The position numbers and the translations under genes are program-made. A stretch of DNA of 64,000 nt, taken from an uncultured Dehalococcoidia bacterium (GTDB lineage: Bacteria > Chloroflexota > Dehalococcoidia > Lucifugimonadales > GCA-2712585). The notes beneath the pieces are model-generated. The model searched no databases, had not been told where the DNA came from, and saw nothing but the letters and a program-made list of their open reading frames with translations. Location of the stretch: positions 1,845,697 to 1,909,696 of the forward strand of contig OY282371.1 of the NCBI GenBank assembly GCA_958295715.1, given 5' to 3'. Positions 1-64,000 of this stretch are shown one piece after another (the stretch's first letter is position 1; every line of letters begins with the position of its first letter).

Positions 1-705
1 TACGTGGAGTATTTCTCCGACCCCTTCATCATCGGCCTGGAGGACAACAACGCCAACATGATGTACGGGGCCCTCAAGGAGATGGCCGCCGGCGGGCTGC
101 CACAGCGCTACTACGTCTTCAACACCGGCGGCGTGGGGGCCGACAGCAACGAGGAGGCCAGCGGCCCTTCCTACAAGAAGATCCCCAGGTCCCTCACCCT
201 CATGCTTCAAGAGGCCCTGCTCCGGGGCGCCGTGAAGTTCGAATACGACTCGGCCCTCGGCTCCGACGTGGCCGTCGCGGTGGTGGACGCCAAGGGCGAC
301 GAGGTCCTGGACCTGAGGAAGGACTGGCTGCCGCGCTCCATCTACGGCGAGGAGGAGTACCTGCGCCGCATTGAGGAGTTGCGCCGCCGCCGCTTCTATG
401 GCCGCGACGCTGAGGACAAGGCCGGCATCTTGCGGTACACCAAGGTCATTGACGCCCTCATAGACCTGAATGAGATACCCAACCCCGCCAACGAGCGGGA
501 GTTGGCCTGGCTGCTGTCCTACTGCTGGCACGTGGACCGGGTCTACCCCTCGCTGTCGGAACTGGTCGCCCACCTGGATGAGGGACGGCGCCCCGGCGAC
601 GACACGCTCAAGGCCCTGACGGATAAGTTCAACGGCGGCCTTGAACTGGGGCTGACCTTAGACGCGGAATCGCTCAAGCGCCTGGAGGAGCTTGGAATCT
701 CTTGA
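1..705 (+). CDS. C-terminal part of a PEP carboxykinase-like protein (partial, tentative)
   Basis: The reading frame is open to the left edge, so the N-terminus lies outside the window; a GTG at position 4 is only an internal codon. About 234 residues are visible. The segment FNTGGVGAD followed by KKIPRSLTL and a later block rich in Arg/Glu resembles the C-terminal lobe of ATP-type phosphoenolpyruvate carboxykinase or the related uncharacterised DUF4914 family. The P-loop and metal-binding residues that would settle it are not in view. The last 80 residues look helical and are not typical of PckA. It ends 15 bases before an RraA-family gene on the same strand, so the two may be co-transcribed. 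The family call is weak. Confidence 0.4.
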   Translation, partial: YVEYFSDPFIIGLEDNNANMMYGALKEMAAGGLPQRYYVFNTGGVGADSNEEASGPSYKKIPRSLTLMLQEALLRGAVKFEYDSALGSDVAVAVVDAKGDEVLDLRKDWLPRSIYGEEEYLRRIEELRRRRFYGRDAEDKAGILRYTKVIDALIDLNEIPNPANERELAWLLSYCWHVDRVYPSLSELVAHLDEGRRPGDDTLKALTDKFNGGLELGLTLDAESLKRLEELGIS

Positions 706-720
706 GGTTGGAGGCGTCCC

Positions 721-1446
721 ATGACTGAGCTACCCCCCATTTCCGACGAGACCTTGGAAGTCCTGCGGCAAATTCCAACCCAGACCATCATTGACGCGCT
801 CTGGGTCAAGGGCTGGCCCATGTCCTTCATAGAGGGGGCGAAACCCTTGCAGCGAGGGCAGAGGATGGCCGGCCGCGCCGTTACCCTGCGCTTTGTGCCC
901 CACCGCCCGGACCTGGCCGCCGATAAGCCCAAGGGCGCGCAGTCGGCGGAGTACGTGGCCTATGAGCTTTGCGGCCCCGGCGAGGCGCTGGTTATAGACG
1001 CTATGGGTTGGCAGTTTAGCTCTGTGGGCGGGGACATCAAGTTCCTGCGCCTCAAGCAGCGGAACATTGGCGGCCTAGTCACCGATGGGGCCGTCCGGGA
1101 CACCGTGGCCCTGCGGGAGTACGGCTTCCCCGTCTACTCGGCCAACAGCACGGCCAAGCAGGGGCCCGCCGAGTTCTGGCCCTGGCAGGTGAACGACGCC
1201 ATCCAGTGCGGGGGAGTCCTGGTCCGCCCCGGCGACGCCGTGGTGGGCGACGACGATGGCGTGGTGGTGGCGCCCCGCGCCGTGGTCGACGAGGTGATAT
1301 CCATAGCCCACCAACGGGAGGACGTGGAGGCCGTCATCAAGGAGCAACTGGCGGTGGAGCAGTGCTCGCCCGGGAAGTACTACCCCTTCAACGACCGTAC
1401 CTGGAAGCTCTACGAGGAGAAGACGGGCAAGAAGCCGCCCATCTAG
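721..1446 (+). CDS. RraA / HMG aldolase family protein
   Basis: A 241-residue cytoplasmic protein of the RraA-like fold. Members include 4-hydroxy-4-methyl-2-oxoglutarate/oxaloacetate aldolases and the RNase E inhibitor RraA. The block GGLVTDGAVRD contains the Arg-Asp pair that binds Mg2+ and the carboxylate substrate in the aldolases, and VRPGDAVVGDDDGVVV is the usual family C-terminal strand. The protein is about 80 residues longer than E. coli RraA, with an added helical tail, which is more typical of catabolic aldolase members. A GGAGG sits six bases before the ATG. Placed after a PEPCK-like gene and near amidase, TPP enzyme and oxidoreductase genes, a 2-oxo acid catabolic role is likelier than RNase control. 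The substrate cannot be named. Confidence 0.8.
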   Translation: MTELPPISDETLEVLRQIPTQTIIDALWVKGWPMSFIEGAKPLQRGQRMAGRAVTLRFVPHRPDLAADKPKGAQSAEYVAYELCGPGEALVIDAMGWQFSSVGGDIKFLRLKQRNIGGLVTDGAVRDTVALREYGFPVYSANSTAKQGPAEFWPWQVNDAIQCGGVLVRPGDAVVGDDDGVVVAPRAVVDEVISIAHQREDVEAVIKEQLAVEQCSPGKYYPFNDRTWKLYEEKTGKKPPI

Positions 1447-1772
1447 CCGCCCCCTCTATATCTACACTCGGCCTGCAAGGGCCTGACAGCCCTTTATGCC
1501 CTCTCCTTTCCGTCATTCCCGCTCCCCCCTCCGTCATTCCCGCGCAGGCGGGAAGGGCGCGCGCGCCCTCTTAGTTTTGAAGAGCGCTGGTTATGCGTTG
1601 GGAGCTTGGCTTCCCGCCTCCTATCCGTTCCGGCCCTCCCCCCCATCCGTCATTCCCGCCTTCCCCCCACCGTCATTCCCGCGCAGGCGGGAATCCAGGA
1701 ACCCTACACAGCAGAACCAACGCCCTTCAAAACTAAGTGGGCGCACGCGCCCTTCCCGCCTCTCTCCCCTCC

Positions 1773-1943
1773 CGTCATTCCCGCGTAGGCGGGAATCCAT
1801 CTTTCCCGATTCTCTTCTAACGCCACCGTCCTCCTTTGACAGAACTCTGGGTTGGGGCGGCAGGTTGGGCCGAGGGCATGAGAGCGACACATTGGCTGTT
1901 TTGGATGGGGGCTTCCTGGATTCCCGCCTGCGCGGGAATGACG
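1773..1943 (+). mobile_element. MITE-like element, family 1, copy 1 (171 bp)
   Basis: The element begins and ends with the same hairpin-bearing sequence (CGTCATTCCCGC... and its reverse complement), giving terminal inverted repeats of about 27 bases. The interior carries marker words shared with three other copies in this window: CTAACGCCACCGTCCTCC, TTTGACAG and GAGCGACACATTGG. It encodes no protein. The size, the inverted ends and the interior shared across unlinked sites are what a non-autonomous transposable element would show; no transposase is visible in the window. Confidence 0.6.
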
Positions 1944-2189
1944 GATAAGAGGGGGCGGGAACGCCGGATGGGAGCGCGCGCCCTTGCGCGGGAGGCCCTA
2001 CACCGGGATTTGGGGCGTTGGTTTTGGATGGGGCCTTCCTGGATTCCCGCCTGCGCGGGAATGACGGATAAGAGGGGGCGGGAACGCCGGATGGGAGCGC
2101 GCGCCCTTGCGCGGGAGGCCCTACACCGGGATTTGGGGCGTTGGTTTTGGATGGGGCCTTCCTGGATTCCCGCCTGCGCGGGAATGACG
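1901..2189 (+). repeat. 123-bp tandem repeat, about 2.3 copies
   Basis: The word TTGGATGGGG followed by CTTCCTGGATTCC recurs at 1901, 2024 and 2147, an exact 123-base period; the third copy ends about 43 bases in. Copies 1 and 2 differ at very few positions, so the duplication is recent. Each unit contains one perfect ATTCCC-N8-GGGAAT hairpin and a GC-rich segment around GGGAGCGCGCGCCC. The array starts inside the right end of the MITE-like element at 1773-1943. Confidence 0.8.
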
Positions 2190-2399
2190 AGAGGGGGAGC
2201 GGGAATGACGGATGGGAGGGAACGGGAAGCCGAAGCCCCCGACGCAGAACCAACGCTCTTCAAAACTAAGTGGGCGCACGCGCCCTTCCCGCCTGCGCGG
2301 GAACGCCGGATAGGCGCGCGGCCCTTGCTCGGTTGGCCCGGCGCAACGCCGGCGCTCCCGGATTCCCGAGAGGAGGGGGGGGGCCGGCTAGGGGCTCAC

Positions 2400-3803
2400 T
2401 TACAACGACGGATGCTTTTTGTGCAACCCCGCGTGCTCCTGGTAGGTGTACGCGGCCCTCATCGTCGTGGCGTCGTCAAAGGGCCGGCCCGCCAACTGAA
2501 GCCCGATGGGCAGCCCCTCCTCGGTGAAGCCGCAGGGCACGGATATGGCCGGCATTCCCGTCTGGTTGAAGGCGGCCATAAAGCTGGGCCAGTGCAGCCA
2601 AGACCCCGTTTCATACTCGTCGTAGCGCATCGGCGGCCTGTGGCCCGTGGGCATGGCGATAAGGTCAACGCGCTTCATCACCCGGCGAAACTCGCGGCAC
2701 ATGGCGCTGCGGGCACGCTGGGCCTGCACGTAGTCGGAGGCGGTGAACAGACCGCCCAGGTATAGGCGGCTGATGAATGCCTCGCCGTAGTTCTGAGGCT
2801 GAGATATCACGTTGGGCAGGTGGTAGTTGTACCCCTCGCTGAGGGTGATGACGTTGTTGGCGACGGAGGCGTACTCCAAGGATGGGAGGTGAACCTCCTC
2901 AACCCTGGCCCCCAACCCTTCCAGGTCTTGAAGGGCCTTCTTCACGGACGCGATGGTCCCGGCGTCTATGCCCGCGTCGGCGCTGTAGCAGTAGTGGGCA
3001 GGCACCCCGATAACCAGCCCCTTAACGTCCTCCCGCAAGGCCGCCGAGTAGTCCGGGACCGGCTCCCGGGCGGAGGCCGCGTCCCGCGGGTCGTGGCCCG
3101 CCACCGCCTGAAGCATGAGGGCCGTGTCCTCCACCGTCCGGGTCATGGGGCCGCAGTGGTCCAGGGACCAGCTTATGGGAATCACCCCGTACCGGCTCAC
3201 GAGGCCATAGGTGGGCTTCAGTCCCACGATGCCGCAGTAGGACGCCGGGCCTCGGATGGAGCCGCCCGTGTCGGAGCCGAGGGAACCCATGGCCAGTCCC
3301 GCGGCCACCGCGGCTCCGGAGCCGCTGCTGGACCCCGACGTCACGTAGTCCAGGTTCCACGGGTTCTTGGCCTGGTCGAAGAGGCTGGTCTCCGGCCCGC
3401 CCATGGCGAACTCGAACATGGCCACCTTGCCCAGCAGCACCGACCCGGCCTCATCCAAACGCCGTATCACCGTGGCGTCCTCGGTGGGAACCCGGTCCCG
3501 GTGCACCAGCGATTGGGCGGTGGTCCTAACGCCCTTGGTGTCGTACAGGTCCTTGTGACCTAGTGGGATGCCGTGAAGCGGCCCCCGGTAATCCCCGCGG
3601 GCTATCTCCGCCTCCGCTTCCTTGGCGGACGCCAGGGCTGAGTCGGCGACTATCGTGACGTAGCTTTTCAGGTCGCCATCCACGGCGTCTATCCGGTCGA
3701 GGACGGCCTGGGTCAACTCAACGGGGGACAACTCCCCGCCCTTTATCAGACGCGCCGCTTCTCTAATGGTAAGGTAGTGGAGTTCCGAGTTGGCCTTTGT
3801 CAC
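2400..3803 (-). CDS. Amidase signature family hydrolase
   Basis: A 467-residue amidase-signature enzyme that hydrolyses a C-N amide bond. The Ser-cisSer-Lys triad is complete: Lys84 in GHKDLYDTKG, the cis-Ser in GSSSGSGAAVA (about 158-160) and nucleophile Ser182 in GSDTGGSIRGP. The length fits GatA, AtzE and related hydrolases. The start is a GTG whose last bases form the stop codon of the upstream 68-residue gene (GTGA, 4-base overlap), so the two are translationally coupled. The partner resembles GatC, so the pair looks like a GatA/GatC or AtzE/AtzG-type heteromer. No gatB gene is nearby, so an Asp/Glu-tRNA amidotransferase is unlikely. Two more amidase paralogs occur in the window (12101-13528 and 38722-40125). 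The substrate is unknown. Confidence 0.9.
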   Translation of the reverse strand: MTKANSELHYLTIREAARLIKGGELSPVELTQAVLDRIDAVDGDLKSYVTIVADSALASAKEAEAEIARGDYRGPLHGIPLGHKDLYDTKGVRTTAQSLVHRDRVPTEDATVIRRLDEAGSVLLGKVAMFEFAMGGPETSLFDQAKNPWNLDYVTSGSSSGSGAAVAAGLAMGSLGSDTGGSIRGPASYCGIVGLKPTYGLVSRYGVIPISWSLDHCGPMTRTVEDTALMLQAVAGHDPRDAASAREPVPDYSAALREDVKGLVIGVPAHYCYSADAGIDAGTIASVKKALQDLEGLGARVEEVHLPSLEYASVANNVITLSEGYNYHLPNVISQPQNYGEAFISRLYLGGLFTASDYVQAQRARSAMCREFRRVMKRVDLIAMPTGHRPPMRYDEYETGSWLHWPSFMAAFNQTGMPAISVPCGFTEEGLPIGLQLAGRPFDDATTMRAAYTYQEHAGLHKKHPSL

Positions 3804-4006
3804 GATGTCGCCTCCTCATTCCACCCCTCGCCCGACCGGAAAACGGCGGCGGACTCCTCGCCCTCCACGTCCACCGCGTACAGCGTCTTCAGGCGAGAGC
3901 GGTACTCCTGAAGGGTCTTGGCCAGACTCTCCAACCGTTCCTGTGGGACCTCCACGCCGGAGCGGGCCAAGAGCATCCTAACCTCATCAACGTCTTGGGG
4001 ATTCAC
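3800..4006 (-). CDS. Small GatC/AtzG-like amidase partner
   Basis: A 68-residue acidic helical protein. Its N-terminal half has the spacing of GatC-like proteins: a helix with LLARSGVEVPQERLESLAKTL, then a stretch ending in LYAVDVEGEES. GatC and AtzG wrap around their amidase partner and stabilise it. The GTG start follows a strong AAGGAGGAG site, and the stop overlaps the amidase start (GTGA), which implies equimolar synthesis. The resemblance is in length, pattern and position, not in any catalytic residue, so the assignment rests mostly on context. Confidence 0.65.
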   Translation of the reverse strand: MNPQDVDEVRMLLARSGVEVPQERLESLAKTLQEYRSRLKTLYAVDVEGEESAAVFRSGEGWNEEATS

Positions 4007-4170
4007 CTTCTCCTCCTTGAGCCGGAAGTTGAAAACCCGGCCCCAACGCGGTCAAGTATACGGGCGCCCCACCGCCGTGGCAAGACGACGCGCCCACCCA
4101 TTCCCCCCGTCGTGTTGTGGCTAGGAGAGGGCTGGTGTATGATGGGGCCACCAGCAACCTGAGGTGTTTT

Positions 4171-5808
4171 ATGGCCCTGATGACGGGAGGACGAGCCGTG
4201 GTGGAGAGCCTGAAGGCCCACGGAGTCGATACGGTGTTCGGCATCATCTCCACCCACACCATGCACATATACGACGCGCTGTACGACGAGCAGGAGTCCA
4301 TACGCTTCATCGGCGGGCGGCACGAACACGCCTTGGGCTTCATGGCCGACGGGTACTCCCGGGTCACCGGCAAGCCGGGGGTCCTGTTCACCAGCGGCGG
4401 CCCCGGGGCCGCCGACAGCATGGGTTCCATGGGGGAGGCCTATCACGCCTCGTCTAAGGTGCTTCAGGTCACCGCCAACTGCGAGTTGGAGTTGATAGAC
4501 TCCGGCAAAGGGGCCATCCACGAGGCCAAGGACCAGCTGGGCATGTTCCGCTCCGTGACGGGGTGGAACGCCCTTATCGACAACCTTGACTCGCTGCCGG
4601 ACTACTTCCTCGAGGCCTTTCAGAGGTTCAGCAGCCATAGACCGCGCCCCGTGGAGCTAGAGGTTCCCACGGACCTCTTTGAGAAGCGGGCCGACGTTGA
4701 AATCCTGCCGCCAAGGGATATGGCCCCGGCCCAGCCCGACGAGGGCAGGATAGAGCAGGCGGCCAAGGCCCTGAAGGAGGCGAAACGGCCCATTATTTGG
4801 GTGGGCAGAGGCGTGATGCTGGCCGAGGCGACCGCCGAACTCCGCCAGCTTGCGGAGCGTCTCGGCGCCCCGGTCGCCAGCGCCACCACGGGCAAGGGGG
4901 CCTTCCCCGACGACCACCCCCTTGGCCTCGGCGTGGGGGAGTTCGGCGGCATGAGGGGCGAAAGCCCCCTGGAGGATTTCCTGGGCAAGGCTGATCTCAT
5001 GCTGCTCATCGGCTCATCCATGGCCTACCACAGGACCGTGCAGCAGGGGCTGAAGCTCCCCGCCAACATCGTTCAGATAGATATTGACCCCGGTGAGATA
5101 GGCAAGAACTACCCCGCGTCCCTGGGCGTCGTGGGAGACGCTAAGACTGCGTTGGGACAGATTCTATCGCTCATCGACTCGGAGGGAGCAGGCTCCAACG
5201 GCGGCTACGCGGCGGAGGTGGCGCGGCTGAAGGAGGACCTCCACCGGAGCTTGACGGCCCAGTATCCCAACGAAATGAGGACCCTGGAGGGCATCCGCGG
5301 CGTTTTGGCCCGTGACGCCGTTGTGGTGGGAGACGCCACCGTGCCCAACTACCGGGCGTCGAGGTGCCTGCCCTTCTACGAGCCGAACACCTACCTAGGC
5401 CCCAACTCCTGGGCCGGCCTGGGCTTCGGGTTCCCGGCGGGCCTTGGGGCCAAGGTGGGCGCGCCCGAAAAGCAGGTGGTTGTGATAACCGGCGACGGCG
5501 GGTTCCAGTACAACATCCAGGAGTTGGGCACGGCGTTGCAGTACGGCATAAGCCCCGTGGTCCTGGTGTTCAACGACAACGCCTGGGGGGTGCTGAAGGG
5601 AATGCAGAGGGACACCTTCAATGGCCGCTACATGGGCACGGAACTGCGGAACCCGGACTTCGTGAAGCTGGCCGAGGCCTACGGCGCCGGGGCCTCCAGG
5701 GTCCGCAGCCTTGACGAGCTTACCAAGGCCCTGGGCGACGCGCTGGCATCCAACGTGGTCCATCTTATTGAGGTGGAGACGCCCGACGGGTTCGCCAGCT
5801 TCCGCTAA
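4171..5808 (+). CDS. Thiamine pyrophosphate-dependent enzyme, acetolactate synthase-like
   Basis: About 545 residues with the three-domain layout of the acetolactate synthase / benzoylformate decarboxylase family. The N-terminal Pyr domain has GGRHEHALGFMADGYSR with the catalytic Glu52. A central Rossmann-like domain follows (PIIWVGRG, GKGAFPDDHPLGLG). The C-terminal PP domain has the TPP-Mg motif GDGG at 441 followed by FNDN at 467-470. The frame is open from 4117, but the ATG at 4171 matches where the family begins (ALMTGGRAVVESL) and follows a GAGGTG. No regulatory subunit gene (ilvN) is adjacent, so a catabolic 2-oxo acid decarboxylase or carboligase is likelier than branched-chain synthesis. 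The substrate cannot be told from the sequence. Confidence 0.88.
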   Translation: MALMTGGRAVVESLKAHGVDTVFGIISTHTMHIYDALYDEQESIRFIGGRHEHALGFMADGYSRVTGKPGVLFTSGGPGAADSMGSMGEAYHASSKVLQVTANCELELIDSGKGAIHEAKDQLGMFRSVTGWNALIDNLDSLPDYFLEAFQRFSSHRPRPVELEVPTDLFEKRADVEILPPRDMAPAQPDEGRIEQAAKALKEAKRPIIWVGRGVMLAEATAELRQLAERLGAPVASATTGKGAFPDDHPLGLGVGEFGGMRGESPLEDFLGKADLMLLIGSSMAYHRTVQQGLKLPANIVQIDIDPGEIGKNYPASLGVVGDAKTALGQILSLIDSEGAGSNGGYAAEVARLKEDLHRSLTAQYPNEMRTLEGIRGVLARDAVVVGDATVPNYRASRCLPFYEPNTYLGPNSWAGLGFGFPAGLGAKVGAPEKQVVVITGDGGFQYNIQELGTALQYGISPVVLVFNDNAWGVLKGMQRDTFNGRYMGTELRNPDFVKLAEAYGAGASRVRSLDELTKALGDALASNVVHLIEVETPDGFASFR

Positions 5809-5861
5809 CCGGCGAACCAGAGGAGGGGCCGGTTCCGCGGCGCGCCTCCGGCCAAGGTCGG

Positions 5862-6902
5862 TTAGAGGGGAAGGTGTATTGCGCGGCCGGATTGGGCGCT
5901 GCGAGTCACCGCCTCGGTAAACTCCATGTACCTGACGCCATCCTCAAAAGAGGTGTGGGTAACCGGCTCCTCGCCGCGGATAGCGCCGATGAACTCCTCC
6001 TCCACCCGCCACCGGCCCTGCTTCTCCGGCGGAACGGGTATCTCGGTCAACCCGGCGTCGGAGCGCCTGCCGCCCCAGAGCTTCCCGGTCTCCATATCCA
6101 AGCGGAGGGTCCCCTCGCTGCCAAAGAGCCACGCCTCGGAACCTCCGGCGTGGCCGGTGACGGCGCTGAAACGCAGGCGCGCCTGGGCCCCGCAGGCCAT
6201 CTCGCACAGAACATCGGCGTGGTCGGGAACGGTGATGGAGAGGATGCGGCCCTGAGCGTCCCGGCGGCGGTTCACGTTAACCCTGGTCATGGCCATAACC
6301 CTAACGGCCGGGCCTATCCACCGCATGAGGGTCTCGTACCATATGCCCATGTTGAGGATGTTGAGGCCGCTCAAGTCCCGGTCCTGCCGCCAGTGAATGG
6401 CGCTTTCCGCGTCCACAAAGGAGCCGGCGAGTCCCTGCAAGTCCACGGCCAACAGGTCGCCAAGGAACCCGTCGGCAATAAGGGACAGGATGGTCCGGTC
6501 CTGCTTGAGGGTCATGGGCGCCGGGACTATCTGGGCGGTGAGATGGGGACGGACGCGGGCGGCGTCCAGCATGGCGCGGGCCTCGGCGGCGTTCATGGCC
6601 ATCCGGGCCTCGGTGAGCACGTGCTTGCCCGCCTCCAGGGCCGCAAGGGTCACCGGACAGTGGAGGTTGGGCCAAGTTCCGATGCAGACGGCGTCGATAT
6701 CGCCATCCGTCACCAGATGGCCCCAGTGGTCATAAACCTTGGGAATGCCGAACTCGCCGGCGACCCGTTGGCCCGACTCCCGGCTGCGGTTGCAGAGGCC
6801 GACCACCTCCACGCCGTCAATGGCCTGGAAGCCCGGTATGTGATGCAGCCGGGTGTTGGCCCCGGCCCCGACTATCCCGATGCGTATGGCGCTCTCGCTC
6901 AC
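5862..6902 (-). CDS. Gfo/Idh/MocA family oxidoreductase
   Basis: A 346-residue NAD(P)-dependent dehydrogenase-like protein. The N-terminal Rossmann domain has GIVGAGAN (9-16) and CIGTWPNLH; the C-terminal half is the usual alpha/beta dimer domain (GGSEAWLFGSEGTLRLD). The family motif E-K-P, whose Lys lies in the active site, reads E98-A99-R100 here (TEARMAMN), so the normal catalytic Lys is absent. The start is a GTG. The gene is convergent with the TPP enzyme at 4171-5808, about 50 bases apart. It could be a sugar or inositol dehydrogenase relative with altered chemistry, or a non-catalytic binder. Confidence 0.85.
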   Translation of the reverse strand: MSESAIRIGIVGAGANTRLHHIPGFQAIDGVEVVGLCNRSRESGQRVAGEFGIPKVYDHWGHLVTDGDIDAVCIGTWPNLHCPVTLAALEAGKHVLTEARMAMNAAEARAMLDAARVRPHLTAQIVPAPMTLKQDRTILSLIADGFLGDLLAVDLQGLAGSFVDAESAIHWRQDRDLSGLNILNMGIWYETLMRWIGPAVRVMAMTRVNVNRRRDAQGRILSITVPDHADVLCEMACGAQARLRFSAVTGHAGGSEAWLFGSEGTLRLDMETGKLWGGRRSDAGLTEIPVPPEKQGRWRVEEEFIGAIRGEEPVTHTSFEDGVRYMEFTEAVTRSAQSGRAIHLPL

Positions 6903-7245
6903 TGGCTAAACTCCTCTCATGTGGATGCGACTTGCGTAATCATCACTCCCGCCCCCTTTTTCCGCACTCCCGCCCCCTTTCCGTCATTCCCGCGCAGGCG
7001 GGAATCCAGGAAGACCCCAACCCAGAACCAACGCTCCTCAAAACAAAGTGGGCGCACGCGCCCTCCCGCTCCCTTTCCGTCATTCCCGCGCAGGCGGGAA
7101 TCCAGGAAGGCCCCAACGCAGAACCCACACTCTTCGAAACAAAAATGGGCACACGTGCCCTCCCCGCGCAGGCGGGAATCCATCCCCCTCAAGACCCCGG
7201 CTTCCGACGACCGGCGCGCCACGGCATAGGCGCCCGTAGAGAGGG
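6903..7245. repeat. Repeat-filled intergenic region 2
   Basis: It holds two perfect ATTCCC-N8-GGGAAT hairpins (6986-7005 and 7082-7101), a third degenerate copy near 7165, and two copies of the second hairpin (GGGCGCACGCGCCC at 7050-7063 and GGGCACACGTGCCC at 7147-7160). The hairpins alternate, with a spacing of about 96 bases between the first two of type A. No gene is supported. The region abuts the promoter of the ABC uptake operon. Confidence 0.85.
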
Positions 7246-7248
7246 CTG

Positions 7249-7277
7249 TTGACATGTCCATCAATTTGATGTATAAA
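7249..7277 (+). promoter_or_regulatory. Sigma-70-type promoter of the haem/iron uptake operon
   Basis: The -35 box TTGACA (7249-7254, six of six) and the -10 box TATAAA (7272-7277, five of six) are separated by exactly 17 bases. This is the strongest promoter match I found in the window. It lies in a local AT-rich island and points at the lipoprotein gene starting at 7372, leaving a leader of about 90 bases. Confidence 0.8.
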
Positions 7278-7285
7278 CCTGTGTG

Positions 7286-7339
7286 GCGTTAACGTGGCTA
7301 TATTATAGTATTAGTCTGCATTAACTCAAAAGTTAACGC
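7286..7339 (+). promoter_or_regulatory. Dyad operator candidate downstream of the promoter
   Basis: GCGTTAAC (7286-7293) and GTTAACGC (7332-7339) are perfect inverted repeats, and a third related word GCATTAACT lies at 7318-7326. They sit immediately after the -10 box, where a bound repressor would block transcription. Iron or haem repression would suit the operon. The words do not match the classical Fur or DtxR boxes, so the regulator is unknown. Confidence 0.5.
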
Positions 7340-7371
7340 GCAATAACAACTACGAATGGTGAAGAGGGGGC

Positions 7372-8412
7372 ATGAGGATACCTCAATATATTACAGCCCT
7401 AATAGCTGCGGTGGCAATCCTGGCCCTGGCGGGCTGCCAAGGGTCGTCGACGCCCACCCCTACCCCGGCGCCAACCGCCGCGCCATCCCCCACCGCCAGG
7501 GCCACGCCCGCGCCGACTCCTACGCCAACCGCCACGCCTTCCACCATAACCGTCACCGACGACGTAGGCCGCCGGGTGGAGATTCCCTACCATCCCAAGA
7601 GGGTGGCGGTGACAACGTCCTTCATGGTAGAGCTCATCATGGCCTGCGGGCTTACGCCTGTGGCGCGGCCCGACATCCCGCCGGAGTTCATCTACCCCCT
7701 GGAGGCCGTGGACATCCCCTCCTTTGGCGTGTCCCACTCCGCCGGGCCCAACCTGGAGCAGCTGGCCGCCGCCCGTCCGGACCTGGTCATCTTCTCACCC
7801 ATATACAGCCAGTTTTTACCCTCCGTTGAGGAAACCCTTGGCGTCCCGACCCTGGTCCACGACGTGACCACGGTCGACGACGTCGCCGCCAAGATGCGGG
7901 CCTACGGCGACCTGCTGGGATGCGAGGAGCAGGCTGAGGAAGCGGCGCAGGCCCTGGACGCCAGAATCCAAGCCCTCCGGGAGGGTCTGCCTGAGACCGG
8001 CCCCAGCGTGTTCGCCATCTTTGGGAACATTGACGCCTTTCTGGGGTTCATGCCCGCCACCTACCTGGGCGACATCGTGAGCCGGATGGGTGGACGGCTA
8101 ATCACTGAGGGCGACCCCCCGTGGCTGGACAGAAGGAGCAACCGGACGAACCCGCAATTCACGCCCTTCAGCATGGAAAAGGTCGTGGAGCGCGACCCCG
8201 ACGTAATCCTGGTGGTCCGCCACGGCGGGCCTTCCCAGGCGCGGGAGGAGAACTTCGCGTCCCTCTTCGACGACCCGGCGTGGAGCGGCCTCCGGGCGGT
8301 GCGGGAGGGCCGGATCCACGAGGTGTCGGAGTGGCTCTACCTCCGATACCCCGGCCCACGGGTGGCCCTGGCCTTGGAGGAGATCCGCTCTATCCTGTAT
8401 CCTGACGGGTAG
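7372..8412 (+). CDS. ABC transporter substrate-binding lipoprotein (haem/iron-chelate type)
   Basis: A 346-residue lipoprotein of the BtuF/FepB/HmuT class III binding-protein family. The signal peptide ends in the lipobox LALAGC with Cys22; a Thr/Pro linker (about 25-60) tethers the protein. The mature part starts TVTDDVGRRVEIPYHPKRV and later has AAARPDLVIFS and EKVVERDPDVILV, all typical of the family. It is the first gene of a four-gene operon (permease, ATPase, monooxygenase), with only 3 bases to the permease. Cobalamin, siderophore and haem binding proteins share this fold; haem is preferred because of the last gene of the operon. Confidence 0.88.
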   Translation: MRIPQYITALIAAVAILALAGCQGSSTPTPTPAPTAAPSPTARATPAPTPTPTATPSTITVTDDVGRRVEIPYHPKRVAVTTSFMVELIMACGLTPVARPDIPPEFIYPLEAVDIPSFGVSHSAGPNLEQLAAARPDLVIFSPIYSQFLPSVEETLGVPTLVHDVTTVDDVAAKMRAYGDLLGCEEQAEEAAQALDARIQALREGLPETGPSVFAIFGNIDAFLGFMPATYLGDIVSRMGGRLITEGDPPWLDRRSNRTNPQFTPFSMEKVVERDPDVILVVRHGGPSQAREENFASLFDDPAWSGLRAVREGRIHEVSEWLYLRYPGPRVALALEEIRSILYPDG

Positions 8413-8415
8413 CGG

Positions 8416-9480
8416 ATGGAGGAGGGAAGCGGCCAGTCCCATCGGAGGTCTCTGCTGACGGTTCCAAGTCCATCCGGCCTGAGCCTAAAACAGTTGGCCG
8501 TGGTGACCGCGGCCCTGGGTCTGGCCCTGGCCGGAATCCTGGCCTCCATGTCCCTCGGCGCCGTGTCCCTAAGCCCCGGGGAGGTGATTGGCGGACTCCT
8601 TGGCAGGGCCGACAACGTGTCCAACCAGATAGTATGGAACCTCCGGCTCCCGCGGGTCCTGGTGGCCGGGCTGGTGGGTATGAACATGGCCCTATCGGGG
8701 GCGCTGCTCCAGGGCATCATGCGAAATCCCCTAGCCGCCCCCACCATAGTCGGCGTCACGGCCGGGGCGGGGCTGGGCGCAACGCTGGTCCTCACCCTGT
8801 TCTCCGGGCTGCCCACCTTCCTGCCCATGGCGGCCTTTGTCGGGGCCATGGCGGCGGCGGTGGTGGTGTACCTGCTCTCGTGGCAGCCGGGGCTGGGCAC
8901 GTCGCCGGTGCGGATGGTGCTGGCCGGGGTGGCCATGACCTCCATGCTAGGCGCCTTCACCACCACGCTCATAGTCATCTTCAGCGACCGGGTGCAGCCG
9001 GTTATCCTGTGGCTGTCCGGCAACCTGGTGGGGCGGAGTTGGAGCCATTTGGAATTGGTGTGGCCCTACAGCCTGGGCGGGCTGATAATAGCCTTCCTGC
9101 TAGTCCGCCAACTCAACGTCCTCCAACTGGGAGACCAGGCCGCTCAGGGGCTGGGCGTGCGGATAGAGCTGTACAGGTTCCTGGCCATGGGCTTGGCGGC
9201 CCTGCTGGCCGCGTCGGCGGTGAGCGTGGCCGGGCTGGTGGGGTTTGTCGGACTGATGACGCCCCACGTCATGCGATTGCTGGGCGGGAATAATCACGGC
9301 TACATCATCCCGGCGGCGGCGGCGGGAGGGGCCGCCCTGGTGATATGGGCCGACCTCGGCGCCCGGACGGTCTTGGCGCCAACGGAGGTGCCGGTGGGCA
9401 TTATCACCGCCCTGCTGGGAGGGCCGTTCTTCGTGTTCCTCCTCTACCGGACCAGATTCATCGGCGGCAGATCCCTGTAG
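8416..9480 (+). CDS. FecCD/BtuC-family ABC permease
   Basis: A 354-residue inner-membrane permease with about ten hydrophobic helices. Family hallmarks are RLPRVLVAGLVG, LSGALLQGIMRNPLAAP and, late in the protein, GFVGLMTPHVMRLLGG. The last is the cytoplasmic coupling segment that contacts the ATPase, and EVPVGIITALLGGPFF ends the protein as in BtuC and FhuB. The start lies 3 bases after the binding-protein stop and 17 bases separate its own stop from the ATPase start. It would work as a homodimer moving haem, a siderophore or a corrinoid. Confidence 0.93.
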   Translation: MEEGSGQSHRRSLLTVPSPSGLSLKQLAVVTAALGLALAGILASMSLGAVSLSPGEVIGGLLGRADNVSNQIVWNLRLPRVLVAGLVGMNMALSGALLQGIMRNPLAAPTIVGVTAGAGLGATLVLTLFSGLPTFLPMAAFVGAMAAAVVVYLLSWQPGLGTSPVRMVLAGVAMTSMLGAFTTTLIVIFSDRVQPVILWLSGNLVGRSWSHLELVWPYSLGGLIIAFLLVRQLNVLQLGDQAAQGLGVRIELYRFLAMGLAALLAASAVSVAGLVGFVGLMTPHVMRLLGGNNHGYIIPAAAAGGAALVIWADLGARTVLAPTEVPVGIITALLGGPFFVFLLYRTRFIGGRSL

Positions 9481-9496
9481 TGGAGGCCCTTACTCA

Positions 9497-10309
9497 ATGA
9501 AGGTGCAGGCGAATAGACTCGCCGTTGGCTACGACAAGTCCAACGTGCTCACCGGCGTTGACATCGAGATTGGCGCCGGTGAGATGGTCGGGGTGATAGG
9601 CTCCAACGGCTCCGGGAAGTCCACCCTGTTGAAGACCATGGCCCGCCTGCTGAAGCCTCACCACGGCGCAGTCCACCTGGATGGGAAGTCCATCCGGGAC
9701 ATGTCCCCCCCTGAGATGGCCCGGCGAATGGCGTCGCTGCCCCAGGCCCCCGGCTCCCCGGCGGGGCTGACGGTGCGGGAACTGGTGGGTTACGGGAGGT
9801 ATCCCCACGTTCCCTGGCTGAAGCGCCTTGGCCCCGCCGACCACCGGGTGATAGACAGGGCGTTGAGGGAGTGCCGCGTGGAAGCCCTGGCCCACAGGGA
9901 GATGTCCACCCTGTCGGGGGGAGAACGGCAGCGGGCCTGGCTGGCAATGGCCCTGGCCCAAGAGCCCAAGGTGATGCTGCTGGACGAGCCGGTTACCTTC
10001 TTGGACATCGCCCACCAGCTGGAGGTCATGGAACTCATCACTCAGCTGAACAGGGAACGGGGCATCACCGTCATCATGGTCCTCCACGACCTGAACCTGG
10101 CCAGCAGGCACTGCGAGCGGCTGATAGTCATCAAGGAGGGCCGGGTGGCCTACGACGGGCCAACGGAGGAGATTATCTGCCCCGACGTGCTGAGGGAGGT
10201 CTTTGGCGTGGAGGTCTATATCGTCAGGAACCCCCACACCGGCAGGGCCGTCTGCTACCCCTACCAACGGGCGGGGGGCGAGGGCCACGGGGCCGGCGGC
10301 AGGCCGTAG
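9497..10309 (+). CDS. ABC transporter ATPase (FecE/HmuV/BtuD family)
   Basis: A 270-residue ATP-binding subunit. Walker A GSNGSGKST is at 35-43, the Q-loop is in SLPQAPGSP, the signature is LSGGE (139-143), Walker B is VMLLDEP (159-165) and the switch His is His197 in MVLHDLN. All residues needed for hydrolysis are present. With the preceding lipoprotein and permease it makes a complete class III importer. The gene ends 23 bases before the monooxygenase start, with a GAGGAG site in between, so all four genes are probably one transcript. Confidence 0.93.
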   Translation: MKVQANRLAVGYDKSNVLTGVDIEIGAGEMVGVIGSNGSGKSTLLKTMARLLKPHHGAVHLDGKSIRDMSPPEMARRMASLPQAPGSPAGLTVRELVGYGRYPHVPWLKRLGPADHRVIDRALRECRVEALAHREMSTLSGGERQRAWLAMALAQEPKVMLLDEPVTFLDIAHQLEVMELITQLNRERGITVIMVLHDLNLASRHCERLIVIKEGRVAYDGPTEEIICPDVLREVFGVEVYIVRNPHTGRAVCYPYQRAGGEGHGAGGRP

Positions 10310-10332
10310 CGAAGTTTTAGGAGGAGCCGACC

Positions 10333-10677
10333 ATGTTTGTGTCCACCAACGGTTTCAGGATTAAGAAGGGCCACGGGCGTGACCTAGAGGAGCGTTTCAA
10401 GGAGCGGGGCGGCGTGGAGAAGCAGCCCGGGTTCTTGGGGTTCCAGCTTTGGCGCAAGGACGGCGCCGCCGGCGACGAGGAGTACGTGGTCGTCACCCAT
10501 TGGGAGTCCAAGGAGGCCCATCACCAGTGGACCCGCAGCGAGGAGTTCAAGGCGGCCCACTCAGGCCCGCGGGCCGGCTTCATCCTGGGCCATCCGGAGT
10601 TCAGCGGCTACGACGTGCGGCTACTGTCCGACCCCTCAGAGGCCAAGGCCCCTCCGGGCTCCTCCACTCCGTCGTAG
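10333..10677 (+). CDS. IsdG/IsdI-type haem-degrading monooxygenase
   Basis: A 114-residue ABM-fold protein. The residues that define haem-degrading members are in place: Asn6, Trp66 and His76, the same numbering as the Asn6/Trp66/His76 triad of Staphylococcus IsdI. The local context THWESKEAHHQW and EEFKAAHSG also matches that family. Such enzymes act as dimers in the cytoplasm and open the haem ring to release iron. As the last gene of an iron/haem-type ABC operon, it would process the imported haem. Generic antibiotic-biosynthesis monooxygenases share the fold but lack this triad, so the haem role is favoured. Confidence 0.82.
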   Translation: MFVSTNGFRIKKGHGRDLEERFKERGGVEKQPGFLGFQLWRKDGAAGDEEYVVVTHWESKEAHHQWTRSEEFKAAHSGPRAGFILGHPEFSGYDVRLLSDPSEAKAPPGSSTPS

Positions 10678-10686
10678 GCGCGGCTC

Positions 10687-12066
10687 TCAGTAGCCCAACT
10701 CCCCCTCAATGTAACTCACGCCGTCGCCAACGATGTCCGCTATCTCGTCCACCTCACTGTCGGAGAGGGTGAGGACGGGGGTTAGGATTATCCACTGGCC
10801 CACGCGAACAAGCAGGCCGTTATCAGATAGGCGGCGCGCCAGCTTTGGGGCCGCCCCGGCGATGGAGGATAGGGGTTCCTTGGTGGCCTTGTCCTTCACC
10901 AGTTCCACGGCGCACATGAGGCCAAGACCCCGCACGTCTCCCACCACAGGACGCTCCTTAAGCGGGGTTAGGCGGTCCAGGAGCCGGCGACCCATTCGCG
11001 CCGAGTTTTCCACCAGCCCCTCCCGTTGGATGATGTCCAGGTTCACCAGGGCGGCGGCGGCCCCGGCGGGATGGCCGCTGTAGGTGTATCCGTGGGCAAA
11101 GGTCTTATCGTCGCCGCCCACAAAGGCCTCGGCCACGTGGTCGCCGGTTATGCAGGCCCCCACGGGCTGGTAGCCGCTGGTGACGCCCTTGGCCACGGTT
11201 ATCATGTCAGGGACAACGCCGTAATGCTCTACGCCGAACATCCTACCAGTGCGGCCAAAGCCGGTTATCACCTCGTCGGCTATGAGGAGGACACCGTGGC
11301 GGTCGCAGACCTCCCGGAGGATGGGCCAGTACTCCGGCCCCGGCACGGCTACCCCGGCGGACAGGGAGATGGGCTCGGCGATGACGGCGGCGACGGTCTC
11401 CGGGCCTTCCTCAAGTATGATGCCCTCCACCGCCTCGGCGCATCGCGTCGCGCACTCCGACGCCGTGGCCCCGCCCAACTCGCACCGGTAGGGCAGGGGC
11501 TGGGGCGCGGCGGGAACCCTGGGAAGCATGGGCTGGAATATATCCCGCTTCACGTGGGGGGCCATGTTAACGGCCATGGCGCCAAGGCTGACCCCGTGAT
11601 AGGACCCCCTCCTTGAGATGAACTTGGCGCGCTGGGACTCCCCGCGGTTCACGTGGTACTGGCGGGCGATTTTCATCGCGGTCTCCACCGAGTCGGAGCC
11701 GCCGCTGGTCAGGAAGACGCGGTTCAGATTCCCCGGCGTCATGGAGGCCAGCCTCTCCGCCAGCTTGATGGCGGGCAGTGTGGCGTAGGCGAAGGTGTTG
11801 GCGTAGTGGAGCGCGGACATCTGGTCGTAGGCGGCCTTGGCTATCTCCTCCCGGCCGTAGCCCACGTTGACCAGGGCCAGCCCCGCGAACCCGTCGTAGT
11901 ACTCCCTGCCGTGAATGTCCCTTATCTTGGCTCCGCGGCCGCCGGTCATAATCCGCAGGCCGTCCTCGGCGGCCACGTCGTTCCACTGCTGAAAGGGGAA
12001 CCACAGGTGGCCGAGGGCCGACGAGCGCAGGGCTTCGAACTCCCGGTCTTCAATCATGTCAAACAT
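10687..12066 (-). CDS. Class III PLP-dependent aminotransferase
   Basis: About 459 residues of the omega-aminotransferase / glutamate-1-semialdehyde aminomutase family. Visible features are SGGSDSVETAMK for phosphate binding, SYHGVSLGAM, the cofactor Asp264 in LIADEVITGFGRTG, and the Schiff-base Lys293 in ITVAKGVTSGYQPVG. The frame is open to 12180, but that would run into the amidase at 12101. The ATG at 12066 has GGAGG seven to eight bases upstream and starts where the family does. It follows the amidase in the same direction, so the two may form a catabolic operon acting on amides and amines. The amino donor cannot be read from sequence. Confidence 0.9.
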   Translation of the reverse strand: MFDMIEDREFEALRSSALGHLWFPFQQWNDVAAEDGLRIMTGGRGAKIRDIHGREYYDGFAGLALVNVGYGREEIAKAAYDQMSALHYANTFAYATLPAIKLAERLASMTPGNLNRVFLTSGGSDSVETAMKIARQYHVNRGESQRAKFISRRGSYHGVSLGAMAVNMAPHVKRDIFQPMLPRVPAAPQPLPYRCELGGATASECATRCAEAVEGIILEEGPETVAAVIAEPISLSAGVAVPGPEYWPILREVCDRHGVLLIADEVITGFGRTGRMFGVEHYGVVPDMITVAKGVTSGYQPVGACITGDHVAEAFVGGDDKTFAHGYTYSGHPAGAAAALVNLDIIQREGLVENSARMGRRLLDRLTPLKERPVVGDVRGLGLMCAVELVKDKATKEPLSSIAGAAPKLARRLSDNGLLVRVGQWIILTPVLTLSDSEVDEIADIVGDGVSYIEGELGY

Positions 12067-12100
12067 GTCAAACCTCCGCGAGGTGGGGTTCCGGCCCCGT

Positions 12101-13528
12101 CTATATGGACGGCCTCCGCTTGCGCCAGCCGGCGGACTGCTCATAGGCGTGGGCCGTCCTGAGAATAACGGCCTCCTCAAAGGGCCGGCCGATTATCTGG
12201 AGTCCGATGGGCATGTCCCCCCACTCCCCCGGCGCAAAGCCGCAGGGCACGCTGAGGGCCGGCAGGTTGGAGAGGGGGACTGTGGGCGTCTGGTCCGGCG
12301 CCCTCTCCAGCAGCGCGCGTGAGTCCCCCTTTGAGGCCGGCATCAGGTAGGGCTTTATCCTGGGGGCCGGGACGCGCATGGTGGGCGACACCAGAACGTC
12401 GTGGGAGCCGAGGGCGTCTAGGGCCTGCCGCCTTAGCAGGGTTCTGAGCCTCTGCGCCTTGTGGTAGCAGTGGGCCGGGACAAGGCTGCCGGTGAGGAAC
12501 CTGACTTGGGCGTCGTAGTCAAACTCCTCCAGCCTGTTGTCAACCCAGTCCTGGTACCGGGCGGTCATCTCCACGTACATGTGGGTGTAGAAGATGGCGC
12601 GGGCCCACGGGGCCAGGGGAATCGACACCTCCTCCACATCGGCCCCGAGGTCGCTCAGACGGTCGACGGCGGCGAGGAAGGCATCCCTAACGACGGGAAC
12701 CACCTGGTCGTCGTAGGTAAGCTCCTTGACCAGTCCCACCCTCAACCCCTTCTTGACGTCGCCGGTCAGGGCGGCGCGGAAGTCGGGCGTCGGGAGGCGG
12801 CTGGTGGCCGGGTCTTGAGGGTCGAAACCGCAGATGGGGGTCAGGACCATGGCGCAGTCCTCCACGGAGCGGGCCATGGGCCCCGCCTGGTCCATGGACC
12901 AGATTATGGGGAACAGCCTGTGGCGGCTCACCCGGCCCCAGGTGGGCCGAAGCCCCACGACGCCGCACCATGACGAGGGGTGGCGAATGGAGCCGGAGGT
13001 GTCCTCACCCAGAGAGGCGGCGCACAGGCCGGCGGCGGTGGCCGCCCCGGAGCCGGAACTGGACGCCCCCGGCTCGTAGTCGGTGTTCCAAGGGTTGCGG
13101 GTCTTGCCGTAGGGGTACTTGAACCGCCCGCCCGTGGCGAACTCGCTCATGTTGAGCTTGCCCAGGAGGACGGCCCCCGCGTCCTTGAGCCGGGCTATGA
13201 CGGTGGCGTCCTCATCGGGGACAAAATCCTCCAAGAGGGTTGAGGCGTTGGTGGTGCGAATGCCCTTGGTCCACATCTGGTCCTTCACCGCCAAGGGGAT
13301 GCCGTGGAGGGGGCCACGGCGCCGGCCGGCGGCTATCTCCGCCTCGGCGCGGCGGGCCTCGGCCATTGCGGAGCCGGCGGCCACGGTGACGTAGGAGTTG
13401 AGCTTGGAATCCACATCTTCAATGCGCTCGAGGTAGGCCTCGGCGAGCTCCACCGGGGAGACCTCCCTCGTCTCCACCAGACGGGACATCTCAGCAACGG
13501 AAAGGAAGGGCAGGTCGGCCTTTTTCAT
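12101..13528 (-). CDS. Amidase signature family hydrolase (second paralog)
   Basis: A 475-residue amidase with an intact triad: Lys82 in LAVKDQMWTKG, the cis-Ser in GASSSGSGAATA (about 156-158) and Ser180 in EDTSGSIRHP. It differs from the usual DTGGS by a Ser for the first Gly. The C-terminal part (NLPALSVPCGF, PIGLQIIG) is standard for GatA-like amidases. The ATG start lies upstream of the aminotransferase, 34 bases apart, on the same strand. No GatC-like partner precedes it, unlike the paralog at 2400. The substrate is unknown. Confidence 0.9.
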   Translation of the reverse strand: MKKADLPFLSVAEMSRLVETREVSPVELAEAYLERIEDVDSKLNSYVTVAAGSAMAEARRAEAEIAAGRRRGPLHGIPLAVKDQMWTKGIRTTNASTLLEDFVPDEDATVIARLKDAGAVLLGKLNMSEFATGGRFKYPYGKTRNPWNTDYEPGASSSGSGAATAAGLCAASLGEDTSGSIRHPSSWCGVVGLRPTWGRVSRHRLFPIIWSMDQAGPMARSVEDCAMVLTPICGFDPQDPATSRLPTPDFRAALTGDVKKGLRVGLVKELTYDDQVVPVVRDAFLAAVDRLSDLGADVEEVSIPLAPWARAIFYTHMYVEMTARYQDWVDNRLEEFDYDAQVRFLTGSLVPAHCYHKAQRLRTLLRRQALDALGSHDVLVSPTMRVPAPRIKPYLMPASKGDSRALLERAPDQTPTVPLSNLPALSVPCGFAPGEWGDMPIGLQIIGRPFEEAVILRTAHAYEQSAGWRKRRPSI

Positions 13529-13929
13529 TCAGTCGGACCTCTTTGGGAAGGGGTGAGCGGCTAGGGGCATTTTCCCCTTAGGCTCCGAGGGTGTCAACCG
13601 GGGACTTGATTGAATGCCGCCGCCTGACTGGCGCAGGCGGGAAGCGCCCCCCACACGCAGAACCAACGCTCCGCAAAACAAAAATGGGCGCGCGCGCCCT
13701 TCCCGCCCTCTTATCCGTCATTCCCGCGCAGGCGGGAATCCAGGAAGGCCCGTCTAAAAACGACGCCCCAAATCCCAGCTTCACCCATAGAGGCATGTAT
13801 AGGGATCCGTCCTTTTCCCTTGGCCCTAATGGGACCAGCCCTTACCGGTGATTTACGCTACTGACCTGGCGTGACGATAGAGGTGGGAAGATGGATTCCC
13901 GCCTTCGCGGGAATGACGAAAAGAAAGGG
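13529..13929. repeat. Repeat-filled intergenic region 3
   Basis: It contains a second-type hairpin (GGGCGCGCGCGCCC, 13686-13699) and two perfect first-type hairpins (13720-13739 and 13895-13914) that are the ends of a 203-bp element. The stretch from about 13655 to 13918 is repeated almost identically at 14276-14542 on the other side of the DUF2283 gene. No coding frame is supported. Confidence 0.85.
13716..13918 (+). mobile_element. MITE-like element, family 2, copy 1 (203 bp)
   Basis: Inverted ends made of the ATTCCC-N8-GGGAAT hairpin enclose a unique interior with the words CGACGCCCCAAATCCC, GGCATGTATAGGGA and TACCGGTGATTTACGC. The second copy (14340-14542) has the same length. Diverged relatives lie near 53700-53825 and 53870-54045. 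It encodes no protein. Confidence 0.6.
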
Positions 13930-14130
13930 TTACGCAGTCTCGAATTCTAGGGCGGAAAGGTTCAAGTTAGGGGAGCGTTTTGAGAGATGCAGAATCTCGA
14001 CGCCAACCACCTCATTCCACTGGTTGTAGTCTAGCACGACTCCCGGCGACACCTCTGCGGACTCGACTATGTCGGAGTCGTCAAGGCGCAGGTAAAGGGC
14101 GTCGGCCTCCTTATCCACGTTCAGTTTCAT
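13930..14130 (-). CDS. DUF2283 family protein
   Basis: A 66-residue protein with the complete DUF2283 pattern: an initial MKLNVDKEADALYLRL, then EVSPGVVLDYN and VVGVEILHLSKR. The function of this family is unknown; in other genomes it often lies beside a DUF4258 toxin-like gene, but no such partner is visible here. The gene is isolated between two direct copies of a 265-bp repeat block, each ending in a MITE-like element, which suggests that it was moved or trapped by them. Confidence 0.8.
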   Translation of the reverse strand: MKLNVDKEADALYLRLDDSDIVESAEVSPGVVLDYNQWNEVVGVEILHLSKRSPNLNLSALEFETA

Positions 14131-14552
14131 AACTCTCCTCTGGCGTTCCGGTCAAAGAATACGCTTACCACGCGCCAAGGCGCAACCGACGTGTTCACCA
14201 CTACGCGCAACAGGGAAGATGGATCCCCGCCCTCTTATCCGTCATTCCCGTTTTCACGGGAATCCAGGAAGCGCTCAACGCAGGACCAACGCTCCGCAAA
14301 ACAAAAATGGGCGCGCGCGCCCTTCCCGCCCCTCTTTTCCGTCATTCCCGTGAAAACGGGAATCCAGGAAGGCCCGTCTAAAAACGACGCCCCAAATCCC
14401 TGCTTCACCCATAGGGGCATGTATAGGGACCCGTCCTTTTCCCTTGGCCCTAATGGGACCAGCCCTTACCGGTGATTTACGCTATTGCCCTGGCGTGACG
14501 ATAGAGATGGGAAGATGGATTCCCGCCTTCGCGGGAATGACGGACGGGGGGA
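14131..14552. repeat. Repeat-filled intergenic region 4
   Basis: Three perfect first-type hairpins start at 14244, 14344 and 14519. The first two carry the unusual cores GTTTTCAC and GTGAAAAC, which are reverse complements of each other. A second-type hairpin GGGCGCGCGCGCCC lies at 14309-14322. The right part is the second copy of the 265-bp block flanking the DUF2283 gene. No gene is supported. Confidence 0.85.
14340..14542 (+). mobile_element. MITE-like element, family 2, copy 2 (203 bp)
   Basis: The interior is nearly identical to the copy at 13716-13918, but the left hairpin has the core GTGAAAAC in place of GCGCAGGC. Both halves of the stem changed together, so pairing is kept. It ends 11 bases before the FIST gene stop codon and could therefore affect the 3' end of that transcript. 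Confidence 0.6.
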
Positions 14553-15734
14553 TCACCCCAACGGCCTGAAGAGGCCGAAGGAGCTGGTGTAGCCGTGTAG
14601 GTAGGTGGCCCCCTGCACCGGGCCTATCTCGCCGTTGCAGAAGAAGCCGCCCAGGGGTATCTCCCCCAGGGTGTCGCAGAAGACGCCGGTGTCGTGGTCG
14701 GGGCGGCCGTAGAGACCCTCCCCGCGACCGAGGCAGGAGAAGAGCAGCGCGCCAGCGACCCGTTCGTTCCGCTCACTGTCCCTGTACCGGCGCATCAGGG
14801 CCGTTAACTCCTCCGCCGAGGTGCGGGCGTCTCTCAGATGGAACTGGACTATCTGGCCCTCGCGCAACTCCTGGCCTATGGCCAGCGCGCCGGAGCGGGG
14901 ATCCATTCCAACGATGTTGCGGATGAGAAAGTCGCCCAGCTGAGGCCGCTCCTGGAACTCGTCCATCACCACGCCCAGGAATAGGGAGTGGCGGGCCAGG
15001 TCCCTGTCACCCTGGTCGAGGGAGTCGTAGATGCCCCGCAGGGCTTGCAGGGCCGGCGTTCCCTCCAACTCCAACAGGAGGTTGCGGCTGCTTTTGGTTA
15101 TGTTCATGGGCTTGCCGATGGGACGGCAGCCTTGGGCCACGATGGTATCGATGAGGACGTCGCCCCCGAGGGCCAGCCCCACCGCGCCGGAGGGGTGAAC
15201 CTTGCCGTCCAGAATCAGGGCGTTGGAGCCGGGGCCGGGGCCGCCGCTTGCCATGCCGCCAACCTTCACGCTGCGGGGGAAGGCGTAGTCCAGGCCCAGG
15301 AGCAGGTTGTCGCTCCGGATGGTGAAGGGGTCCGTGATGAGAAGAAACTGGGGGCTGTCATCAGGCGGCTCCCCCACCATCAAGCGCCAGGCGCCGGGGG
15401 CGGCGTCCAGGTCGGGCAGAGACTCGTTCTCCACGTGAAAGGGGGTTATGTCAACACCGGGCAGGAGGGCGGCTGTGAGGGAGAAACCGGGCCGCTGTTC
15501 AACCTCGCGCCCGCCCCCGATGACACCGCCGGCGGAGGAGCCGATGAGGCAGCCGGGGGCTATCTGTTCCAGCGCTAGCTGGGGGATACGGTCGTAACCG
15601 CCGGCGTGGTGAGGAGACGCGAAGACCACCGCCAAGTCGGGCGCGGCGCCGAGGCGGGTCTTCACCTCTGCCGCGCACTCGCCAATGGCCTGCTCAAGAG
15701 AGCCGCTTTCCGATACCGCGGAGGCCCACTTCAT
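14553..15734 (-). CDS. FIST domain sensory protein
   Basis: A 393-residue protein with FIST N and C domains and no other domain. FIST domains are thought to bind small ligands such as amino acids and usually sit next to signalling genes. Visible landmarks are PGCLIGSSAGGVIGGGREVE early, RSVKVGGMASGGPGPGS in the middle, and VAGALLFSCLGRGEGLYG with GGFFCNGEIGP near the end, which are standard FIST_C words. The frame is open to 15869; the ATG at 15734 is preferred because of the GGGAGGGG before it and the family start. No kinase or cyclase gene is adjacent, so the output partner is unknown. Confidence 0.85.
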   Translation of the reverse strand: MKWASAVSESGSLEQAIGECAAEVKTRLGAAPDLAVVFASPHHAGGYDRIPQLALEQIAPGCLIGSSAGGVIGGGREVEQRPGFSLTAALLPGVDITPFHVENESLPDLDAAPGAWRLMVGEPPDDSPQFLLITDPFTIRSDNLLLGLDYAFPRSVKVGGMASGGPGPGSNALILDGKVHPSGAVGLALGGDVLIDTIVAQGCRPIGKPMNITKSSRNLLLELEGTPALQALRGIYDSLDQGDRDLARHSLFLGVVMDEFQERPQLGDFLIRNIVGMDPRSGALAIGQELREGQIVQFHLRDARTSAEELTALMRRYRDSERNERVAGALLFSCLGRGEGLYGRPDHDTGVFCDTLGEIPLGGFFCNGEIGPVQGATYLHGYTSSFGLFRPLG

Positions 15735-16213
15735 GGCGCCCCTCCCTTCAAGGACCTGATGGGGCAGTATACCACGCAAGTGCCGCCGCCGCCCGCCACG
15801 CGCCGAGCAAGGGCGCCAACCGGGCGGGAGAGGGGGATGGATTCCCGCCGCCCTCCTCCCTTCTGTCATTGCCGCCCTCTTATCCGTGATTCCCGCTTTC
15901 CCTACCCGTCATTCCCGCGCAGGCGGGAATCCATCCCTTCCCCTCCGTTGCGCCGGAGTTGCGACGCCTTCGAGTCCCGCGCCGGCAAGGGCCAGTCCGC
16001 TAAGGCCTCCTCTCGCCAAGGTGGAAAGAACGAAACGCCGCGCACGCCTCCACGGACGAGGCCGGAGTTCGGGGCCCTGGTTTGGCGATGGGGCCTTCCT
16101 GGATTCCCGCCTGCGCGGGAATGACGGAAAGAGGGCGGGCGGGGTCGGCGGGTGAGCGGTTGGCGTTACGGGCGGCGATGGTGCAGAATAGGGGAAAACT
16201 CCACGGAGGCCTC
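15735..16213. repeat. Repeat-containing intergenic region 5
   Basis: Two perfect first-type hairpins lie at 15911-15930 and 16103-16122 in opposite orientation. Between them is an unrelated 170-base interior with CCTCCTCTCGCCAAGG, not shared with the other MITE-like families. The region lies between divergently transcribed genes and so must hold their promoters, but I see no convincing -35/-10 pair. Confidence 0.7.
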
Positions 16214-18262
<2,049 letters not shown>

Positions 18263-19000
18263 GGATTCGCCCCCATCCGCCATCCCCGCGCAGGCAGGAA
18301 GGGCGCGAGCGGCGGGAGCCTCCCCTCCTCTTCCCCGCTCCTGTCGCCCCCAACAGCACTCCCGTGAAAACGGGAATCCATCTCCCTCCTACGTACACCA
18401 ACGCGCGAACCACCGCGGCGCGCGTTGCCCCGCCCCCTTTCGGCATTCCCACCCTCTTATCCGTCATTCCCGCGTCTCCCTTTCGTCATTCCCGCGAAGG
18501 CGGGAATCCATCTTTCCCGATTCTCTCCTAACGCCATCGTCCTACCTTGACAGAGCGCCAGATTGGGGCGGGGTCATTAGAGCGACACATCGGCCGTTTG
18601 GGGTTGGGGCCTTCCTGGATTCCCGCCTGCGCGGGAATGACGGATGGGAGGCGGGAATGCCCTTACCGACGGATGGGCGCGCGCCTTGGCGTCCTGGCCC
18701 TGTCTACCGGCTAAGGAGGGATGGATTCCCGCCTGCGCGGGAATGACGGAAAAGAGGGCGGGCGGAATGGCGTTAGAGGGGATTGTGGAGCGCGGACGTG
18801 GAGCCGCTAACGCTCTTCAAAACTAAGTGGGCACGCGTGCCCTTCCCGCCTTCGCGGGAATGACAGAAGGGAGTGGGGCGAGGTGGGGTTAGGAGGATGT
18901 CCGGCGAACCGGGGCGGGAGCCTCCCCTCCGTTGCCCGGCGGCTCAAATGGGGGTATGCTCTCCCGAAACCGGAGTATTCCCGCCGCAGGAGTCAGCACC
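18263..19000. repeat. Repeat-filled intergenic region 6
   Basis: Three perfect first-type hairpins start at 18488, 18619 and 18725, with a degenerate GTGAAAAC-core copy near 18360. A second-type hairpin with an A/T-substituted stem (GGGCACGCGTGCCC) is at 18829-18842. One MITE-like element of family 1 is included. No gene is supported up to the ATG at 19001. Confidence 0.85.
18484..18642 (+). mobile_element. MITE-like element, family 1, copy 2 (159 bp)
   Basis: It shares with copy 1 the order: hairpin, ATCTTTCCCGATTCTCT, CTAACGCCATCGTCCT, CTTGACAG, GAGCGACACATCGGCC, CTTCCTGGATTCC, inverted hairpin. The centre is shorter than in copy 1 by about 12 bases. The conserved flanks with a variable centre suggest that the ends are what is selected or mobilised. 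Confidence 0.6.
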
Positions 19001-20275
19001 ATGTCCGCTCACAACATCAAGGGAAAAAGGCCCGCCCAGCCCCCGGAGCCGTACCCCCGCGGCCGCATCCTCTCAAGCCCGGAGGCCGAGGCGCAAAAGT
19101 CCACCCAGGGGCGGCGTATGGTGCGGCAGCGGATCCTCGCCCTGGGCAAGGACTCGGTTTTCAACATGACCGGGCTGGTCCGCGCCTTTCCCCTCGACCC
19201 GGAGGACCTGCCGAGCCTGGAGAACCAGTTCACCTACTACGCCCACTTTCTGGGGCGCGCCGAGGAGTTGGCCCTGGCTCACGTCGGCGCCGACCCGCGG
19301 CTGCACAGCGCCGTAATGTGCAACCGGGTGACCTCCGCCATGCTGGCCATAATGCTGGGCGTCCTGAAGCCGGGCGACGGGGTTATTTCCGTGGTGGGGC
19401 GGGGCCGCTCCCACCCATCGGCGCAGCAGGCGGTGGAGTTGGCGGGCGGCGTCTTCGCCGAGGCGGTGGGGCTGGAGGCCTTGGAGGAGGGCATCGACTC
19501 GAGGCGGTGGAGGATGCTGGTAATCACACCGCTCACCCCATCCAAACATCACATGCCCGCGTCCGAGGTCGCGCAAGCCATCGCCATGGCCAAGGAGCGG
19601 GACATGCTGGTCCTGGTTGACGACGCCCACATGATGTCCCGCACGGTCTTCTACGATGAGCCGGTGACCTTCGCATTAGCGGACCCGGACCTGACCGTCT
19701 GGTCCCTAGACAAGCACGTGCCGGGGCCTCGTGGCGCCGCCATTGTGGGCCGACGCGACATCATGGACAAGGTGTCGGCCATGGCCTTCCAGTTCGGATT
19801 GGAGGCCCAGTCGGGCCACTACGCGGCCATGGTCCGGGGCATGGAGGCCTACGACCGGGAGCCGGTGCGACGGGCCGCTTCGCTGGCGCGGCACCTGTTC
19901 AAGCGGTTCAGCAAGAGGTTTGGACAGGGGGTCTATCAGGCCGGCCCGGGGGTGGCCCTCACTGCTGAGGACTTCGCCGAGGCGGTTTTTCTGAGGCGCG
20001 GCAGCCGGGACACCACCCTGGTTCCCTCAGAGATATCGGTGACCGGGTGCTTCCTGCTGTTCAAGGACTACGGCATCATCACCATCCCCATCACCGGCTA
20101 CCCCGGCGCCGCGCCCACCTTCCGGCTCATGACCCACCCCGACGGCGAGCGGTTCGGCGTAACGGCCCTCGAGGAGGCGGTGGAGGACGTTTTGGTTCGC
20201 ACGGGGGAGCTTTTGGAACGGCCCGACGCGGTGCGCGAACTGCTGCTTGGCGAGGGCCAGCCCCCGGCGCGCTAG
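19001..20275 (+). CDS. Fold-type I PLP-dependent enzyme, SelA/tryptophanase-like
   Basis: A 424-residue PLP enzyme. The cofactor Asp lies in VLVDDAHMM (207-210), the Schiff-base Lys is Lys238 in WSLDKHVPGPRGAAIVG, and a substrate Arg may lie in APTFRLMTHPDGER near the C-terminus. The DK..GPRGAAIVGRRDIM segment is like that of selenocysteine synthase SelA and of threonine aldolase or tryptophanase relatives. No tRNA-Sec, selB or selD is nearby, so a SelA role is not supported. The start at 19001 follows CAGGAG. Its last 65 bases are duplicated downstream. Confidence 0.75.
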   Translation: MSAHNIKGKRPAQPPEPYPRGRILSSPEAEAQKSTQGRRMVRQRILALGKDSVFNMTGLVRAFPLDPEDLPSLENQFTYYAHFLGRAEELALAHVGADPRLHSAVMCNRVTSAMLAIMLGVLKPGDGVISVVGRGRSHPSAQQAVELAGGVFAEAVGLEALEEGIDSRRWRMLVITPLTPSKHHMPASEVAQAIAMAKERDMLVLVDDAHMMSRTVFYDEPVTFALADPDLTVWSLDKHVPGPRGAAIVGRRDIMDKVSAMAFQFGLEAQSGHYAAMVRGMEAYDREPVRRAASLARHLFKRFSKRFGQGVYQAGPGVALTAEDFAEAVFLRRGSRDTTLVPSEISVTGCFLLFKDYGIITIPITGYPGAAPTFRLMTHPDGERFGVTALEEAVEDVLVRTGELLERPDAVRELLLGEGQPPAR

Positions 20276-20515
20276 GCCGTGAACGGCCCGACGCGGTACG
20301 TGAACTCCTGCTTGGCGAGGGACATCCCGCCACTCGCTAGGCCGAGAAGGGCGCGCGCGCCCACTTTGTTTTGAGGAGGGTCGGCAGCCTCCGGCGCGCT
20401 AGGCCGGGAAGCTCATCAGCACAGTCAACGGACACCGGCACGTGGCAGCCCCCGACGCGGTGCGAGAACTGCTGCTTGGCGAGGGCCAGCCCTCGGCGCG
20501 CTAGGCCGTGAACCC
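20216..20515 (+). repeat. Degenerate copies of the 3' end of the preceding gene
   Basis: The last 65 bases of the PLP gene (from GAACGGCCCGACGCGG through GGCGCGCTAGGCCG) recur directly after it at 20281-20345, and again at about 20450-20512. Each copy keeps the words GACGCGGT and CTGCTTGGCGAGGG and the terminal TAGGCCG. The copies carry substitutions, so the duplication is not recent. A second-type hairpin in reverse orientation (20349-20362) lies between copies two and three. No function is evident. Confidence 0.8.
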
Positions 20516-20530
20516 CGTTGCCGGGCCGGG

Positions 20531-21415
20531 TTATCCTGCCAGCAGCTTCTCCACCTCGGCCCGCAGCTCCCTGGCGTTTTCCGGGGCCGGCGGGTACAGG
20601 GGCGGGCGCGTTGGCCCCATCGGCCTGCCCACCACCTTCATCGCCTCCTTCACCAAAACGGGCATCGGCTCCTTGGCCACCACGTTCATAACGGGTATCA
20701 AGGACAGTTGCTTCTCCAAGGCCGCCTCGTTGTCGCCGCGGTTCCATCCTTCGTAGATGTCCACGAAGACCTCCGGCATGGGGGAAGCGAAGGCCAGTAT
20801 GCCTCCCTTGGCCCCAGAGGCTAGGGATGGAAGGAACCCGTCGTCCAGCCCCTGTAGGAGGCTGCAATTCGGGCCGAAGGCCTGCCCCATGCCGATGACC
20901 TCCCGGATGCTTCCCGTCGCGTCTTTCACGCCGACGACGTTGGGGAACCTGCGCGCGTACCCGGCGATGGCCGGGACGCCCATGTTGACGGCCACCCGCG
21001 CGGGGGCGTTGTAGATGACCAGGGGCAGGCTGACGCGGCGGCTCAGGTTTTCCAACAGCCTGCCGAACTGGGGCGGCGTGACCTTGTAGAAGGGCGGCGG
21101 CGTTATCATGAGGGCCGAGGCGCCCAACTCCTGAACGCTTTGGGCAAAGGAGGCTATCTCATCTTCCCTGGGCACAAAACAGCCCACAACCAGGGGCAGC
21201 CGCCCCCTCAGCGTCTGCGCGGCGACCCTCACCGCCCGCAGCCGTTCGTCGGCGGTGAGGCTGAGGGATTCCCCGGTGCCGCCGAGGATGCAGACGCCAT
21301 GAACGCCTTTCGAGACCTGGTGTTCCAACTCCTGGGCCAAGGTCTCCTCGTCGAGGCTGTAGCTGTCGGTGAAGGGGGTGAGCATGGAGGTGATGACGCC
21401 GCTCAAGGGCTGCAT
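20531..21415 (-). CDS. Dihydrodipicolinate synthase (DapA/NanA) family aldolase
   Basis: A 294-residue TIM-barrel class I aldolase. The Schiff-base Lys164 is in NVVGVKDATGS, the catalytic Tyr135 in LVIYNAPAR, and the GGTGES motif at 45-50 binds the substrate carboxylate. True DapA would form dihydrodipicolinate from pyruvate and aspartate semialdehyde, but many paralogs act on other 2-oxo acid aldols. No lysine pathway gene is nearby, so the exact substrate is open. The ATG at 21415 has AAAGGAGA five bases upstream; the frame extends to 21475 without a ribosome site. Confidence 0.88.
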   Translation of the reverse strand: MQPLSGVITSMLTPFTDSYSLDEETLAQELEHQVSKGVHGVCILGGTGESLSLTADERLRAVRVAAQTLRGRLPLVVGCFVPREDEIASFAQSVQELGASALMITPPPFYKVTPPQFGRLLENLSRRVSLPLVIYNAPARVAVNMGVPAIAGYARRFPNVVGVKDATGSIREVIGMGQAFGPNCSLLQGLDDGFLPSLASGAKGGILAFASPMPEVFVDIYEGWNRGDNEAALEKQLSLIPVMNVVAKEPMPVLVKEAMKVVGRPMGPTRPPLYPPAPENARELRAEVEKLLAG

Positions 21416-22192
21416 AAAGGTCTCCTTTAGCGAGTTCGGACGAGATGGATTATAGCCTGCGCCGCCGGGCGGCACAACGCCGCCATCCTCTTATCCATCA
21501 TTCCCGCGCAGGCGGGAATCCATCTTTCCACCCGCGTTGCGCCGGGCCAACCGCGACACGAGGCGCCTCCCACTCCCCCTCATCCGTCATCCCGGCCCCT
21601 CCTCCCTTTCCGTCATTCCCGCGCAGGCGGGAATCCATCTTTCCCCCCGCGTTGCGACGGGCCAACCGCGACACGAGGCGCCCCCCACTCCCCCTCCATC
21701 CGCCATCCCGGCCCCTCCTCCCTTTCCGTCATTCCCGCGCAGGCGGGAATCCATCTTTCCCCCCGCGTTGCGACGGGCCAACCGCGACACGAGGCGCCCC
21801 CCACTCCCCCTCCATCCGCCATCCCGCCCCCTTATCCGTCATTCCCGCGCAGGCGGGAATCCATCTTTCCCCCGCGTTGCGCCGGGCCAACCGTGCCACG
21901 GCGCGCGCCGTCCTCCCTTTCCGTCATTCCCGCGCAGGCGGGAATCCAGGAAGGCCCCGCCTCCAAACGGCCAATGTGTCGCCCTCATGCCCTTGGCCCG
22001 GCCTGCCACCTCAACGCGGATCCCCGTCAAAGAAGGACGATGGCGTTAGCAGGGAATCGGGAAAGATGGATTCCCGCCTACGCGGGAATGACGAAGGGGA
22101 GACGCGGGCTTGGCCCAAGCATGGGCGCACGCGCCCTTCCCGCCTGCGCGGGAATGACGGAATGGGGCAGGCCACGGGTTTCACCCGTTGGT
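21416..22192. repeat. Repeat-filled intergenic region 7 with a 115-bp tandem array
   Basis: Six perfect first-type hairpins start at 21500, 21615, 21731, 21841, 21924 and 22070. The first four are spaced 115, 116 and 110 bases apart and share the spacer words CCCGCGTTGCG, GGGCCAACCGCGACACG and CACTCCCCCT, so this is a tandem array of about 3.5 units. A family 1 MITE-like element in reverse orientation follows, then a second-type hairpin at 22123-22136. No gene is supported. Confidence 0.85.
21920..22093 (-). mobile_element. MITE-like element, family 1, copy 3 (174 bp)
   Basis: Read on the minus strand it shows the same order as copies 1, 2 and 4: hairpin, ATCTTTCCCGATTCCCT, CTAACGCCATCGTCCT, TTTGACGG, GGCGACACATTGGCCG, CTTCCTGGATTCC, inverted hairpin. 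It is the only inverted copy in the window and lies at the end of the 115-bp tandem array. Confidence 0.6.
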
Positions 22193-23461
22193 CTACTTAC
22201 GAGGAGGGTTGGATTCCCGTTTCCACGGGGTGGGGGGAGGGGGAGGAATGATAGCAGGGGCGGTGGGCTTGGGAGCGCTTCCAGCCCCCTCCACCACCAT
22301 GGCGATGCCCTGGCCTCCGCCGATGCAGAGGGTGGCCAGGCCGTGGCGCGTGTCGCGGCGGCCCATCTCGTGGAGCAGGGTTGTCAAAATCCGGGCGCCG
22401 CTGGCCCCGATGGGATGGCCCAAGGCGATGGCCCCGCCGTTGACGTTCACGATGTCCCAGTCCAAGTCAATCTCCCGGCCCACCGACAACACCTGGGCGG
22501 CGAAGGCCTCGTTTATCTCCACCAACCCCACGTCGTCCATAGAGACGCCCGCCCTGTCCAGGGCCTTCTTGACCGCGCCGGCGGGAGCGACGCCCATCAT
22601 GCGCGGCTCCAAGGCCGCTGAAGCGCAGCCACGGATGGCCGCCACCGGCTCCAAGCCCCGCCGGCTGGCCCACGACTCGGAGGCCACCACCAGGGCCGAC
22701 GCGCCGTCGTTGATGCCGGCGGCGTTCCCCGCGGTGATGACCCCGTCCTTCTGAAAGGCCGCCGGCAGCTGGGCCAGCCGCTCCATAGACACGCCCGGGC
22801 GCGGGTGCTCGTCGGCGGCCACTGTTTCCGCCTTCCCGTCGTTGCGACCCGTGGCGACGGGGACGATTTCGTCGTCAAACAACCCTAACTCCACCGCCCG
22901 CTTAGTCCGCGCCTGGCTCTCCAGGGCGTACAGGTCCACGTCCTCACGGTTAATGCCGTAAACCTGGGCAAGATGCTCCGCCGTCACCCCCATGTGGCAG
23001 TCAATCATGCAGTCGTGCAGTCCGTCGGTTATCATGGAGTCGAGGAGTTGGCCGTGGCCCATGCGGTAGCCGTAACGGCCGCGGGGGACCAGGTAGGGGG
23101 CGCGGCTCATGCTCTCGATTCCCCCGGCCACCACCACGTTTGCCTCGCCCAGTCTGACGGCCTGGGACGCCAACGCGACGGCCTTCAGCCCCGAGCCGCA
23201 CACCTTGTTAACCGTCATGGCCGGGACCTCCACCGGCAGGCCGGCCTTGACCAGCGACTGGCGGGCCGGGTTCATGCCCTGGCCGGCCATGAGCACGTTG
23301 CCCATGATAACCTCGTCCACCTCCTCCGGGGCAACGCCGGCGCGGTCTAGGGCGGCGGTGATGACCACGGCCCCCAGGTCTACGGCGGGAACCTCGGAGA
23401 GGCCGCCGCCAAACCTGCCGATGGGCGTTCTCACCGCGCTAATTATGACTGCGTTCTCCAT
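22193..23461 (-). CDS. Acetyl-CoA C-acetyltransferase (thiolase)
   Basis: A 422-residue thiolase. All catalytic residues are present: nucleophile Cys88 in NKVCGSGLKAV, His349 in LGHPIGASGA and the proton-shuttling Cys379 in LCIGGGQG. Thiolases normally stop just after the GGGQG strand, at about residue 391 here. This frame runs 31 residues further through a Pro-rich tail and ends in WKRESNPPRK, which is encoded by a degenerate intergenic hairpin repeat at about 22205-22225. The original stop seems to have been lost to repeat insertion. The enzyme condenses or cleaves acetoacetyl-CoA or longer 3-ketoacyl-CoAs. Confidence 0.93.
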   Translation of the reverse strand: MENAVIISAVRTPIGRFGGGLSEVPAVDLGAVVITAALDRAGVAPEEVDEVIMGNVLMAGQGMNPARQSLVKAGLPVEVPAMTVNKVCGSGLKAVALASQAVRLGEANVVVAGGIESMSRAPYLVPRGRYGYRMGHGQLLDSMITDGLHDCMIDCHMGVTAEHLAQVYGINREDVDLYALESQARTKRAVELGLFDDEIVPVATGRNDGKAETVAADEHPRPGVSMERLAQLPAAFQKDGVITAGNAAGINDGASALVVASESWASRRGLEPVAAIRGCASAALEPRMMGVAPAGAVKKALDRAGVSMDDVGLVEINEAFAAQVLSVGREIDLDWDIVNVNGGAIALGHPIGASGARILTTLLHEMGRRDTRHGLATLCIGGGQGIAMVVEGAGSAPKPTAPAIIPPPPPTPWKRESNPPRK

Positions 23462-23518
23462 AAACGCCTCCCGTCTGCCCCGGCGCGCAGGCCGCTTTGT
23501 GGGGGATGCTTCCTACAG

Positions 23519-23524
23519 TATAAT
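23519..23524 (+). promoter_or_regulatory. -10 box candidate for the VOC gene
   Basis: TATAAT, a perfect -10 hexamer, lies 60 bases before the VOC start in the divergent gap after the thiolase gene. The -35 at 17-base spacing would be TTTGTG, a poor match, so only the -10 is convincing. Confidence 0.4.
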
Positions 23525-23583
23525 GCCTGGAAGCGGCCCTTGGCGAACGCCGGGCGGAGCTTGAGGAAAGGCGCGGGTGTGCG

Positions 23584-23946
23584 ATGATAGACGGCGTTGT
23601 GGGCGTGACCATTTGGACGGACGGCTTGGAGCGGCTGCGACGGTTTTACCGGGACACGCTGGGGCTGCCTGTGCATTCGGACCACGGCGACTTTGTGGCC
23701 TTCCGGTTTGGGGAGATGCGGCTGAACCTGGGCCTGCATGAAGGCGTTCGCGGCCCCACGAAGGAGCCTTACCGCATAATGATAAACTTGGGCGTCGACG
23801 ACATCCACGGGGAGCATCGCCGGCTTCTCGACGCGGGGGTGGAGTTCATCCGGCCGCCGGAGCGGGAGGGGTGGGGAGGCTGGGTGGCCACCTTCAAGGA
23901 CCCGGACGGCAACACAATCCAGCTATTGCAGTTTCCGCGGGGCTGA
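23584..23946 (+). CDS. VOC superfamily (glyoxalase/dioxygenase-like) protein
   Basis: A 120-residue protein with the paired beta-alpha-beta-beta-beta modules of the vicinal oxygen chelate fold. It opens with VVGVTIWTDGLERLRRFYRD and ends with the strand FKDPDGNTIQLLQF, where the Glu/Gln and Asp positions typical of the family occur. The usual N-terminal metal His is not obvious (it would be near ITIW), so metal binding and the reaction cannot be assigned. It is divergent from the thiolase gene and stands alone. Confidence 0.82.
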   Translation: MIDGVVGVTIWTDGLERLRRFYRDTLGLPVHSDHGDFVAFRFGEMRLNLGLHEGVRGPTKEPYRIMINLGVDDIHGEHRRLLDAGVEFIRPPEREGWGGWVATFKDPDGNTIQLLQFPRG

Positions 23947-23979
23947 ATCCAACATTGTGTGACGGGTGCTTAAATCGCC

Positions 23980-25689
23980 TCAGTCTACGGTGAGCAGATA
24001 ACCTCCAATACCTTTCCAGGATGGGTCAAAAGCCGCAACGAAGAAGCTGCCGCTGTGAGGGGCTTCGTAGCTCAGCCGCGCATCCATACCAAAGATTCCA
24101 CCTCCACTATCATCATCATCAAAGACCCCGTCCCCCGAGGGACTGAAATAGCCAACTACAACGTAGGAATCTATGGTCGCAGACTCCATGGAGATTTCAA
24201 TGGTCTCACCCTCTTCAAGATCAATGATATAGTGGTCAGCATCTCTCGGAAAATCCATTGCCCCCGTAATGGTCTGCCCACGGGTGAGTCTTCTGCCATC
24301 GTCTACGTCCGTGTACCTGGTAAGGGCGACGTTAGCCTCCAGTTCAATAAAACCCGGCCACCAGACGTGCCGCCGGAGTATTAGAAACATCGGCGCTTCG
24401 AACTCGACGGTAAAGGAACCGGATTCAACCCCGGTGTGACCCTCATCCATATAAATGGCCAATTCGCCGTAAATGTCGACGACCCGGAAAGACATATTTT
24501 CAGCACTGTCTGCCGTGATGTTTACCACGGTTCCGGCAGGTTCATTGATTACGTACATCTTGGTATCCCAAAAGTGATCCATCGAGAAGTTGTGGGCTTT
24601 TATAGGATTTTCTAGGCCTTCCAAGGACACCCTACGGTCAGAAGGCCCAGGGGTTCCTCCGTCGATTAACGCCTGGACCCGGGCGCTAATGTCAGAAGCA
24701 GATATACTAACTCCATAATCGGCCTCGGTGAATGAGTACGAAGAGATTCCGATGACGTCTCCTTCCATAGAGACCAGAGCACCTCCGCTTTGGCCGCCTG
24801 CAATGGGGTTGTCAGTCTGTAAGTATGTAATGCCAGCCGACTCCCACTGCCTAAGCCGTGAGAATAATCCTCGGACTATAGAGGGTTGAGGCTGATCGGA
24901 GACCTCACCGGGATAGCCAATGAGTAAGAATTCACTTCCAATGGGCATATCCTCCCCACTCTGAAAACTTAGCGGTTCAAGAGAGGTCTGCAACGGGCCT
25001 AGAACAGCTATATCAGCAAGAAGGTCAATATGGGCCACCGGCGCGTTCTCATGCTCCGAGCCGTCCGGGAACGTCACTTTAGCCGTAGAGTAAGGCCACA
25101 CAACGTGGGCATTGGTAATCACGTATCCGCCTTCAAAAAGTAGTCCGCTTCCGACGGAGACTTGCGTTTCTACAAAAGCGATTGAAGGCGAAACACGGCT
25201 AAATATCTGGGCTACCGTTGGCGGACTGGGCGTTGGTGTGGGAGTCGGGATGGCTGTAGGACTTGGCACAGGGGTTGGAGTTGGCGTCGGGGTTGGGGTT
25301 GGTGTGGGAGTCGGGGTCGGTGTGGCCGTTGGCGTTGGCACAGGGGTCGGGGTAGGAGTTGGCGTCGGCGTGGCCGTTGGCGTTGGCACAGGGGTTGGCG
25401 TGGCTGTTGGCACAGAGGTTGGAGTTGGAGTCGGGGTGGCTGTAGGTGAGAGCGTTGGCCGCGGCGTTGCAGTGGGATGGCGTGTCGGTGTGGGGGTTGC
25501 TGTAGGGCTAGGCGTGGGCGCCGGGGTTTGGGTAGGTGTGGCTATGGGCGTCGGTATGGGGGTGGCCTCAGCGACAGGTTGCGGGGTTATTGGTTGGGGC
25601 GTCGTGGCGGTCTGCCCGCCGGAGCCTCCACAGGCCGCCAGGACGGCCAGCGCTAGGATGGTGACGATGATAAGGGCCTTGACTCTCAC
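23980..25689 (-). CDS. Secreted trypsin-like serine protease lipoprotein with long Thr/Pro linker
   Basis: A 569-residue exported protein. The signal peptide ends in the lipobox VLAAC with Cys20. A low-complexity Thr/Pro/Ala linker of about 130 residues follows. The protease domain has His in VITNAHVV, Asp in LADIAVLG and Ser in [10 protein letters not shown], a complete S1C/DegP-like triad. No PDZ domain is seen. The C-terminal 200 residues resemble pre-peptidase C-terminal beta domains ([16 protein letters not shown]). The linker-coding DNA is highly repetitive; the rest has clearly lower GC than its neighbours (26 of 60 bases in a sampled line), which suggests transfer. It probably cleaves proteins at the cell surface. 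Confidence 0.87.
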
Positions 25690-26127
25690 TAGGAACCCCC
25701 TTGCGGCGCGGAATAGCGGCTACTTGCGACGGAAACCCCATATCCCACTACAACCAGCAAGGGGGCGTGATGCCCCTATGCCGCAAAATTGGTCGATTGT
25801 AGTGGTTCCCAAAGAGTCTCCGTCGCGTTGGGCAGTATACACCCGCCGCTAACCCCGCGCCACCTGCGGCCCATCCAACCGGCGAGTCGGGCGTGGAGGG
25901 ATTGACCGTTCCGGCTCATCCAACCGGCGCGCCAGCAGGCCCCACAGCAGACCCGGCGGGGCAGGCGTGGAGGGATTGACAGTTCCGGCCCATCCAACCG
26001 GCGCGCCAGCAGGCCCCACGGCAGACCCGGCGGGTCAGGGCGTGGAGGGATTGACATTCCCCCTTGCCGCCTTGCCGCCCACTGGCTCCCGTGATAGCAT
26101 GGCCGCAGAACTTCTGGAGGTGAGGCC
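25690..26127. repeat. Intergenic region with a 75-bp tandem repeat
   Basis: From 25891 a unit of 74-75 bases is repeated: the word GCGTGGAGGGATTGAC recurs at 25891, 25965 and 26040, with shared CCATCCAACCGGCG and GCAGACCCGGCGGG inside. The third copy is only the first 17 bases. Each copy brings a TTGAC word that resembles a -35 box close to the hydantoinase start. Further left, a 9-base inverted pair CCACTACAA (25745) and TTGTAGTGG (25797) lies upstream of the protease gene. No gene is supported. Confidence 0.75.
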
Positions 26128-27636
26128 ATGACCACGGAACGCGCGGACGTCCTCATAACGGGCGGGTTGCTGGTGTCGGGAGACGGGATAACCCGGTCGG
26201 ACCTGCTCATCAACGACGGCAAGGTTACGGAACTGGGCCCGGACCTCTCCGGCAGAGAGGCGCGCCGCTCCATCGACGCCTCCGGCCGGTACGTGCTGCC
26301 GGGGGGGATAGACTCCCATTCCCACCCCATCTTCGGCGACAAGATGGACACCTACTCCATGTGCGCGGCCTACGGCGGCATCACCACGGTGGCCGCATTC
26401 ATCGGCTCCGAGACCCACCGCCACGAGCACTTCGGCAACACGTGGGGCATCCGCAAGTACAACCCCGACATCGTGAAGGGGTTCATCGAGTTCGCCGAGC
26501 AGACCTCCTACACCGACTTCACCTGCCACGGCCTCGTCACCATGCGCGACAAGGACGACCTCCACAAGGTGATTCCCGAACTGGTGAAGCTGGGCGCCTG
26601 CTCCTTCAAGCTGTTTATGACGTGGAACCCCTTTGTCTTGCCCACGGAGGACAACTACTCGAACCTGATGGCCCTGCCCGACGACATGGTTATGATGGTG
26701 ATGCATCACGCGGCCCACAACGGCGGCATGGTGATGATTCACGCCGAAAACGGCACCTGCAAGGCCTACCTGGAGGACCAGTACCGCGGCCAGGGCCACA
26801 CCTCGCCGGAGTATCACCTAAAGGCCGCGCCAAGCATCATCGAAGCGGAGGCGGTGAACCGGGCCGCCACCATGGCCCTAATCACCGGGTCGCCCCTGTA
26901 CCCCGTTCACCTCAGTTCCCAAGAGGTCGTCCCCGTGCTGGACCGCTACAAGGACAAGGGGCTGCATCTGTACGGCGAGACCTGTCCTCACTATCTGACC
27001 CTCACCAACGACATGATGTTGCGGCACGGCTACAAGTACAAGGTCGCGCCGCCCCTGCGGGAGAGCCACGACGTGGAGGCCATGTGGGGCGGGGTGGCCA
27101 GCGGCAGCCTGAACACTATCGCCAGCGACTTTACGGGCTACACCAAGAACTTGAAGATTACGGGGAGCCGCGAGGGGAAGGTGCACGGCAACGCCCCGGA
27201 GCCGGACCCCAGCGAGATTGACATCTTTAACGTGGCCGCCGGTCTGAGCACCCTGGAGTTTATGATGCCCGTGGTGTGGACTCACGGCGTGAACACCGGC
27301 CGGATAACCCTGCCCCGGTTCGTCCAGCTATTCTGCGAGAACCCGGCCAAGATCTTTGGAATCTGGCCGAAGAAGGGCAGCCTTCAACCCGGCTCCGACG
27401 CCGACGTTGTCCTCTGGGACCCGGCGCGGATGCAGACGGTGGGCGAGGAGCACGGCATCAGCGACCTGAACACCTTCCAGGACATGGAGTTGGTGGGAGT
27501 CCCGGTGATGACAATGGTCCGCGGCGAGGTGATCATAGACGACGGCAAGCTGGTGGGGAAGCAGGGCCGGGCCAAGTTCGCGCCCCGGGACCCCAACGCG
27601 ACGGCCTACGCCCCCCACGGCCCCACCGCCCACTAG
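26128..27636 (+). CDS. Dihydropyrimidinase / hydantoinase family amidohydrolase
   Basis: A 502-residue cyclic amidohydrolase. The binuclear metal site is complete: His64 and His66 in DSHSHP, the Lys161 that becomes carbamylated in SFKLFM, His205 in MIHAEN, His261 in PVHLSS and Asp334 in IASDFTGY. The fold ends with the composite beta-sandwich (LQPGSDADVVLWDP). It would open a cyclic amide such as dihydrouracil or a hydantoin. The TGY after the Asp differs from the usual H-C/A-P of dihydropyrimidinases, so substrate preference may differ. It follows the 75-bp tandem repeat; GGAGG sits before the ATG. Confidence 0.9.
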   Translation: MTTERADVLITGGLLVSGDGITRSDLLINDGKVTELGPDLSGREARRSIDASGRYVLPGGIDSHSHPIFGDKMDTYSMCAAYGGITTVAAFIGSETHRHEHFGNTWGIRKYNPDIVKGFIEFAEQTSYTDFTCHGLVTMRDKDDLHKVIPELVKLGACSFKLFMTWNPFVLPTEDNYSNLMALPDDMVMMVMHHAAHNGGMVMIHAENGTCKAYLEDQYRGQGHTSPEYHLKAAPSIIEAEAVNRAATMALITGSPLYPVHLSSQEVVPVLDRYKDKGLHLYGETCPHYLTLTNDMMLRHGYKYKVAPPLRESHDVEAMWGGVASGSLNTIASDFTGYTKNLKITGSREGKVHGNAPEPDPSEIDIFNVAAGLSTLEFMMPVVWTHGVNTGRITLPRFVQLFCENPAKIFGIWPKKGSLQPGSDADVVLWDPARMQTVGEEHGISDLNTFQDMELVGVPVMTMVRGEVIIDDGKLVGKQGRAKFAPRDPNATAYAPHGPTAH

Positions 27637-28170
27637 GGGGAAGGGGGGAGGAAGGGGGGGCGCCTCCCATCCGTCATTCCCGCGCAGGCGGCAATCCATC
27701 CCTCCGGGGGGGCAAGCGCTAGGGACGCCTCTACCGGATGGTGGGCGCAACCCGCCTCCCTCTCTTTTCCGTCATTCCCGCGTAGGCGGGAATCCATCCC
27801 TTCTCCCATTCCCCTCTAACGCCATCGTCCCCCATTGACAGGGGCCGGGGCGGTGGAACAAGGCGGGGGCGTGAGAGCGACACATTCGCCGTTCTGCGAT
27901 GGGGCCTTCCTGGATTCCCGCCTACGCGGGAATGACGGATGTGGCGGCGCGAGAATGACGAGAAGAAGGGATGGATTCCCGCCTGCGCGGGAATGACGGC
28001 ATGGGGGCGGGAATGACGGATAGGGCGGGCGGGGAATGCGCCGCCGGGATGAGGCGGCAGCTCCAACGCTCCTCAGAACTAAGTGGGCACACGTGCCCTT
28101 CCCACCTGCTCGGGAATGCCGGCATGGCCGCGGGGGAGTCGCGCCGCCGGGGCGAGCCGCGCAGGCGGCC
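27637..28170. repeat. Repeat-filled intergenic region 8
   Basis: Three perfect first-type hairpins start at 27774, 27914 and 27975, plus a degenerate copy at about 27674. A second-type hairpin with A/T stem substitutions (GGGCACACGTGCCC) is at 28085-28098. One family 1 MITE-like element is included. It lies between convergent hydantoinase and folD genes. No gene is supported. Confidence 0.85.
27770..27937 (+). mobile_element. MITE-like element, family 1, copy 4 (168 bp)
   Basis: Inverted hairpin ends enclose the shared words CTAACGCCATCGTCC, ATTGACAG, GAGCGACACATTCGCC and GGGGCCTTCCTGGATTCC. The section right of the left hairpin is more diverged than in copies 1-3. Both hairpins have the core GCGTAGGC or its complement, so the two ends match each other better than they match other copies. 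Confidence 0.6.
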
Positions 28171-29064
28171 TTAACCCTCTGTGGCGGCGCGGGCGGCGGC
28201 CACGGTGTTCACCAGCAGCATGGCTATCGTCATGGGGCCAACGCCCCCGGGCACCGGCGTTATCGCTTCCACCCTGTCCAACAGGTCGTCGTAGGCCGCG
28301 TCTCCCACCAGCCGGTAGCCCCGCCGGAGGCTGGCGTCCTCCACCCGGTTGATGCCCACGTCCACCACCACGGCGCCGGGCTTCACCATGCCGGCGGTGA
28401 TGGCGTTGGGGCGGCCCATGGCGGCCACCAGGATATCGGCCTGGCGGGTCATGGCCCCCAGGTCCGGCGTCCCCGTGTGGCACACCGTCACCGTGGCGTT
28501 GGCGTCCGGCCCCTTCTGCATCAGAAGCACGCTCAGGGGCATCCCGACTATTGCGCTGCGGCCGCACACCACCACGTGCTTGCCGTTGGGGGTGATCCCG
28601 TTGCGGGCGAGGAGCTGCTGAATGCCGCCGGGCGTGGCGGGAATAAACAGGGAGGCGCCCCGTGCAAGAAGGCCCACGTTCAACGGATGCATACAGTCAA
28701 CGTCCTTTTCGGGAGCCACGGACCTGATGGCTAGGCCCTCGTCAAGGCCCGGGGGCAGGGGCATCTGCACCAGGATGCCGTGGAACCTAGCGTCCCAGTT
28801 CAGCCCCATGATGAGGGCGTGAAGCTGGCCCTGAGACGCGCTGGCGGGGAGGTGAAACACCTCTGAGTCGATGCCCAAGTCCCGGCAGGCCCTGCCCTTG
28901 TTCCGCACGTAGACGGCGGAGGCCGGGTCGTCGCCCACCAATACCGCCGCCAGCCCCGGCACAACCCCGCGCTCCCGCCGCAGCCGGTCAACCGCGGCCC
29001 TAACCTCGGCGTGTATCTGCCGGGCCGCGGCCCTTCCATCCAATATCCTAGCCGTGCTCGCCAC
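28171..29064 (-). CDS. folD: Methylenetetrahydrofolate dehydrogenase / cyclohydrolase
   Basis: A bifunctional one-carbon enzyme converting 5,10-methylene-THF to 10-formyl-THF. With the GTG at 29064 as start, the catalytic Tyr52 and Lys56 (YVRNKGRA) have the same numbering as in well-studied FolD enzymes. Other hallmarks are QMPLPPGLDE, PEKDVDCMHPLNVG, the NADP-binding VCGRSAIVGMP and the C-terminal TPVPGGVGPMTIAMLL. Length is 297 residues. The frame continues to another GTG at 29109 with GAGGG before it, so that longer start cannot be excluded. It is divergent from acpS. Confidence 0.95.
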   Translation of the reverse strand: MASTARILDGRAAARQIHAEVRAAVDRLRRERGVVPGLAAVLVGDDPASAVYVRNKGRACRDLGIDSEVFHLPASASQGQLHALIMGLNWDARFHGILVQMPLPPGLDEGLAIRSVAPEKDVDCMHPLNVGLLARGASLFIPATPGGIQQLLARNGITPNGKHVVVCGRSAIVGMPLSVLLMQKGPDANATVTVCHTGTPDLGAMTRQADILVAAMGRPNAITAGMVKPGAVVVDVGINRVEDASLRRGYRLVGDAAYDDLLDRVEAITPVPGGVGPMTIAMLLVNTVAAARAATEG

Positions 29065-29126
29065 AGGGCTACTATAGCAAAAAACCGGGCTTGGCGGCTC
29101 GTTAGACACCCCTCAGCCGCCACGTC

Positions 29127-29132
29127 TATAAT
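29127..29132 (+). promoter_or_regulatory. -10 box candidate for acpS-nnr
   Basis: A perfect TATAAT lies 46 bases before the acpS start, in the divergent gap from folD. The best -35, TTAGAC at 29102-29107, is 19 bases away, longer than ideal, so the pair is only suggestive. Confidence 0.4.
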
Positions 29133-29178
29133 ACCTGTTGGAAGCATACCCTGTCCTTCAACCACCACAAGGCGCGAG

Positions 29179-29553
29179 ATGCTAGTCACCGGCATAGACA
29201 TCATCGAGATACAGAGAATCCACGACACCGTGGCCCGGTGGGGAGACCGGTTTCTGCGCCGCATCTACACCCGCGAGGAGTTGGAGTTCTGCCGCGGCCA
29301 GATTCCCCGTCTCGCGGCCCGGTTCGCGGCCAAGGAGGCGGCGTCCAAGGCCCTCGGCACCGGGATTCGCGGCATTGCGTGGCGGGAGATTGAGGTTGTG
29401 CGACAACGGGGGCAGGCCCCCACCCTACGGCTCCACGGCAAGGCGGCCAGAAAATCGGCGGCCCTGGGAATCCGGGAACTGGCCCTAACCCTGTCCCACT
29501 CCCGGAACTACGCCGTGGCCTCGGTGGTGGGATGGCGGGAGGCCCCGCCCTGA
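29179..29553 (+). CDS. acpS: Holo-[acyl-carrier-protein] synthase
   Basis: A 124-residue phosphopantetheinyl transferase that loads CoA-derived phosphopantetheine onto acyl carrier protein. The Mg2+ ligands are Asp7 in GIDIIEI and Glu53 in ARFAAKEAASKALGTG, the two defining AcpS motifs. The ATG at 29179 is the conserved start (MLVTGID); the longer open frame from 29011 has no family support. The 3' end overlaps the NAD(P)HX repair gene by 22 bases, a widely conserved acpS-nnrD arrangement that implies translational coupling. Confidence 0.95.
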   Translation: MLVTGIDIIEIQRIHDTVARWGDRFLRRIYTREELEFCRGQIPRLAARFAAKEAASKALGTGIRGIAWREIEVVRQRGQAPTLRLHGKAARKSAALGIRELALTLSHSRNYAVASVVGWREAPP

Positions 29554-31091
29554 AAGTAGTCACCGTGGAGGAGATGCGGCGCGCGGAAGGGGTCGCCGTC
29601 GCCCAAGGAATATCCACGGACCAGCTAATGGAGCGGGCCGGCCTGGCCGTGGCTAGACATGTCCGCGAAACCCTCGGCTCCGTGGCCGGGAAGCGGACGC
29701 TGGCCCTGGTTGGGCCGGGGAACAACGGCGGCGACGGCCTGGTGGCGGCGCGGCTCCTGGCCCGGTGGGGCGCCAACGTGACGGTGTATCTGATTAGGGA
29801 ACGGCCGCAGGATGACCCCAAGCTGCGCCTGGCCCTCCGCGAGGGGGCGGCCATCTTGCGGGCGTCCGACGATGACGGCTACCGGCTCTTGGACGAGGCG
29901 TTGAAGTCGTCCCACGCGGTCATCGACGCCGGTCTGGGAACCGGGCGCTCCCGCCCCCTCGAGGGCGCCATGAGAGAGGTGATGGCGCGGCTGGACGGGC
30001 GAAGGGGCCTTCTCCTGGCCGTGGACGTCCCAACGGGGATGGATGCCGACACGGGGCGCTGCGACCCGGCCACCCCCACGGCGGACGCCACCCTTGCCCT
30101 GGGCTTCCCCAAGGCCGGCCACTTCCGGTTTCCCGGCGCCGGGAGGGTCGGGCGGCTGGAGGTCCTGGACATCGGCATCCCGCCGGAGGCCGCTCAGGAC
30201 GTTGCCCTGGAGATGATAACCCCTGAATGGGCGCGAGCCAGGCTGCCCCGCCGTCCCTTGGACGGCCACAAGGGGACCTTCGGCCACGCGCTAATCGTGG
30301 GCGGCTCCAGCAACTACCCGGGCGCGGTCTGCCTCGCCACCCGCGCGGCCCTGCGCTCCGGGCCTGGGCTGGTCACGATGGCCGCGCCTCGGAGCCTTCA
30401 GCCCATCCTGGCCGCCAGTGTCACCGAGGCCATTCACCTGCCTGTGCCCGACGACGGGCTTGGGGTCCTGGCCCCACGGGGCCTGCCCGCCCTGACGGGG
30501 TCCATTTCCCAGTACGATTCCCTGGCCGTTGGCTGCGGCATGGGACGCTCCGACAGCGCCCGCCGGTTCCTCGAAGGGCTGCTGGCCCCGGGTTCCTCCC
30601 AAACGCCTCCCATGGTCATTGACGCCGACGGCCTGAACAACCTGGCCTGCGTCGACCGGTGGTGGGAACGCCTCGGCGCCCCCGCAGCGCTCACCCCCCA
30701 CCCCGGCGAGATGTCGCGGCTCACGGGAGCATCCGTGGCTGACGTGCAGGCCAGCCGCGTCGAGACGGCTTTGGAGTGGGCGGCTGGATGGGGAGTGGTG
30801 GTGGTCCTGAAGGGCGCCTACACGGTGGCGGCAAGCCCCGGGGGGATGGCCCGCGTCTCGCCCTTCGCCAACCCAATCCTCGCAACCGGCGGGACCGGCG
30901 ACGCGCTGACGGGCGTTATCGCCGGGCTGCTGGCCCAGGGCATGTCGCCGATGGACGCGGCCTGCGTTGGCGTCTACCTCCACGGCGCGGCGGCTGAGCG
31001 GCTGAGCGGGACCTACGGCGACAGGGGGGCCACCGCGGAAGACCTTATAGCCGCCCTGCCACTGGCCGCCAAGGCCCTACTGGACGGCTGA
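29532..31091 (+). CDS. nnrE-nnrD fusion: Bifunctional NAD(P)H-hydrate epimerase / ADP-dependent NAD(P)H-hydrate dehydratase
   Basis: A 519-residue YjeF-type fusion repairing hydrated NADH and NADPH. The N-terminal epimerase domain (about 1-215) has VGPGNNGGDGL at 60-70 and DAGLGTG. The C-terminal ribokinase-like dehydratase domain (about 225-519) has KGTFGHALIVGGS, LTPHPGEMSRL, VLKGAYT and the ATP/ADP-site GGTGDALTG. Both halves look complete. It overlaps acpS by 22 bases at its start and glcF by 15 bases at its convergent end. Confidence 0.95.
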   Translation: MAGGPALKVVTVEEMRRAEGVAVAQGISTDQLMERAGLAVARHVRETLGSVAGKRTLALVGPGNNGGDGLVAARLLARWGANVTVYLIRERPQDDPKLRLALREGAAILRASDDDGYRLLDEALKSSHAVIDAGLGTGRSRPLEGAMREVMARLDGRRGLLLAVDVPTGMDADTGRCDPATPTADATLALGFPKAGHFRFPGAGRVGRLEVLDIGIPPEAAQDVALEMITPEWARARLPRRPLDGHKGTFGHALIVGGSSNYPGAVCLATRAALRSGPGLVTMAAPRSLQPILAASVTEAIHLPVPDDGLGVLAPRGLPALTGSISQYDSLAVGCGMGRSDSARRFLEGLLAPGSSQTPPMVIDADGLNNLACVDRWWERLGAPAALTPHPGEMSRLTGASVADVQASRVETALEWAAGWGVVVVLKGAYTVAASPGGMARVSPFANPILATGGTGDALTGVIAGLLAQGMSPMDAACVGVYLHGAAAERLSGTYGDRGATAEDLIAALPLAAKALLDG

Positions 31092-32384
31092 CGGAGAAGG
31101 CCCCTCCTCCGCCTGGTAGGCCTGGTCCAAAACGTCCACCACGTGGCAGACGCGGACGGGGGATCCCGCCTCCCGCAGCCCGTTCTCCAACTGAATGGCG
31201 CAGCCCGGATTGGCCGTGACCACCATGTCGACCCCGGCGGCCAGGACCCACTCCATCTTGCTGGCCAGCAGCCTCTCAGACATGCGCCGCTGGGTGATGG
31301 TGTAAATCCCCGCGGCGCCGCAGCACCGGGAAGCTTCCTCCATCTCGACAAGCTCAAGGCCGGGCGTCCCGCGCAGCAGGGTTCTCGGCGCCTCGGTAAT
31401 GCGCTGGGCGTGGGCCAGATGGCACGGGTCCTGGTAGGTTGCCCTGGCGTCAACCCGGCCCCGCGGCGGGTCCAGGGGAAGCCCGGCCAGGAACTCCGTT
31501 ATGTCAACGGTCATGGCCGCCGCCCTCGCCGCCCTCTCAGCGTAAACCGGGTCATCCTCCAGCAGTTCGCCGTACTCCTTCATGGCAGAGCCGCACCCGG
31601 CCGAGGCGGTCACAATCCGGTCGACGCCCGCGTCGAGAAAGGCGTCGATGTTGCGCCGGGCCATCCCGCGGGCCGTCTTGGGGTCGCCGCTGTGAAGGTT
31701 CAGGGCGCCGCAGCAACCCTGTCCCACCGGAGTCGCCACGTCGCAGCCGTTGCGCCGGAGGATTCGCGCCGCCGCATCCATCGTCGGCGCCTGAGCCACC
31801 GGCATAACGCAGCCCGACAGCAGCCCAACCTTCATCCTGGTCTCGCCCACGGCCCGCAAGACGCCGGGCTGGGGCGCAAAGAAGCGGGTTGGAAGCTCAG
31901 GCAGCTGGGCTTCCAGCCTGTCCAGCCCTCCCGGGAGCAGCTTGAGGATGCGCGACCACCTGACCAGGCGTCGCAGGCCCCGGCGCTGGTAGAGCCTGAG
32001 AGCCGACGCCAGGAGCCTGAGCATCCGGAGGCGGGGCAGCAGTCCCCGCAGAAAGAGGGCGGCCACCATCCTATGACGCCACGAGACCGCGCCCTGCTCC
32101 ACAGCGTCCCGGCGGGCCGTCTCTATCAGCCGTCCGTAGGGGACACCGGAGGGGCAGGCCGTCTCGCAGGCGCGGCAGGCCAGGCACATGTCCCAGTGAC
32201 CGGCCACCCTCCTGTTGATGTCGAGTCGGCCTTCGTGCACCGCCTTCATCAAGGCAATCCTGCCCCTGGGCGACTCCGTTTCAAGGCCCGTCTCCATGTA
32301 TGTGGGGCAGGCGCTGAGGCACAGCCCGCAGTGGACGCACCGGTACAGGTCCTCGGCCGTGATGGGCGCGTCTTGGCTAACCAC
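31077..32384 (-). CDS. glcF: Glycolate oxidase iron-sulfur subunit
   Basis: A 435-residue protein with two N-terminal [4Fe-4S] ferredoxin motifs (Cys16/19/22/26 in CVHCGLCLSACP and Cys67/70/73/77 in CLACRACETACP). Two CCG domains follow (GCCGAL in the middle and RCCGAAGIY late), which bind further cofactor in heterodisulfide-reductase-like proteins. With the two upstream FAD subunits it forms membrane-linked glycolate or 2-hydroxy acid dehydrogenase, passing electrons toward quinones. The frame opens far upstream, but GTG 32384 has AAGGGGG before it; GTG 32399 is an alternative. Confidence 0.9.
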   Translation of the reverse strand: MVSQDAPITAEDLYRCVHCGLCLSACPTYMETGLETESPRGRIALMKAVHEGRLDINRRVAGHWDMCLACRACETACPSGVPYGRLIETARRDAVEQGAVSWRHRMVAALFLRGLLPRLRMLRLLASALRLYQRRGLRRLVRWSRILKLLPGGLDRLEAQLPELPTRFFAPQPGVLRAVGETRMKVGLLSGCVMPVAQAPTMDAAARILRRNGCDVATPVGQGCCGALNLHSGDPKTARGMARRNIDAFLDAGVDRIVTASAGCGSAMKEYGELLEDDPVYAERAARAAAMTVDITEFLAGLPLDPPRGRVDARATYQDPCHLAHAQRITEAPRTLLRGTPGLELVEMEEASRCCGAAGIYTITQRRMSERLLASKMEWVLAAGVDMVVTANPGCAIQLENGLREAGSPVRVCHVVDVLDQAYQAEEGPSPSAVQ

Positions 32385-32431
32385 AGGTTCCCCCTTCACC
32401 GGCGCATCCTTCGAAACTCCGGGGCGCGGCG

Positions 32432-33739
32432 TCACAGTCCACCAACGAAACGGCCCGGATTCAGCGTTCGCTCCGGGTCCAGCGCGGCCTTGACCCGTCG
32501 CATTATGTCCATAGCGGCGGGAACGGGGCCCCACACGTCCAACTCCCGCGCCACCTCAGCGGGGCGCCCCTCGATGACCCAACGGCTTCCGAAGGATTCG
32601 GCAATCCCGGTGACGCGGCGGACGGTCTCAACAGATATGGGAACGCCTTGGCCGCCCCACCAGAGGCTCCTGACCGCTCCCATGCCCACGTCGGCCACGA
32701 GTCCGTGGGTGAACGGGGGAACTTCCAACGAGTCCAAGGCCAGCGCGAGGGCCGCCGTTTTAGAGGGAAGCAGGCTGAACCTGACGCTGAGACTCGGCGG
32801 CTCCGCGCCCGCCCACGGCAGGTCCGTGAGCCGCTGCCACGTCCTGAAGCCATCGTCGGAGGAAAGGGCATCGGCGCGGCGACCCCCGCCTTCCTTCACG
32901 GCGGCCCAAGCCCGGCCCACCCTGCTATCGACGATGCCCTGACGACCCTGGAAGAGGGCCAGGAGCCGGCAGCCCCCGGGTTCCAACCCCAGCCTCGCCG
33001 ACGCCGCGCCGTTGACCACTATCGCCGCGTTGGGACCGACGCCACTCCTCAGCAAGGCCGAAGCGCGCTCCAAGGCGTCGGCGAGATGACGAAACCCGGC
33101 GACCAGCGTCCGGGCGGCGGGGGGCTTGGGGGCGACCTTGAACGCCGCCTCCACGATGACGCCCAGGGTGCCCAGGGACCCGGTATAGAGCTTGTTCATG
33201 TCGTACCCGGTGACGTTCTTCACGACCTTGCCGCCGCCCTTCGTAACGGCGCCGTTGGCGTTGACCACCTTGACGCCAATGAGCCAGTCCCTGGGCATAC
33301 CGTAGGCGAAACTCAGGGGGCCGGAATGGGCCGTGGCAAGGACGCCGCCGACGGTGGCCCTTTCCGGGCATGGCGCCTCCAGGGGGAGGAACTGCCCCTC
33401 CTCGGCCAAACGCCCTTGCAGTTCGGCCAAGGCAACCCCGGCCTCAACGGTGACCGTCAGGTCGGCAGGCTCGTACTCCACCACCCGGCTCAGGGAGCGC
33501 GTGACCATAACGACGCCGGGGGCGGGTGGAGGATTGCCCAAGGACATCATAACGCCGCCGCCGTAGGGCGTCACGCCAACCCCCTTACCGGCGGCCAAGC
33601 GGACGGTCCGGGAGACCTCCTCCACCGTGGAGGGAAAGGCGACGGCAAGGGGCGCGACGCCGTCGATGGCATAGGCGGAGAGGCCATCCTCCGGCAGGGC
33701 GTTGGGAACCCCCGCGGACCTGAGCACAGCCTCGGACAT
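32432..33739 (-). CDS. glcE: Glycolate oxidase FAD-binding subunit
   Basis: About 435 residues of the PCMH-type FAD domain family, shorter than GlcD and lacking the HxGDGN motif, as expected for GlcE. FAD-binding words include VTPYGGGVMMSLGN, ERATVGGVLATAHSGP and KNVTGYDMNKLYTGSLGTLGVI. It lies between glcD and glcF in the usual D-E-F order. The frame can also start at a TTG (33760) directly abutting the glcD stop; the ATG at 33739 is chosen as the more usual codon, without a clear ribosome site for either. Confidence 0.88.
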   Translation of the reverse strand: MSEAVLRSAGVPNALPEDGLSAYAIDGVAPLAVAFPSTVEEVSRTVRLAAGKGVGVTPYGGGVMMSLGNPPPAPGVVMVTRSLSRVVEYEPADLTVTVEAGVALAELQGRLAEEGQFLPLEAPCPERATVGGVLATAHSGPLSFAYGMPRDWLIGVKVVNANGAVTKGGGKVVKNVTGYDMNKLYTGSLGTLGVIVEAAFKVAPKPPAARTLVAGFRHLADALERASALLRSGVGPNAAIVVNGAASARLGLEPGGCRLLALFQGRQGIVDSRVGRAWAAVKEGGGRRADALSSDDGFRTWQRLTDLPWAGAEPPSLSVRFSLLPSKTAALALALDSLEVPPFTHGLVADVGMGAVRSLWWGGQGVPISVETVRRVTGIAESFGSRWVIEGRPAEVARELDVWGPVPAAMDIMRRVKAALDPERTLNPGRFVGGL

Positions 33740-33760
33740 CCGGCACGGCACGGCGGCCAA

Positions 33761-35206
33761 CTACACGTATGCGCCGGGGCCGGCGGCCATCACCGCGCCG
33801 CGTTGCAGGTTATGATGCCCCGCCGGCCCGCCGGGGAACCCCTTGCCGGGATTGAGGCGGCCCAAGGGGGCGAAGGCGCCCCGAACCGTCTTCATCATCT
33901 CCATGTCCTCGCCGGTGAAGACCAGGGGCATGTACGCCTTCTTCTCCAAGCCTATGCCGTGCTCACCGCTCAGGGCGCCCCCCAACTCCACGCAGACCTT
34001 CAGGATATCGCCGCCCGCCTCCATAACCCGCTCAACGGCGCCGGGCTTTCTTTCGTCAAAGAGGACGCACGGGTGCAGGTTGCCGTCGCCGGCGTGAAAG
34101 ACGTTGGCTATGGGCAAATCGTAGCGATGGCCTATCTCCGACACGCGCTCCAGGGCCTCGGTGAGCCTGGTGCGCGGGACCACGCCATCCACCAGATAGT
34201 AGTTGGGAGCCAGGGCGCCGAGGGCCCCCAGGGCACCCTTCCGCGCCGACCACAGCCGTTCCCGCTCCTCCTCCGACTCCGCCCACCGGAGGTTGAAGGC
34301 CCCCGCGCCGGTCAGAATGGCCTCAACCTCCAACCCCGTCTCCTCCAACTCCTCGGCCTCACCCTCCAACTCCACCAGAAGGGCCGCGCCGGCCTCCTCC
34401 GGCAGCCCTGCGTGGGCGACCTTTTGCACCGCCCTTATTGTGAGGGCGTCAACCATCTCAAGGGCCGCCGGGACCATGCCGCCCGCTATGACGGCGGACA
34501 CGGCGTCGCAGGCCGACCTCATGTCGGAAAAGGCCGCCAGATAGGTCTTGGCGGCGGGCGGTGTCGGCAGCAGCCGCGTGACAATCTTCGTGGCAAGGCC
34601 AAAGGTCCCCTCCGAGCCGACGAAAAGGCCGCGCAGGTCATATCCGTGGGAATCGCGCTCCATGCCGCCCAACCACGTCACGGCGCCGTCCTCCAGGACC
34701 ACCTCCATGCCCAGGACGTGATTGCTGGTGACCCCGTAGGCCAGGCAGTGGGGGCCGCCGGCGTTCTCCGCAACGTTGCCGCCCAGGGTGCACGCCTTCT
34801 GGCTGGACGGGTCGGGGGCGTAACGCAGTCCGCTGCGCCGGGCGCGCTGGTCCAGACGCAGGTTGATGACGCCGGGTTCGACCACCGCCAAGCGGTTCTC
34901 AACGTCCACCTCCAGGATGCGGTTCATCCTGGTCAGGGCCACCTGAAGCCCGCCCTCGGAGGCCACCGCGCCGCCGCTCAACCCGGTTCCCGACCCGCGC
35001 CCCACCACCGCGACACCCTCCCGGTAGGCGAGGGCCAGAACCCGGCTGACCTCCCCGGTGGAGTCCGGCAGGACCACCGCCTGGGGCATGGCCCTGTCAA
35101 TGGAGCCGTCGTACTCGTAGACCAGCAGGTCCTCGGGGTGGTGAACGACGCGCTCCTTCCCCACAATGGCCTCAAGCCCCTTCACCAGCGGCCTTCTCTT
35201 GGACAA
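33761..35206 (-). CDS. glcD: Glycolate/2-hydroxy acid oxidase FAD-linked subunit
   Basis: A 481-residue FAD-linked dehydrogenase. The N-terminal PCMH domain has VGRGSGTGLSGGA and CTLGGNVAENAGGPHCLAYG; the C-terminal FAD-oxidase domain has the substrate-site FHAGDGNLHP and the closing GEHGIGLEKK. It catalyses oxidation of glycolate or lactate-like acids. The start is a TTG with GAGGGGG upstream, behind a plausible promoter. It is the first gene of glcDEF. D-lactate dehydrogenases share this architecture, so the acid oxidised is inferred from gene order. Confidence 0.92.
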   Translation of the reverse strand: MSKRRPLVKGLEAIVGKERVVHHPEDLLVYEYDGSIDRAMPQAVVLPDSTGEVSRVLALAYREGVAVVGRGSGTGLSGGAVASEGGLQVALTRMNRILEVDVENRLAVVEPGVINLRLDQRARRSGLRYAPDPSSQKACTLGGNVAENAGGPHCLAYGVTSNHVLGMEVVLEDGAVTWLGGMERDSHGYDLRGLFVGSEGTFGLATKIVTRLLPTPPAAKTYLAAFSDMRSACDAVSAVIAGGMVPAALEMVDALTIRAVQKVAHAGLPEEAGAALLVELEGEAEELEETGLEVEAILTGAGAFNLRWAESEEERERLWSARKGALGALGALAPNYYLVDGVVPRTRLTEALERVSEIGHRYDLPIANVFHAGDGNLHPCVLFDERKPGAVERVMEAGGDILKVCVELGGALSGEHGIGLEKKAYMPLVFTGEDMEMMKTVRGAFAPLGRLNPGKGFPGGPAGHHNLQRGAVMAAGPGAYV

Positions 35207-35234
35207 CCGGCCCCCTCAGCAGTCAGGTTGACTC

Positions 35235-35263
35235 ATACTATGCCAGCCCGCGCCGCTTTGCAA
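35235..35263 (-). promoter_or_regulatory. Promoter candidate for glcDEF
   Basis: On the minus strand, -35 TTGCAA (35258-35263) and -10 TAGTAT (35235-35240) are separated by exactly 17 bases, each with four matches of six. The transcript would start about 22 bases before the glcD start codon at 35206, leaving room for the GAGGGGG ribosome site. Confidence 0.5.
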
Positions 35264-35396
35264 CGTGATTTATCGCGGTTGAACTGGTATCATGTCGCCT
35301 CATCCGGTTCTGCGGGGGTTCCCTTTGGGAAGCTCTCTGCGGGAACCGCCGCCCAGGACGCAGGCGGGCGCCAGTCTGCGTCTCAGGGCTTCCGGT

Positions 35397-35416
35397 ATTC
35401 CCGCGCAGGCGGGAAT
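35397..35416. repeat. Solitary ATTCCC-N8-GGGAAT hairpin
   Basis: This is a single perfect first-type hairpin with the core GCGCAGGC, in the 5' leader region of the TenA gene, about 40 bases before its ATG. It is the only copy in the window that is not in a cluster. Confidence 0.8.
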
Positions 35417-35452
35417 GCCGGGAAGAGGGACACAGCAGCTAGGAAAGAAAAC

Positions 35453-36148
35453 ATGACCTTCAGCGACAGGGTGGAGGAGAGGTTGGCCCCCCTTCGCCAA
35501 GCCATTCTCAGCCACCCCTTTACGACGGGCATCGGAGACGGGACATTGGAGCTTGACAAGTTCCGGTTCTACGTGCGCCAAGACTATCTCTATCTCATCG
35601 ACTACAGCCGCGTTTTGGCCGTGGCCTCGGCCCGCGCGGGAACCCTCGACGCCATGGGCTGGTTCGCCCGCCTCCTCCACGAGACCCTGAACACGGAGAT
35701 GGACCTGCACCGGGACTTCTGCGCCGGGTTCGGCGTCTCCCGCCAGGAGCTTGAAGCCACCAAGCGGGCGCCCACCACCCTGGCCTACACCCAGTTTCTG
35801 CTGTCCACGGCCCATCACCGCCCCTTTGCGGAGTTGGCGGCGGCGTTGCTGCCCTGCCAGTGGGGTTACTGGGAGATAGGCGACTACCTCAACCGCCGAG
35901 GCCTCCCCTCTCACGCGCCCCTCTACAGCCAGTGGATAGGGATGTACGCCTCGGAGGAGTTCAAGGCCCTGGGCCTCTGGGTCCGCAAGCTGGTTGACGG
36001 CCTCGCCCAAGACCAGCCATCCCCGGTCCTTGAAGGAATGGAGGAGGCCTACGCGACCAGCCTTCGCTACGAGCTCCTCTTTTGGGAGGCCTGCTACAAT
36101 CTCGAGACCTGGCCTCCGGGCGGCGTTGACGACGCCCCGGAGCCATAG
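35453..36148 (+). CDS. tenA: TenA-family aminopyrimidine aminohydrolase (thiaminase II)
   Basis: A 231-residue all-helical enzyme that hydrolyses 4-amino-5-aminomethyl-2-methylpyrimidine in thiamine salvage. Asp44, Tyr47, Tyr51, Tyr112, nucleophile Cys135 (LLPCQWGYWEIG) and Tyr139 all have the numbering known for Bacillus TenA; the catalytic Glu is near 212 in FWEACYN. This numerical fit fixes the start at 35453, although a misleading open frame extends upstream for over 900 codons antisense to glcE and glcD. It is 12 bases from the next gene. No other thiamine gene is in view. Confidence 0.92.
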   Translation: MTFSDRVEERLAPLRQAILSHPFTTGIGDGTLELDKFRFYVRQDYLYLIDYSRVLAVASARAGTLDAMGWFARLLHETLNTEMDLHRDFCAGFGVSRQELEATKRAPTTLAYTQFLLSTAHHRPFAELAAALLPCQWGYWEIGDYLNRRGLPSHAPLYSQWIGMYASEEFKALGLWVRKLVDGLAQDQPSPVLEGMEEAYATSLRYELLFWEACYNLETWPPGGVDDAPEP

Positions 36149-36160
36149 GAGGACGCTGCC

Positions 36161-37222
36161 GTGCCCCTGCTAAGCCACCAGTTCCTCAATAAGGTCTGCG
36201 TCTCCATATTCCGCGCGCTGGGCGCGTCGGAGCGGGAGGCCTCCACCGTCGCCGCCCACGTGGTCAAGGCCAACCTGACGGGCCACGACTCCCACGGCGT
36301 TATCCAGGTCCCCGTGTACGCCGAGCGAATCAAAATCGGGCACATAGTCCCCGGGGCGCCCATGGAGATTCTGGATGAAACGCCCACCACGGCCCGCGTC
36401 AACGGCAACTGGGGCTTCGGATACGTGGTCACCGAGGGGGCCATGGAGATGGCCATAGGCAAGGCGCGGGCCCACGGCGTGGCCGCCGTCACCGTCTTTC
36501 ACCAGAGCCACGTGGGACGGCTTGGCGGCTACTCGACCATGGCCGCCGAGTCGGGGATGATAGGCATGATAACCGCCGACTCCGGCCAGGGTCCCAAGGC
36601 CGTGGCCCCCTTTGGCGGCAGCGCCCGGCGGCTGGGCACCAACCCCATCTCCATAGCCGCGCCCAGCAACCTGGAGGGCGTCGTGCTCCTCGACATGGCC
36701 ACCAGCGCGGTGGCGGCGGGCAAGATAACCCTGGCCGTCAACCGCAAGGAGGCCATCCCCGGCTCCTGGGTCATCGACAAAAACGGCAGCCCCACCACCA
36801 GTCCCCAAGACTACCTGGAAGGCGGCGCCATTCTCCCTCTAGGCGCCGACCAGGGTCACAAGGGATACGGCCTGTCCTTCATGGTGGAGATACTGTCCGG
36901 CCTCCTCACCGGACTGGGCTTCGGCATCGACCCCCAAGGCCGCCACAACGACGGGTGCTTTTTGGCCGCGTTCAACGTGGCCGCCTTCCGGCCCCTGGAG
37001 GAGTTCAAGCGGGAGGTGGGGGAGTTCGCCAAGTTCGTCAAGAGTTCACCCCCGGCCCAAGGCTTCAAGGATGTCCTCTACCCCGGGGAGTTGGAGTGGC
37101 TTACGGAGCAACGGCGGCGGCGGGAGGGCGTCTTTGTGGAGGAGGAGACGTGGCGCGAGATTTGGGGCCTCGTCCAGGAGCACAACCTAGAGGACGCGGT
37201 GGGAGAGGGCGCGCCCGGCTAA
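36161..37222 (+). CDS. Ldh family (malate/L-lactate/ureidoglycolate) dehydrogenase
   Basis: A 353-residue NAD(P)-dependent oxidoreductase of the Ldh_2 type, unrelated in fold to ordinary lactate dehydrogenase. Characteristic segments are NLTGHDSHGVIQVP with the catalytic His, VTVFHQSHVGRLGGYS and RRLGTNPISIAAPS for the cofactor, and GADQGHKGYGLSFMVEIL. It starts at a GTG with GGAGGA upstream. It follows tenA by 12 bases. Oxidation of a 2-hydroxy acid fits with glcDEF nearby. Its stop overlaps the convergent YceI gene by four bases. Confidence 0.9.
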   Translation: MPLLSHQFLNKVCVSIFRALGASEREASTVAAHVVKANLTGHDSHGVIQVPVYAERIKIGHIVPGAPMEILDETPTTARVNGNWGFGYVVTEGAMEMAIGKARAHGVAAVTVFHQSHVGRLGGYSTMAAESGMIGMITADSGQGPKAVAPFGGSARRLGTNPISIAAPSNLEGVVLLDMATSAVAAGKITLAVNRKEAIPGSWVIDKNGSPTTSPQDYLEGGAILPLGADQGHKGYGLSFMVEILSGLLTGLGFGIDPQGRHNDGCFLAAFNVAAFRPLEEFKREVGEFAKFVKSSPPAQGFKDVLYPGELEWLTEQRRRREGVFVEEETWREIWGLVQEHNLEDAVGEGAPG

Positions 37223-38145
37223 GAAGACTCCGGGACCAGCCACAGGAGGACCTCGACCCGCACCTCGTCCTCAATGCTTGCAACGGAAGCCGCCGACGGT
37301 GTGGGAATGCCAAACTCGTCCCAGGTGAAGGCTGCGCGGCCCAAGACAAACAGCTTGTCGCCGTCGTCCCGCGCCTGGACGTCGAAGGACAGGGGAAGGG
37401 CGGCGCCCCGGATGTCTAGGGTTCCCGTCACCTGAGCGTCAACCTCCTCGCCCTCGGCCAAGCCTTGGGGAAGGGGGCCAACGTCGGGGGCGGTGAAGGT
37501 GGCCGTGGGATGGTTGGGAAACATCCTGTTCCTAACGTATCGATCCCTGAACTGCTGGTCGCTGGCGAGTTGATGCAGGTCGATATCGACCGCCGACGGC
37601 CCCCCGTCCAGGCGCACCGCGCCGGAAAGGGCCGTAGTACGCATAACGGCGTCGTTGGGAAGGGTCAGCCTCACCAGCTGCTCCGTGACGGTGAAGGTGG
37701 CTTCAGAGCCTTCGGACACCACGAAGACGACGCCCTCGTACTCGCCCACCCTTCTGCCCTCTTGCGAGGGTGGAGCCGTGGTTGGAGCCGCCGTGGCGGT
37801 CGTGGCCGGTGGAGCCGTGGTTGGCGGCGCAGCGGGGGTCGTAGCCGTTGGAGCCGCGGTCACAGGCGCGGCGGTCGTGGCCGCAGGTGCCGCGGTCGGC
37901 GACGCCGCAGGAGTCGTGGCCGCAGGAGCCGTGGTTGGCAGCGCCGTGGCGGTCGCGGCCGTTGGGGCCGTGGTTGCAGGCGTGGCGGTCGTGGCCGGTG
38001 GAGCCGTGGTTGCAGGCGCGGGGGTCCCGGTGGGAGCCGCCGTCCCGTCGTTCCCGGAACCGCCGCACCCGAAGGTGAAAAGCAGCGACGCGGCCACGGC
38101 TAGGGCCGCAGTGCCCCGGGGCCAGCCCAACTTTATGTAACTCAT
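37219..38145 (-). CDS. YceI-domain lipoprotein with Ala/Thr/Pro linker
   Basis: A 308-residue exported lipoprotein. The signal peptide ends in LLFTFGC with Cys27. A linker of about 100 residues made almost only of Ala, Thr and Pro follows. The C-terminal 180 residues are a YceI-like lipocalin-type barrel: SEATFTVTEQL, NHPTATFTAPDVG and VTGTLDIRGAALPLSFDVQA. YceI proteins bind long isoprenoid or lipid molecules in the cell envelope. The stop overlaps the Ldh-family stop by four bases, convergently. The linker DNA is a degenerate short repeat. Confidence 0.9.
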   Translation of the reverse strand: MSYIKLGWPRGTAALAVAASLLFTFGCGGSGNDGTAAPTGTPAPATTAPPATTATPATTAPTAATATALPTTAPAATTPAASPTAAPAATTAAPVTAAPTATTPAAPPTTAPPATTATAAPTTAPPSQEGRRVGEYEGVVFVVSEGSEATFTVTEQLVRLTLPNDAVMRTTALSGAVRLDGGPSAVDIDLHQLASDQQFRDRYVRNRMFPNHPTATFTAPDVGPLPQGLAEGEEVDAQVTGTLDIRGAALPLSFDVQARDDGDKLFVLGRAAFTWDEFGIPTPSAASVASIEDEVRVEVLLWLVPESS

Positions 38146-38179
38146 TGGCGTCTACTCCTCCAGGGCTATCCCCCCAGTG

Positions 38180-38713
38180 TTATCCCAATGTAATGTAGGG
38201 AGGGTCAAGGACCCGTGACGCGCCCCGTGGCGGGAGTTCCAGCCTGCCGTCCTGCTGGTCTCCCCGGCCGGCTAGGGCGAGTCCCAGTCCCACCGCCAAG
38301 ACGAGGGTCAGAGTGACTGCCCACCAGGGAACCGGCCGGCTGCTCCGACGCAGCAACAGGGTGAGGGCGCCGGCTATTCCCAAGGCGAGTCCCGCAAGGG
38401 GCAGTATAAACGATACTGAGCGTTCGATGTAGGTCTCGGCGGCCAGGGCGCCGAGGGATATCAGGGCAAAGCAGGCCAGCAGCCCGGCGATGAAGATGGC
38501 GTTGGGCCTGGTGACGCGAGCGTCCAAGGCGCGCCGGAGGACCCCGCAGGCCAGACCCGCCAGCAGCCCGCCGGCCATCACCGTCGCGCTGTTGAGCATG
38601 GCGTCGCTGGGCGACCGGAGGGGCAGGCTCACCAGGACGCACGCGATGGCGGCGCCTGAGCCGGCCATGAGTCCGACCCGCGCCGCCGCCGCTCCTCCTC
38701 TTTCACCCGCCAA
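38180..38713 (-). CDS. Hypothetical membrane protein, about five helices
   Basis: About 177 residues, not recognised. Hydrophobic segments include GLMAGSGAAIACVLVSLPL, TVMAGGLLAGLACGVL, AIFIAGLLACFALISLGAL, FILPLAGLALGIAGALTLL and WWAVTLTLVLAVGLGLAL. A short basic loop RRSSRP separates the last two. The start is uncertain: TTG 38713 lies just after the amidase stop, and ATG 38668 is the next candidate with AAGAGGAGGAG about 25 bases upstream. It lies between the amidase and the YceI lipoprotein, all on one strand. Confidence 0.6.
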   Translation of the reverse strand: MAGERGGAAAARVGLMAGSGAAIACVLVSLPLRSPSDAMLNSATVMAGGLLAGLACGVLRRALDARVTRPNAIFIAGLLACFALISLGALAAETYIERSVSFILPLAGLALGIAGALTLLLRRSSRPVPWWAVTLTLVLAVGLGLALAGRGDQQDGRLELPPRGASRVLDPPYITLG

Positions 38714-38721
38714 GGCCGGCC

Positions 38722-40125
38722 CTAGTCCACGGGCGGACGGCGGCGGCCCCACTCCGTCGCCTGCTGGTAGCTGTGGGCCACCCGTAGGACAACCGGCTCC
38801 TCCCGCCAACGCCCCATCAGATGCAGCCCTATGGGAAGCCCCCCTTGGCCGAAGCCGCAGGGCACGGAGATTGACGGCAGGCCGGCGTCGGAGGCGGTGG
38901 CCGTGCACCTAAGCGTTAGGGCGCCGGCCTCCACCTCCCGGCCCCGCACCAGCGCCCAGCCTCTTGTCTCCGCCACCCTCAGCGCGGTGGTCAAGCACGT
39001 GGGCGAGGCCACAACGTCCACCTCGCCCATAACCCTGTCCACCTCCCGCTTCAGGAGGGCCAGCCGCCGCTTGGCGTCCATGTAGTCAGACATGCTAATC
39101 CGGGCGCCCCGCTCCAGCCTGGCCGTCATGTCCGGGTCTATCCTGTCCAGCCGCTCCTTGGGGAAGACCCGTCGGTAGTAGGCGGCTGACTCCTTCTCCA
39201 CTATAGTGTTGTGGATGTCCAGCACCCCGGCGGCGTCAGCGATGGGCGCCTCCGTTATCTCCGCTCCCAGTTGGGACAGGACGTCGACTGCCCCACGGAT
39301 AGCGGCCTCGACTTCCTCAGTACAGTTGCTTCCAACAAGCTCCTCCAAGACCCCCACCCGGACGCCCTTGACGCCGCCGGCCAGGGACGCGCGGTAGTCC
39401 GGCGCCGGGCCGTGAAGGCTCACCGGGTCTTCGGGGTCGTATCCGGAGAGGGCCTGGAGCAGGATGGCCGTGTCCTCCACCGTCTTGGCCAGGGGGCCGG
39501 CCTGGTCGAAGGACCAGGAGGGGCCGAAGAGGTTGCGCCTGCTGATGAGTCCGAAGGTGGCCCTCATGCCCACGACGCCGCACCACGCGGCCGGTATACG
39601 CACGGAGCCGCCGGTGTCGGAACCGATGGACGCGAGGCCCATGGAGGCGGCCACGGCCAGCCCGGAGCCGGCGCTGGAATGCCCCGGCGAGCGGGTGGCG
39701 TCCCACGGGTTGAAGCACTCCACCGGAACGTCACGTCGGAAGTGGCAGTTCACCTTGCCCACCAGAACCGCGCCGGCGTCCTCCATAAGCGTATGAACGC
39801 GGGCGCTCTGAGGGGGGACGTAGTCGTCGTGGCTCCGGTATCCGTAGGTCGTGCGGATTCCCGCCGTGTCTACCAGGTCCTTGAGGCTGTAGGGTATGCC
39901 GTGGAGGGGGCCTTTGTAGTCGCCGCGGCCTATCTCCCCCTCCGCCTCCGCGGCCCGCTTGAGGGCGTAGTCCGCGGTGATGGTGGTGTAGGCGTTCAGG
40001 GAAGGGTTGAGCCGCTCGATGCGTCTCAGGGTGGCCTCGGCAAGCTCCACCGGCGAAAGCCGGCGGGACGCCAGCAGCCCGCCCACCTCCGCGATGGTCG
40101 CCGACGCCAAGTCCCTTTCGTTCAC
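38722..40125 (-). CDS. Amidase signature family hydrolase (third paralog)
   Basis: A 467-residue amidase with triad Lys82 (YSLKDLVDTAG), cis-Ser in PGHSSAGSGLAVA (150-151) and Ser174 (SDTGGSVRIP). The Ser/Gly-rich stretch reads GHSSAGSG, so it is a separate branch from the two other amidases here. The GTG start follows GGGAGGATGAG. It is downstream of an alpha/beta hydrolase gene, 27 bases apart, and probably co-transcribed with it. The substrate is unknown. Confidence 0.9.
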   Translation of the reverse strand: MNERDLASATIAEVGGLLASRRLSPVELAEATLRRIERLNPSLNAYTTITADYALKRAAEAEGEIGRGDYKGPLHGIPYSLKDLVDTAGIRTTYGYRSHDDYVPPQSARVHTLMEDAGAVLVGKVNCHFRRDVPVECFNPWDATRSPGHSSAGSGLAVAASMGLASIGSDTGGSVRIPAAWCGVVGMRATFGLISRRNLFGPSWSFDQAGPLAKTVEDTAILLQALSGYDPEDPVSLHGPAPDYRASLAGGVKGVRVGVLEELVGSNCTEEVEAAIRGAVDVLSQLGAEITEAPIADAAGVLDIHNTIVEKESAAYYRRVFPKERLDRIDPDMTARLERGARISMSDYMDAKRRLALLKREVDRVMGEVDVVASPTCLTTALRVAETRGWALVRGREVEAGALTLRCTATASDAGLPSISVPCGFGQGGLPIGLHLMGRWREEPVVLRVAHSYQQATEWGRRRPPVD

Positions 40126-40152
40126 CTCATCCTCCCGTCAAGCCGCCTCACG

Positions 40153-40941
40153 CTAGAGGACCTCCCGGGCAAAGGCCATAAGCTCGCGGTTGAACTTCTC
40201 GGCCTCCGTCCACGGGAGCATGTGGCCGCTGCGCTCGAAGAAGACCAGTTTGGAGTTCTTCAACCTCGCTTCCAGCAGCCTCGCCGTGTCCTCGTCCACC
40301 ACCCCGTAGCGCGCCCAGAAGACGCGGGCGGGGGCCTTCATGGTTGAAAGCGTCGGCCGGAAGTCGGCGAAATAGGACTCGTAGGCGGCGGCCATATGCG
40401 CCGAGGTGGGCGTCTTCATGCACTCGTAGGCCATCCAGTCTATGAGGGACTCGTCAACGCGGGCCTCCGGGCCAAAGTAGTCGACCACCGACTGCCGGTG
40501 ATTCTTCAGCCTGGAGACGCGTATGGTCTCCAACTTGTCGTTCAGGTCGTCGTAGGACACAAAGCGGAAGGGCCTCTGGTCCACGTCGACGAACCCGCTA
40601 AAGCGGTCCTCCCCGAACTGCTGGACGTAGCTCCAGATGATGGCGCTGCCCATGGACCAGCCCGCCGGGACCACCCTCCTCAGGTCCAAGGCCTCCAGCA
40701 TATAGCGGAGGTCGCGGGCGTACTGGGCCAGGGTATGGCCGTGGTCCATCTTCCCCGACTCGCCGCGGCCTCGAACGTCCATGGACACCACCCGGAACTC
40801 CTTGGCGAGCTCCGGGATATTCCTCCCCCAAAACTTGGTGTTGAAGGGCTCGGCGTGAATCAGGAAGATGGCGGCGTCCCCCCTTGGCCCCTCGTCCTCG
40901 TAGTAGATAGGGGTCTCGTCCGGGGTTATCAGGTATGGCAT
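40153..40941 (-). CDS. Alpha/beta hydrolase
   Basis: A 262-residue hydrolase. Nucleophile Ser96 is in the elbow AGWSMGSA, the acid is probably Asp216 (YGVVDED) and the base His240 in RSGHMLPW. The oxyanion-hole region reads IHAEPFN, where many members have HGxP. Esterases, haloperoxidases and C-C hydrolases share this pattern. It precedes the third amidase on the same strand, which suggests a joint catabolic role. Confidence 0.87.
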   Translation of the reverse strand: MPYLITPDETPIYYEDEGPRGDAAIFLIHAEPFNTKFWGRNIPELAKEFRVVSMDVRGRGESGKMDHGHTLAQYARDLRYMLEALDLRRVVPAGWSMGSAIIWSYVQQFGEDRFSGFVDVDQRPFRFVSYDDLNDKLETIRVSRLKNHRQSVVDYFGPEARVDESLIDWMAYECMKTPTSAHMAAAYESYFADFRPTLSTMKAPARVFWARYGVVDEDTARLLEARLKNSKLVFFERSGHMLPWTEAEKFNRELMAFAREVL

Positions 40942-40986
40942 GGCAGACCTCCTCCGGGTTGAACTAGTTGACCCGCCGGACCCCGG

Positions 40987-41973
40987 CTAAGAGGCCGCCG
41001 GCGGGGCGTGGCCCCGCTCCTCCCCCACCCTCAGGTTATTGTACTCGGAGGTTATCTCCGCTCCCAGTATGAGGATGAAGGACGACAAGTAGGCCCACAC
41101 CATGAGAATGACCACCGAGGCGATGTTGCCGTAAAGCTGGTCGAACTGGGCAAACTCCTCAAGGTAGAGCAGGAACATGTTCTTGCCAAACTCGAACAGG
41201 ACCGTGGCGATAACCGCGCCCAGCCATATATCCCTCCACTCGGTCTTGGTGTTGGGCACAACCTTATAGATTATGGCGAATATCGTAAAGCTCACCACAA
41301 GGGCGGGAAGCCTGAGCATGGCGGAAATCCCCCACCCTCCCACCAGCCCCTCGATGGTGGCGCCGCCTATCTCAATGGAGGTGGCCCACTGGAAGAAGCC
41401 CGTTATGCCTACGGAGAAGAGGAACAGGAGGGAAATGCCCATGGCCATGGCTATCTGCCGGGGCTTGTTCTTGTAGAATGGCGGGTCCCGCTGCACGTCC
41501 CACGCCCGGTTGACGGCGCGGGTGATGGACCCGAACACGGCGCTGCCGGCCCAGAACAGGCTCAGGACCGACACGATGCCAATGGCGGGGCGGAGTTGGA
41601 TAACCACGTCGACGCTCTCCCGCACAAAGGCCTCCGAGCCGGGCAGGTACTGCACGATGAACTCTATAATCGCCTCCTGCTGCTCCGCTGAGTTGGCCAC
41701 CATGCCGGTAATGGCGCTCAGTCCCAGCACGAGGGGAAAGAGGGATAGGATGGTGTAGTAGCTCACCGAGGCCGCCATGTGGGTCGCGTCGTCGTCCCCC
41801 AACTCCTGAATCACCCTCACCACCAGCATGACGGGCATGGACTTGCCCAACCGGGTGCGCGGCAGGTCGCGCTTTAGCCGGGCCGCGCCCGCGCCAAAGA
41901 CGGCCAGCGTGAGCCTAATCCTGGAGACGAATACCGCGAAGATTAGTATGAGGACGGCCAGGATGGACTTCAT
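40987..41973 (-). CDS. YihY/virulence factor BrkB family membrane protein
   Basis: A 328-residue integral membrane protein with six to seven helices. The family words ATHMAASVSYYTILSLFPL, FWAGSAVFGSITRAVNRAWD, PALVVSFTIFAIIYKVVPN and YGNIASVVILMVWAYLSSFILILGAEI are clear. These proteins were once misnamed RNase BN; their function is not established, with roles in transport or envelope integrity proposed. The ATG at 41973 is chosen over 42006 because AAGGG precedes it. It is 45 bases upstream of the alpha/beta hydrolase on the same strand. Confidence 0.9.
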   Translation of the reverse strand: MKSILAVLILIFAVFVSRIRLTLAVFGAGAARLKRDLPRTRLGKSMPVMLVVRVIQELGDDDATHMAASVSYYTILSLFPLVLGLSAITGMVANSAEQQEAIIEFIVQYLPGSEAFVRESVDVVIQLRPAIGIVSVLSLFWAGSAVFGSITRAVNRAWDVQRDPPFYKNKPRQIAMAMGISLLFLFSVGITGFFQWATSIEIGGATIEGLVGGWGISAMLRLPALVVSFTIFAIIYKVVPNTKTEWRDIWLGAVIATVLFEFGKNMFLLYLEEFAQFDQLYGNIASVVILMVWAYLSSFILILGAEITSEYNNLRVGEERGHAPPAAS

Positions 41974-42287
41974 GCCGGCCCTTTCCGGCAAAGGCCGCGG
42001 CCGCACGCCGCCGCGCCCCGGCTCCCTAGACGGGAACCGGTGGACTGAAGCGTAGCGGGATGCGCTGGTGATAGATACATGCCGTCAAACAAGGCCTTGC
42101 TCAGCTAACCCAGGACGCCTTGCCCCGGGACCCCGGCGCCTCTAGCCGCGCGCGAGGACGGGTTGGGAACCGCCCGGCCGTGATTGCCGGCGAAGGGTTA
42201 GTCATTTCTGTCGAGGGCATCTCCGGCGAGGGCGTCGCTGACCATCTCAGGCTTCCTTACTCCTTGGATGAGACCACCGGCCTGACT
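41974..42287. other. Intergenic stretch without recognisable feature
   Basis: About 310 bases between the YihY gene start and the aspartyl-protease-like gene end. I see no tRNA, hairpin repeat, convincing promoter or coding frame with codon bias. It must hold the YihY promoter, but no clear boxes are visible. Confidence 0.5.
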
Positions 42288-42677
42288 TCAGGGGTGGTAT
42301 CTTAGGGTCCCCTTTGGACGACGCGTCAGGCGTTGGTCGACCGGGTCTATCGTCACGTCAAAAAATTCCAAAGCCGTCGCTCCCAGCATGTATCCCCCCT
42401 CATCATCGCCAAAGACAACCGGGCACGGCAACTCAAGCCCCTCAATCCCGCCCTTAACCCCATCGATAGCGATTAGGGCTATTCCGCGCCCGTATTCCCG
42501 TTGGCTGCCGTCGGCAAGCGTGTAAATGCCCCGGTAAAGGGGCTGTATTCCCAGTCCCTCCAAGAACGAAGCGGGCATCACCGAGTCCGCCGCGCCCGTA
42601 TCGACCACAGCCAGCGCCGGGGCCGTGGCGCCGCCGTCACGGGCTCCGACTCTGACGTTCACACTGAAAAGACCCAT
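42288..42677 (-). CDS. Retropepsin-like aspartyl protease domain protein
   Basis: A 129-residue protein with one clan AA aspartyl protease domain. The catalytic motif is Asp26-Thr-Gly-Ala (AVVDTGAADSVMP), followed by the flap region YTLADGSQREYGRG and the second hydrophobic-Gly word MLGATALEFF. Retropepsins work as dimers, each chain giving one Asp. No signal peptide or membrane anchor is present. The ATG at 42677 has AGGAAGG upstream. Its substrate and relation to neighbours are unknown; such small orphan proteases are common in bacterial genomes. Confidence 0.82.
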   Translation of the reverse strand: MGLFSVNVRVGARDGGATAPALAVVDTGAADSVMPASFLEGLGIQPLYRGIYTLADGSQREYGRGIALIAIDGVKGGIEGLELPCPVVFGDDEGGYMLGATALEFFDVTIDPVDQRLTRRPKGTLRYHP

Positions 42678-42796
42678 GACGTCACCTTCCTGAGCTTGAT
42701 GGGTCAAGCATACCAAGGACTGCGACGCGGGCGCAAGAAGGCCGCGCGGCTCCCAACGCCGGGGGATTTCCCGCGCCCACTGGCCGCCGCCGTCAA

Positions 42797-42819
42797 GCCT
42801 TCCGTGGACAGCGGAAGGC
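42797..42819. terminator. Hairpin, possible terminator of the 22-residue-repeat gene
   Basis: GCCTTCCG and CGGAAGGC form an eight-base perfect stem around a seven-base loop, 88 bases past the stop codon of the gene ending at 42907. No T-tract follows in that direction, so intrinsic termination is only possible. Confidence 0.35.
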
Positions 42820-42906
42820 CAGCCGCCCTCCTAACGAGTGGCAGCTGGCCTTCGTCGATATCTCAAACCCCTGGTGGCCCTTTGGGAGGGCCGCCGGCTC
42901 CGGGTT

Positions 42907-43737
42907 CTAGTCGCCGGGTCTGGTCCTCTCCTCGGCGAAGGGGGCCTTGATGACCACCTTCACGCCCTTGACGGTTCCCGTAAGGGAGTTCCGGACCGTT
43001 CTTCCCGCGGCGTCTCCTATCTCGGTGGCGGCGGATATGGCCCCCGTGGCGGCGGCGGACGCGGCGTCCTCGGCTTTAACGCCAATGGACTTGGCCCCGT
43101 CGATGGCGCCCTCCACCGTGGCTAAAGCCACGCCGCCCAGGTCGCCTCCCACCTCGGCCGTCCCCTTAATGAGGCCCCGGCTGGTGTCGGTAATGGTCGC
43201 CATCACGTCCCCGCCTATCTCCTTGGCCCCCGTGGCGGTGCCCGTGACAACGGACTTGGCCGTGCTGCCGAGGTCGCCGCCCACCTCGCTGACGCCCTTT
43301 ATCGCTCCCCGGCCAACGCTGGTGGCGGCGTCTTCCAGGCTCAGGGTCACGTCCTTGGTCACGGAGATGACGCCCTCCGCGGCTCCGCGGCCCGCCTGGG
43401 TCACGTCGCCGCCCACCTCGCTGGTGCCCTTAATGGCGGCCCGAACGGTGTCGCTTATCGTGCCGGCGGTTACGGTGGTTATCTCACCCACGCCCTGAAT
43501 GGTGCCTATAACGGCGCCCTTGGCCGACGAGGTCACGTCGGAGCCGGCCTCTATGGCCCCTTGCACCACTCCCGCCACAAGCCCGGTGGCCTCGGTTCCC
43601 ACGTCCTTCACGCCCCGCAGGGCCTTCACCGTGTTCTCGCGGGTGGCCTCTATGGTCGTTCCCAAAACATCGCCCGCGCCCTTGATGGTGTCCACCAAGG
43701 TCCTCTTAACTACGTTCCCAATCTCTCCCAGGGCCAT
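42907..43737 (-). CDS. Protein of nine 22-residue repeats (unknown, synuclein/LEA-like pattern)
   Basis: A 276-residue Gly/Ala/Thr/Val-rich protein, not recognised as any named family. From residue 63 to 239 an acidic word recurs every 22 residues: E63, E85, E107, D129, E151, E173, E195, then a degenerate unit at 217, then E239. Four units read EVGGD or EIGGD. Spacing is exact, with no indels. Repeats of 11 or 22 residues mark amphipathic-helix proteins that coat membranes or lipid droplets, or protect in desiccation. There is no signal peptide or Cys. AAGGAGG precedes the ATG and a TATAAT lies upstream. The function is unknown; a surface-active structural role is my inference. Confidence 0.75.
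   Translation of the reverse strand: MALGEIGNVVKRTLVDTIKGAGDVLGTTIEATRENTVKALRGVKDVGTEATGLVAGVVQGAIEAGSDVTSSAKGAVIGTIQGVGEITTVTAGTISDTVRAAIKGTSEVGGDVTQAGRGAAEGVISVTKDVTLSLEDAATSVGRGAIKGVSEVGGDLGSTAKSVVTGTATGAKEIGGDVMATITDTSRGLIKGTAEVGGDLGGVALATVEGAIDGAKSIGVKAEDAASAAATGAISAATEIGDAAGRTVRNSLTGTVKGVKVVIKAPFAEERTRPGD
42988..43584 (-). repeat. 66-bp coding repeat array
   Basis: This DNA encodes the nine 22-residue units (residues about 52-250). The period is 66 bases in frame. DNA identity between units is moderate, so the array is old and kept at the protein level. Confidence 0.7.
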
Positions 43738-43771
43738 ACTGCCTCCTTGTTGCGTCTGTGATTACCGGTTC

Positions 43772-43799
43772 ATTATAACATAGCGCCAAGCCTAGGCAA
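43772..43799 (-). promoter_or_regulatory. Promoter candidate for the 22-residue-repeat gene
   Basis: On the minus strand a perfect -10 TATAAT (43772-43777) is preceded at 16 bases by TTGCCT (43794-43799, four of six). The leader to the ATG at 43737 would be about 30 bases and includes AAGGAGG. Confidence 0.5.
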
Positions 43800-43887
43800 G
43801 TCAATCTCACCGTTGGACGGGGAAGGGGGGAAGGATGGGGGGCGTGCCAGTTGGGTCTAGCCACGGGACTAAGGAACTAACGGTCAA

Positions 43888-44361
43888 TCAAGCATAAAAC
43901 CCTTTTGTCAGCTCATCACCGCATCTTATCAAACGAACGACTTCATGCTTCCCTTGAAACCTGATCATGTTGCTTTTTCGCTTCAGTTCGTCCAGTTCCG
44001 CTCTATGTATGCCTCCGCCATATGCGGCAATGGGGCGAAACTTCACTTTTATTCCCTGGGGCACGAGTCTCTCCGCGACACGGGATCCGGCTTTAATCTG
44101 TCTCACAAATTGGCCGGCATGGAATTTGCCTTTCTTAAGTTCCACGGGAGCAACCCAACCGTCATCGCCTCTCTCGGCTATGAATAAGTAATCACAGCGT
44201 AACTGAGGCGCTCTTAGCGGCGATCCCGGTTTGTCGAAATCAATGATTAGCCTTGATGGGGGAGCGTCTTTCAAGACAATCTCGCACCCTTCTTTCTTGA
44301 TGGTTCTTACGATACAGGTTTTATTTACGCTCCTACGAGTCCCCTCCACCAGCCCCTGCAT
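43888..44361 (-). CDS. Small PD-(D/E)XK nuclease-like protein, partner of the ATPase
   Basis: A 157-residue basic protein. RCDYLFIA (Asp57) followed by VAPVELKKGKF (Glu74, Lys76) has the order and strand pattern of the PD-(D/E)XK nuclease core, D...ExK, with HAGQFVRQI after it where the conserved Gln-bearing helix is expected. I do not recognise a named family. The ATG overlaps the ATPase stop by one base (TGATG), so the two are translationally coupled. Codon use and GC are low, as in the ATPase gene and unlike the neighbours. A DNA- or RNA-cleaving effector controlled by the ATPase is inferred, not shown. Confidence 0.65.
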   Translation of the reverse strand: MQGLVEGTRRSVNKTCIVRTIKKEGCEIVLKDAPPSRLIIDFDKPGSPLRAPQLRCDYLFIAERGDDGWVAPVELKKGKFHAGQFVRQIKAGSRVAERLVPQGIKVKFRPIAAYGGGIHRAELDELKRKSNMIRFQGKHEVVRLIRCGDELTKGFYA

Positions 44362-45935
44362 CAGTTCTCTCCGGTTCGGCTGGAAATCTCGGCCCAGTTA
44401 TTATGGAGAGCCACGGCTACATCGTTGAACCCGGACGGATATAGGCCGGAGTCATCAAGAGCAACTTCCCTCACGGTTGAACCCTTGGGCCTCGCCTTGG
44501 GAATAAACAGCCATGCTCCCACCTGGTCGGGACGGAGGGCCACGTCACTTCCTGGAATCCCCTTTCGCCGAGCTTCAGGAATCTGGGACAACCTCACAAG
44601 GTTGGCCAGTTCCTCAAGCAACCACTCACTGTGGGTCGTGACTATCACCCTAATGCCTGCGCGAACCATCGCAGCGATTTGGCGGGTAAATTCCACCTGC
44701 ATACCCGGATGCAAATGAGACTCAGGCTCTTCGATTATCAGAACATCGCCAGGTAGCACTAGATTACGCAGAAACAGGGCAACAGGGGCCAGTTCAGAAA
44801 CCATTGAAGACGCGCGCGTCAATGGCAAGTCTTCATTCCACCCATCCGGGCGGTAGGCGAACCTGGGGTAACCCGTCTCGGTCCGGTCCAATCGAACGGC
44901 GCCCTTCAAAATTCTGCTCTCCAAGCGTTCAGACAAGTCATTGTCATCGGTTGAGCCTTGGCGGGAACGCCGCCGCCTTCTAACTGTGCTCCTTTCACTC
45001 ATTTCAATCAACTGCCTCAAGAAGTCCGCAAGCACCCCGGACAGTATCGGTGTATTGGCTGAAGGTCTAATTCCGGCGGTCGTGGCCCCCTCGACCAGGG
45101 CGCTTACCACTACCTGGTGGCTGTGCATGACCCCTGTCCGGTCCGCTGGCAGGTAGTACGCTTCGCGATATAGGGGCTTATGCAGGGTCTTGAATATCTC
45201 GATAACCATACTAGTAAATATCATCCCGAGTTCGAGGCCTTCAAAGTCGGTGATACGTCGGGATAATCTCAGGTTTTCAAGAAATAGCGATAAGTAGTTC
45301 CGATTGTCCGGTAACTTTATCTCCTTGGAAAGAGACTGAACCCCGCCAATCTCTCCTGATGAAATAATCCCCTTCCTACCCCTCCGTACTTCAAATCCAT
45401 ATCTCATCGTTCCTTCTACAGCCTTCCGAGGAACGTGAATGTTTATTTTTGCTGCGCGTATAGGGGAGTTTCGGCGTCGTATCAACTTGCTCAGGTCATC
45501 CGTGCCAAAGCACCGGCCAATTTCATCTTCCAAAAAGAGATTCGCGCCCTCGGGGTGTTCAAGGATAGAGCGCACATATGAACTCACGTCCTCCGGCAGC
45601 GGAGGCTCGGATCCCGTTTCAAACTCCTGAACAAGCCAGTCCTTAAACTTCTCAAGCACAAAGGAGGCCCGCTCATTGCCCATCAAAAACCGGGTAACCA
45701 TTGACTCCAATGGTTCGATAAGTGGCCGCCTGTATGTAGAAATCTCCCCGCTGTCAAAACACTGATGCAGCGCATATATCAGTATTGCAAGGTAGGACTT
45801 TCCGGTATTGCTGGGGCCTATGAACACCGTCAGTGGTCGCATATCCACGCTGGCCTCTCTAATAGGCCCAAAGTTTTCTACGCTTATGCGGTACTCTCCG
45901 GTGAACTGTTGAGTCGGCGCTTCCTGGTTCCTCAT
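44361..45935 (-). CDS. AAA/ABC-type ATPase of the OLD-like (AAA_15/AAA_21) group
   Basis: A 524-residue SMC/RecF-like ATPase. Walker A is GPSNTGKS (40-47), a conserved YYLPADRTG follows near 260, a signature-like SSMVSELAPVALF lies near 376, Walker B is VLIIEEPESHLHPG (398-411) and the switch His is His435 in VIVTTHSEWLLEEL. No TOPRIM domain is fused, unlike OLD or GajA. Start 45935 is chosen over 45962 because GGAGG lies five bases before it. GC is near 48 percent in a sampled line, against 75 percent in a line of the Ldh-family gene. Such ATPases act in anti-phage systems as sensors or assembly platforms. Confidence 0.82.
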   Translation of the reverse strand: MRNQEAPTQQFTGEYRISVENFGPIREASVDMRPLTVFIGPSNTGKSYLAILIYALHQCFDSGEISTYRRPLIEPLESMVTRFLMGNERASFVLEKFKDWLVQEFETGSEPPLPEDVSSYVRSILEHPEGANLFLEDEIGRCFGTDDLSKLIRRRNSPIRAAKINIHVPRKAVEGTMRYGFEVRRGRKGIISSGEIGGVQSLSKEIKLPDNRNYLSLFLENLRLSRRITDFEGLELGMIFTSMVIEIFKTLHKPLYREAYYLPADRTGVMHSHQVVVSALVEGATTAGIRPSANTPILSGVLADFLRQLIEMSERSTVRRRRRSRQGSTDDNDLSERLESRILKGAVRLDRTETGYPRFAYRPDGWNEDLPLTRASSMVSELAPVALFLRNLVLPGDVLIIEEPESHLHPGMQVEFTRQIAAMVRAGIRVIVTTHSEWLLEELANLVRLSQIPEARRKGIPGSDVALRPDQVGAWLFIPKARPKGSTVREVALDDSGLYPSGFNDVAVALHNNWAEISSRTGEN

Positions 45936-45953
45936 AAATGCCTCCAAGGTCTC

Positions 45954-45959
45954 ATTATA
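45954..45959 (-). promoter_or_regulatory. -10 box candidate for the ATPase-nuclease pair
   Basis: A perfect TATAAT on the minus strand lies 18 bases before the chosen start codon, so the leader would be very short and barely contain the GGAGG. A TTGACC lies 20 bases further upstream, wider than usual. The assignment is weak. Confidence 0.35.
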
Positions 45960-46064
45960 CATTATGGATGGAAGACCAAGGTCAAGGCAGGGCTAAGGAT
46001 AGGCCGCCTCTCGCGGGGATGCCGGGCGGCATTCCGGCTTATGAAATGGCGCGCCGGTATGTTG

Positions 46065-46070
46065 TATAAT
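46065..46070 (+). promoter_or_regulatory. -10 box candidate for livK
   Basis: A perfect TATAAT, 58 bases before the livK start. No good -35 is found at 16-18 bases; TTATGA at 20 bases is the nearest candidate. Confidence 0.4.
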
Positions 46071-46128
46071 GCGGGTGGCCCTTGGGAGCCGCGGCGGGAC
46101 TCGGAGACTTGGCGAGGAGTTGCGAACG

Positions 46129-47352
46129 ATGTTGAAGCGACGGCGATTCGGACTTTTGGCCTTGGCCGTCGCCGCTATCCTGGCCCTGGGCATGGCCTCC
46201 TGCGCGTCCCAAGACAACACCCTAACACTGGGGCAACTCAACGCCTTCACCGGGTCCCTCTCCTACTTTGGCGACGCCCACCGCAACGCCGTCGAACTGG
46301 CCGCCGCCCACGTTAAGGAGGCCGGAGGAGCGGATATCCGAACTGTGCATCGAGACACCGCCGTCAGTCCCGTTCAGGGTGTGGACGCGGCCCGGGCTCT
46401 GATAGACGTTGACGGCGTCGCCGCCATCGTCGGGGCCCTGTCCAGCGGCGTCACCCTGGCCGTGGCCCAGTCCGTGGCCGTGCCCAAGGGCATGCTCATG
46501 GTAAGCGGCTCCTCCACCTCTCCCGCCATCACAGTCTTGGAGGACAACGACTTCATCTTCCGCACCACGCCCTCCGACGCCGGCCAAGGCGTGGTCTTGG
46601 CGCGGCTGGCCATAGAGGAAGGACACAGGACGGCCGGCATAATGTTCATCAACAACGCCTACGGCCACGGTCTGGCCGACCAGTTCGAGGAGTCCTACAC
46701 GGCCTTGGGCGGGACCGTAACCAGCAGGGTTCCCCACGAGGACCAGCAGCCCACCTTCACCGCCGAGTTGGAGAAGACCTCGGACGGCGACCCCGACGTG
46801 CTGGTGGCCATAAGCTACCCCGGCCAGGCCGAGATCTACGTGCGGGAGTCCCTGGAAGGGGGGTGGTTCGACACCTTCCTGTTCCCCGACGGCCTGAAGG
46901 CGACCCAGATGATGGAGGTCATCGGGTGGGACGTTCTTGAGGGTACACTAGGCACCGCGCCGGGCTCCGAGGACAACCCGTCCCTCAGCGAATTCAAGGA
47001 CTCCTACACGGCGGCCTACGGAGAGGAGCCATCCCACCCGTACATAGCGGAGACCTACGACGCCACCGTGCTCATCGCATTGGCCGCCGCCAAGGCGGGA
47101 ACCACCACCGACTCCGCCGCCATCCGCGACTCCCTGCGAGACGTGGCCAACGCCCCCGGCGAGCCGGTCGGCCCCGGGGTGGATGGAATCAGACGGGCCC
47201 TAGAGCTTATCGCCGGCGGACAGGATATCGACTACGTGGGCGCAGGCGGCCCCGTGGACTTCGACCGGAACGGCGACGTGGCCGGCCCCATTGAGATATG
47301 GAAGGTTGAGGGCGGCCAGATAAGGTCCACCGGGCGGTTCGAGATCCCCTAA
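46129..47352 (+). CDS. livK: Branched-chain amino acid-type ABC substrate-binding lipoprotein
   Basis: A 407-residue LivK/LivJ-type (Peripla_BP_6) protein. The signal peptide ends in ALGMASC with Cys25. Binding-domain words are LGQLNAFTGSLSYFG, AIVGALSSGVTLAVA, MLMVSGSSTSP and MFINNAYGHGLADQFEESY. The family binds leucine-type amino acids but also amides, urea and aromatic acids, so the ligand is open. The gene is convergent with livM and overlaps its stop by four bases; the rest of the importer is on the opposite strand. GAGGAG precedes the ATG. Confidence 0.9.
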   Translation: MLKRRRFGLLALAVAAILALGMASCASQDNTLTLGQLNAFTGSLSYFGDAHRNAVELAAAHVKEAGGADIRTVHRDTAVSPVQGVDAARALIDVDGVAAIVGALSSGVTLAVAQSVAVPKGMLMVSGSSTSPAITVLEDNDFIFRTTPSDAGQGVVLARLAIEEGHRTAGIMFINNAYGHGLADQFEESYTALGGTVTSRVPHEDQQPTFTAELEKTSDGDPDVLVAISYPGQAEIYVRESLEGGWFDTFLFPDGLKATQMMEVIGWDVLEGTLGTAPGSEDNPSLSEFKDSYTAAYGEEPSHPYIAETYDATVLIALAAAKAGTTTDSAAIRDSLRDVANAPGEPVGPGVDGIRRALELIAGGQDIDYVGAGGPVDFDRNGDVAGPIEIWKVEGGQIRSTGRFEIP

Positions 47353-48380
47353 CCCGCGCCTTTGGACCCGGACGGGCCGGCGGTTGGGGGAGGTTGGGAA
47401 GAGGCCCCCAGGCGCGCTATCCGGCGGTCCGGCCCCAGGATGCCGCCGGGACGTATCACGAACACCGCCACTATCAACACGCCAATCATAAAGAAGCGGA
47501 AGTTGGCGTCGGAGAAGATGCCGGGCATGAACTGGGTGCCGCTCCAGATGCCCCACACCACAAAGGCCCCCAGGATGGCGCCCCGGTTGTTTCCTGAGCC
47601 GCCGACTATCAGCATTGCCCATATGACAAAGGTGGCCAGAAGCGGGCTGAAGGTGAGGGGGGACACGAACCGCACGTTGTGAGCGAAGAGGGCGCCGCCG
47701 ATGCCCATGATAACCGCTCCCATCACGAAGGCCTGCACCTTGAACCTGAACACGTTCTTGCCGCTGGCCTCCGCCGCCGTCTCGTCCTCCCGGATAGACC
47801 GCAGCACCCGGCCCCAGGGAGACCTGAGGGCAAGCTCCGACACCATGAAGAGGAGCGCCAGGATAATCAGCACCGTGGCCAGGTAGAGGTAGTCGTGGAA
47901 CTCCGGCGTCACCCATTCGGACAGGAAGCCGGGTATCCGGTACAGCCCCTTGGAGCCGTTGGCCAGCCACTGCTCGTTGAGGAATATCAGGCGCACCGTC
48001 TCCGCCACGCCCACCATGGCAATGGCCAGGTAGTCGCTGCGGAGGCGCAGGGTCAGGAAGCCCATCAGCCAGGCGAGGATGCCTGCGGCGACGCCCGCCG
48101 CGCCCAGGGACACGAAGAACCAGAGGTCTATCCCCAGCCGCAGAAAGCCCATCTGCGCCAAATTCCCGCCGAACTTGAAGTCCTCGAACAGCAGTGGGTC
48201 GGGGGGTTGGGTGGTCAAGAGGGCCGCGGTGTAGGCTCCCACGGCAAAGAACCCGGCGATGCCGGCGTTCAGTATCCCCGTGTATCCCCAATGAACGTTC
48301 AATCCCAGGGCGAAGACGCCGTAGATCCCGGCCATGATGGCGAAGCCCACCAGGTAGTTCAGGATGCCGCTTAGGTCCAC
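47349..48380 (-). CDS. livM: Branched-chain-type ABC permease, LivM subunit
   Basis: A 343-residue membrane protein with eight to ten helices. The LivM pattern is plain: ALGLNVHWGYTGILNAGIAGFFAVGAY, LRLRSDYLAIAMVGVAET, GRVLRSIREDETAAEASGKNV (the ATPase-contacting loop) and a C-terminal VIRPGGILG. It is the last gene of livGFHM on the minus strand, starting at a GTG 30 bases after livH. Confidence 0.93.
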   Translation of the reverse strand: MDLSGILNYLVGFAIMAGIYGVFALGLNVHWGYTGILNAGIAGFFAVGAYTAALLTTQPPDPLLFEDFKFGGNLAQMGFLRLGIDLWFFVSLGAAGVAAGILAWLMGFLTLRLRSDYLAIAMVGVAETVRLIFLNEQWLANGSKGLYRIPGFLSEWVTPEFHDYLYLATVLIILALLFMVSELALRSPWGRVLRSIREDETAAEASGKNVFRFKVQAFVMGAVIMGIGGALFAHNVRFVSPLTFSPLLATFVIWAMLIVGGSGNNRGAILGAFVVWGIWSGTQFMPGIFSDANFRFFMIGVLIVAVFVIRPGGILGPDRRIARLGASSQPPPTAGPSGSKGAG

Positions 48381-48410
48381 GCCGATTTATCCTTCACCGG
48401 CGCCGGCCCT

Positions 48411-49454
48411 TCACCGGAGCTTTCCCACGATAATCCCCCTCGGTCTGACCAGGAGGGCCAAAATCATAATCGCAAAGGCCACCACCGGCTTGTAACTGGG
48501 GTTCATCCACTCCGTGGCAATCTCTGAGGTGACGCCTATGAGCAGCGCGCCCATTAGAGCGCCATGGGGGTTGCCGATGCCGCCCAAAGTCAGGGAGGCG
48601 AAGACCAAAAGCATGAAGTCCCAACCCATAACGGGCAGCAGCTGAGCCTGAAACACGGCCAGCAGGACCCCTGCCGTGGCCGCCAGCCCCGCGCCGATGG
48701 CCCAGGTCCACCGTATGACGCCGGCGGTGTCTATGCCGCTGACCAAGGCCAAGTCGGGGTTGTCGGAGGTGGCCCTCATGGCCTTCCCCATCCGGGTGTA
48801 GTTCAGGATAATGTAAACCGCCGCCACCAGAATAACGGACACCGCGCTAATGAACACCGCGTCGGGCGGCATGCTTATTTCCAAGGGGAGATTATAGAAC
48901 TGGCGCGACTCCCTGGGGTACTGGGCGGTGTCGCCGCCCCATATCATCCGCACCAGCCCCCGCAGGGCTATGGCCATGCCAAGGGAGGTCATGGTCATAA
49001 TAATCAGGCCGGCGCGGCGGTTCCGCAGTCTCCGGTAAATAGAGGCGTCTATCCAAATGGCCCCCACCGCCACCGCCACCACGGTCAGGGGCAGGGCTAT
49101 GAGCACGGGATATCCAAAGGTGAACGGCCCCAGGCCCTCGCCCTCAAGACCTATCCTGGGCAGGACCGAGCCCATCAGGAACAGGCCCAAGTAGGCCCCC
49201 GAAGTCATGTAGTCGCCGTGGGCAAGGTTGGCGAAGCCCAGGATGCCGAATATCAGGGTGGCGCCAATGGCTCCGAGGGCGATAATGCCCCCTATGATGA
49301 TGCCGTTGGCGACCAACTCCATCTTGACGAAGGGCAGGAACCCCACGCCCACTATGAAGGCCACCACGACTAGGGTAGTGGCGTGCCTTGACGCCCAGGA
49401 GCCGACTGTCCGCCTTGCCGAACCGAGAAGACCGGGTGTAGATTCCGTTGCCAT
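48411..49454 (-). CDS. livH: Branched-chain-type ABC permease, LivH subunit
   Basis: A 347-residue permease forming a heterodimer with LivM. Hallmarks are GAIGATLIFGILGFANLAHGDYMTSGAY and the coupling-loop YTRMGKAMRATSDNPDLALVSG, with VRPRGIIVGKL at the end. The N-terminal 40 residues before the first helix are hydrophilic and longer than usual. ATG start, 24 bases after the livF stop. Confidence 0.93.
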   Translation of the reverse strand: MATESTPGLLGSARRTVGSWASRHATTLVVVAFIVGVGFLPFVKMELVANGIIIGGIIALGAIGATLIFGILGFANLAHGDYMTSGAYLGLFLMGSVLPRIGLEGEGLGPFTFGYPVLIALPLTVVAVAVGAIWIDASIYRRLRNRRAGLIIMTMTSLGMAIALRGLVRMIWGGDTAQYPRESRQFYNLPLEISMPPDAVFISAVSVILVAAVYIILNYTRMGKAMRATSDNPDLALVSGIDTAGVIRWTWAIGAGLAATAGVLLAVFQAQLLPVMGWDFMLLVFASLTLGGIGNPHGALMGALLIGVTSEIATEWMNPSYKPVVAFAIMILALLVRPRGIIVGKLR

Positions 49455-49478
49455 GTGTTGACGCGAGGAGGAGATCGC

Positions 49479-50282
49479 CTACGCTCCCAGGTAGAGCATT
49501 TCCAACTCCGGATGGTCCAACAGGGCCGAGCCCTTGTCCTCCAAGCGGTTCTCCCCAACGGCCAGAACGTAGCCCCTGTCGGACATCATCAGGGCCTCCC
49601 GCGTGTTCTGCTCCACCAGCAGGAGGGAGACCCCGCCGCGGTTGATGTCTTGCAGCATTTCAAAGGTGGAGTGCATAATCGCCGGGGCCAGCCCCGCCGT
49701 CGGCTCGTCCAGAATCAGCAGCGTGGGTTCCACCATGAGGGCCCGGCCTATGGCCAGCATCTGCCGCTGTCCTCCCGACAGGCTCCCCGCCTGCTGGTTG
49801 GGACGCCTGCCCAGGTCGGGGAACATCCGGAACATCTCCTGAATGCGCTCCTCGCTTCCCCCCCTGCGGATAAAGCCGCCCATCTCCAGGTTCTCCCGTA
49901 TGCTGAGGGTGGGAAACACGTTGGCCACCTGTGGCACGTAGCACAGCCCTTCCCGCACAATCCTTTGGGGGGGGAAGTGGGACACGTCCGCGTCACGGAA
50001 GCTCACCCGCCCGCTTCTAACCCGCACCAGCCCCGCGATGGCCTTCATTAGGGTGGACTTTCCGGAGCCGTTGGGGCCGATGATAGTGACCACCTCACCC
50101 CGGTTGACGGCTAGGGACACGCCGTGGAGGATGTTGGTCGCTCCGTAGCCCGCCACCACCTCGGAACACTGCAAAAGGGGCTGCGAGTTCCCCCGTGGCT
50201 CCCCGCCCTGAGACGCCGGCGCGGCGGAGCCGGCGGCTTCAGGCTCAACCGCCCCCGCGTCGGGGGGCTCAGGCGGCGTCAT
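49479..50282 (-). CDS. livF: Branched-chain-type ABC ATPase, LivF subunit
   Basis: A 267-residue ATPase. Walker A GPNGSGKST (69-77), signature SLSGGQRQMLAIGRAL, Walker B LLILDEPTAGLAP and the LivF-type LLVEQNTREAL after it, where Gln-Asn follow the Glu of the switch region, are present. It has an extra N-terminal segment of about 35 residues rich in Pro, Ala and Gly, so the true start may be further in. It overlaps livG by 14 bases. Confidence 0.92.
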   Translation of the reverse strand: MTPPEPPDAGAVEPEAAGSAAPASQGGEPRGNSQPLLQCSEVVAGYGATNILHGVSLAVNRGEVVTIIGPNGSGKSTLMKAIAGLVRVRSGRVSFRDADVSHFPPQRIVREGLCYVPQVANVFPTLSIRENLEMGGFIRRGGSEERIQEMFRMFPDLGRRPNQQAGSLSGGQRQMLAIGRALMVEPTLLILDEPTAGLAPAIMHSTFEMLQDINRGGVSLLLVEQNTREALMMSDRGYVLAVGENRLEDKGSALLDHPELEMLYLGA

Positions 50283-51153
50283 CGGCGGCGCCTCCCAGGT
50301 AGGCCTCCATCACCTGGGGGCTCTCCCTTATCTGGGTTGGAGTTCCCTTGGCTATGACGGAGCCGTTGGCCATGCAGATAACGGGGTCGCACAGGCTCAT
50401 AAGCACCTTCATGTCGTGCTCAATGATTACAAAGGTGACGTCGCGCTCCACGCTGGCCCTCAGGATGCTGGCCGCGATGTCCCGCAGCAACATGCGGTTC
50501 ACCCCGGCGGCCGGCTCGTCCAAAAGCACCACCTGGGGGTCAGTCATCAGGGTTCTGGCTATCTCCAAGAGCTTCTTTTGACCGCCGGAAAGGGTGTCGG
50601 CGTAGTCGTTGGCCAGGTGGGACAGCTTCAGGAAGTCCATCACCTCAAAGGCCTTCTCCTCTATGCGGCGCTCCTGCCGGATAACGCGCCAGGGCAGGAG
50701 CCACGACGCCCACACGCGCTCGCCCAACTGCTGCTCCGGCACCAGCATAAGGTTCTCCAACACCGTCATGCGGCCCATCTCCCTGGGTATCTGGAAGGTG
50801 CGCATGAGTCCCAAGTCGAAGGTCTGGTGCATCTTCATGCCGTCAATGCGCCTGCCGCCCAAGAATATCTTGCCGCTGGTGGGCGGGATGGCGCCCGACA
50901 CCAGGTTGAAAAGGGTTGTCTTGCCCGCCCCGTTGGGGCCGATTAGCCCGGTGATGGACCCCTGCAACACCTCCAGCGAGCAGTGGTTCACCGCTCGAAC
51001 CCCGCCAAAGTCCTTCACCAGGTCGCGGACCACCAGTATCCTATCCTGGCCCTTCCAACCGTCTCCCCACATGCTTTCCTGGGAAGGGGCGGCGCCCTCT
51101 TCCAACGGTTGGGTCTGCTGAACTGGGGGGGCCGCTGACTCTGCCATCTCCAT
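50269..51153 (-). CDS. livG: Branched-chain-type ABC ATPase, LivG subunit
   Basis: A 294-residue ATPase. Walker A GLIGPNGAGKTT, signature DTLSGGQKKLLEIARTL, Walker B VVLLDEPAAGVN and switch FVIIEHDMKVL, with the LivG-specific LMRTFQIPREMGRMTVLENL. An acidic N-terminal extension of about 35 residues precedes the domain. It is the first gene of livGFHM. A promoter sits so close that translation would begin almost at the 5' end; the second ATG at 51147 is an alternative start. Confidence 0.92.
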   Translation of the reverse strand: MEMAESAAPPVQQTQPLEEGAAPSQESMWGDGWKGQDRILVVRDLVKDFGGVRAVNHCSLEVLQGSITGLIGPNGAGKTTLFNLVSGAIPPTSGKIFLGGRRIDGMKMHQTFDLGLMRTFQIPREMGRMTVLENLMLVPEQQLGERVWASWLLPWRVIRQERRIEEKAFEVMDFLKLSHLANDYADTLSGGQKKLLEIARTLMTDPQVVLLDEPAAGVNRMLLRDIAASILRASVERDVTFVIIEHDMKVLMSLCDPVICMANGSVIAKGTPTQIRESPQVMEAYLGGAADDAA

Positions 51154-51163
51154 CGCCGCTATG

Positions 51164-51192
51164 AGGATACACCAACGGACTTTAATTGTTAA
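51164..51192 (-). promoter_or_regulatory. Promoter candidate for livGFHM
   Basis: On the minus strand, -35 TTAACA (51187-51192, five of six) and -10 TATCCT (51164-51169, four of six) are exactly 17 bases apart. Transcription would begin within a few bases of the livG ATG, so the message may be leaderless. Confidence 0.5.
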
Positions 51193-51209
51193 GGGCGGCC
51201 AGATATACT
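51181..51209 (+). promoter_or_regulatory. Promoter candidate for the Cache-array gene
   Basis: On the plus strand, TTTAAT (51181-51186) and TATACT (51204-51209) are 17 bases apart. It overlaps the livGFHM promoter, so the two divergent units could compete or be co-regulated from one short AT-rich region. Confidence 0.4.
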
Positions 51210-51242
51210 TAGGTTCATCTCAGGCAGAGTTGGAGGCTATTG

Positions 51243-53675
51243 ATGCGAAGGACGGGCAAGGGGCTTTTTCTGCTACTCATCACCGCCATTGGCGCCCTTT
51301 TGGCGGCCGTGGCCTGCGGCGATTCCCTGACTCCACTACCGCCCAAGTCCGACCCCGCCGCCTTCACCAAGGCCTTCGTTCAGCAGGCTATCGACCGCTA
51401 CGATAGGGACGGCAGGGCCGACACCATCGACTACTACAACACCACGGAGAGCATGGACGGCCAATGGTACGTCTTCATCATTGACGAGGCCGAAATCCTG
51501 GTCTCTCACCCCACCATGCCAGAGTTGCGCGGCACGAATGGCCGGGAGACTCGCGGCCCGGACGGCTTCCCCGTCGGACTTCTGAACCTGTCCGTGGCCA
51601 ACGAGAATGGGGCATGGAGTTCCTACGTGTTCAACAGCCCCGGCTCCGGCGCGCCTGAGTTTAAGCGCTCCTGGCTGGTGCGGCACGACGGCCTTCTATT
51701 CGGCTCCGGCTGGTACGAGCCCGCCCCCTCCAAGTCTGACCCCGCCGCCTACACTCAAGCCTTCGTGCAGAGGGCAGCGGACTTCTACGACGCCGTGGGC
51801 CGCGGTCCCACCCTCGAATACTACAACAACCCTGAGAGCGTGGATGAAGAGTGGTACGTCTTCATCTCGGACCTAGCCGGCGATCTCGTCGCCCATGCAG
51901 CCTTCCCTGAGTACGTGGGCGACAACATCCTAGGGCCTCTGGGCACCGACTCCACCGGCTACGTCTTCGGCCCTCAGATACTCGCCGCCACCGAGGAGGG
52001 GGGATGGGTGGACTACGCCTTCCGCAACCCCACCACGGAACAGGAGGGAACCAAGCACTCCTGGGTGGTGAAGCGCGGAGACCTCATCTTCGGCGCCGGC
52101 TGGTACGAGCCCGGCCCCTCCAAGTCCGACCCCGCCGCCTACACCCAAGCCTTCGTTCAGCAGGCCATCGACCGCTACGAGAGGGACGGCAGGGCCGACA
52201 CCATCGACTACTACAACACCGCGGAGAGCGTGGACGGCCACTGGTACGTCTTCATCATCGATGAGGCCAACATCATCGTCTCCCACGCCACCATCCCCGA
52301 CCTGCGCGGCGTGGATGCCCGGAACGTTCGCGGCCAGAACAACTTCCCCATCGGCCTTCAGGGCCTTGCCAAGGCCAACGAGACTGGGGACTGGTACTCC
52401 TACGTGTTCACCAATCCCGGCTCCGGCGAGGTGGAGTTGAAGCACGTCTGGGGGAAGCGGCACGACGGCCTCATCTTCGGCTCCGGCTGGTACGAGCCAG
52501 CCCCCTCCAAGTCGGATCCCGCCGCCTACACTCAAGCCTTTGTTAAGCGGGCAACGGACTTTTACGACGCCGTGGGCCGCGATGTCACCCTCGACTACTA
52601 CAACACCCCGGAGAGCGTGGATGAAGAGTGGTACGTCTTCATCTTAGACCTGGATGGCGTTCTCGTGGCACAGCCGGCCTTCCCCGAGTACGTGGGCGAC
52701 AACATCCTGGGGCCTCTGGGCACAGACTCCACCGGCTACGTCTTCGGCCCTCAGATACTCGCCGCCACTGAGGAGGGGGGATGGGTGGACTACGCCTTCC
52801 GCAACCCCACCACGGAGCAGGAGGGAACCAAGCACTCCTGGGTCATCAAGCGCGGCGACCTCATCTTCGGCGCCGGCTGGTACGAGCCCGGCCCCTCCAA
52901 GTCCGACCCCGCCGCCTACACTCAAGCCTTCGTTCAGCAGGCCATAGACCGGTACGAGAGGGACGGCAGGACTGCCGCCATTGACTACTACAACACCACC
53001 GAGAGCGTGGACGGCCACTGGTACGTCTTCATCATCGATGAGGCCAACATCATCGTCTCCCACGCCACCATCCCCGACCTGCGCGGCGTGGACGCCCGGA
53101 ACGTCCGCGGCCAGAACAACTTCCCCATCGGCCTTCAGGGCCTTGCCAAGGCCAACGAGACTGGGGACTGGTACTCCTACGTGTTCACCAATCCCGGCTC
53201 CGGCGAGGTGGAGTTGAAGCACGTCTGGGGGAAGCGGCACGACGGCCTCATCTTCGGCTCCGGCTGGTACGAGCCCGCCCCCTCCAAGTCGGACCCCGCC
53301 GCCTACACTCAAGCCTTCGTCCAGAGGGCAGCGGACCTTTACGACGCCGTTGGCCGCGAGGTCACCCTCGACTACTACAACACCCCGGAGAGCGTGGATG
53401 AAGAGTGGTACGTCTTCATCTTGGACCTGGGCGGTGTGCTCGTCGCGCAGCCGGCCTTCCCCGAGTACGTGGGCGACAACATACTAGGGCCTCTGGGCAC
53501 CGACTCCACCGGCTACGTCTTCGGCCCTCAGATACTCGCCGCCACCGAGGAGGGGGGATGGGTGGACTACGCCTTCCGCAACCCCACCACGGAGCAGGAG
53601 GGAACCAAGCACTCCTGGGTCATCAAGCGCGGCGACCTCATCTTCGGCGCCGGCTGGTACGAGCCCGCCCCCTAG
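51243..53675 (+). CDS. Lipoprotein of six tandem Cache-like sensor domains
   Basis: About 810 residues: a signal peptide ending in the lipobox AAVAC (Cys25), then six Cache-type domains of about 130 residues in strict A-B-A-B-A-B order, and nothing else. Every unit has KSDPAA-YTQAFV, a wYvFI strand and the closing FG-GWYEP. Type A has IPDLRGVDARNVRG; type B has FPEYVGDNILGPLG. A and B pairs repeat every 259 residues (777 bases) and copies 2 and 3 are almost identical in DNA. Cache domains bind amino acids and other small ligands in receptors, but no membrane or output domain is present. GGAGG lies six bases before the ATG. It is divergent from livGFHM, so ligand capture for that importer is possible. 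Confidence 0.85.
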   Translation: MRRTGKGLFLLLITAIGALLAAVACGDSLTPLPPKSDPAAFTKAFVQQAIDRYDRDGRADTIDYYNTTESMDGQWYVFIIDEAEILVSHPTMPELRGTNGRETRGPDGFPVGLLNLSVANENGAWSSYVFNSPGSGAPEFKRSWLVRHDGLLFGSGWYEPAPSKSDPAAYTQAFVQRAADFYDAVGRGPTLEYYNNPESVDEEWYVFISDLAGDLVAHAAFPEYVGDNILGPLGTDSTGYVFGPQILAATEEGGWVDYAFRNPTTEQEGTKHSWVVKRGDLIFGAGWYEPGPSKSDPAAYTQAFVQQAIDRYERDGRADTIDYYNTAESVDGHWYVFIIDEANIIVSHATIPDLRGVDARNVRGQNNFPIGLQGLAKANETGDWYSYVFTNPGSGEVELKHVWGKRHDGLIFGSGWYEPAPSKSDPAAYTQAFVKRATDFYDAVGRDVTLDYYNTPESVDEEWYVFILDLDGVLVAQPAFPEYVGDNILGPLGTDSTGYVFGPQILAATEEGGWVDYAFRNPTTEQEGTKHSWVIKRGDLIFGAGWYEPGPSKSDPAAYTQAFVQQAIDRYERDGRTAAIDYYNTTESVDGHWYVFIIDEANIIVSHATIPDLRGVDARNVRGQNNFPIGLQGLAKANETGDWYSYVFTNPGSGEVELKHVWGKRHDGLIFGSGWYEPAPSKSDPAAYTQAFVQRAADLYDAVGREVTLDYYNTPESVDEEWYVFILDLGGVLVAQPAFPEYVGDNILGPLGTDSTGYVFGPQILAATEEGGWVDYAFRNPTTEQEGTKHSWVIKRGDLIFGAGWYEPAP
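52113..53672 (+). repeat. 777-bp near-identical tandem duplication within the Cache gene
   Basis: The A+B domain pair at about 52113-52889 is repeated at 52890-53666 with few substitutions; the first pair (about 51340-52110) is more diverged in its A half. Identity this high over nearly 800 bases shows recent unequal duplication and makes copy number prone to change or to mis-assembly. Confidence 0.8.
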
Positions 53676-54081
53676 CCGCGGGGCGCGCCAAGAGGGATAC
53701 CCTTGGCAAGGGTGGGGTGTCAGGGGGGCTGGCCGTAGCCGGACTAGCTCTTGCCGGTAATTTGCGCTGTTGCTTGGCGTAGTAATAGAGGTGGGAAGAT
53801 GGATTCCCGCCTACGCGGGAATGACGGGAGGGGAGCGAGGGAATCCATTCCTCCAACGCAGAGCCACCGCCCCGAATTTTATCCTCATGCGTAGGGGCGT
53901 GGCAGGGACATTCCGTCCTTTCCCTTAGCAAGAACGAGGTGTCAGGGAGGGCTGGCCGTAACCGGACTAGCTCTTGCCGGTGATTTGCGCTGGTGTAGTA
54001 AGTAATAGAGGTCGGAAGATGGATTCCCGCCTACGCGGGAATGACGGGAGGGGAGGGGCGCGAGGGAATCCACCCACCCTC
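53676..54081. repeat. Repeat-filled intergenic region 9
   Basis: Two perfect first-type hairpins start at 53803 and 54023. Each closes a diverged copy of the family 2 element interior: GTGTCAGGG, CTGGCCGTAGCCGGACTAGCTC, CTTGCCGGT-ATTTGCGCT and AATAGAGGT-GGAAGATGG recur in both and match the 3' half of the elements at 13716 and 14340. No gene is supported. The region lies between convergent genes. Confidence 0.8.
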
Positions 54082-54939
54082 TTAGCGCACGCGCACCTCA
54101 ACCTCAAGCCGTGACTCCTCGCCGCCCCGGAAGATTCCCCATACGGGCGTGGTGTCGGTGTGGTCCCGTCCCACGGCTATGGCCACGTGCCGGTGGTCGG
54201 CCAGCACCCGGTTGGTGGGGTCGAAGCCTACCCAGCCCAGGTCCGGCAGCAGGCACTCGACCCAGGCGTGGGTCGCCGTGGAGGGGGCCTGCTCATCCTC
54301 GCGGCCTTCAACGTACAGGTAGCCCGACACGTAGCGGGCCGGCGCTCCCCACCGCCGCGCAAGGGCAATCATCACGTGGGAATAGTCCTGGCAGACCCCT
54401 CGCCGCGACGCCAGTATGTGCTCTATGGTGGACTGGGCAGAGGTGACGCCGGGCGTGTATTGGAAACTGTCGTGCAGGATGTCCGAAAGCCTCAGCAGCG
54501 ACTCCAGCGGGTCATCCCCCGGCCTGACGCCCACCTCTGAAGCGAAGGCGTCTAAGGCCGGCGACGGACGCGTGAAGGGGCTGGAGTGGGTGAAGTCCCA
54601 GAGGGCGAAGGAGTCCCTCCACGACCGCATCTCGTCCCACGCCGCGGCTCCCAGGGAGGGGGGCAGCGGGGCGGGGGGCCGCTTCTCCACCGTGGAGCGG
54701 GCGACTATCTCAACTGACCGGTGGGCGAAGTGAATGTTGAGGACGTGCTTGGCGTTGCCGAAACAGTCGGTTCCTTCGCTTATGAGAGCCGCAGGCTCCG
54801 TTTGAACCCGGAACTCGAGCAGCTTCTGGGTCGCGTCGTCCCGCGGCTTCATGCAAAGGGACATAACGCTGTCGCGCACCGGGCGGGGGTAGAAGTAGCG
54901 GGAGACGTGCCGGATTTCCCGGCGCACCGGACCAGTCAT
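54082..54939 (-). CDS. Transglutaminase-like cysteine protease domain protein
   Basis: A 285-residue cytoplasmic protein. An N-terminal beta domain (Bact_transglu_N; RYFYPRPVRDSVMSLCMKPR) precedes the transglutaminase-like core with a complete triad: Cys183 in GVCQDYSHVM, His224 in ATHAWVEC and Asp240 in GFDPTN. It is the last gene of a three-gene cluster with ATP-grasp and alpha-E genes, four bases after the alpha-E stop. In that conserved cluster the protein is thought to cleave or form peptide bonds on a small peptide tag or product. Confidence 0.92.
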   Translation of the reverse strand: MTGPVRREIRHVSRYFYPRPVRDSVMSLCMKPRDDATQKLLEFRVQTEPAALISEGTDCFGNAKHVLNIHFAHRSVEIVARSTVEKRPPAPLPPSLGAAAWDEMRSWRDSFALWDFTHSSPFTRPSPALDAFASEVGVRPGDDPLESLLRLSDILHDSFQYTPGVTSAQSTIEHILASRRGVCQDYSHVMIALARRWGAPARYVSGYLYVEGREDEQAPSTATHAWVECLLPDLGWVGFDPTNRVLADHRHVAIAVGRDHTDTTPVWGIFRGGEESRLEVEVRVR

Positions 54940-54943
54940 GGTC

Positions 54944-55912
54944 TCAGCGCATGGGTAGGCTTTCGATGGTGTAGTCGAAGTAGGTGACCGCTGTCATGTC
55001 GTGGAGGTCCCGGCAGTACTGGACCACCCGCTCAAGTATCCCCTTGTGGTCCTGGGCGTCGGGCCATTCGTAATGAATCAACGCGCGCAGGCGGCCCGCC
55101 ACCCTCTGGGCCGCGGCGCTGGACGCCGCGTTGGGGCCGCTGCCAATGGAGACTAACTCAGCCTGCATAACGTCCAGGGATCTACAGAGAGAGCCGGGAA
55201 CCAGGGGGTCGGTGGCCAGCAGGTCCAGGGCCTGGGTGGGGCGCACCTCAATGCCGTATCTGCTCTGGTAAGTCTCAAGGGCGCTGTAGGCGTGAAGGAG
55301 GTTCGTCCAGTCGGCGGCGGCCTCCTCCTCCGTGGCCGGATCCTCGGCCAACTGCGCCAGAAACAGCGACGCGGCCAACTGCGCCCGCTCGATATACCGG
55401 CCAACCTCGGTGAAATGCCACCCTTCGTCCCGGTACATAGTCGCCGCGGCCACACCCATGAAGGTGTCCATCTCCGCCGCTGTCTCGACGTAGAAACTCT
55501 CCGGCGAGGATGACCATATCTCCAGGATGTCTAGCTTCTGGATTCTGAGATAGGCCAGGTTGAGGCGGGTCCACATCTCCGGGCTGATGCAGTGGCGCAT
55601 CTGCCGGGCGTTCTCCCGCCCTGACGAGAGGCAGGTCCACACGGAGTCGGGGTTGGACCGCTCGAAGGTGAGGTCGTCGGCTAGGGTGAAGGAGTCGGCC
55701 AGGGTGAACTCGTCGGTGCTGTCCCGCTCCAGACTGCCCCCGGGCGGCAGGCGGCCCATGCTGTTGTATATGCGGCTCCATCCGGAATGAATCTCCTGAA
55801 CCGGGCGGTCGACGAGAGCCGCCGTCTGGAGGCCCAACAAGCGGCACACGTGCTTGGTGCGCTCAAGATAACGTCCCATCCAGTAGAGGCCCTGCGCGCT
55901 GCGAGCAAGCAT
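54944..55912 (-). CDS. Alpha-E domain protein (DUF403)
   Basis: A 322-residue all-helical protein with the alpha-E pattern: ARSAQGLYWMGRYLERTKHVCRLL at the start, then WTNLLHAYSALETYQSRY and FLARDPLVPGSL-like SLCRSLDVMQAEL. It has no known catalytic residues. It is encoded between the circularly permuted ATP-grasp and transglutaminase genes with four-base gaps on both sides, as in many bacteria, so the three products probably work as one complex or pathway. Confidence 0.92.
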   Translation of the reverse strand: MLARSAQGLYWMGRYLERTKHVCRLLGLQTAALVDRPVQEIHSGWSRIYNSMGRLPPGGSLERDSTDEFTLADSFTLADDLTFERSNPDSVWTCLSSGRENARQMRHCISPEMWTRLNLAYLRIQKLDILEIWSSSPESFYVETAAEMDTFMGVAAATMYRDEGWHFTEVGRYIERAQLAASLFLAQLAEDPATEEEAAADWTNLLHAYSALETYQSRYGIEVRPTQALDLLATDPLVPGSLCRSLDVMQAELVSIGSGPNAASSAAAQRVAGRLRALIHYEWPDAQDHKGILERVVQYCRDLHDMTAVTYFDYTIESLPMR

Positions 55913-55916
55913 GGGG

Positions 55917-57350
55917 CTAGTCTTCCAGCACCCACAGGTCTTTGCCGCCGCCGCCCTGGCTGGAGTTAACCACCAGGCTGCCGCGGCGCAGGGCCACGCG
56001 GCAGAAGGCGCCGGGCACTATGCGGGTCTGCTGACCGTGGAGGATGAAGGGGCGCAGGTCCACGTGACGCGGCTCGAAGGCGCCCTCAACCAGGCACGGC
56101 GCCCGGGAGAGGGCGAGGACCGGTTGGGAGATGAAGTCCGCCGGGTTGGCCCGCACCTGCTTGCCGTACTCCTCACGCTCCTCCGGCGTCGAGTGAGGCC
56201 CAACGAGCATACCGTATCCCCCCGACTCCCCCACCCGCTTCACGACGAGGTTCTCCAGGTTGTCAAGGGTGAATTCCAAGTCCTTGGGGCGGCGGCACAA
56301 GTAGGTCTCCACGTTCTGGAGGATCGGCTCCTCGCTGAGGTAGTACCGTATCATGTGGGGCACGTAGGCGTACACGCTCTTGTCGTCGGCGACCCCGGTG
56401 CCCGGCGAGTTGGCCAAGGCCACGTTGCCCAGCCGGTAAGCGTGGAGCAGGCCGGGGACTCCAAGCATGGAGTCGGGGCGGAAGACCAGGGGGTCCATGA
56501 AGTCGTCGTCCACCCGGCGATATATCACGTCGACGCGCCGCAGGCCCGTGGTGGTCCGCATGTAAACGAAGCCGTCGTCGACCAGAAGGTCGCGGCCTTC
56601 CACCAACTCCGCGCCAATCTCGCGGGCCAAAAACATGTGCTCGTAGAAGGCGGAGTTGTAGACGCCCGGGGTCAGCAGGGCGATTGACGGGTCGGAGCGG
56701 CCGCCCGGGGCCAACTCGCGCAGGGTCTCCAGCAGCAGGCGGCCGTAGCCCTCCACCTCACGCACACGGGAACTCCTGTACACGCGGCGCAGGCTCGCCT
56801 TCACCGCCTTGCGATTGGCCACCATGTAGGACACGCCGGAGGGAACCCGCAGGTTGTCCTCCAGAACCCGGAAGCCGTCGTTGGTGCGCACAATGTCGGT
56901 GCCGCAGATGGCCACCCAAGCGCCGTGGGGCGCGTTGAACCCGCGCATCTCAACCCGGTACTGGGGACATTCGCGCACCACGTCGGCGGGAATCACGCCA
57001 TCCTCTATGATGCGCCCGTCGTTGTAAACGTCCTCAAGAAAGTTGTTCAGGGCCTTGATGCGCTGGGCCAGCCCATCGTCCAGAAACCGCCATTCGTCGG
57101 CTGATATGACGCGAGGCACGCAGTCAATGGGGATAATCCGCTCCGTGCCCTCATCGTCTCCGTAGACGGTGAAGGATATGCCCTCGTTGGAAAAGGAGCG
57201 GGTCACCTGCTCCTGAATGCTGTTCAGAGCGCCCGCCGAGACGCCGAGGAGGGTGTCGTACAGCTGTTGGAACTGCGCCCGCGGCTCATCCCGCGACTGG
57301 AACATCTCGTCGTAGATGGCGGGGTCCATGTCGTAGCCCTTAAAGTCCAC
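55917..57350 (-). CDS. Circularly permuted ATP-grasp protein (DUF404/DUF407)
   Basis: About 477 residues. Typical words are YDEMFQSRDEPRAQFQQLYDTL, FTVYGDDEGTERIIPIDCVPRVI, VRTNDGFRVLEDNLRVPSGVSYM, ANSPGTGVADDKSVYAYVPHMIRYYL and NLVVKRVGESGGYGMLVG, the last a grasp-type nucleotide-binding strand. Such enzymes are predicted to ligate an amino group to a carboxylate using ATP. The frame is open to a GTG at 57410; GTG 57350 is preferred since GGGAG lies five bases before it. First gene of the ATP-grasp/alpha-E/transglutaminase cluster; the product of the pathway is unknown. Confidence 0.92.
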   Translation of the reverse strand: MDFKGYDMDPAIYDEMFQSRDEPRAQFQQLYDTLLGVSAGALNSIQEQVTRSFSNEGISFTVYGDDEGTERIIPIDCVPRVISADEWRFLDDGLAQRIKALNNFLEDVYNDGRIIEDGVIPADVVRECPQYRVEMRGFNAPHGAWVAICGTDIVRTNDGFRVLEDNLRVPSGVSYMVANRKAVKASLRRVYRSSRVREVEGYGRLLLETLRELAPGGRSDPSIALLTPGVYNSAFYEHMFLAREIGAELVEGRDLLVDDGFVYMRTTTGLRRVDVIYRRVDDDFMDPLVFRPDSMLGVPGLLHAYRLGNVALANSPGTGVADDKSVYAYVPHMIRYYLSEEPILQNVETYLCRRPKDLEFTLDNLENLVVKRVGESGGYGMLVGPHSTPEEREEYGKQVRANPADFISQPVLALSRAPCLVEGAFEPRHVDLRPFILHGQQTRIVPGAFCRVALRRGSLVVNSSQGGGGKDLWVLED

Positions 57351-57480
57351 GTCCGCTCCCGTCTCCTCTGCGCCCGCGTTCGGGCTTGCTCGGCCCCTCA
57401 ACCCATCCACTCACCGGATGGCGAAAAGGATAGCATAGGCGGCCGTTAAAATCCATAACTTCGCGCCCGTTTCCCCGCGC

Positions 57481-59760
57481 CTAGTCCGAAGGAGCGGCCA
57501 CCGCCGGGTCCCCCTCGCCCTCGGCCTCCGCCAGTAGACTTGCGTCGGGGCGCTTGAGGGGCAGTTCGATAAACATCTCCGTGAACTCCCCCGCCTCCGT
57601 CTCCACCCGCATGGAGCCGCCGTGCCGCCGCACAATGTCGTTGGACATGGCGAGTCCCAGCCCGGTGCCCTGGTCCGTAGGCTTGGTGGTGAAGAAGGGG
57701 TTGAATATCTTGTCCACCGCGTCGGGGGGTATGCCGCTGCCATTGTCCCTAACGCTGATAACCGCCGAATCCTCGCCGCGCTTGGTGGTTACCAACAGGG
57801 TAGGCATGTAGGACTGGTGGTCCCCGCCGGCCTCCACGTTGGCGCGGCGCCTCTGGTCCGTGGCGTAGCAGGCGTTGCTCACCACGTTGAGGAAGACGCG
57901 GCCCAGGTCCTGCGAAACGACCTCTATTTCACCCATGTTGGGGTCCAAGTTCCACTTCAGGTCAAGCTGGAAGTCGGGGTCGACGGCCCTGGCGCTGTGG
58001 TACGCCAACCGGGCGTGCTCATCCACCAGATCGTTGATGTCCGAGATCTGCCAGTCGCTGGAGCCCCGGCCCATGCTGAGCATGGCTTGCACTATCCGGT
58101 TGGCGCGTTCTCCGTGGGAACGAATCCGTCCGAGGTTGCCGGTGAGGTCTTCGGATATCTCCTCTATAAGCTCCTTCTGGTCCTTGGTGAGGGTGGCGCC
58201 GTCCCCCTCCTCCAAGGTCTCCTTCAACTCAACCAGAAGCTCCTGGGAAGCCTCCGAGAAGTTCTTAACAAAGTTCAACGGGTTCCGTATTTCGTGGGCC
58301 ACACCCGCCGTCAACTCACCGAGGGCCGCCAGCTTCTCCCGCATGACTATCTGGTCTTGGGCAGTTTGAAGGTCTTGGAGCACGTCCTCCAACTGCTCAT
58401 TCTTTCCCTGAAGCTCCTGGGCCAGCTGCTCCACCAGGTTCAGGCGCTGCACCTCCAGGGCGTGGCGCCGGAACACGTCGAGGGCCGAGGCCATCTCCGC
58501 CACCTCGTCGCGGCCGCTGATGTCCTCCCGCGTCTCCAGGTCCCCGCCGGCCATGCGGCGCATCCATTCTGAGAGCCGTTGAAGCCTACGGACGAGGAGC
58601 CGTCCCACAAAGAGCCAGGCAATGAGCACCGCGCCGCCAACGCTGATGGCGCCGATGCCCAGCAGCAAGGACCGCCCCGTGAGGGCCGCGGCGGTTGAAG
58701 CCCCCGAGGCCTCCCTGACGTTGGCGCGGGCCGCGCTCACCAGCCCGTCAATCTCAACGACCATGTCGACGGAAACGTCCCGGTTCAACTCCAAGAGGGT
58801 CTGCTGGCGCGCCACCAGCCGGAGCTCCTGGTCCAAGATGTTGAAACCGCTGCCCTCCCCGATGCCCAGTTGGGACAGTTGGGAAAAGACCGGGATCATC
58901 TCCGCGTGGAAGGGGGACCCCTCAAGGGCCTCCAGGTTCCGGTCTATCCGGCTAACCACCGCCTCGAACTGCTCCCGCAGCGGCTCGAGGAGGGAGGCGT
59001 CGGAGAGGGTGAAGGCGTTGGCCAACAACTCCGTCGCGATGTTGGCGTCCCCCAGCAGTTCGGCCAAATTCCGGTAGCGGCTGAACTCCTCTTCCGAGAA
59101 GTGTTGGGAACGCGGAGCCGCCGGCGCCCCCAGGTCGCGGTAACCCGTCATGGTGTAGAAGAGCTGGTCGTCTATGGCCGGGACGACAATGTCCGCCAAC
59201 TGGCTCCGAATGTCCACCAACTGCGTCCTCAGGGCGTTACTCTGCGTCACCAGTTCGAAGTAGGTGGGCATATCGCCCTCAATGGCCTCTATGTTGAAGA
59301 TAAGGGTGTCGGCGTGGGCGCGGATGCGTTCAAATTCTCCCCCTTCAATGCCCCGCTGCTCAAGGATGGACAACTGCTCCTCGAAGGCGGCGCGGGCCTC
59401 GGCTATGCTGGCCGACACCACCTGAAACTCCTCTGGGGTGGCGGCGACGGTCAGCCGGGGGGCCGCCGCCACCAGCGTCCCGCTGTACTGGGCCACGCCG
59501 AAGGAGGCCGCCATCTCCGGCACGCTCCCCTCCGTGACCCTGGTCTGGGCGTCGGCCACCCGGTTGAAGGAGAACCAGCCCACCAGACTGGCCGTCACCA
59601 TCAGCGCCACCGCCCCGCCCAGGCCCAGGTATATCTGGGTGGAGATGAGGAACCGCTTCTCCAGCAGCGCCCTCAGCCTTGACTTCAACGGCGAGGCGAT
59701 AACGTGTCCCGCCTCGGCGCCGACGTTTGAAGGAAGCATATCTCTCAGTCGCTTGTTCAC
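57481..59760 (-). CDS. Membrane sensor histidine kinase with HAMP domain
   Basis: A 759-residue kinase: TM1 (about 43-63), a long periplasmic helical sensor (about 70-365), TM2 (about 367-390), HAMP (SEWMRRMAGGDLETREDISG), a coiled coil (VQRLNLVEQLAQELQGKNEQ), an HisKA-like segment with His489 in HEIRNP, and HATPase_c with N629 and DNGSGIP (672-678). The layout is that of a chemoreceptor-like sensor fused to a kinase. The GTG start overlaps the stop of the upstream LivK-like binding protein gene (GTGA), so the binding protein probably presents its ligand to this sensor. No DNA-binding response regulator is adjacent; the only receiver nearby is on the PP2C phosphatase four genes up the operon. 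Confidence 0.92.
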   Translation of the reverse strand: MNKRLRDMLPSNVGAEAGHVIASPLKSRLRALLEKRFLISTQIYLGLGGAVALMVTASLVGWFSFNRVADAQTRVTEGSVPEMAASFGVAQYSGTLVAAAPRLTVAATPEEFQVVSASIAEARAAFEEQLSILEQRGIEGGEFERIRAHADTLIFNIEAIEGDMPTYFELVTQSNALRTQLVDIRSQLADIVVPAIDDQLFYTMTGYRDLGAPAAPRSQHFSEEEFSRYRNLAELLGDANIATELLANAFTLSDASLLEPLREQFEAVVSRIDRNLEALEGSPFHAEMIPVFSQLSQLGIGEGSGFNILDQELRLVARQQTLLELNRDVSVDMVVEIDGLVSAARANVREASGASTAAALTGRSLLLGIGAISVGGAVLIAWLFVGRLLVRRLQRLSEWMRRMAGGDLETREDISGRDEVAEMASALDVFRRHALEVQRLNLVEQLAQELQGKNEQLEDVLQDLQTAQDQIVMREKLAALGELTAGVAHEIRNPLNFVKNFSEASQELLVELKETLEEGDGATLTKDQKELIEEISEDLTGNLGRIRSHGERANRIVQAMLSMGRGSSDWQISDINDLVDEHARLAYHSARAVDPDFQLDLKWNLDPNMGEIEVVSQDLGRVFLNVVSNACYATDQRRRANVEAGGDHQSYMPTLLVTTKRGEDSAVISVRDNGSGIPPDAVDKIFNPFFTTKPTDQGTGLGLAMSNDIVRRHGGSMRVETEAGEFTEMFIELPLKRPDASLLAEAEGEGDPAVAAPSD

Positions 59761-61028
59761 TGTTCCTCGTAGCGCAGGGTTTCGGTGGGGTGGTACTTCC
59801 CGTCGGAGCCTATCACCGTCAGGAACACCGAGTCCGACCCCTGGTTGTCGCCTTCTCCAAACCGGAGCGCGAACCCGTCTATGTCTATGGCCTCGGAGGC
59901 CTTCAGTATACTCAAAAAGCAGTCGCGGCTCACGTCCCTGCCGCAGCCGTCCAGGCCCGCTATGGCCATTCGGCCGGCCATGTATCCCTCAAGGGAAACG
60001 AACCCCGGCGTCGCCTCGGGGTCGTACTCCGAAAGGGCCTTCAGGTAGGACTCGACGATGGGAAGGGAGCTATCCGTTGGGAAGGGCACGACCTGTGTCA
60101 CGAACACCCCCTCGCCCGCCGGCCCCAACTGCTCGGCCAGGGCGTTGCTTCCCACGAAGGACACCGTCATAAAGATGGGGTCAAGGCCGGTGTACCGCGC
60201 CCAGGACACCAGGGCGCCCACCGGCTGATAGGCGCCAATCATTATAACCGCCTGCGGGTCGCCCAGGCGCAGGTCGAGGAGGGCCGTCTTGACCGCCAGC
60301 GTGTTGCGAGGGTACAGCCCCACCGCCACCGGCGTCATGCCGCGGCGGTCAAGGGCCAGCCGCACCCCCCCGTAACCGGCGCGGCCGTAGGAGTCGTCCT
60401 GGTACATCACGGCGATACGGTCGATGCCCAAGTCGGTGGTCAGGCGGGCCACCATCTCCTCCGTCTCCTGGTTGTAGGAGGCCCGCAGGTTGATAATGTT
60501 GTCCCACTTGGGGTCTCGCAGGAAGGCGGCCCCGGTGAAGGGCGCGATGTAGGGGACCCCCGACTCCGCGGCCACCGGGGTCGCCGACCGGGAGGTGGGC
60601 GTTCCAACGGCCCCTATTAGCGCGAAGACGTTCTCCTGGTCGATTAGCTCCATGGTGTTGGCGACGGCCGCCTCCGGCTCGTAGGTGTCATCGAGAGAGA
60701 GGAGGGTGAGTTCGCGCTCGTGGACGCCGCCGCCCTGGTTCACCTCGTGGAAGGCCGCCTCGATGCCGCGCCGCATGTTCCGGCCAAGCTCCTGGGCCGG
60801 GCCGCTGAAGGCCGCCGACTGGCCGAAGACCACCCTATCGTCAAAGACGCCGGGCGTTTCACCGCTGACGGGGGGAGGCGTCGCCGGGGCAGCCGTTGGG
60901 GGAGGTTCGGTGGGAACGGAGCCGACGCCCAGGGAGGAGCAGGCCGCCAAGACCAAGGCCATGGCCGCCCCAACCCCCAGCGCGAGCCGGCGGACCGTTG
61001 GGGTGAGCGGGTGGGACATCCCCTTCAT
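59757..61028 (-). CDS. LivK-type periplasmic binding lipoprotein linked to the histidine kinase
   Basis: A 423-residue Peripla_BP_6 protein. The lipobox is VLAACS with the Cys near residue 30, followed by a Pro/Thr/Ala linker. Binding-domain words are FGQSAAFSGPAQELGRNMRRGIEAAF, ALIGAVGTPTSRSATPVA, PYIAPFTGAAFLRD and VMYQDDSYGRAGY. No permease or ATPase gene is adjacent; instead it overlaps the histidine kinase gene by four bases and its ATG directly follows the stop of the RsbW-like gene. This points to signalling rather than transport. Confidence 0.9.
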   Translation of the reverse strand: MKGMSHPLTPTVRRLALGVGAAMALVLAACSSLGVGSVPTEPPPTAAPATPPPVSGETPGVFDDRVVFGQSAAFSGPAQELGRNMRRGIEAAFHEVNQGGGVHERELTLLSLDDTYEPEAAVANTMELIDQENVFALIGAVGTPTSRSATPVAAESGVPYIAPFTGAAFLRDPKWDNIINLRASYNQETEEMVARLTTDLGIDRIAVMYQDDSYGRAGYGGVRLALDRRGMTPVAVGLYPRNTLAVKTALLDLRLGDPQAVIMIGAYQPVGALVSWARYTGLDPIFMTVSFVGSNALAEQLGPAGEGVFVTQVVPFPTDSSLPIVESYLKALSEYDPEATPGFVSLEGYMAGRMAIAGLDGCGRDVSRDCFLSILKASEAIDIDGFALRFGEGDNQGSDSVFLTVIGSDGKYHPTETLRYEEQ

Positions 61029-61448
61029 TCAGCCAGTCCTACGCGTAACCAGGGTTAGGCAGTTCCTCCCCTCCTCCCGCCTATACCGCATCTCGTCCAT
61101 CATCTCGCGCACCAGGTGAATCCCAAGCCCACCCACGGACCGCTCGCCCAAGGCGCCGTCCACGTCGGGCGTTGGGGCGTCGGTCAACGGGTCGAAGGGC
61201 CTTCCGTTGTCCATGATTTCAATGGTCAGGGCCTCAGCCGCCGAGTCCACCCTAATCTCTATCTCGCCCAGGCCCTTGTGACTGCCATGGGTCATGGTGT
61301 TGAGGGTCAACTCCTCAAGGACCAGGTTCACCTTGAAGACCAGGTCGGGAGGCCACTCCTCGCGCTCTGCCAGGCTCTCTATGGCGGCGGTTATGTGGGC
61401 TAGCTCCGCAACCTCAGACCCTATTTTCAAACAAAGCTTTTCACTCAA
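61029..61448 (-). CDS. RsbW-like anti-sigma factor / serine-protein kinase
   Basis: A 139-residue GHKL ATPase domain. The N-box is VLEELTLNTMTHG, the G1 box is MDNGRPFDPL and the G2 box is GGLGIHLVREMMDEMRY. In partner switching such proteins hold a sigma factor or other target and phosphorylate a STAS antagonist. The start appears to be a TTG without a clear ribosome site, ten bases after the phosphatase stop. No sigma factor gene is present in the window, so the target is unknown. Confidence 0.9.
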   Translation of the reverse strand: MSEKLCLKIGSEVAELAHITAAIESLAEREEWPPDLVFKVNLVLEELTLNTMTHGSHKGLGEIEIRVDSAAEALTIEIMDNGRPFDPLTDAPTPDVDGALGERSVGGLGIHLVREMMDEMRYRREEGRNCLTLVTRRTG

Positions 61449-61457
61449 CCGGCAGAC

Positions 61458-62672
61458 CTATTTGGTGAATAGTGTAAGGCACGTGATATCGTCGGACTGT
61501 GGGGTGTCTCCCACAAAGTCGTGCACGGCGTCAAAGACCTCCCGGTTCACCTCGGCGGCGCTGTCCGGGAAGGACCCCCCCTTGAAAATGTTGAGCAGCC
61601 TATCGTTTCCAAACTCCTCATAACTGGCGTCCATGGCCTCGGTGACGCCGTCGGTGTAGAAAACCACGGTGTCGCCGGGGGTGATAGTCACCGTCTTCTG
61701 CTCAAACTGCATCTCGGGCGCCACGCCAAGGGCGATGCCCCCCGTGAGCGGCAGCATGGTGGTTGTCCCGTCGGCGTGGAATACCACCGGGGTGTTGTGG
61801 CCGCCGTTGGCGTAGGTCAACTGCCTGGTGGCGGAGTCGTACACCGCGTATAGCAGCGTGACGAACATGGAGGCCTCGTTGTCCTCAATAAGCAGGTCGT
61901 TGACCTCGGTGAGCACGCGGCCGGGTTCCAGGTTGCCGATGGCGGAACCCTTGAGCAGGGTGCGGCTGGACATCATAAAGAGGGCCGCCGGCACGCCCTT
62001 ATCCGAAACGTCGGCCACGGCCAGCCCCACCTTGCCGCCCTCCAGGCGCAGCACGTCAAAGAAGTCCCCGCCCACGTTGCGGGCCGGCTCCATGTCGCCA
62101 AAGATGTCGAAGCCGTCGCCCCTGGGGAATAGGGTGGGAAGGATGGACCGCTGCATCTGGCTGGCCACGTCCAACTCGTTTTGCAGGGCCACCAGCTTAT
62201 CCCGGGAGGACAGGGCCTCGCGCCACTCCACCAGATGCCTCAGGGTCCGGTCGATGGTCACCTGGAGGTCTTCAAAGTCCAAGGGCTTGGTGACGAAGTC
62301 GAAGGCGCCCCGGTTCATGGCCGTCCTGATGTTCTTCATGTCCCCGTAGGCCGAAATAATCACGGAGCGGATGTTGGGGTCGACCTTGGGTATCTGGTCC
62401 AGCAGGGTGAGGCCGTCCATCTGGGGCATGTTAATGTCCGAGAGGACCATGTCGATCTCGTCGTCCTCGCTCAGCTTGGCGAGGGCCTCGACGCCGTTGT
62501 GGGCGAAGACAAAGCTGTACATGCCGGAGCGTATCTTCCGCCGCATCCGTTGAAGCATGAGCGGCTCCAAGTCCACCTCGTCGTCCACCACCAGTATCTT
62601 GTACGGCTTTTCGCCGGACAAGCTTTTCATTTCCGGGGTTTCTTCTCTTCGCCGCCCGGCTCCGGTTTCCAA
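61458..62672 (-). CDS. Response regulator with PP2C (SpoIIE/RsbU-type) phosphatase output
   Basis: A 404-residue protein. The receiver domain (about 23-145) has acidic residues DDE at 30-32, phospho-acceptor Asp79 in LSDINMPQMDG, Ser107 in VIISAYGD and Lys129 in VTKPLD. A short coiled coil links to a PP2C-type phosphatase domain (about 185-404) with FGDMEPARNVGGDFFDV, VADVSDKGVPAALFM, GGHNTPVV and DDITCLTL, which hold the metal-binding Asp residues. It would dephosphorylate the STAS protein upstream when phosphorylated. The TTG at 62672 has AGGGGG upstream; ATG 62630 is an alternative. Confidence 0.93.
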   Translation of the reverse strand: METGAGRRREETPEMKSLSGEKPYKILVVDDEVDLEPLMLQRMRRKIRSGMYSFVFAHNGVEALAKLSEDDEIDMVLSDINMPQMDGLTLLDQIPKVDPNIRSVIISAYGDMKNIRTAMNRGAFDFVTKPLDFEDLQVTIDRTLRHLVEWREALSSRDKLVALQNELDVASQMQRSILPTLFPRGDGFDIFGDMEPARNVGGDFFDVLRLEGGKVGLAVADVSDKGVPAALFMMSSRTLLKGSAIGNLEPGRVLTEVNDLLIEDNEASMFVTLLYAVYDSATRQLTYANGGHNTPVVFHADGTTTMLPLTGGIALGVAPEMQFEQKTVTITPGDTVVFYTDGVTEAMDASYEEFGNDRLLNIFKGGSFPDSAAEVNREVFDAVHDFVGDTPQSDDITCLTLFTK

Positions 62673-62684
62673 AACGCCAACCCC

Positions 62685-63026
62685 CTAAGAGTCTTTGAAC
62701 GCGCTGATGGCCTCTTCCTGAGAGGCGTTCACCGAAATAATCCTGTCGAATCCGCTGATCTCGAACACCTCGCGGATGGAGGTCGACAGGGAGCAGACGG
62801 CGAACTTGGCCCCCTGCCTCTGAAGGGTCTTGGCGACCATCAGAATGACCCGGAGGCCCGCGCTGCTGATGTACGAGAGCTGCTCCAAGTCCAAGACCAC
62901 AATGCGGTCGCCCGAGTCGATAGAGGATTCCAGAGCAGTTTGGAACTCCCGAGCGTTGGAGCCGTCCACGCGGCCATCCACCCGCGCGATTAGGGTTCCG
63001 TTCTGCCTTTCGCTGTTAACTGCCAT
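62685..63026 (-). CDS. STAS-domain anti-sigma factor antagonist
   Basis: A 113-residue SpoIIAA/RsbV-like protein. The phosphorylatable Ser is in YISSAGLRVIL (Ser54 or Ser55), aligned with the site of SpoIIAA. Secondary structure words IVVLDLEQL and FAVCSLSTSIREVFEISGF fit the fold. In the dephosphorylated state it would bind the RsbW-like kinase and free its target. It is the first gene of the signalling operon; GGAGG lies ten or so bases before the ATG. Confidence 0.93.
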   Translation of the reverse strand: MAVNSERQNGTLIARVDGRVDGSNAREFQTALESSIDSGDRIVVLDLEQLSYISSAGLRVILMVAKTLQRQGAKFAVCSLSTSIREVFEISGFDRIISVNASQEEAISAFKDS

Positions 63027-63110
63027 TAAGACCGCCTCCTTACTGTCACTGTCGCTCCTCGGTTCCTGCGAAGCCCCTTGCGCTTGCTGCCCTTAGCGCT
63101 TGCCGTAGGA

Positions 63111-63139
63111 ATTATACACGGGAAACCCGGTTCTGTGGA
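63111..63139 (-). promoter_or_regulatory. Promoter candidate for the partner-switching operon
   Basis: On the minus strand a perfect -10 TATAAT (63111-63116) is preceded at exactly 17 bases by TCCACA (63134-63139, four of six). The leader to the STAS ATG would be about 80 bases. It lies in the 241-base gap after the PII-like gene. Confidence 0.5.
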
Positions 63140-63267
63140 CTACCGCCCCGCTTCCCCCAAAGACAGCCCCGCCGGGGGAAGCCGGCCGCCGCGCCGCGAC
63201 CACCGGTATCGACGCGCCCAAAGGGAGTTCATCATCTTGGACCCAGCGCCTGCTCAGCGTCCCAAAG

Positions 63268-63585
63268 CTACGGCGTCGATTCAGAGACCTCCGCCACCGT
63301 CACGTCGGCTATCCATATCCTGAAGAGCAGGGCGCCGGCGGCTCCCGTGCGACGGATGGCTTCCACAACGCTATCCACCTTATCGTCCGCCACCGTCACC
63401 TCTAGCTTCACCATAGGCATGAAGCCCACCTTGTACGCCGTGCCTCTGTGAATCTCCGAGTGGCCCATTTCCTGGCCGAAAACCCTCACCTCCGTGGCGG
63501 TAAGGGTCACCACCTCCAACTCCACCATCGCCTCGCGCACCGGGTCCAGCCTGTGGGGTTGAATTCTCGCCGTTATGTGTTTCAT
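63268..63585 (-). CDS. PII-like protein with altered ligand residues
   Basis: A 105-residue protein of the PII/GlnB fold directly downstream of the ammonium transporter, as glnK usually is. The start MKHITARIQPHRLDPVREAM and the T-loop region VFGQEMGHSEIHRGTAY match PII, and Tyr51 is kept. However, Tyr46 is His, Lys58 is Met, and the B-loop normally TGKIGDGK reads TGAAGALL, so Lys90, Asp88 and Gly89 are lost. The C-terminal RIRTGE is replaced by AEVSESTP. ATP and 2-oxoglutarate binding as in GlnK is therefore doubtful. It may be a divergent regulator of the transporter. Confidence 0.85.
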   Translation of the reverse strand: MKHITARIQPHRLDPVREAMVELEVVTLTATEVRVFGQEMGHSEIHRGTAYKVGFMPMVKLEVTVADDKVDSVVEAIRRTGAAGALLFRIWIADVTVAEVSESTP

Positions 63586-63606
63586 CGCATCCCACCCCCT
63601 ATAGGG

Positions 63607-64000
63607 CTAGAGGTCGTATCCCCGTTCTCCGTGGGTCGCCAAGTCCAGACCCACCAACTCATCCTCCTCGTCAACCCGAGAACTCCTAGTCAAGAAGGAG
63701 CTTACCATCACTATAGCGAAGGTGGCCACAGCCGCCCAACCCGCCGCCGCCGCTACGCCGATGGCCTGCGCGCCCAGCTGAGCGCCGATGCCACCGCTGT
63801 CCACCGAAAGCCCCGAGCCGCCCATGGCGGTGGTGGCAAGAAAGGCCACCAGCAGCGTTCCCAGCATACCGCCCACGCCGTGGACCGCGAAAACGTCCAG
63901 CGAGTCATCTATGTTCAGCATGTCCTTTATCAGACCGACGGCGTAGAAGCAAATCAGCCCCGCCGCGGCGCCGAGTATGAGGCCGCCTATGGGCCCAATG
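63607..64000 (-). CDS. amtB: Ammonium transporter, C-terminal part (partial)
   Basis: The frame is open to the right edge; about 131 residues are visible. DDSLDVFAVHGVGGMLGTLLVAF contains the second of the twin pore His residues and the conserved DDSLD. Two further helices follow, and the end GLDLATHGERGYDL is the usual Amt cytoplasmic tail that contacts GlnK. The annotated start would lie outside the window. It precedes the PII-like gene by 21 bases on the same strand, and the two are surely co-transcribed. Confidence 0.93.
   Translation of the reverse strand, partial: IGPIGGLILGAAAGLICFYAVGLIKDMLNIDDSLDVFAVHGVGGMLGTLLVAFLATTAMGGSGLSVDSGGIGAQLGAQAIGVAAAAGWAAVATFAIVMVSSFLTRSSRVDEEDELVGLDLATHGERGYDL

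What the first reader, a model, noticed from the sequence alone, without database searches (positions are those of the whole stretch)
43888..45935. Two-gene low-GC cassette: AAA/OLD-like ATPase plus a small PD-(D/E)XK-like protein
Seen: an intact SMC/RecF-like ATPase (GPSNTGKS, IIEEPESHLHPG, THSEWLLEEL) whose TGA overlaps the ATG of a 157-residue protein (TGATG). The latter has Asp57...Glu74-x-Lys76 in strand contexts typical of PD-(D/E)XK nucleases. A sampled line of the ATPase gene has 29 of 60 G+C against 45 of 60 in the Ldh-family gene. Known: ATPases of this group pair with effectors in OLD, Gabija, PARIS and Septu anti-phage systems. Inference: this is a two-component defence system in which an ATPase controls a nuclease-like effector with a family I cannot name. 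It lies next to a repeat-array gene and a retropepsin-like gene in an accessory stretch.
Basis: partly seen in the sequence, partly recalled or inferred. Interest (0 to 1): 0.8.

Follow-up and report, generated by a model that had tools for sequence, protein, structure and literature searches.

The report
Two-gene ATPase–nuclease anti-phage module
A pair of overlapping genes in an uncultured bacterium encodes an ATP-driven switch protein and a small nuclease-like protein that very probably act together as a defence against viruses, as a divergent cousin of systems already known from other bacteria.

Summary
A 533-aa OLD/SMC-type ATPase gene (45962..44361, minus) overlaps by one base a 157-aa gene (44361..43888); the pair is the lowest-GC 2-kb stretch of the window. 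The small protein models confidently (pLDDT 90.3); its structural neighbours are mostly PD-(D/E)XK nucleases, each match weak. Asp57 and Glu74 are invariant in 24 of 24 aligned rows, Lys76 in 19. The genes travel together: the ATPase lies directly upstream in 8 of 9 and 14 of 15 small-gene loci, and 5 of 5 near full-length ATPases have the small gene downstream. Profiles link the small protein to PD-T4-4_B-type partners (95.6%); the ATPases join PD-T4-4/PDC-M47 but form a separate group. In some relatives the pair lies inside an Hma operon or beside type IIG and BrxL genes. So it belongs to the OLD-ABC ATPase + PD-(D/E)XK modules that include PD-T4-4 and WonAB: a divergent branch of a known kind. 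Activity, target and trigger are untested; the window copy stands alone, outside any defence island.

The parts
44361..45962 (-). OLD-ABC/SMC-type ATPase, 533 aa (alternative second ATG at 45935); predicted sensor/regulator
   Evidence: ORF; Pfam AAA_15 2.2e-22, no TOPRIM among matches at E <= 1; PADLOC PD-T4-4_A 2.9e-34, PDC-M47A 1.2e-25; fold matches PtuA, OLD, GajA, SMC and Rad50 heads (model pLDDT only 64.3)
45795..45818 (-). Walker A GPSNTGKS (residues 49-56, Lys55)
   Evidence: sequence; invariant in 8 of 8 rows, window included
44721..44741 (-). Walker B region LIIEEPE (residues 408-414, putative catalytic Glu412)
   Evidence: E412, P413, E414 invariant in 8 of 8 rows; catalytic role inferred
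44628..44636 (-). H-loop THS (residues 443-445, His444)
   Evidence: invariant in 8 of 8 rows
44364..44618 (-). C-terminal extension after the H-loop (about residues 449-533), well conserved up to about residue 524; possible docking surface for the nuclease by analogy with WonA (inferred)
   Evidence: the PD-T4-4_A match runs to residue 514; docking is a published prediction for WonAB
44359..44363 (-). TGATG stop/start overlap of the two genes (translational coupling inferred)
   Evidence: one- or four-base overlaps also in several relatives
43888..44361 (-). 157-aa PD-(D/E)XK-like protein, predicted nuclease effector
   Evidence: ORF; model pLDDT 90.3; fold neighbours mostly PD-(D/E)XK nucleases, all weak; profile match to PD-T4-4_B-type partners
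44191..44193 (-). Asp57 of the Cys-Asp motif, just before strand 58-64
   Evidence: invariant in 24 of 24 rows; aligned with Asp89 of the partner in L049
44134..44142 (-). Glu74-x-Lys76 at the end of strand 67-76
   Evidence: Glu 24 of 24 rows, Lys 19 of 24; aligned with D-x-Lys108 of the partner in L049

Best explanation
A two-gene anti-phage module. The ATPase forms an ABC-type (OLD-like) dimer that detects infection and controls the small PD-(D/E)XK protein, probably by binding it. On infection the nuclease is switched on and cuts nucleic acid in the infected cell, stopping phage growth, probably at the cost of the cell (abortive infection). Shown here: the gene pair, conserved motifs, co-occurrence, homology to PD-T4-4-type pairs, and defence neighbourhoods in several (not all) relatives. 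Inferred by analogy with WonAB and PARIS: complex formation, ATPase gating, abortive outcome, and an RNA (tRNA or rRNA) rather than a DNA target.
For: Co-occurrence: ATPase directly upstream in 8 of 9 genome-contig loci and in 14 of 15 phylum matches; 5 of 5 near full-length ATPase matches among 60 genomes carry the small gene. Homology: hhalign of 24 small proteins to 6 PD-T4-4/PDC-M47-type partners gives 95.6%, E 1.3e-8, with the motif residues in register; the score of 56.9 compares with at most 16.5 in 100 column shuffles. ATPase tree: grouped with PD-T4-4/PDC-M47 apart from 6 other OLD-like ATPases (100/99). Fold; ATPase. Defence context: between hmaA and hmaB in L001; BrxL and type IIG neighbours in L072, type IIG in L071; an Eco57I-type gene within 5 kb of 7 of 18 cassettes against 0.52 expected, or 3 against 0.26 at one count per family. 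Tested relatives in print: PD-T4-4 came from a selection with T4; WonAB needs both genes, its ATPase motifs and nuclease Lys71, and stops translation.
Against: No PADLOC model names the window's small protein (best PDC-M47B, E 0.029). PADLOC hits of ATPases are not specific: the neighbouring transporter ATPases LivF and LivG hit mad3 at 2.3e-27 and 4.1e-24. Fold matches of the small protein are individually weak (best Z 7.0; no Foldseek E <= 0.001 in PDB or the viral library). Lys76 is S or T in 5 of 24 rows. Neighbours scanned in L002, L003, L006 and L078 gave no defence match, nor did 12 neighbours in the window apart from ABC-ATPase cross-matches. No activity, complex or phage protection was measured.
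Confidence: 0.77

Rival explanations
1. A restriction-type system: the ATPase senses or moves on foreign DNA and the nuclease cuts the invading DNA directly, without killing the cell.
For: Many fold neighbours of the small protein are restriction or other DNA endonucleases. The pair sits beside methylase genes in several relatives.
Against: No methylase among 10 neighbours in the window, so host DNA would be unprotected unless the cut is gated by an infection signal. WonB, a nuclease of the same kind, left chromosomal DNA intact and stopped translation.
Confidence: 0.2
2. A backup layer tied to restriction-type systems (R-M, BREX, Hma): it fires when a phage disables the primary system, as PARIS does on sensing Ocr. 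This is a refinement of the best explanation rather than its opposite.
For: Location between hmaA and hmaB in the closest relative; type IIG or BrxL neighbours; the idea is in print for OLD-ABC + PD-(D/E)XK pairs in BREX and related loci.
Against: In the window the pair stands alone beside a branched-chain amino acid transporter. 11 of 18 cassettes had no Eco57I-type gene within 5 kb, some of them near contig ends. Five of the seven positives are one family, and the other two (L012, L013) are nearest neighbours in the tree, so independent events are few.
Confidence: 0.3
3. A toxin-antitoxin or stability module in which the ATPase merely neutralises the nuclease.
For: Two overlapping genes, small effector-like protein, patchy distribution.
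Against: An antitoxin with a complete ABC ATPase site would be unusual (recalled); in WonAB the overproduced nuclease is harmless without its ATPase, which argues against simple sequestration.
Confidence: 0.1
4. The window copy is a decaying remnant without function.
For: Broken or truncated copies occur in relatives (L007, L008, L009).
Against: Both window ORFs are full length with their motifs intact.
Confidence: 0.05

Closest known systems
PD-T4-4 (Vassallo et al. 2022, PMC9519451; PADLOC PD-T4-4_A/B)
   Same: Gene order ATPase then small protein; ATPase match reaching into the C-terminal extension; small proteins related by profile, with D, D/E-x-K and Q in register.
   Different: The window's small protein is shorter (157 against 184-209 aa in the six partners looked at) and no PD-T4-4_B model hits it at E <= 1; the ATPase is longer (533 against 461-483 aa); separate group in the tree.
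PDC-M47 (PADLOC candidate system)
   Same: ATPase match 1.2e-25; 5 of 24 small-protein rows match PDC-M47B at E <= 0.001.
   Different: The window's small protein reaches only E 0.029. The ATPase lies outside the PDC-M47 group, and genome G215 holds both a window-type pair and a PDC-M47-type pair (L041 and L048). The name was in 0 papers searched.
WonAB of Vibrio cholerae (PMC12137116)
   Same: OLD-ABC ATPase + PD-(D/E)xK protein; spacing of key residues is similar (WonA Glu300 to His333, here Glu412 to His444; WonB Lys71, here Lys76). This is weak evidence.
   Different: No WonAB sequence was at hand, so no direct comparison; different host; phage activity unknown here.
OLD-ABC ATPase + novel REase operons (cited in PMC12137116) and OLD-ABC + PD-(D/E)XK pairs in BREX and BREX-related loci (PMC12839542)
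   Same: Same architecture and, in some relatives, the same setting: BrxL, and Hma, which that paper counts as a DUF499-centred BREX-related system.
   Different: Supplementary lists could not be read, so whether this branch is in them is unknown; 'chloroflex' does not occur in the main text of PMC12839542.
Gabija, PARIS, Septu, OLD
   Same: Same ATPase fold class.
   Different: No TOPRIM, helicase or HNH partner was detected; the partner models as PD-(D/E)XK-like.

Membership tests
OLD-ABC ATPase + PD-(D/E)XK nuclease two-gene modules (broad kind) | OLD-like ABC ATPase without fused TOPRIM | tested here: met
   AAA_15 and AAA_21 over cut-off, no TOPRIM among matches at E <= 1; fold class of PtuA/OLD/GajA ATPase heads; only about 85 residues follow the H-loop
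OLD-ABC ATPase + PD-(D/E)XK nuclease two-gene modules (broad kind) | Adjacent same-strand gene for a PD-(D/E)XK-type protein, conserved as a pair | tested here: met
   pairing; motif residues; fold support weak if taken alone
OLD-ABC ATPase + PD-(D/E)XK nuclease two-gene modules (broad kind) | Protects against phage; nuclease active site needed | not testable with these tools
   needs plaque assays
PD-T4-4 | ATPase matches PD-T4-4_A over its length | tested here: inconclusive
   E 2.9e-34, two stretches, best 340-514 of 533, against full-length matches of 1.9e-99 to 2.2e-258 for L049 and L051-L053; LivF and LivG also reach 1e-24 to 1e-27 with another ATPase model
PD-T4-4 | Partner matches a PD-T4-4_B model | tested here: not met
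   no hit at E <= 1 for the window protein; 0 of 24 rows at E <= 0.001; only distant profile homology
PDC-M47 | Partner matches a PDC-M47B model | tested here: inconclusive
   window 0.029; 5 of 24 rows at E <= 0.001, best 8.8e-8
WonAB | Sequence relation of both proteins to WonA and WonB | not tested
   no WonAB sequence was at hand; two viral-contig scans gave PD-T4-4-like pairs and other ATPases, none identified as WonAB
WonAB | ATPase-dependent nuclease that stops translation | not testable with these tools
   published for WonAB
PD-(D/E)XK superfamily | Core element order with Asp and (D/E)-x-K at the central hairpin | tested here: met
   in the predicted model (pLDDT 90.3): strands 37-41, 58-64, 67-76, helix 82-99, strand 111-114; Asp57 just before strand 58-64, Glu74 and Lys76 at the end of strand 67-76. 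Lys76 is replaced in 5 of 24 rows
PD-(D/E)XK superfamily | Clear fold match to a solved member | tested here: inconclusive
   best Z 7.0, below the level at which a match stands out; no Foldseek E <= 0.001. Most rows are nucleases, classed as PD-(D/E)XK from recall
Gabija | TOPRIM on the ATPase and a UvrD-like helicase partner | tested here: not met
   neither found in the two proteins or the neighbours scanned
PARIS | AriB TOPRIM/DUF4435 partner | tested here: not met
   no such Pfam or PADLOC match for the small protein; it models as another fold
Septu | HNH partner PtuB | tested here: not met
   no HNH match; it models as another fold

The most novel reading that the evidence does not exclude
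A separate branch of OLD-ABC/PD-(D/E)XK modules, spread through the window's phylum (Chloroflexota by inference) and several other uncultured lineages, that works as a portable guard of restriction-type systems: it inserts into or beside R-M, BREX-related and Hma loci, fires when those are inhibited, and its compact nuclease cuts host RNA; a sub-branch with Ser/Thr in place of the catalytic Lys uses an altered active site.
Probability: 0.22. Interest if true: 0.65.

Novelty: new variant of a known kind. Interest (0 to 1): 0.45.

Why it matters
PADLOC 2023, Pfam and NCBIfam give the small protein no name, so scans of such uncultured genomes would miss this module or report only a lone ATPase. 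The branch ties these genomes to the WonAB/PD-T4-4 group, whose trigger and nuclease target are open in the papers seen, and its natural place inside an Hma operon and beside type IIG genes makes the published 'backup effector' idea testable.

Tried and rejected
Gabija, PARIS and Septu membership: rejected on the partner protein. Housekeeping ATPase: rejected, as the distribution is patchy and the partner nearly constant. PD-T4-4 membership proper: rejected on the B models. Sequence search of solved structures gave nothing useful for the small protein, alone (best E 0.84) or as a profile (best E 1.2). Viral contigs held no relative of the small protein for the one pattern used and plasmids none at E <= 0.01; phage records were searched with the ATPase only, and E. 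coli genomes not at all. A PD-T4-4_B search in 20 related genomes found none, but nothing rang in the controls either, so it shows no absence.

Empty site: in G002 the Liv operon is conserved, but in blastn and in ORF-against-DNA comparison nothing between window 36001 and 46068 aligned to the 19.5 kb taken around it; a tblastx run with the filter off gave short scattered pieces, of which only five rows were printed. So the cassette lies at a synteny break, and no clean empty site could be drawn. No flanking repeats that would mark an insertion were found: only 12-13 nt direct repeats and two imperfect inverted repeats of 18 and 13 nt; ARAGORN found no tRNA in the window. Hunt for WonAB among viral contigs: not found. 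PADLOC hits of ATPases alone were not taken as proof, because LivF and LivG hit defence models too. The ATPase model is middling (pLDDT 64.3), so its fold matches are used only for the class.
Full report
What is there. On the minus strand, an ORF of 533 aa (45962..44361) is followed by one of 157 aa (44361..43888) with a one-base TGATG overlap. The genes have 52.7% and 49.6% GC, and GC3 of 58% and 51%, against a window mean of 65.1%; among 2074-bp stretches this is the lowest of the window. Twelve neighbours were scanned against PADLOC: the aspartic-protease-like and repeat genes, and YceI, amidase, alpha/beta hydrolase, BrkB-type, branched-chain amino acid ABC transporter and Cache-repeat genes. 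None is a defence gene; the hits of the two transporter ATPases are cross-matches. So here the cassette stands alone. The genome is an unnamed one of 2.4 Mb with one copy of the small gene. No call names its phylum; the closest named relative of the cassette is an uncultured Dehalococcoidia (Chloroflexota) MAG, so Chloroflexota is an inference.

The ATPase. Pfam gives AAA_15 (2.2e-22) and AAA_21, and no TOPRIM. PADLOC's best is PD-T4-4_A (2.9e-34, best stretch 340-514), then PDC-M47A, AriA and many others. Such hits alone prove little, since LivF next door hits mad3 at 2.3e-27. In 8 aligned rows (window and 7 relatives) Walker A, E412-P-E and TTHSEW are invariant and the C-terminal tail is well conserved. 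The model has pLDDT 64.3; its fold class is that of PtuA, OLD, GajA, SMC and Rad50 heads.

The small protein. Pfam and NCBIfam give no family. In 24 aligned rows (window and 23 homologs) six columns are invariant: Cys26, Cys56, Asp57, Glu74, Gln88 and Gly92. Position 76 is K in 19, S in 4 and T in 1. The AlphaFold2 model from 7 sequences has pLDDT 90.3 and the element order expected of PD-(D/E)XK cores. Foldseek gives no match at E <= 0.001; FokI, Bse634I and EcoO109I are near the top, mixed with unrelated proteins. The structural aligner gives Z 5.1-7.0 to Can2, the type III CRISPR nuclease 6sce, Card1, EndoMS, FokI and HamA, all below the level at which a match stands out, and also lists unrelated chains such as acetyl-CoA carboxylase and RNA polymerase subunits. 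Several herpesvirus UL24 proteins appear in the viral library, again weakly. I take the fold as likely, not as proved by structure search alone.

The pair is a unit. Of 9 loci in genome contigs, 8 have ATPase sequence directly upstream (in L007 only a broken 43-residue piece at a contig end); L009 is a remnant without it. Of 15 matches in 400 phylum genomes, 14 have it; the exception, L044, is a short match with stops. In the reverse direction, the 5 near full-length ATPase matches among 60 genomes are all followed by the small gene. These sets share the window genome and may share others, so they should not be summed.

Family. Distant ATPase relatives on an E. coli plasmid, an E. albertii plasmid, a Serratia plasmid (there a short ORF of about 233 aa), Bernardetia, a Vibrio phage and Annamia each have a 184-209 aa partner downstream. 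The six partners match PD-T4-4_B or PDC-M47B models, and the five ATPases scanned match PD-T4-4_A and PDC-M47A (the Serratia one was not scanned). hhalign of the 24 small proteins to the 6 partners gives 95.6%, E 1.3e-8, with Asp57, Glu74-x-Lys76 and Gln88 on the partners' D, D/E-x-K and Q. The score of 56.9 compares with at most 16.5 in 100 column shuffles and 10.3 for the reversed alignment. An ATPase tree of 39 rows puts the 23 window-family rows on one side of a 100/99 branch from PD-T4-4 and PDC-M47, and both together apart from six other OLD-like ATPases (100/99). It is midpoint-rooted, its inner forks are open and several long branches are unsure, so the family is a separate group but not shown to be a clade; L042 and L043, whose small proteins are in my alignment, fall on the PD-T4-4 side (92/85). 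Genome G215 holds both a window-type pair and a PDC-M47-type pair. By HMMER no PD-T4-4_B model hits the small protein, so I do not file it as PD-T4-4.

Context in relatives. In L001, the closest relative (58% for both proteins), the pair lies between hmaA and hmaB (1643.8 and 1064.4 bits), with hmaC and, on the other strand, a DruE-like gene beyond. In L072 it follows BrxL and a type IIG enzyme, in L071 a type IIG enzyme; in L074 a PDC-M72A/ankyrin-type gene is near; in L076 an Eco57I-type gene (PADLOC DrmMI/type IIG) and a Schlafen AlbA_2 gene. L005 has another OLD-like ATPase nearby. Neighbours scanned in L002, L003, L006 and L078 gave no defence match. Neighbours were chosen by size and nearness; not all were scanned. 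As a count, an Eco57I-type gene lies within 5 kb of 7 of 18 cassettes (G027, G038, G082, G128, G144, G207, G371) against 0.52 expected; one count per family gives 3 against 0.26, Poisson P about 0.0025. Five of the seven belong to one family, and the other two cassettes are nearest neighbours in the tree, so the truly independent events may be only two or three.

Spread. The small gene was found in 15 of 400 phylum genomes, the window's own included, and in 8 of 19 genomes of one family. The ATPase gave no match in the two same-genus genomes searched, one 84% complete. Relatives in MAGs labelled Nitrospinota, Rhodothermales, Rhodobacteraceae and Gammaproteobacteria suggest horizontal transfer.

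Mechanism, by analogy. PD-T4-4 was found in a selection of E. coli library clones with phage T4 (PMC9519451; passages and section 6 read); a review's table lists it with PF13175 and with a PD(D/E)XK nuclease (PMC10952713; passages read). WonAB (PMC12137116; section 7 and passages read) is a two-gene OLD-ABC ATPase + PD-(D/E)xK system. Both genes, the ATPase motifs and nuclease Lys71 are needed; overproduced WonB is toxic only when WonA is present; chromosomal DNA stays intact and translation stops, so the authors suggest rRNA or tRNA as the target. They describe it as close to OLD-ABC + novel REase operons and similar to PD-T4-4. A BREX survey (PMC12839542; passages read) reports OLD-ABC ATPases paired with PD-(D/E)XK nucleases in BREX and BREX-related loci, treats Hma as one of its DUF499-centred systems, and proposes a backup-effector role. 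The window module fits this picture. Complex, trigger, target and outcome remain inferred.

Novelty. The kind is known. This branch, with a shorter nuclease carrying Cys16 (23 of 24 rows) and Cys26 (24 of 24) and a longer ATPase, has no name in PADLOC 2023, Pfam or NCBIfam. Papers found: 'PD-T4-4' 3, 'PDC-M47' 0, 'WonAB' 2; further searches, seen as listings, are. Supplements could not be read, so the branch may be listed there.

Noticed in passing
window 51240-53675 (+): 811-aa protein of six repeats of about 130 aa in two alternating types (read by eye); its only Pfam matches are Cache sensor domains (sCache_2 5.8e-40).
   Followed up: partly
window 42288-42716 (-): Clan AA aspartic-protease-like protein (TIGR03698 1.1e-6, below its cut-off) with several relatives in each of genomes G002 and G004 (4 and 5 matches).
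   Followed up: partly
window 42907-43737 (-): 276-aa protein built of short Gly/Thr/Val-rich repeats, without any Pfam match at E <= 1.
   Followed up: no
window 23980-25689 (-): 569-aa lipoprotein-like ORF with a long Pro-Thr stretch followed by what looks by eye like a trypsin-like protease region, in a second low-GC stretch (52% at 24-25 kb).
   Followed up: no
L006, L033, L034, L035, L038 (small gene): Lys76 replaced by Ser or Thr, with an Arg three residues further on, in 5 of 24 rows.
   Followed up: partly
L007, L008, L009: Broken or truncated copies of the small gene; L009 has no ATPase next to it.
   Followed up: partly
L005:8667-9797 (+): A second OLD-like ATPase (AAA_21 1e-22) shortly after the pair.
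   Followed up: no
L078:7382-9373 and L079:8258-10252: A 664/665-aa gene directly downstream of the pair in two genomes of one family; in L078 it is a P-type ATPase, the L079 one was not scanned.
   Followed up: partly
L053 (Vibrio phage 1.202.O): A PD-T4-4-type pair between the repressor and integrase genes of a Peduoviridae phage.
   Followed up: partly

Follow-up and report, generated by a model that had tools for sequence, protein, structure and literature searches.

Cache domains are classically sensors. The sCache_2 (PF17200) proteins PscD, McpP and Adeh_3718 each contribute one unit to a chemoreceptor with an MCP output, and in the PscD-propionate complex the carboxylate is contacted by Tyr90, His103, Tyr143 and Lys156 (PMC5062169). 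A census of this family listed 2243 proteins, 1921 of them with a listed output (HK, MCP, GCD or SP; Upadhyay et al., PMC4822843), which leaves output-less members implicit but undescribed in that work, and we found no published description of anchored Cache-only arrays in the literature searched, from which subscription papers were mostly excluded. Tandem units of the sCache_2 type also occur in dCache_2 (PF08269), where two modules form one receptor sensor. Animal alpha2-delta calcium-channel subunits and CACHD1 are anchored extracellular Cache proteins without signalling output that partner a transport protein, alpha2-delta being a GPI-anchored channel modulator with four Cache domains (PMC9901441). 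Likewise, HAAT or LivK substrate-binding lipoproteins are surface binding proteins encoded beside an ABC importer.

Here we describe a gene in the window (the whole 64,000-nucleotide stretch of DNA that was analysed), from a bacterium of the SAR202 type (Chloroflexota), encoding a predicted lipoprotein composed of six Cache units (Table 1). Its units have the fold and the Tyr-His-Tyr-Lys carboxylate clamp in common with PscD, McpP and Adeh_3718, whereas the protein as a whole differs in having six units, a predicted lipid anchor and no output. Unlike the modules of dCache_2, the six units here are repeated head to tail, each with an N-terminal helix of its own. Kinship with alpha2-delta and CACHD1, which combine dCache_1 with VWA domains, is confined to the Cache superfamily, and the partner of the array is putative. 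The HAAT-type binding lipoproteins have an unrelated fold, and the importer beside the array already has one.

Table 1. Features of the array locus, with positions in the window.
Feature	Position	Strand	Basis
HAAT (Leu/Ile/Val-binding) type substrate-binding protein, importer's own by position	46069..47352	+	Peripla_BP_6 1.5e-44; nearest solved structure 3td9
LivM, LivH, LivF and LivG of HAAT-type ABC importer, divergent from array	47349..51153	-	Same arrangement in L055
Intergenic region common to array and livG, 89 bp	51154..51242	.	Equivalent in G038 is 99 bp
Six-Cache lipoprotein gene, 810 aa	51243..53675	+	Open frame, Pfam, repeat layout
Signal peptide and lipobox, lipidated Cys25 predicted	51243..51317	+	Direct reading; Lgt and LspA in genome
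Cache unit 1, type A, Tyr-His-Tyr-Lys pocket complete	51339..51725	+	Units, tree, pocket alignment
Cache unit 2, type B, pocket complete	51726..52115	+	Units, tree, pocket alignment
Cache unit 3, type A, pocket complete	52116..52502	+	Units, tree, pocket alignment, structure
Cache unit 4, type B, pocket His to Gln	52503..52892	+	Units, tree, pocket alignment, structure
Cache unit 5, type A, pocket complete	52893..53279	+	Units, tree, pocket alignment
Cache unit 6, type B, pocket His to Gln	53280..53672	+	Units, tree, pocket alignment

The array gene and its repeat units

The array gene starts with an ATG at 51243, 6 nt downstream of a GGAGG ribosome-binding site (51232-51236), and ends with a stop codon at 53673-53675. 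Its product comprises a signal peptide, a short linker and six units that reach the very C-terminus. The first-pass annotation had described it as a lipoprotein without an output domain, and both points held on inspection, the lipoprotein as a prediction: the signal peptide MRRTGKGLFLLLITAIGALLAAVAC is consistent with a lipobox (AAVAC, residues 21-25) in which Cys25 would be lipidated, with both Lgt and LspA encoded in the same genome, and an N-terminal lipoprotein signal was the only such element found, with no output domain, no transmembrane helices flanking the sensor and nothing credible in Pfam outside the Cache clan. Weak, below cut-off matches to FlgE_D2, 2-oxogl_dehyd_N and Lipid_bd lay inside the Cache units and were discarded, and three antisense frames on the - strand (51336-51686, 51930-52535 and 52644-53312) were dismissed as mirror frames of the GC-rich coding repeat. 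In the intergenic region one sigma-70-like site was found, on the - strand (51192-51164), and no Rfam elements were detected between 45500 and 61500. Downstream of the array, a palindromic REP-like repeat, GGATTCCCGCCTACGCGGGAATGACGGG, is present at 53801-53828 and 54021-54048 in a duplicated stretch with a spacing of ~220 bp; it has 538 copies at ≤3 mismatches in the 2.4-Mb genome, with none for a reversed control.

The units are 129 or 130 residues long, spaced at 387 or 390 bp in the DNA, and alternate A-B-A-B-A-B with a pair period of 777 bp, matching the 259-residue period that had been read from the sequence at first. Between pair copies 2 and 3 there are 34 differences in 777 bases (95.6% DNA identity), so that calling them nearly identical was fair but not exact, while copy 1 shows 102-107 base differences from the others. 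Comparison of copies 2 and 3 gave a dN of 0.017 and a dS of 0.147 (dN/dS ~0.12), reflecting purifying selection, and with the divergence between pairs this identifies them as real, selected coding repeats. The similarity of pairs 2 and 3 could have pointed to an error of copy number in the assembly, with a true gene of one or two pairs; however, the pairs differ at 34-107 positions under purifying selection, the genome was assembled into two contigs, the window lying in one of 2.35 Mb, and six- and eight-unit arrays are present in other genomes, which makes such an artefact very unlikely indeed.

In a tree of 78 units, built on few columns and with many forks unresolved, window units 1, 3 and 5 formed one clade and units 2, 4 and 6 another, each with 100/99 support. 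The two classes are thus genuine, as first proposed, and the pair multiplied within the lineage of the window. A like alternation of units 1/3/5 against 2/4/6 arose independently in another genome (G079), and in an eight-unit array (G071) seven of the eight units derive from a single type; together these patterns indicate that the A and B types predate the array and that array length is labile.

Cache fold, pocket residues and relatives

Pfam matched sCache_2 in six stretches (E=5.7e-40; 137.2 bits against a gathering score of 25), with the dCache_2 profile also matching, and found neither another credible domain nor a match to the Peripla_BP fold of HAAT substrate-binding proteins. Using AlphaFold with 55 sequences, an A-B pair (units 3-4) was modelled with a pLDDT of 97.3 and a pTM of 0.91. 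The whole protein showed the same elements six times (mean pLDDT 89.3), but at a pTM of only 0.49 the model does not fix how the units are placed relative to one another. A Foldseek search of the PDB returned single Cache sensors (2qhk and 4exo, E ~1e-7, TMt 0.67-0.69; TlpB, 4k08 and 5g4y), which bears out the earlier assignment of the units to the Cache fold.

When the units were aligned by sequence to the PscD contacts, Y-H-Y-K was found in units 1, 2, 3 and 5 and Y-Q-Y-K in units 4 and 6, although in this mapping position 126 is changed and PscD Trp92 and Trp145 are both Phe. Of 110 units in the window and its relatives, 84 keep all four clamp residues, as do 47 of 75 units from more distant Chloroflexota, and the pocket residues rank 8, 14, 16 and 33 of 127 columns by conservation, with the three non-His contacts in the top 16. 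In five of six six-unit arrays (the exception being G079), two or three units carry Gln or Asn in place of His, a pattern suggesting that different pocket types are combined in long arrays. Judged from these pocket residues, the ligands of the array are probably small carboxylates. The first-pass annotation had suggested a ligand trap: pocket conservation, with complete pockets in four of the six units, and relatives that are anchored binding arrays support a binding role, whereas capture is a further step that we infer.

The same annotation implied that the architecture was unique, but a search for other anchored Cache-only proteins within Chloroflexota showed them to be widespread, with relatives in 24 of 98 related genomes and in 31 of 301 genomes taken from the phylum as a whole. 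Those relatives that carry a name are SAR202 MAGs, placed by NCBI in Dehalococcoidia, Chloroflexota; one scan of genome contigs gave only two close SAR202 relatives. The genome of the window itself encodes a single paralogue (C1:314085, L069), which has two units and a hydrophobic helix at its N-terminus, and every sCache_2 match in this genome falls in these two output-less proteins. Relatives have one to eight units, and nearly all start with a lipobox or hydrophobic helix and end at or just past the last Cache unit. In many, the anchor is followed by a stalk of coiled-coil (L053, L055), collagen-like (L032, L058; Pfam Collagen 1e-13 in L058) or Pro/Thr-rich (L044, L060, L061) type. Fusions were also found, to RCC1 and PPC domains in L049 and to a glucose/sorbosone dehydrogenase (GSDH) in L043 (7093-9525). 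Loci L175-L180 share a conserved Cys-containing N-terminal stretch of ~110 residues (CxFVLGFxALxAxIPDxVGxCxENE...) before the Cache units, for which L175 gave no Pfam match.

Transporter genes beside the arrays

The livGFHM operon is indeed divergent from the array gene, as noted at first, with the livG start at 51153, 89 bp from the array start. The same gene order (SBP, LivMHFG, array) recurs with a 99-bp spacing in G038 (L055), a genome from another family of the same order, where the array likewise has six units but a helix anchor and a coiled-coil stalk, unlike the predicted lipid anchor in the window. We examined a general partnership through LivM and SBP searches and rejected it, since of the 16 genomes that encode an orthologous LivM only two, that of the window and G038, have the array next to livGFHM, and the other 14 have no array beside the operon. 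The gene arrangement behind the partnership first suggested for the window is therefore a lineage trait, shared with G038.

A stronger transporter link was seen for a separate array type of four units, which lies directly beside an NCS2 nucleobase-type permease (Xan_ur_permease, 4.7e-28) in 24 loci, most of them convergent, three divergent and one tandem, with three further loci of this type cut by contig ends. The permeases of the 24 loci share 58-100% identity with a representative, and the first or last unit of their arrays often has no pocket residues. Adjacency has survived rearrangement and is retained across three orientations, which argues for a functional tie between four-unit array and permease; two genomes (G339 and G373) also carry a second array without the permease. 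A C-terminal extension of ~170 residues is present on the NCS2 permease of L036 (9751-11460), L177 (9521-11281) and related loci; in L177 it weakly resembles HATPase_c_2 (0.017, below cut-off), and it may be a regulatory tail.

Possible roles of the array

Signalling by the array protein itself is excluded by its architecture. With no output domain in the array, and with no MCPsignal domain or chemoreceptor found in its own genome, the signalling role of its Cache domains would have been lost. Since similar arrays are widespread in the phylum and some lie beside importer genes, these sensor domains probably now bind or capture nutrients. Our leading reading, held tentatively and at a little under an even chance, is that the protein is a lipid-anchored extracytoplasmic ligand-binding array acting as an importer accessory, probably for small carboxylates. 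Six single-Cache units with pockets of the small-carboxylate type would run head to tail from the lipidated cysteine, and their most likely ligands at the cell surface would be small organic acids or anionic nutrients of a similar kind. The array could then serve the adjoining importer (livGFHM in the window, the NCS2 permease for the related array type), either by keeping a store or buffer of substrate close to the permease or, once loaded, by making contact with it. Several observations weigh against an importer accessory. A HAAT binding protein already belongs to the importer, the HAAT family does not usually take C2-C3 carboxylates, and the operon stands without an adjoining array in the 14 genomes noted above. 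NCS2-linked arrays belong to another subfamily, so that link holds by analogy only, and many arrays adjoin neither transporter. Avidity also needs polyvalent ligands, and for small monovalent ones six sites would add capacity only.

The array might instead act as a co-receptor that, once it has bound ligand, reports in trans to a histidine kinase, whether membrane-bound or soluble, much as separate binding proteins report to LuxQ or TorS. The classic sensor role of Cache domains speaks for this, as do the hybrid histidine kinases that adjoin Cache-only genes in G095 (L072, 3-103 bp) and G187 (L168, 147 bp) and a TorS-like kinase gene in the window, 4 kb from the array, that overlaps a binding-protein gene. 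However, the window array has no kinase directly beside it, an adjoining kinase scanned at another locus had GAF/PAS and not extracytoplasmic domains in Pfam, and clustering of neighbouring frames revealed no conserved kinase neighbour across arrays; a co-receptor is credible but on the unlikely side. An adhesin or surface coat, in which the units form a modular rod binding a surface or polymer and small-molecule binding is secondary, would fit the variable unit number (1-8), tandem duplication and interchangeable stalks, which resemble surface-display proteins, and the GSDH or RCC1/PPC fusions. It is nonetheless unlikely, given single-unit forms and pocket residues at conserved columns that a pure spacer would not need. 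The importer accessory is preferred to both because transporters recur beside arrays more than any other neighbour, but for the subfamily of the window this amounts to two loci.

The adjacency of array and permease (24 + 2 loci) would equally suit a regulatory accessory that gates or stabilises the permease without delivering substrate, for which alpha2-delta offers a precedent of anchored Cache proteins modulating a channel (PMC9901441). This would be by analogy only, between sCache_2 units and a dCache_1 protein with a von Willebrand domain, and we consider it slightly more doubtful than an adhesin. A bolder proposal, and a long shot, is that anchored strings of carboxylate-clamp Cache units are multivalent traps for poly-carboxylated organic matter, with differing A and B specificities and importer partners, so that a Chloroflexota sensor was turned into an uptake binder. 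Carboxyl-rich alicyclic molecules would be a speculative example of such matter; they belong to the recalcitrant organic matter whose oxidation is proposed for SAR202 bacteria, a group discussed in connection with such matter in PMC5395668 and PMC6946804.

Anchored Cache-only arrays thus form a widespread Chloroflexota group that has no signalling part, retains its pockets and has recurring transporter neighbours, in host bacteria thought important in deep-ocean carbon turnover. If nutrients are what they bind, a sensor fold would have become an uptake accessory with an easily testable ligand class.

Two gene clusters with kinases were also recorded. In the window, the TorS-like histidine kinase gene (57481-61028) has a 4-base overlap with a gene for a HAAT-type binding protein, and the two may form a binding-protein-coupled sensor kinase. 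In G095 (L072; 2973-3512, 7679-11251 and 11967-15939), Cache-only proteins are interleaved with hybrid GAF-HisKA-receiver-wHTH kinases, and this cluster also contains a more distant NCS2-like permease.
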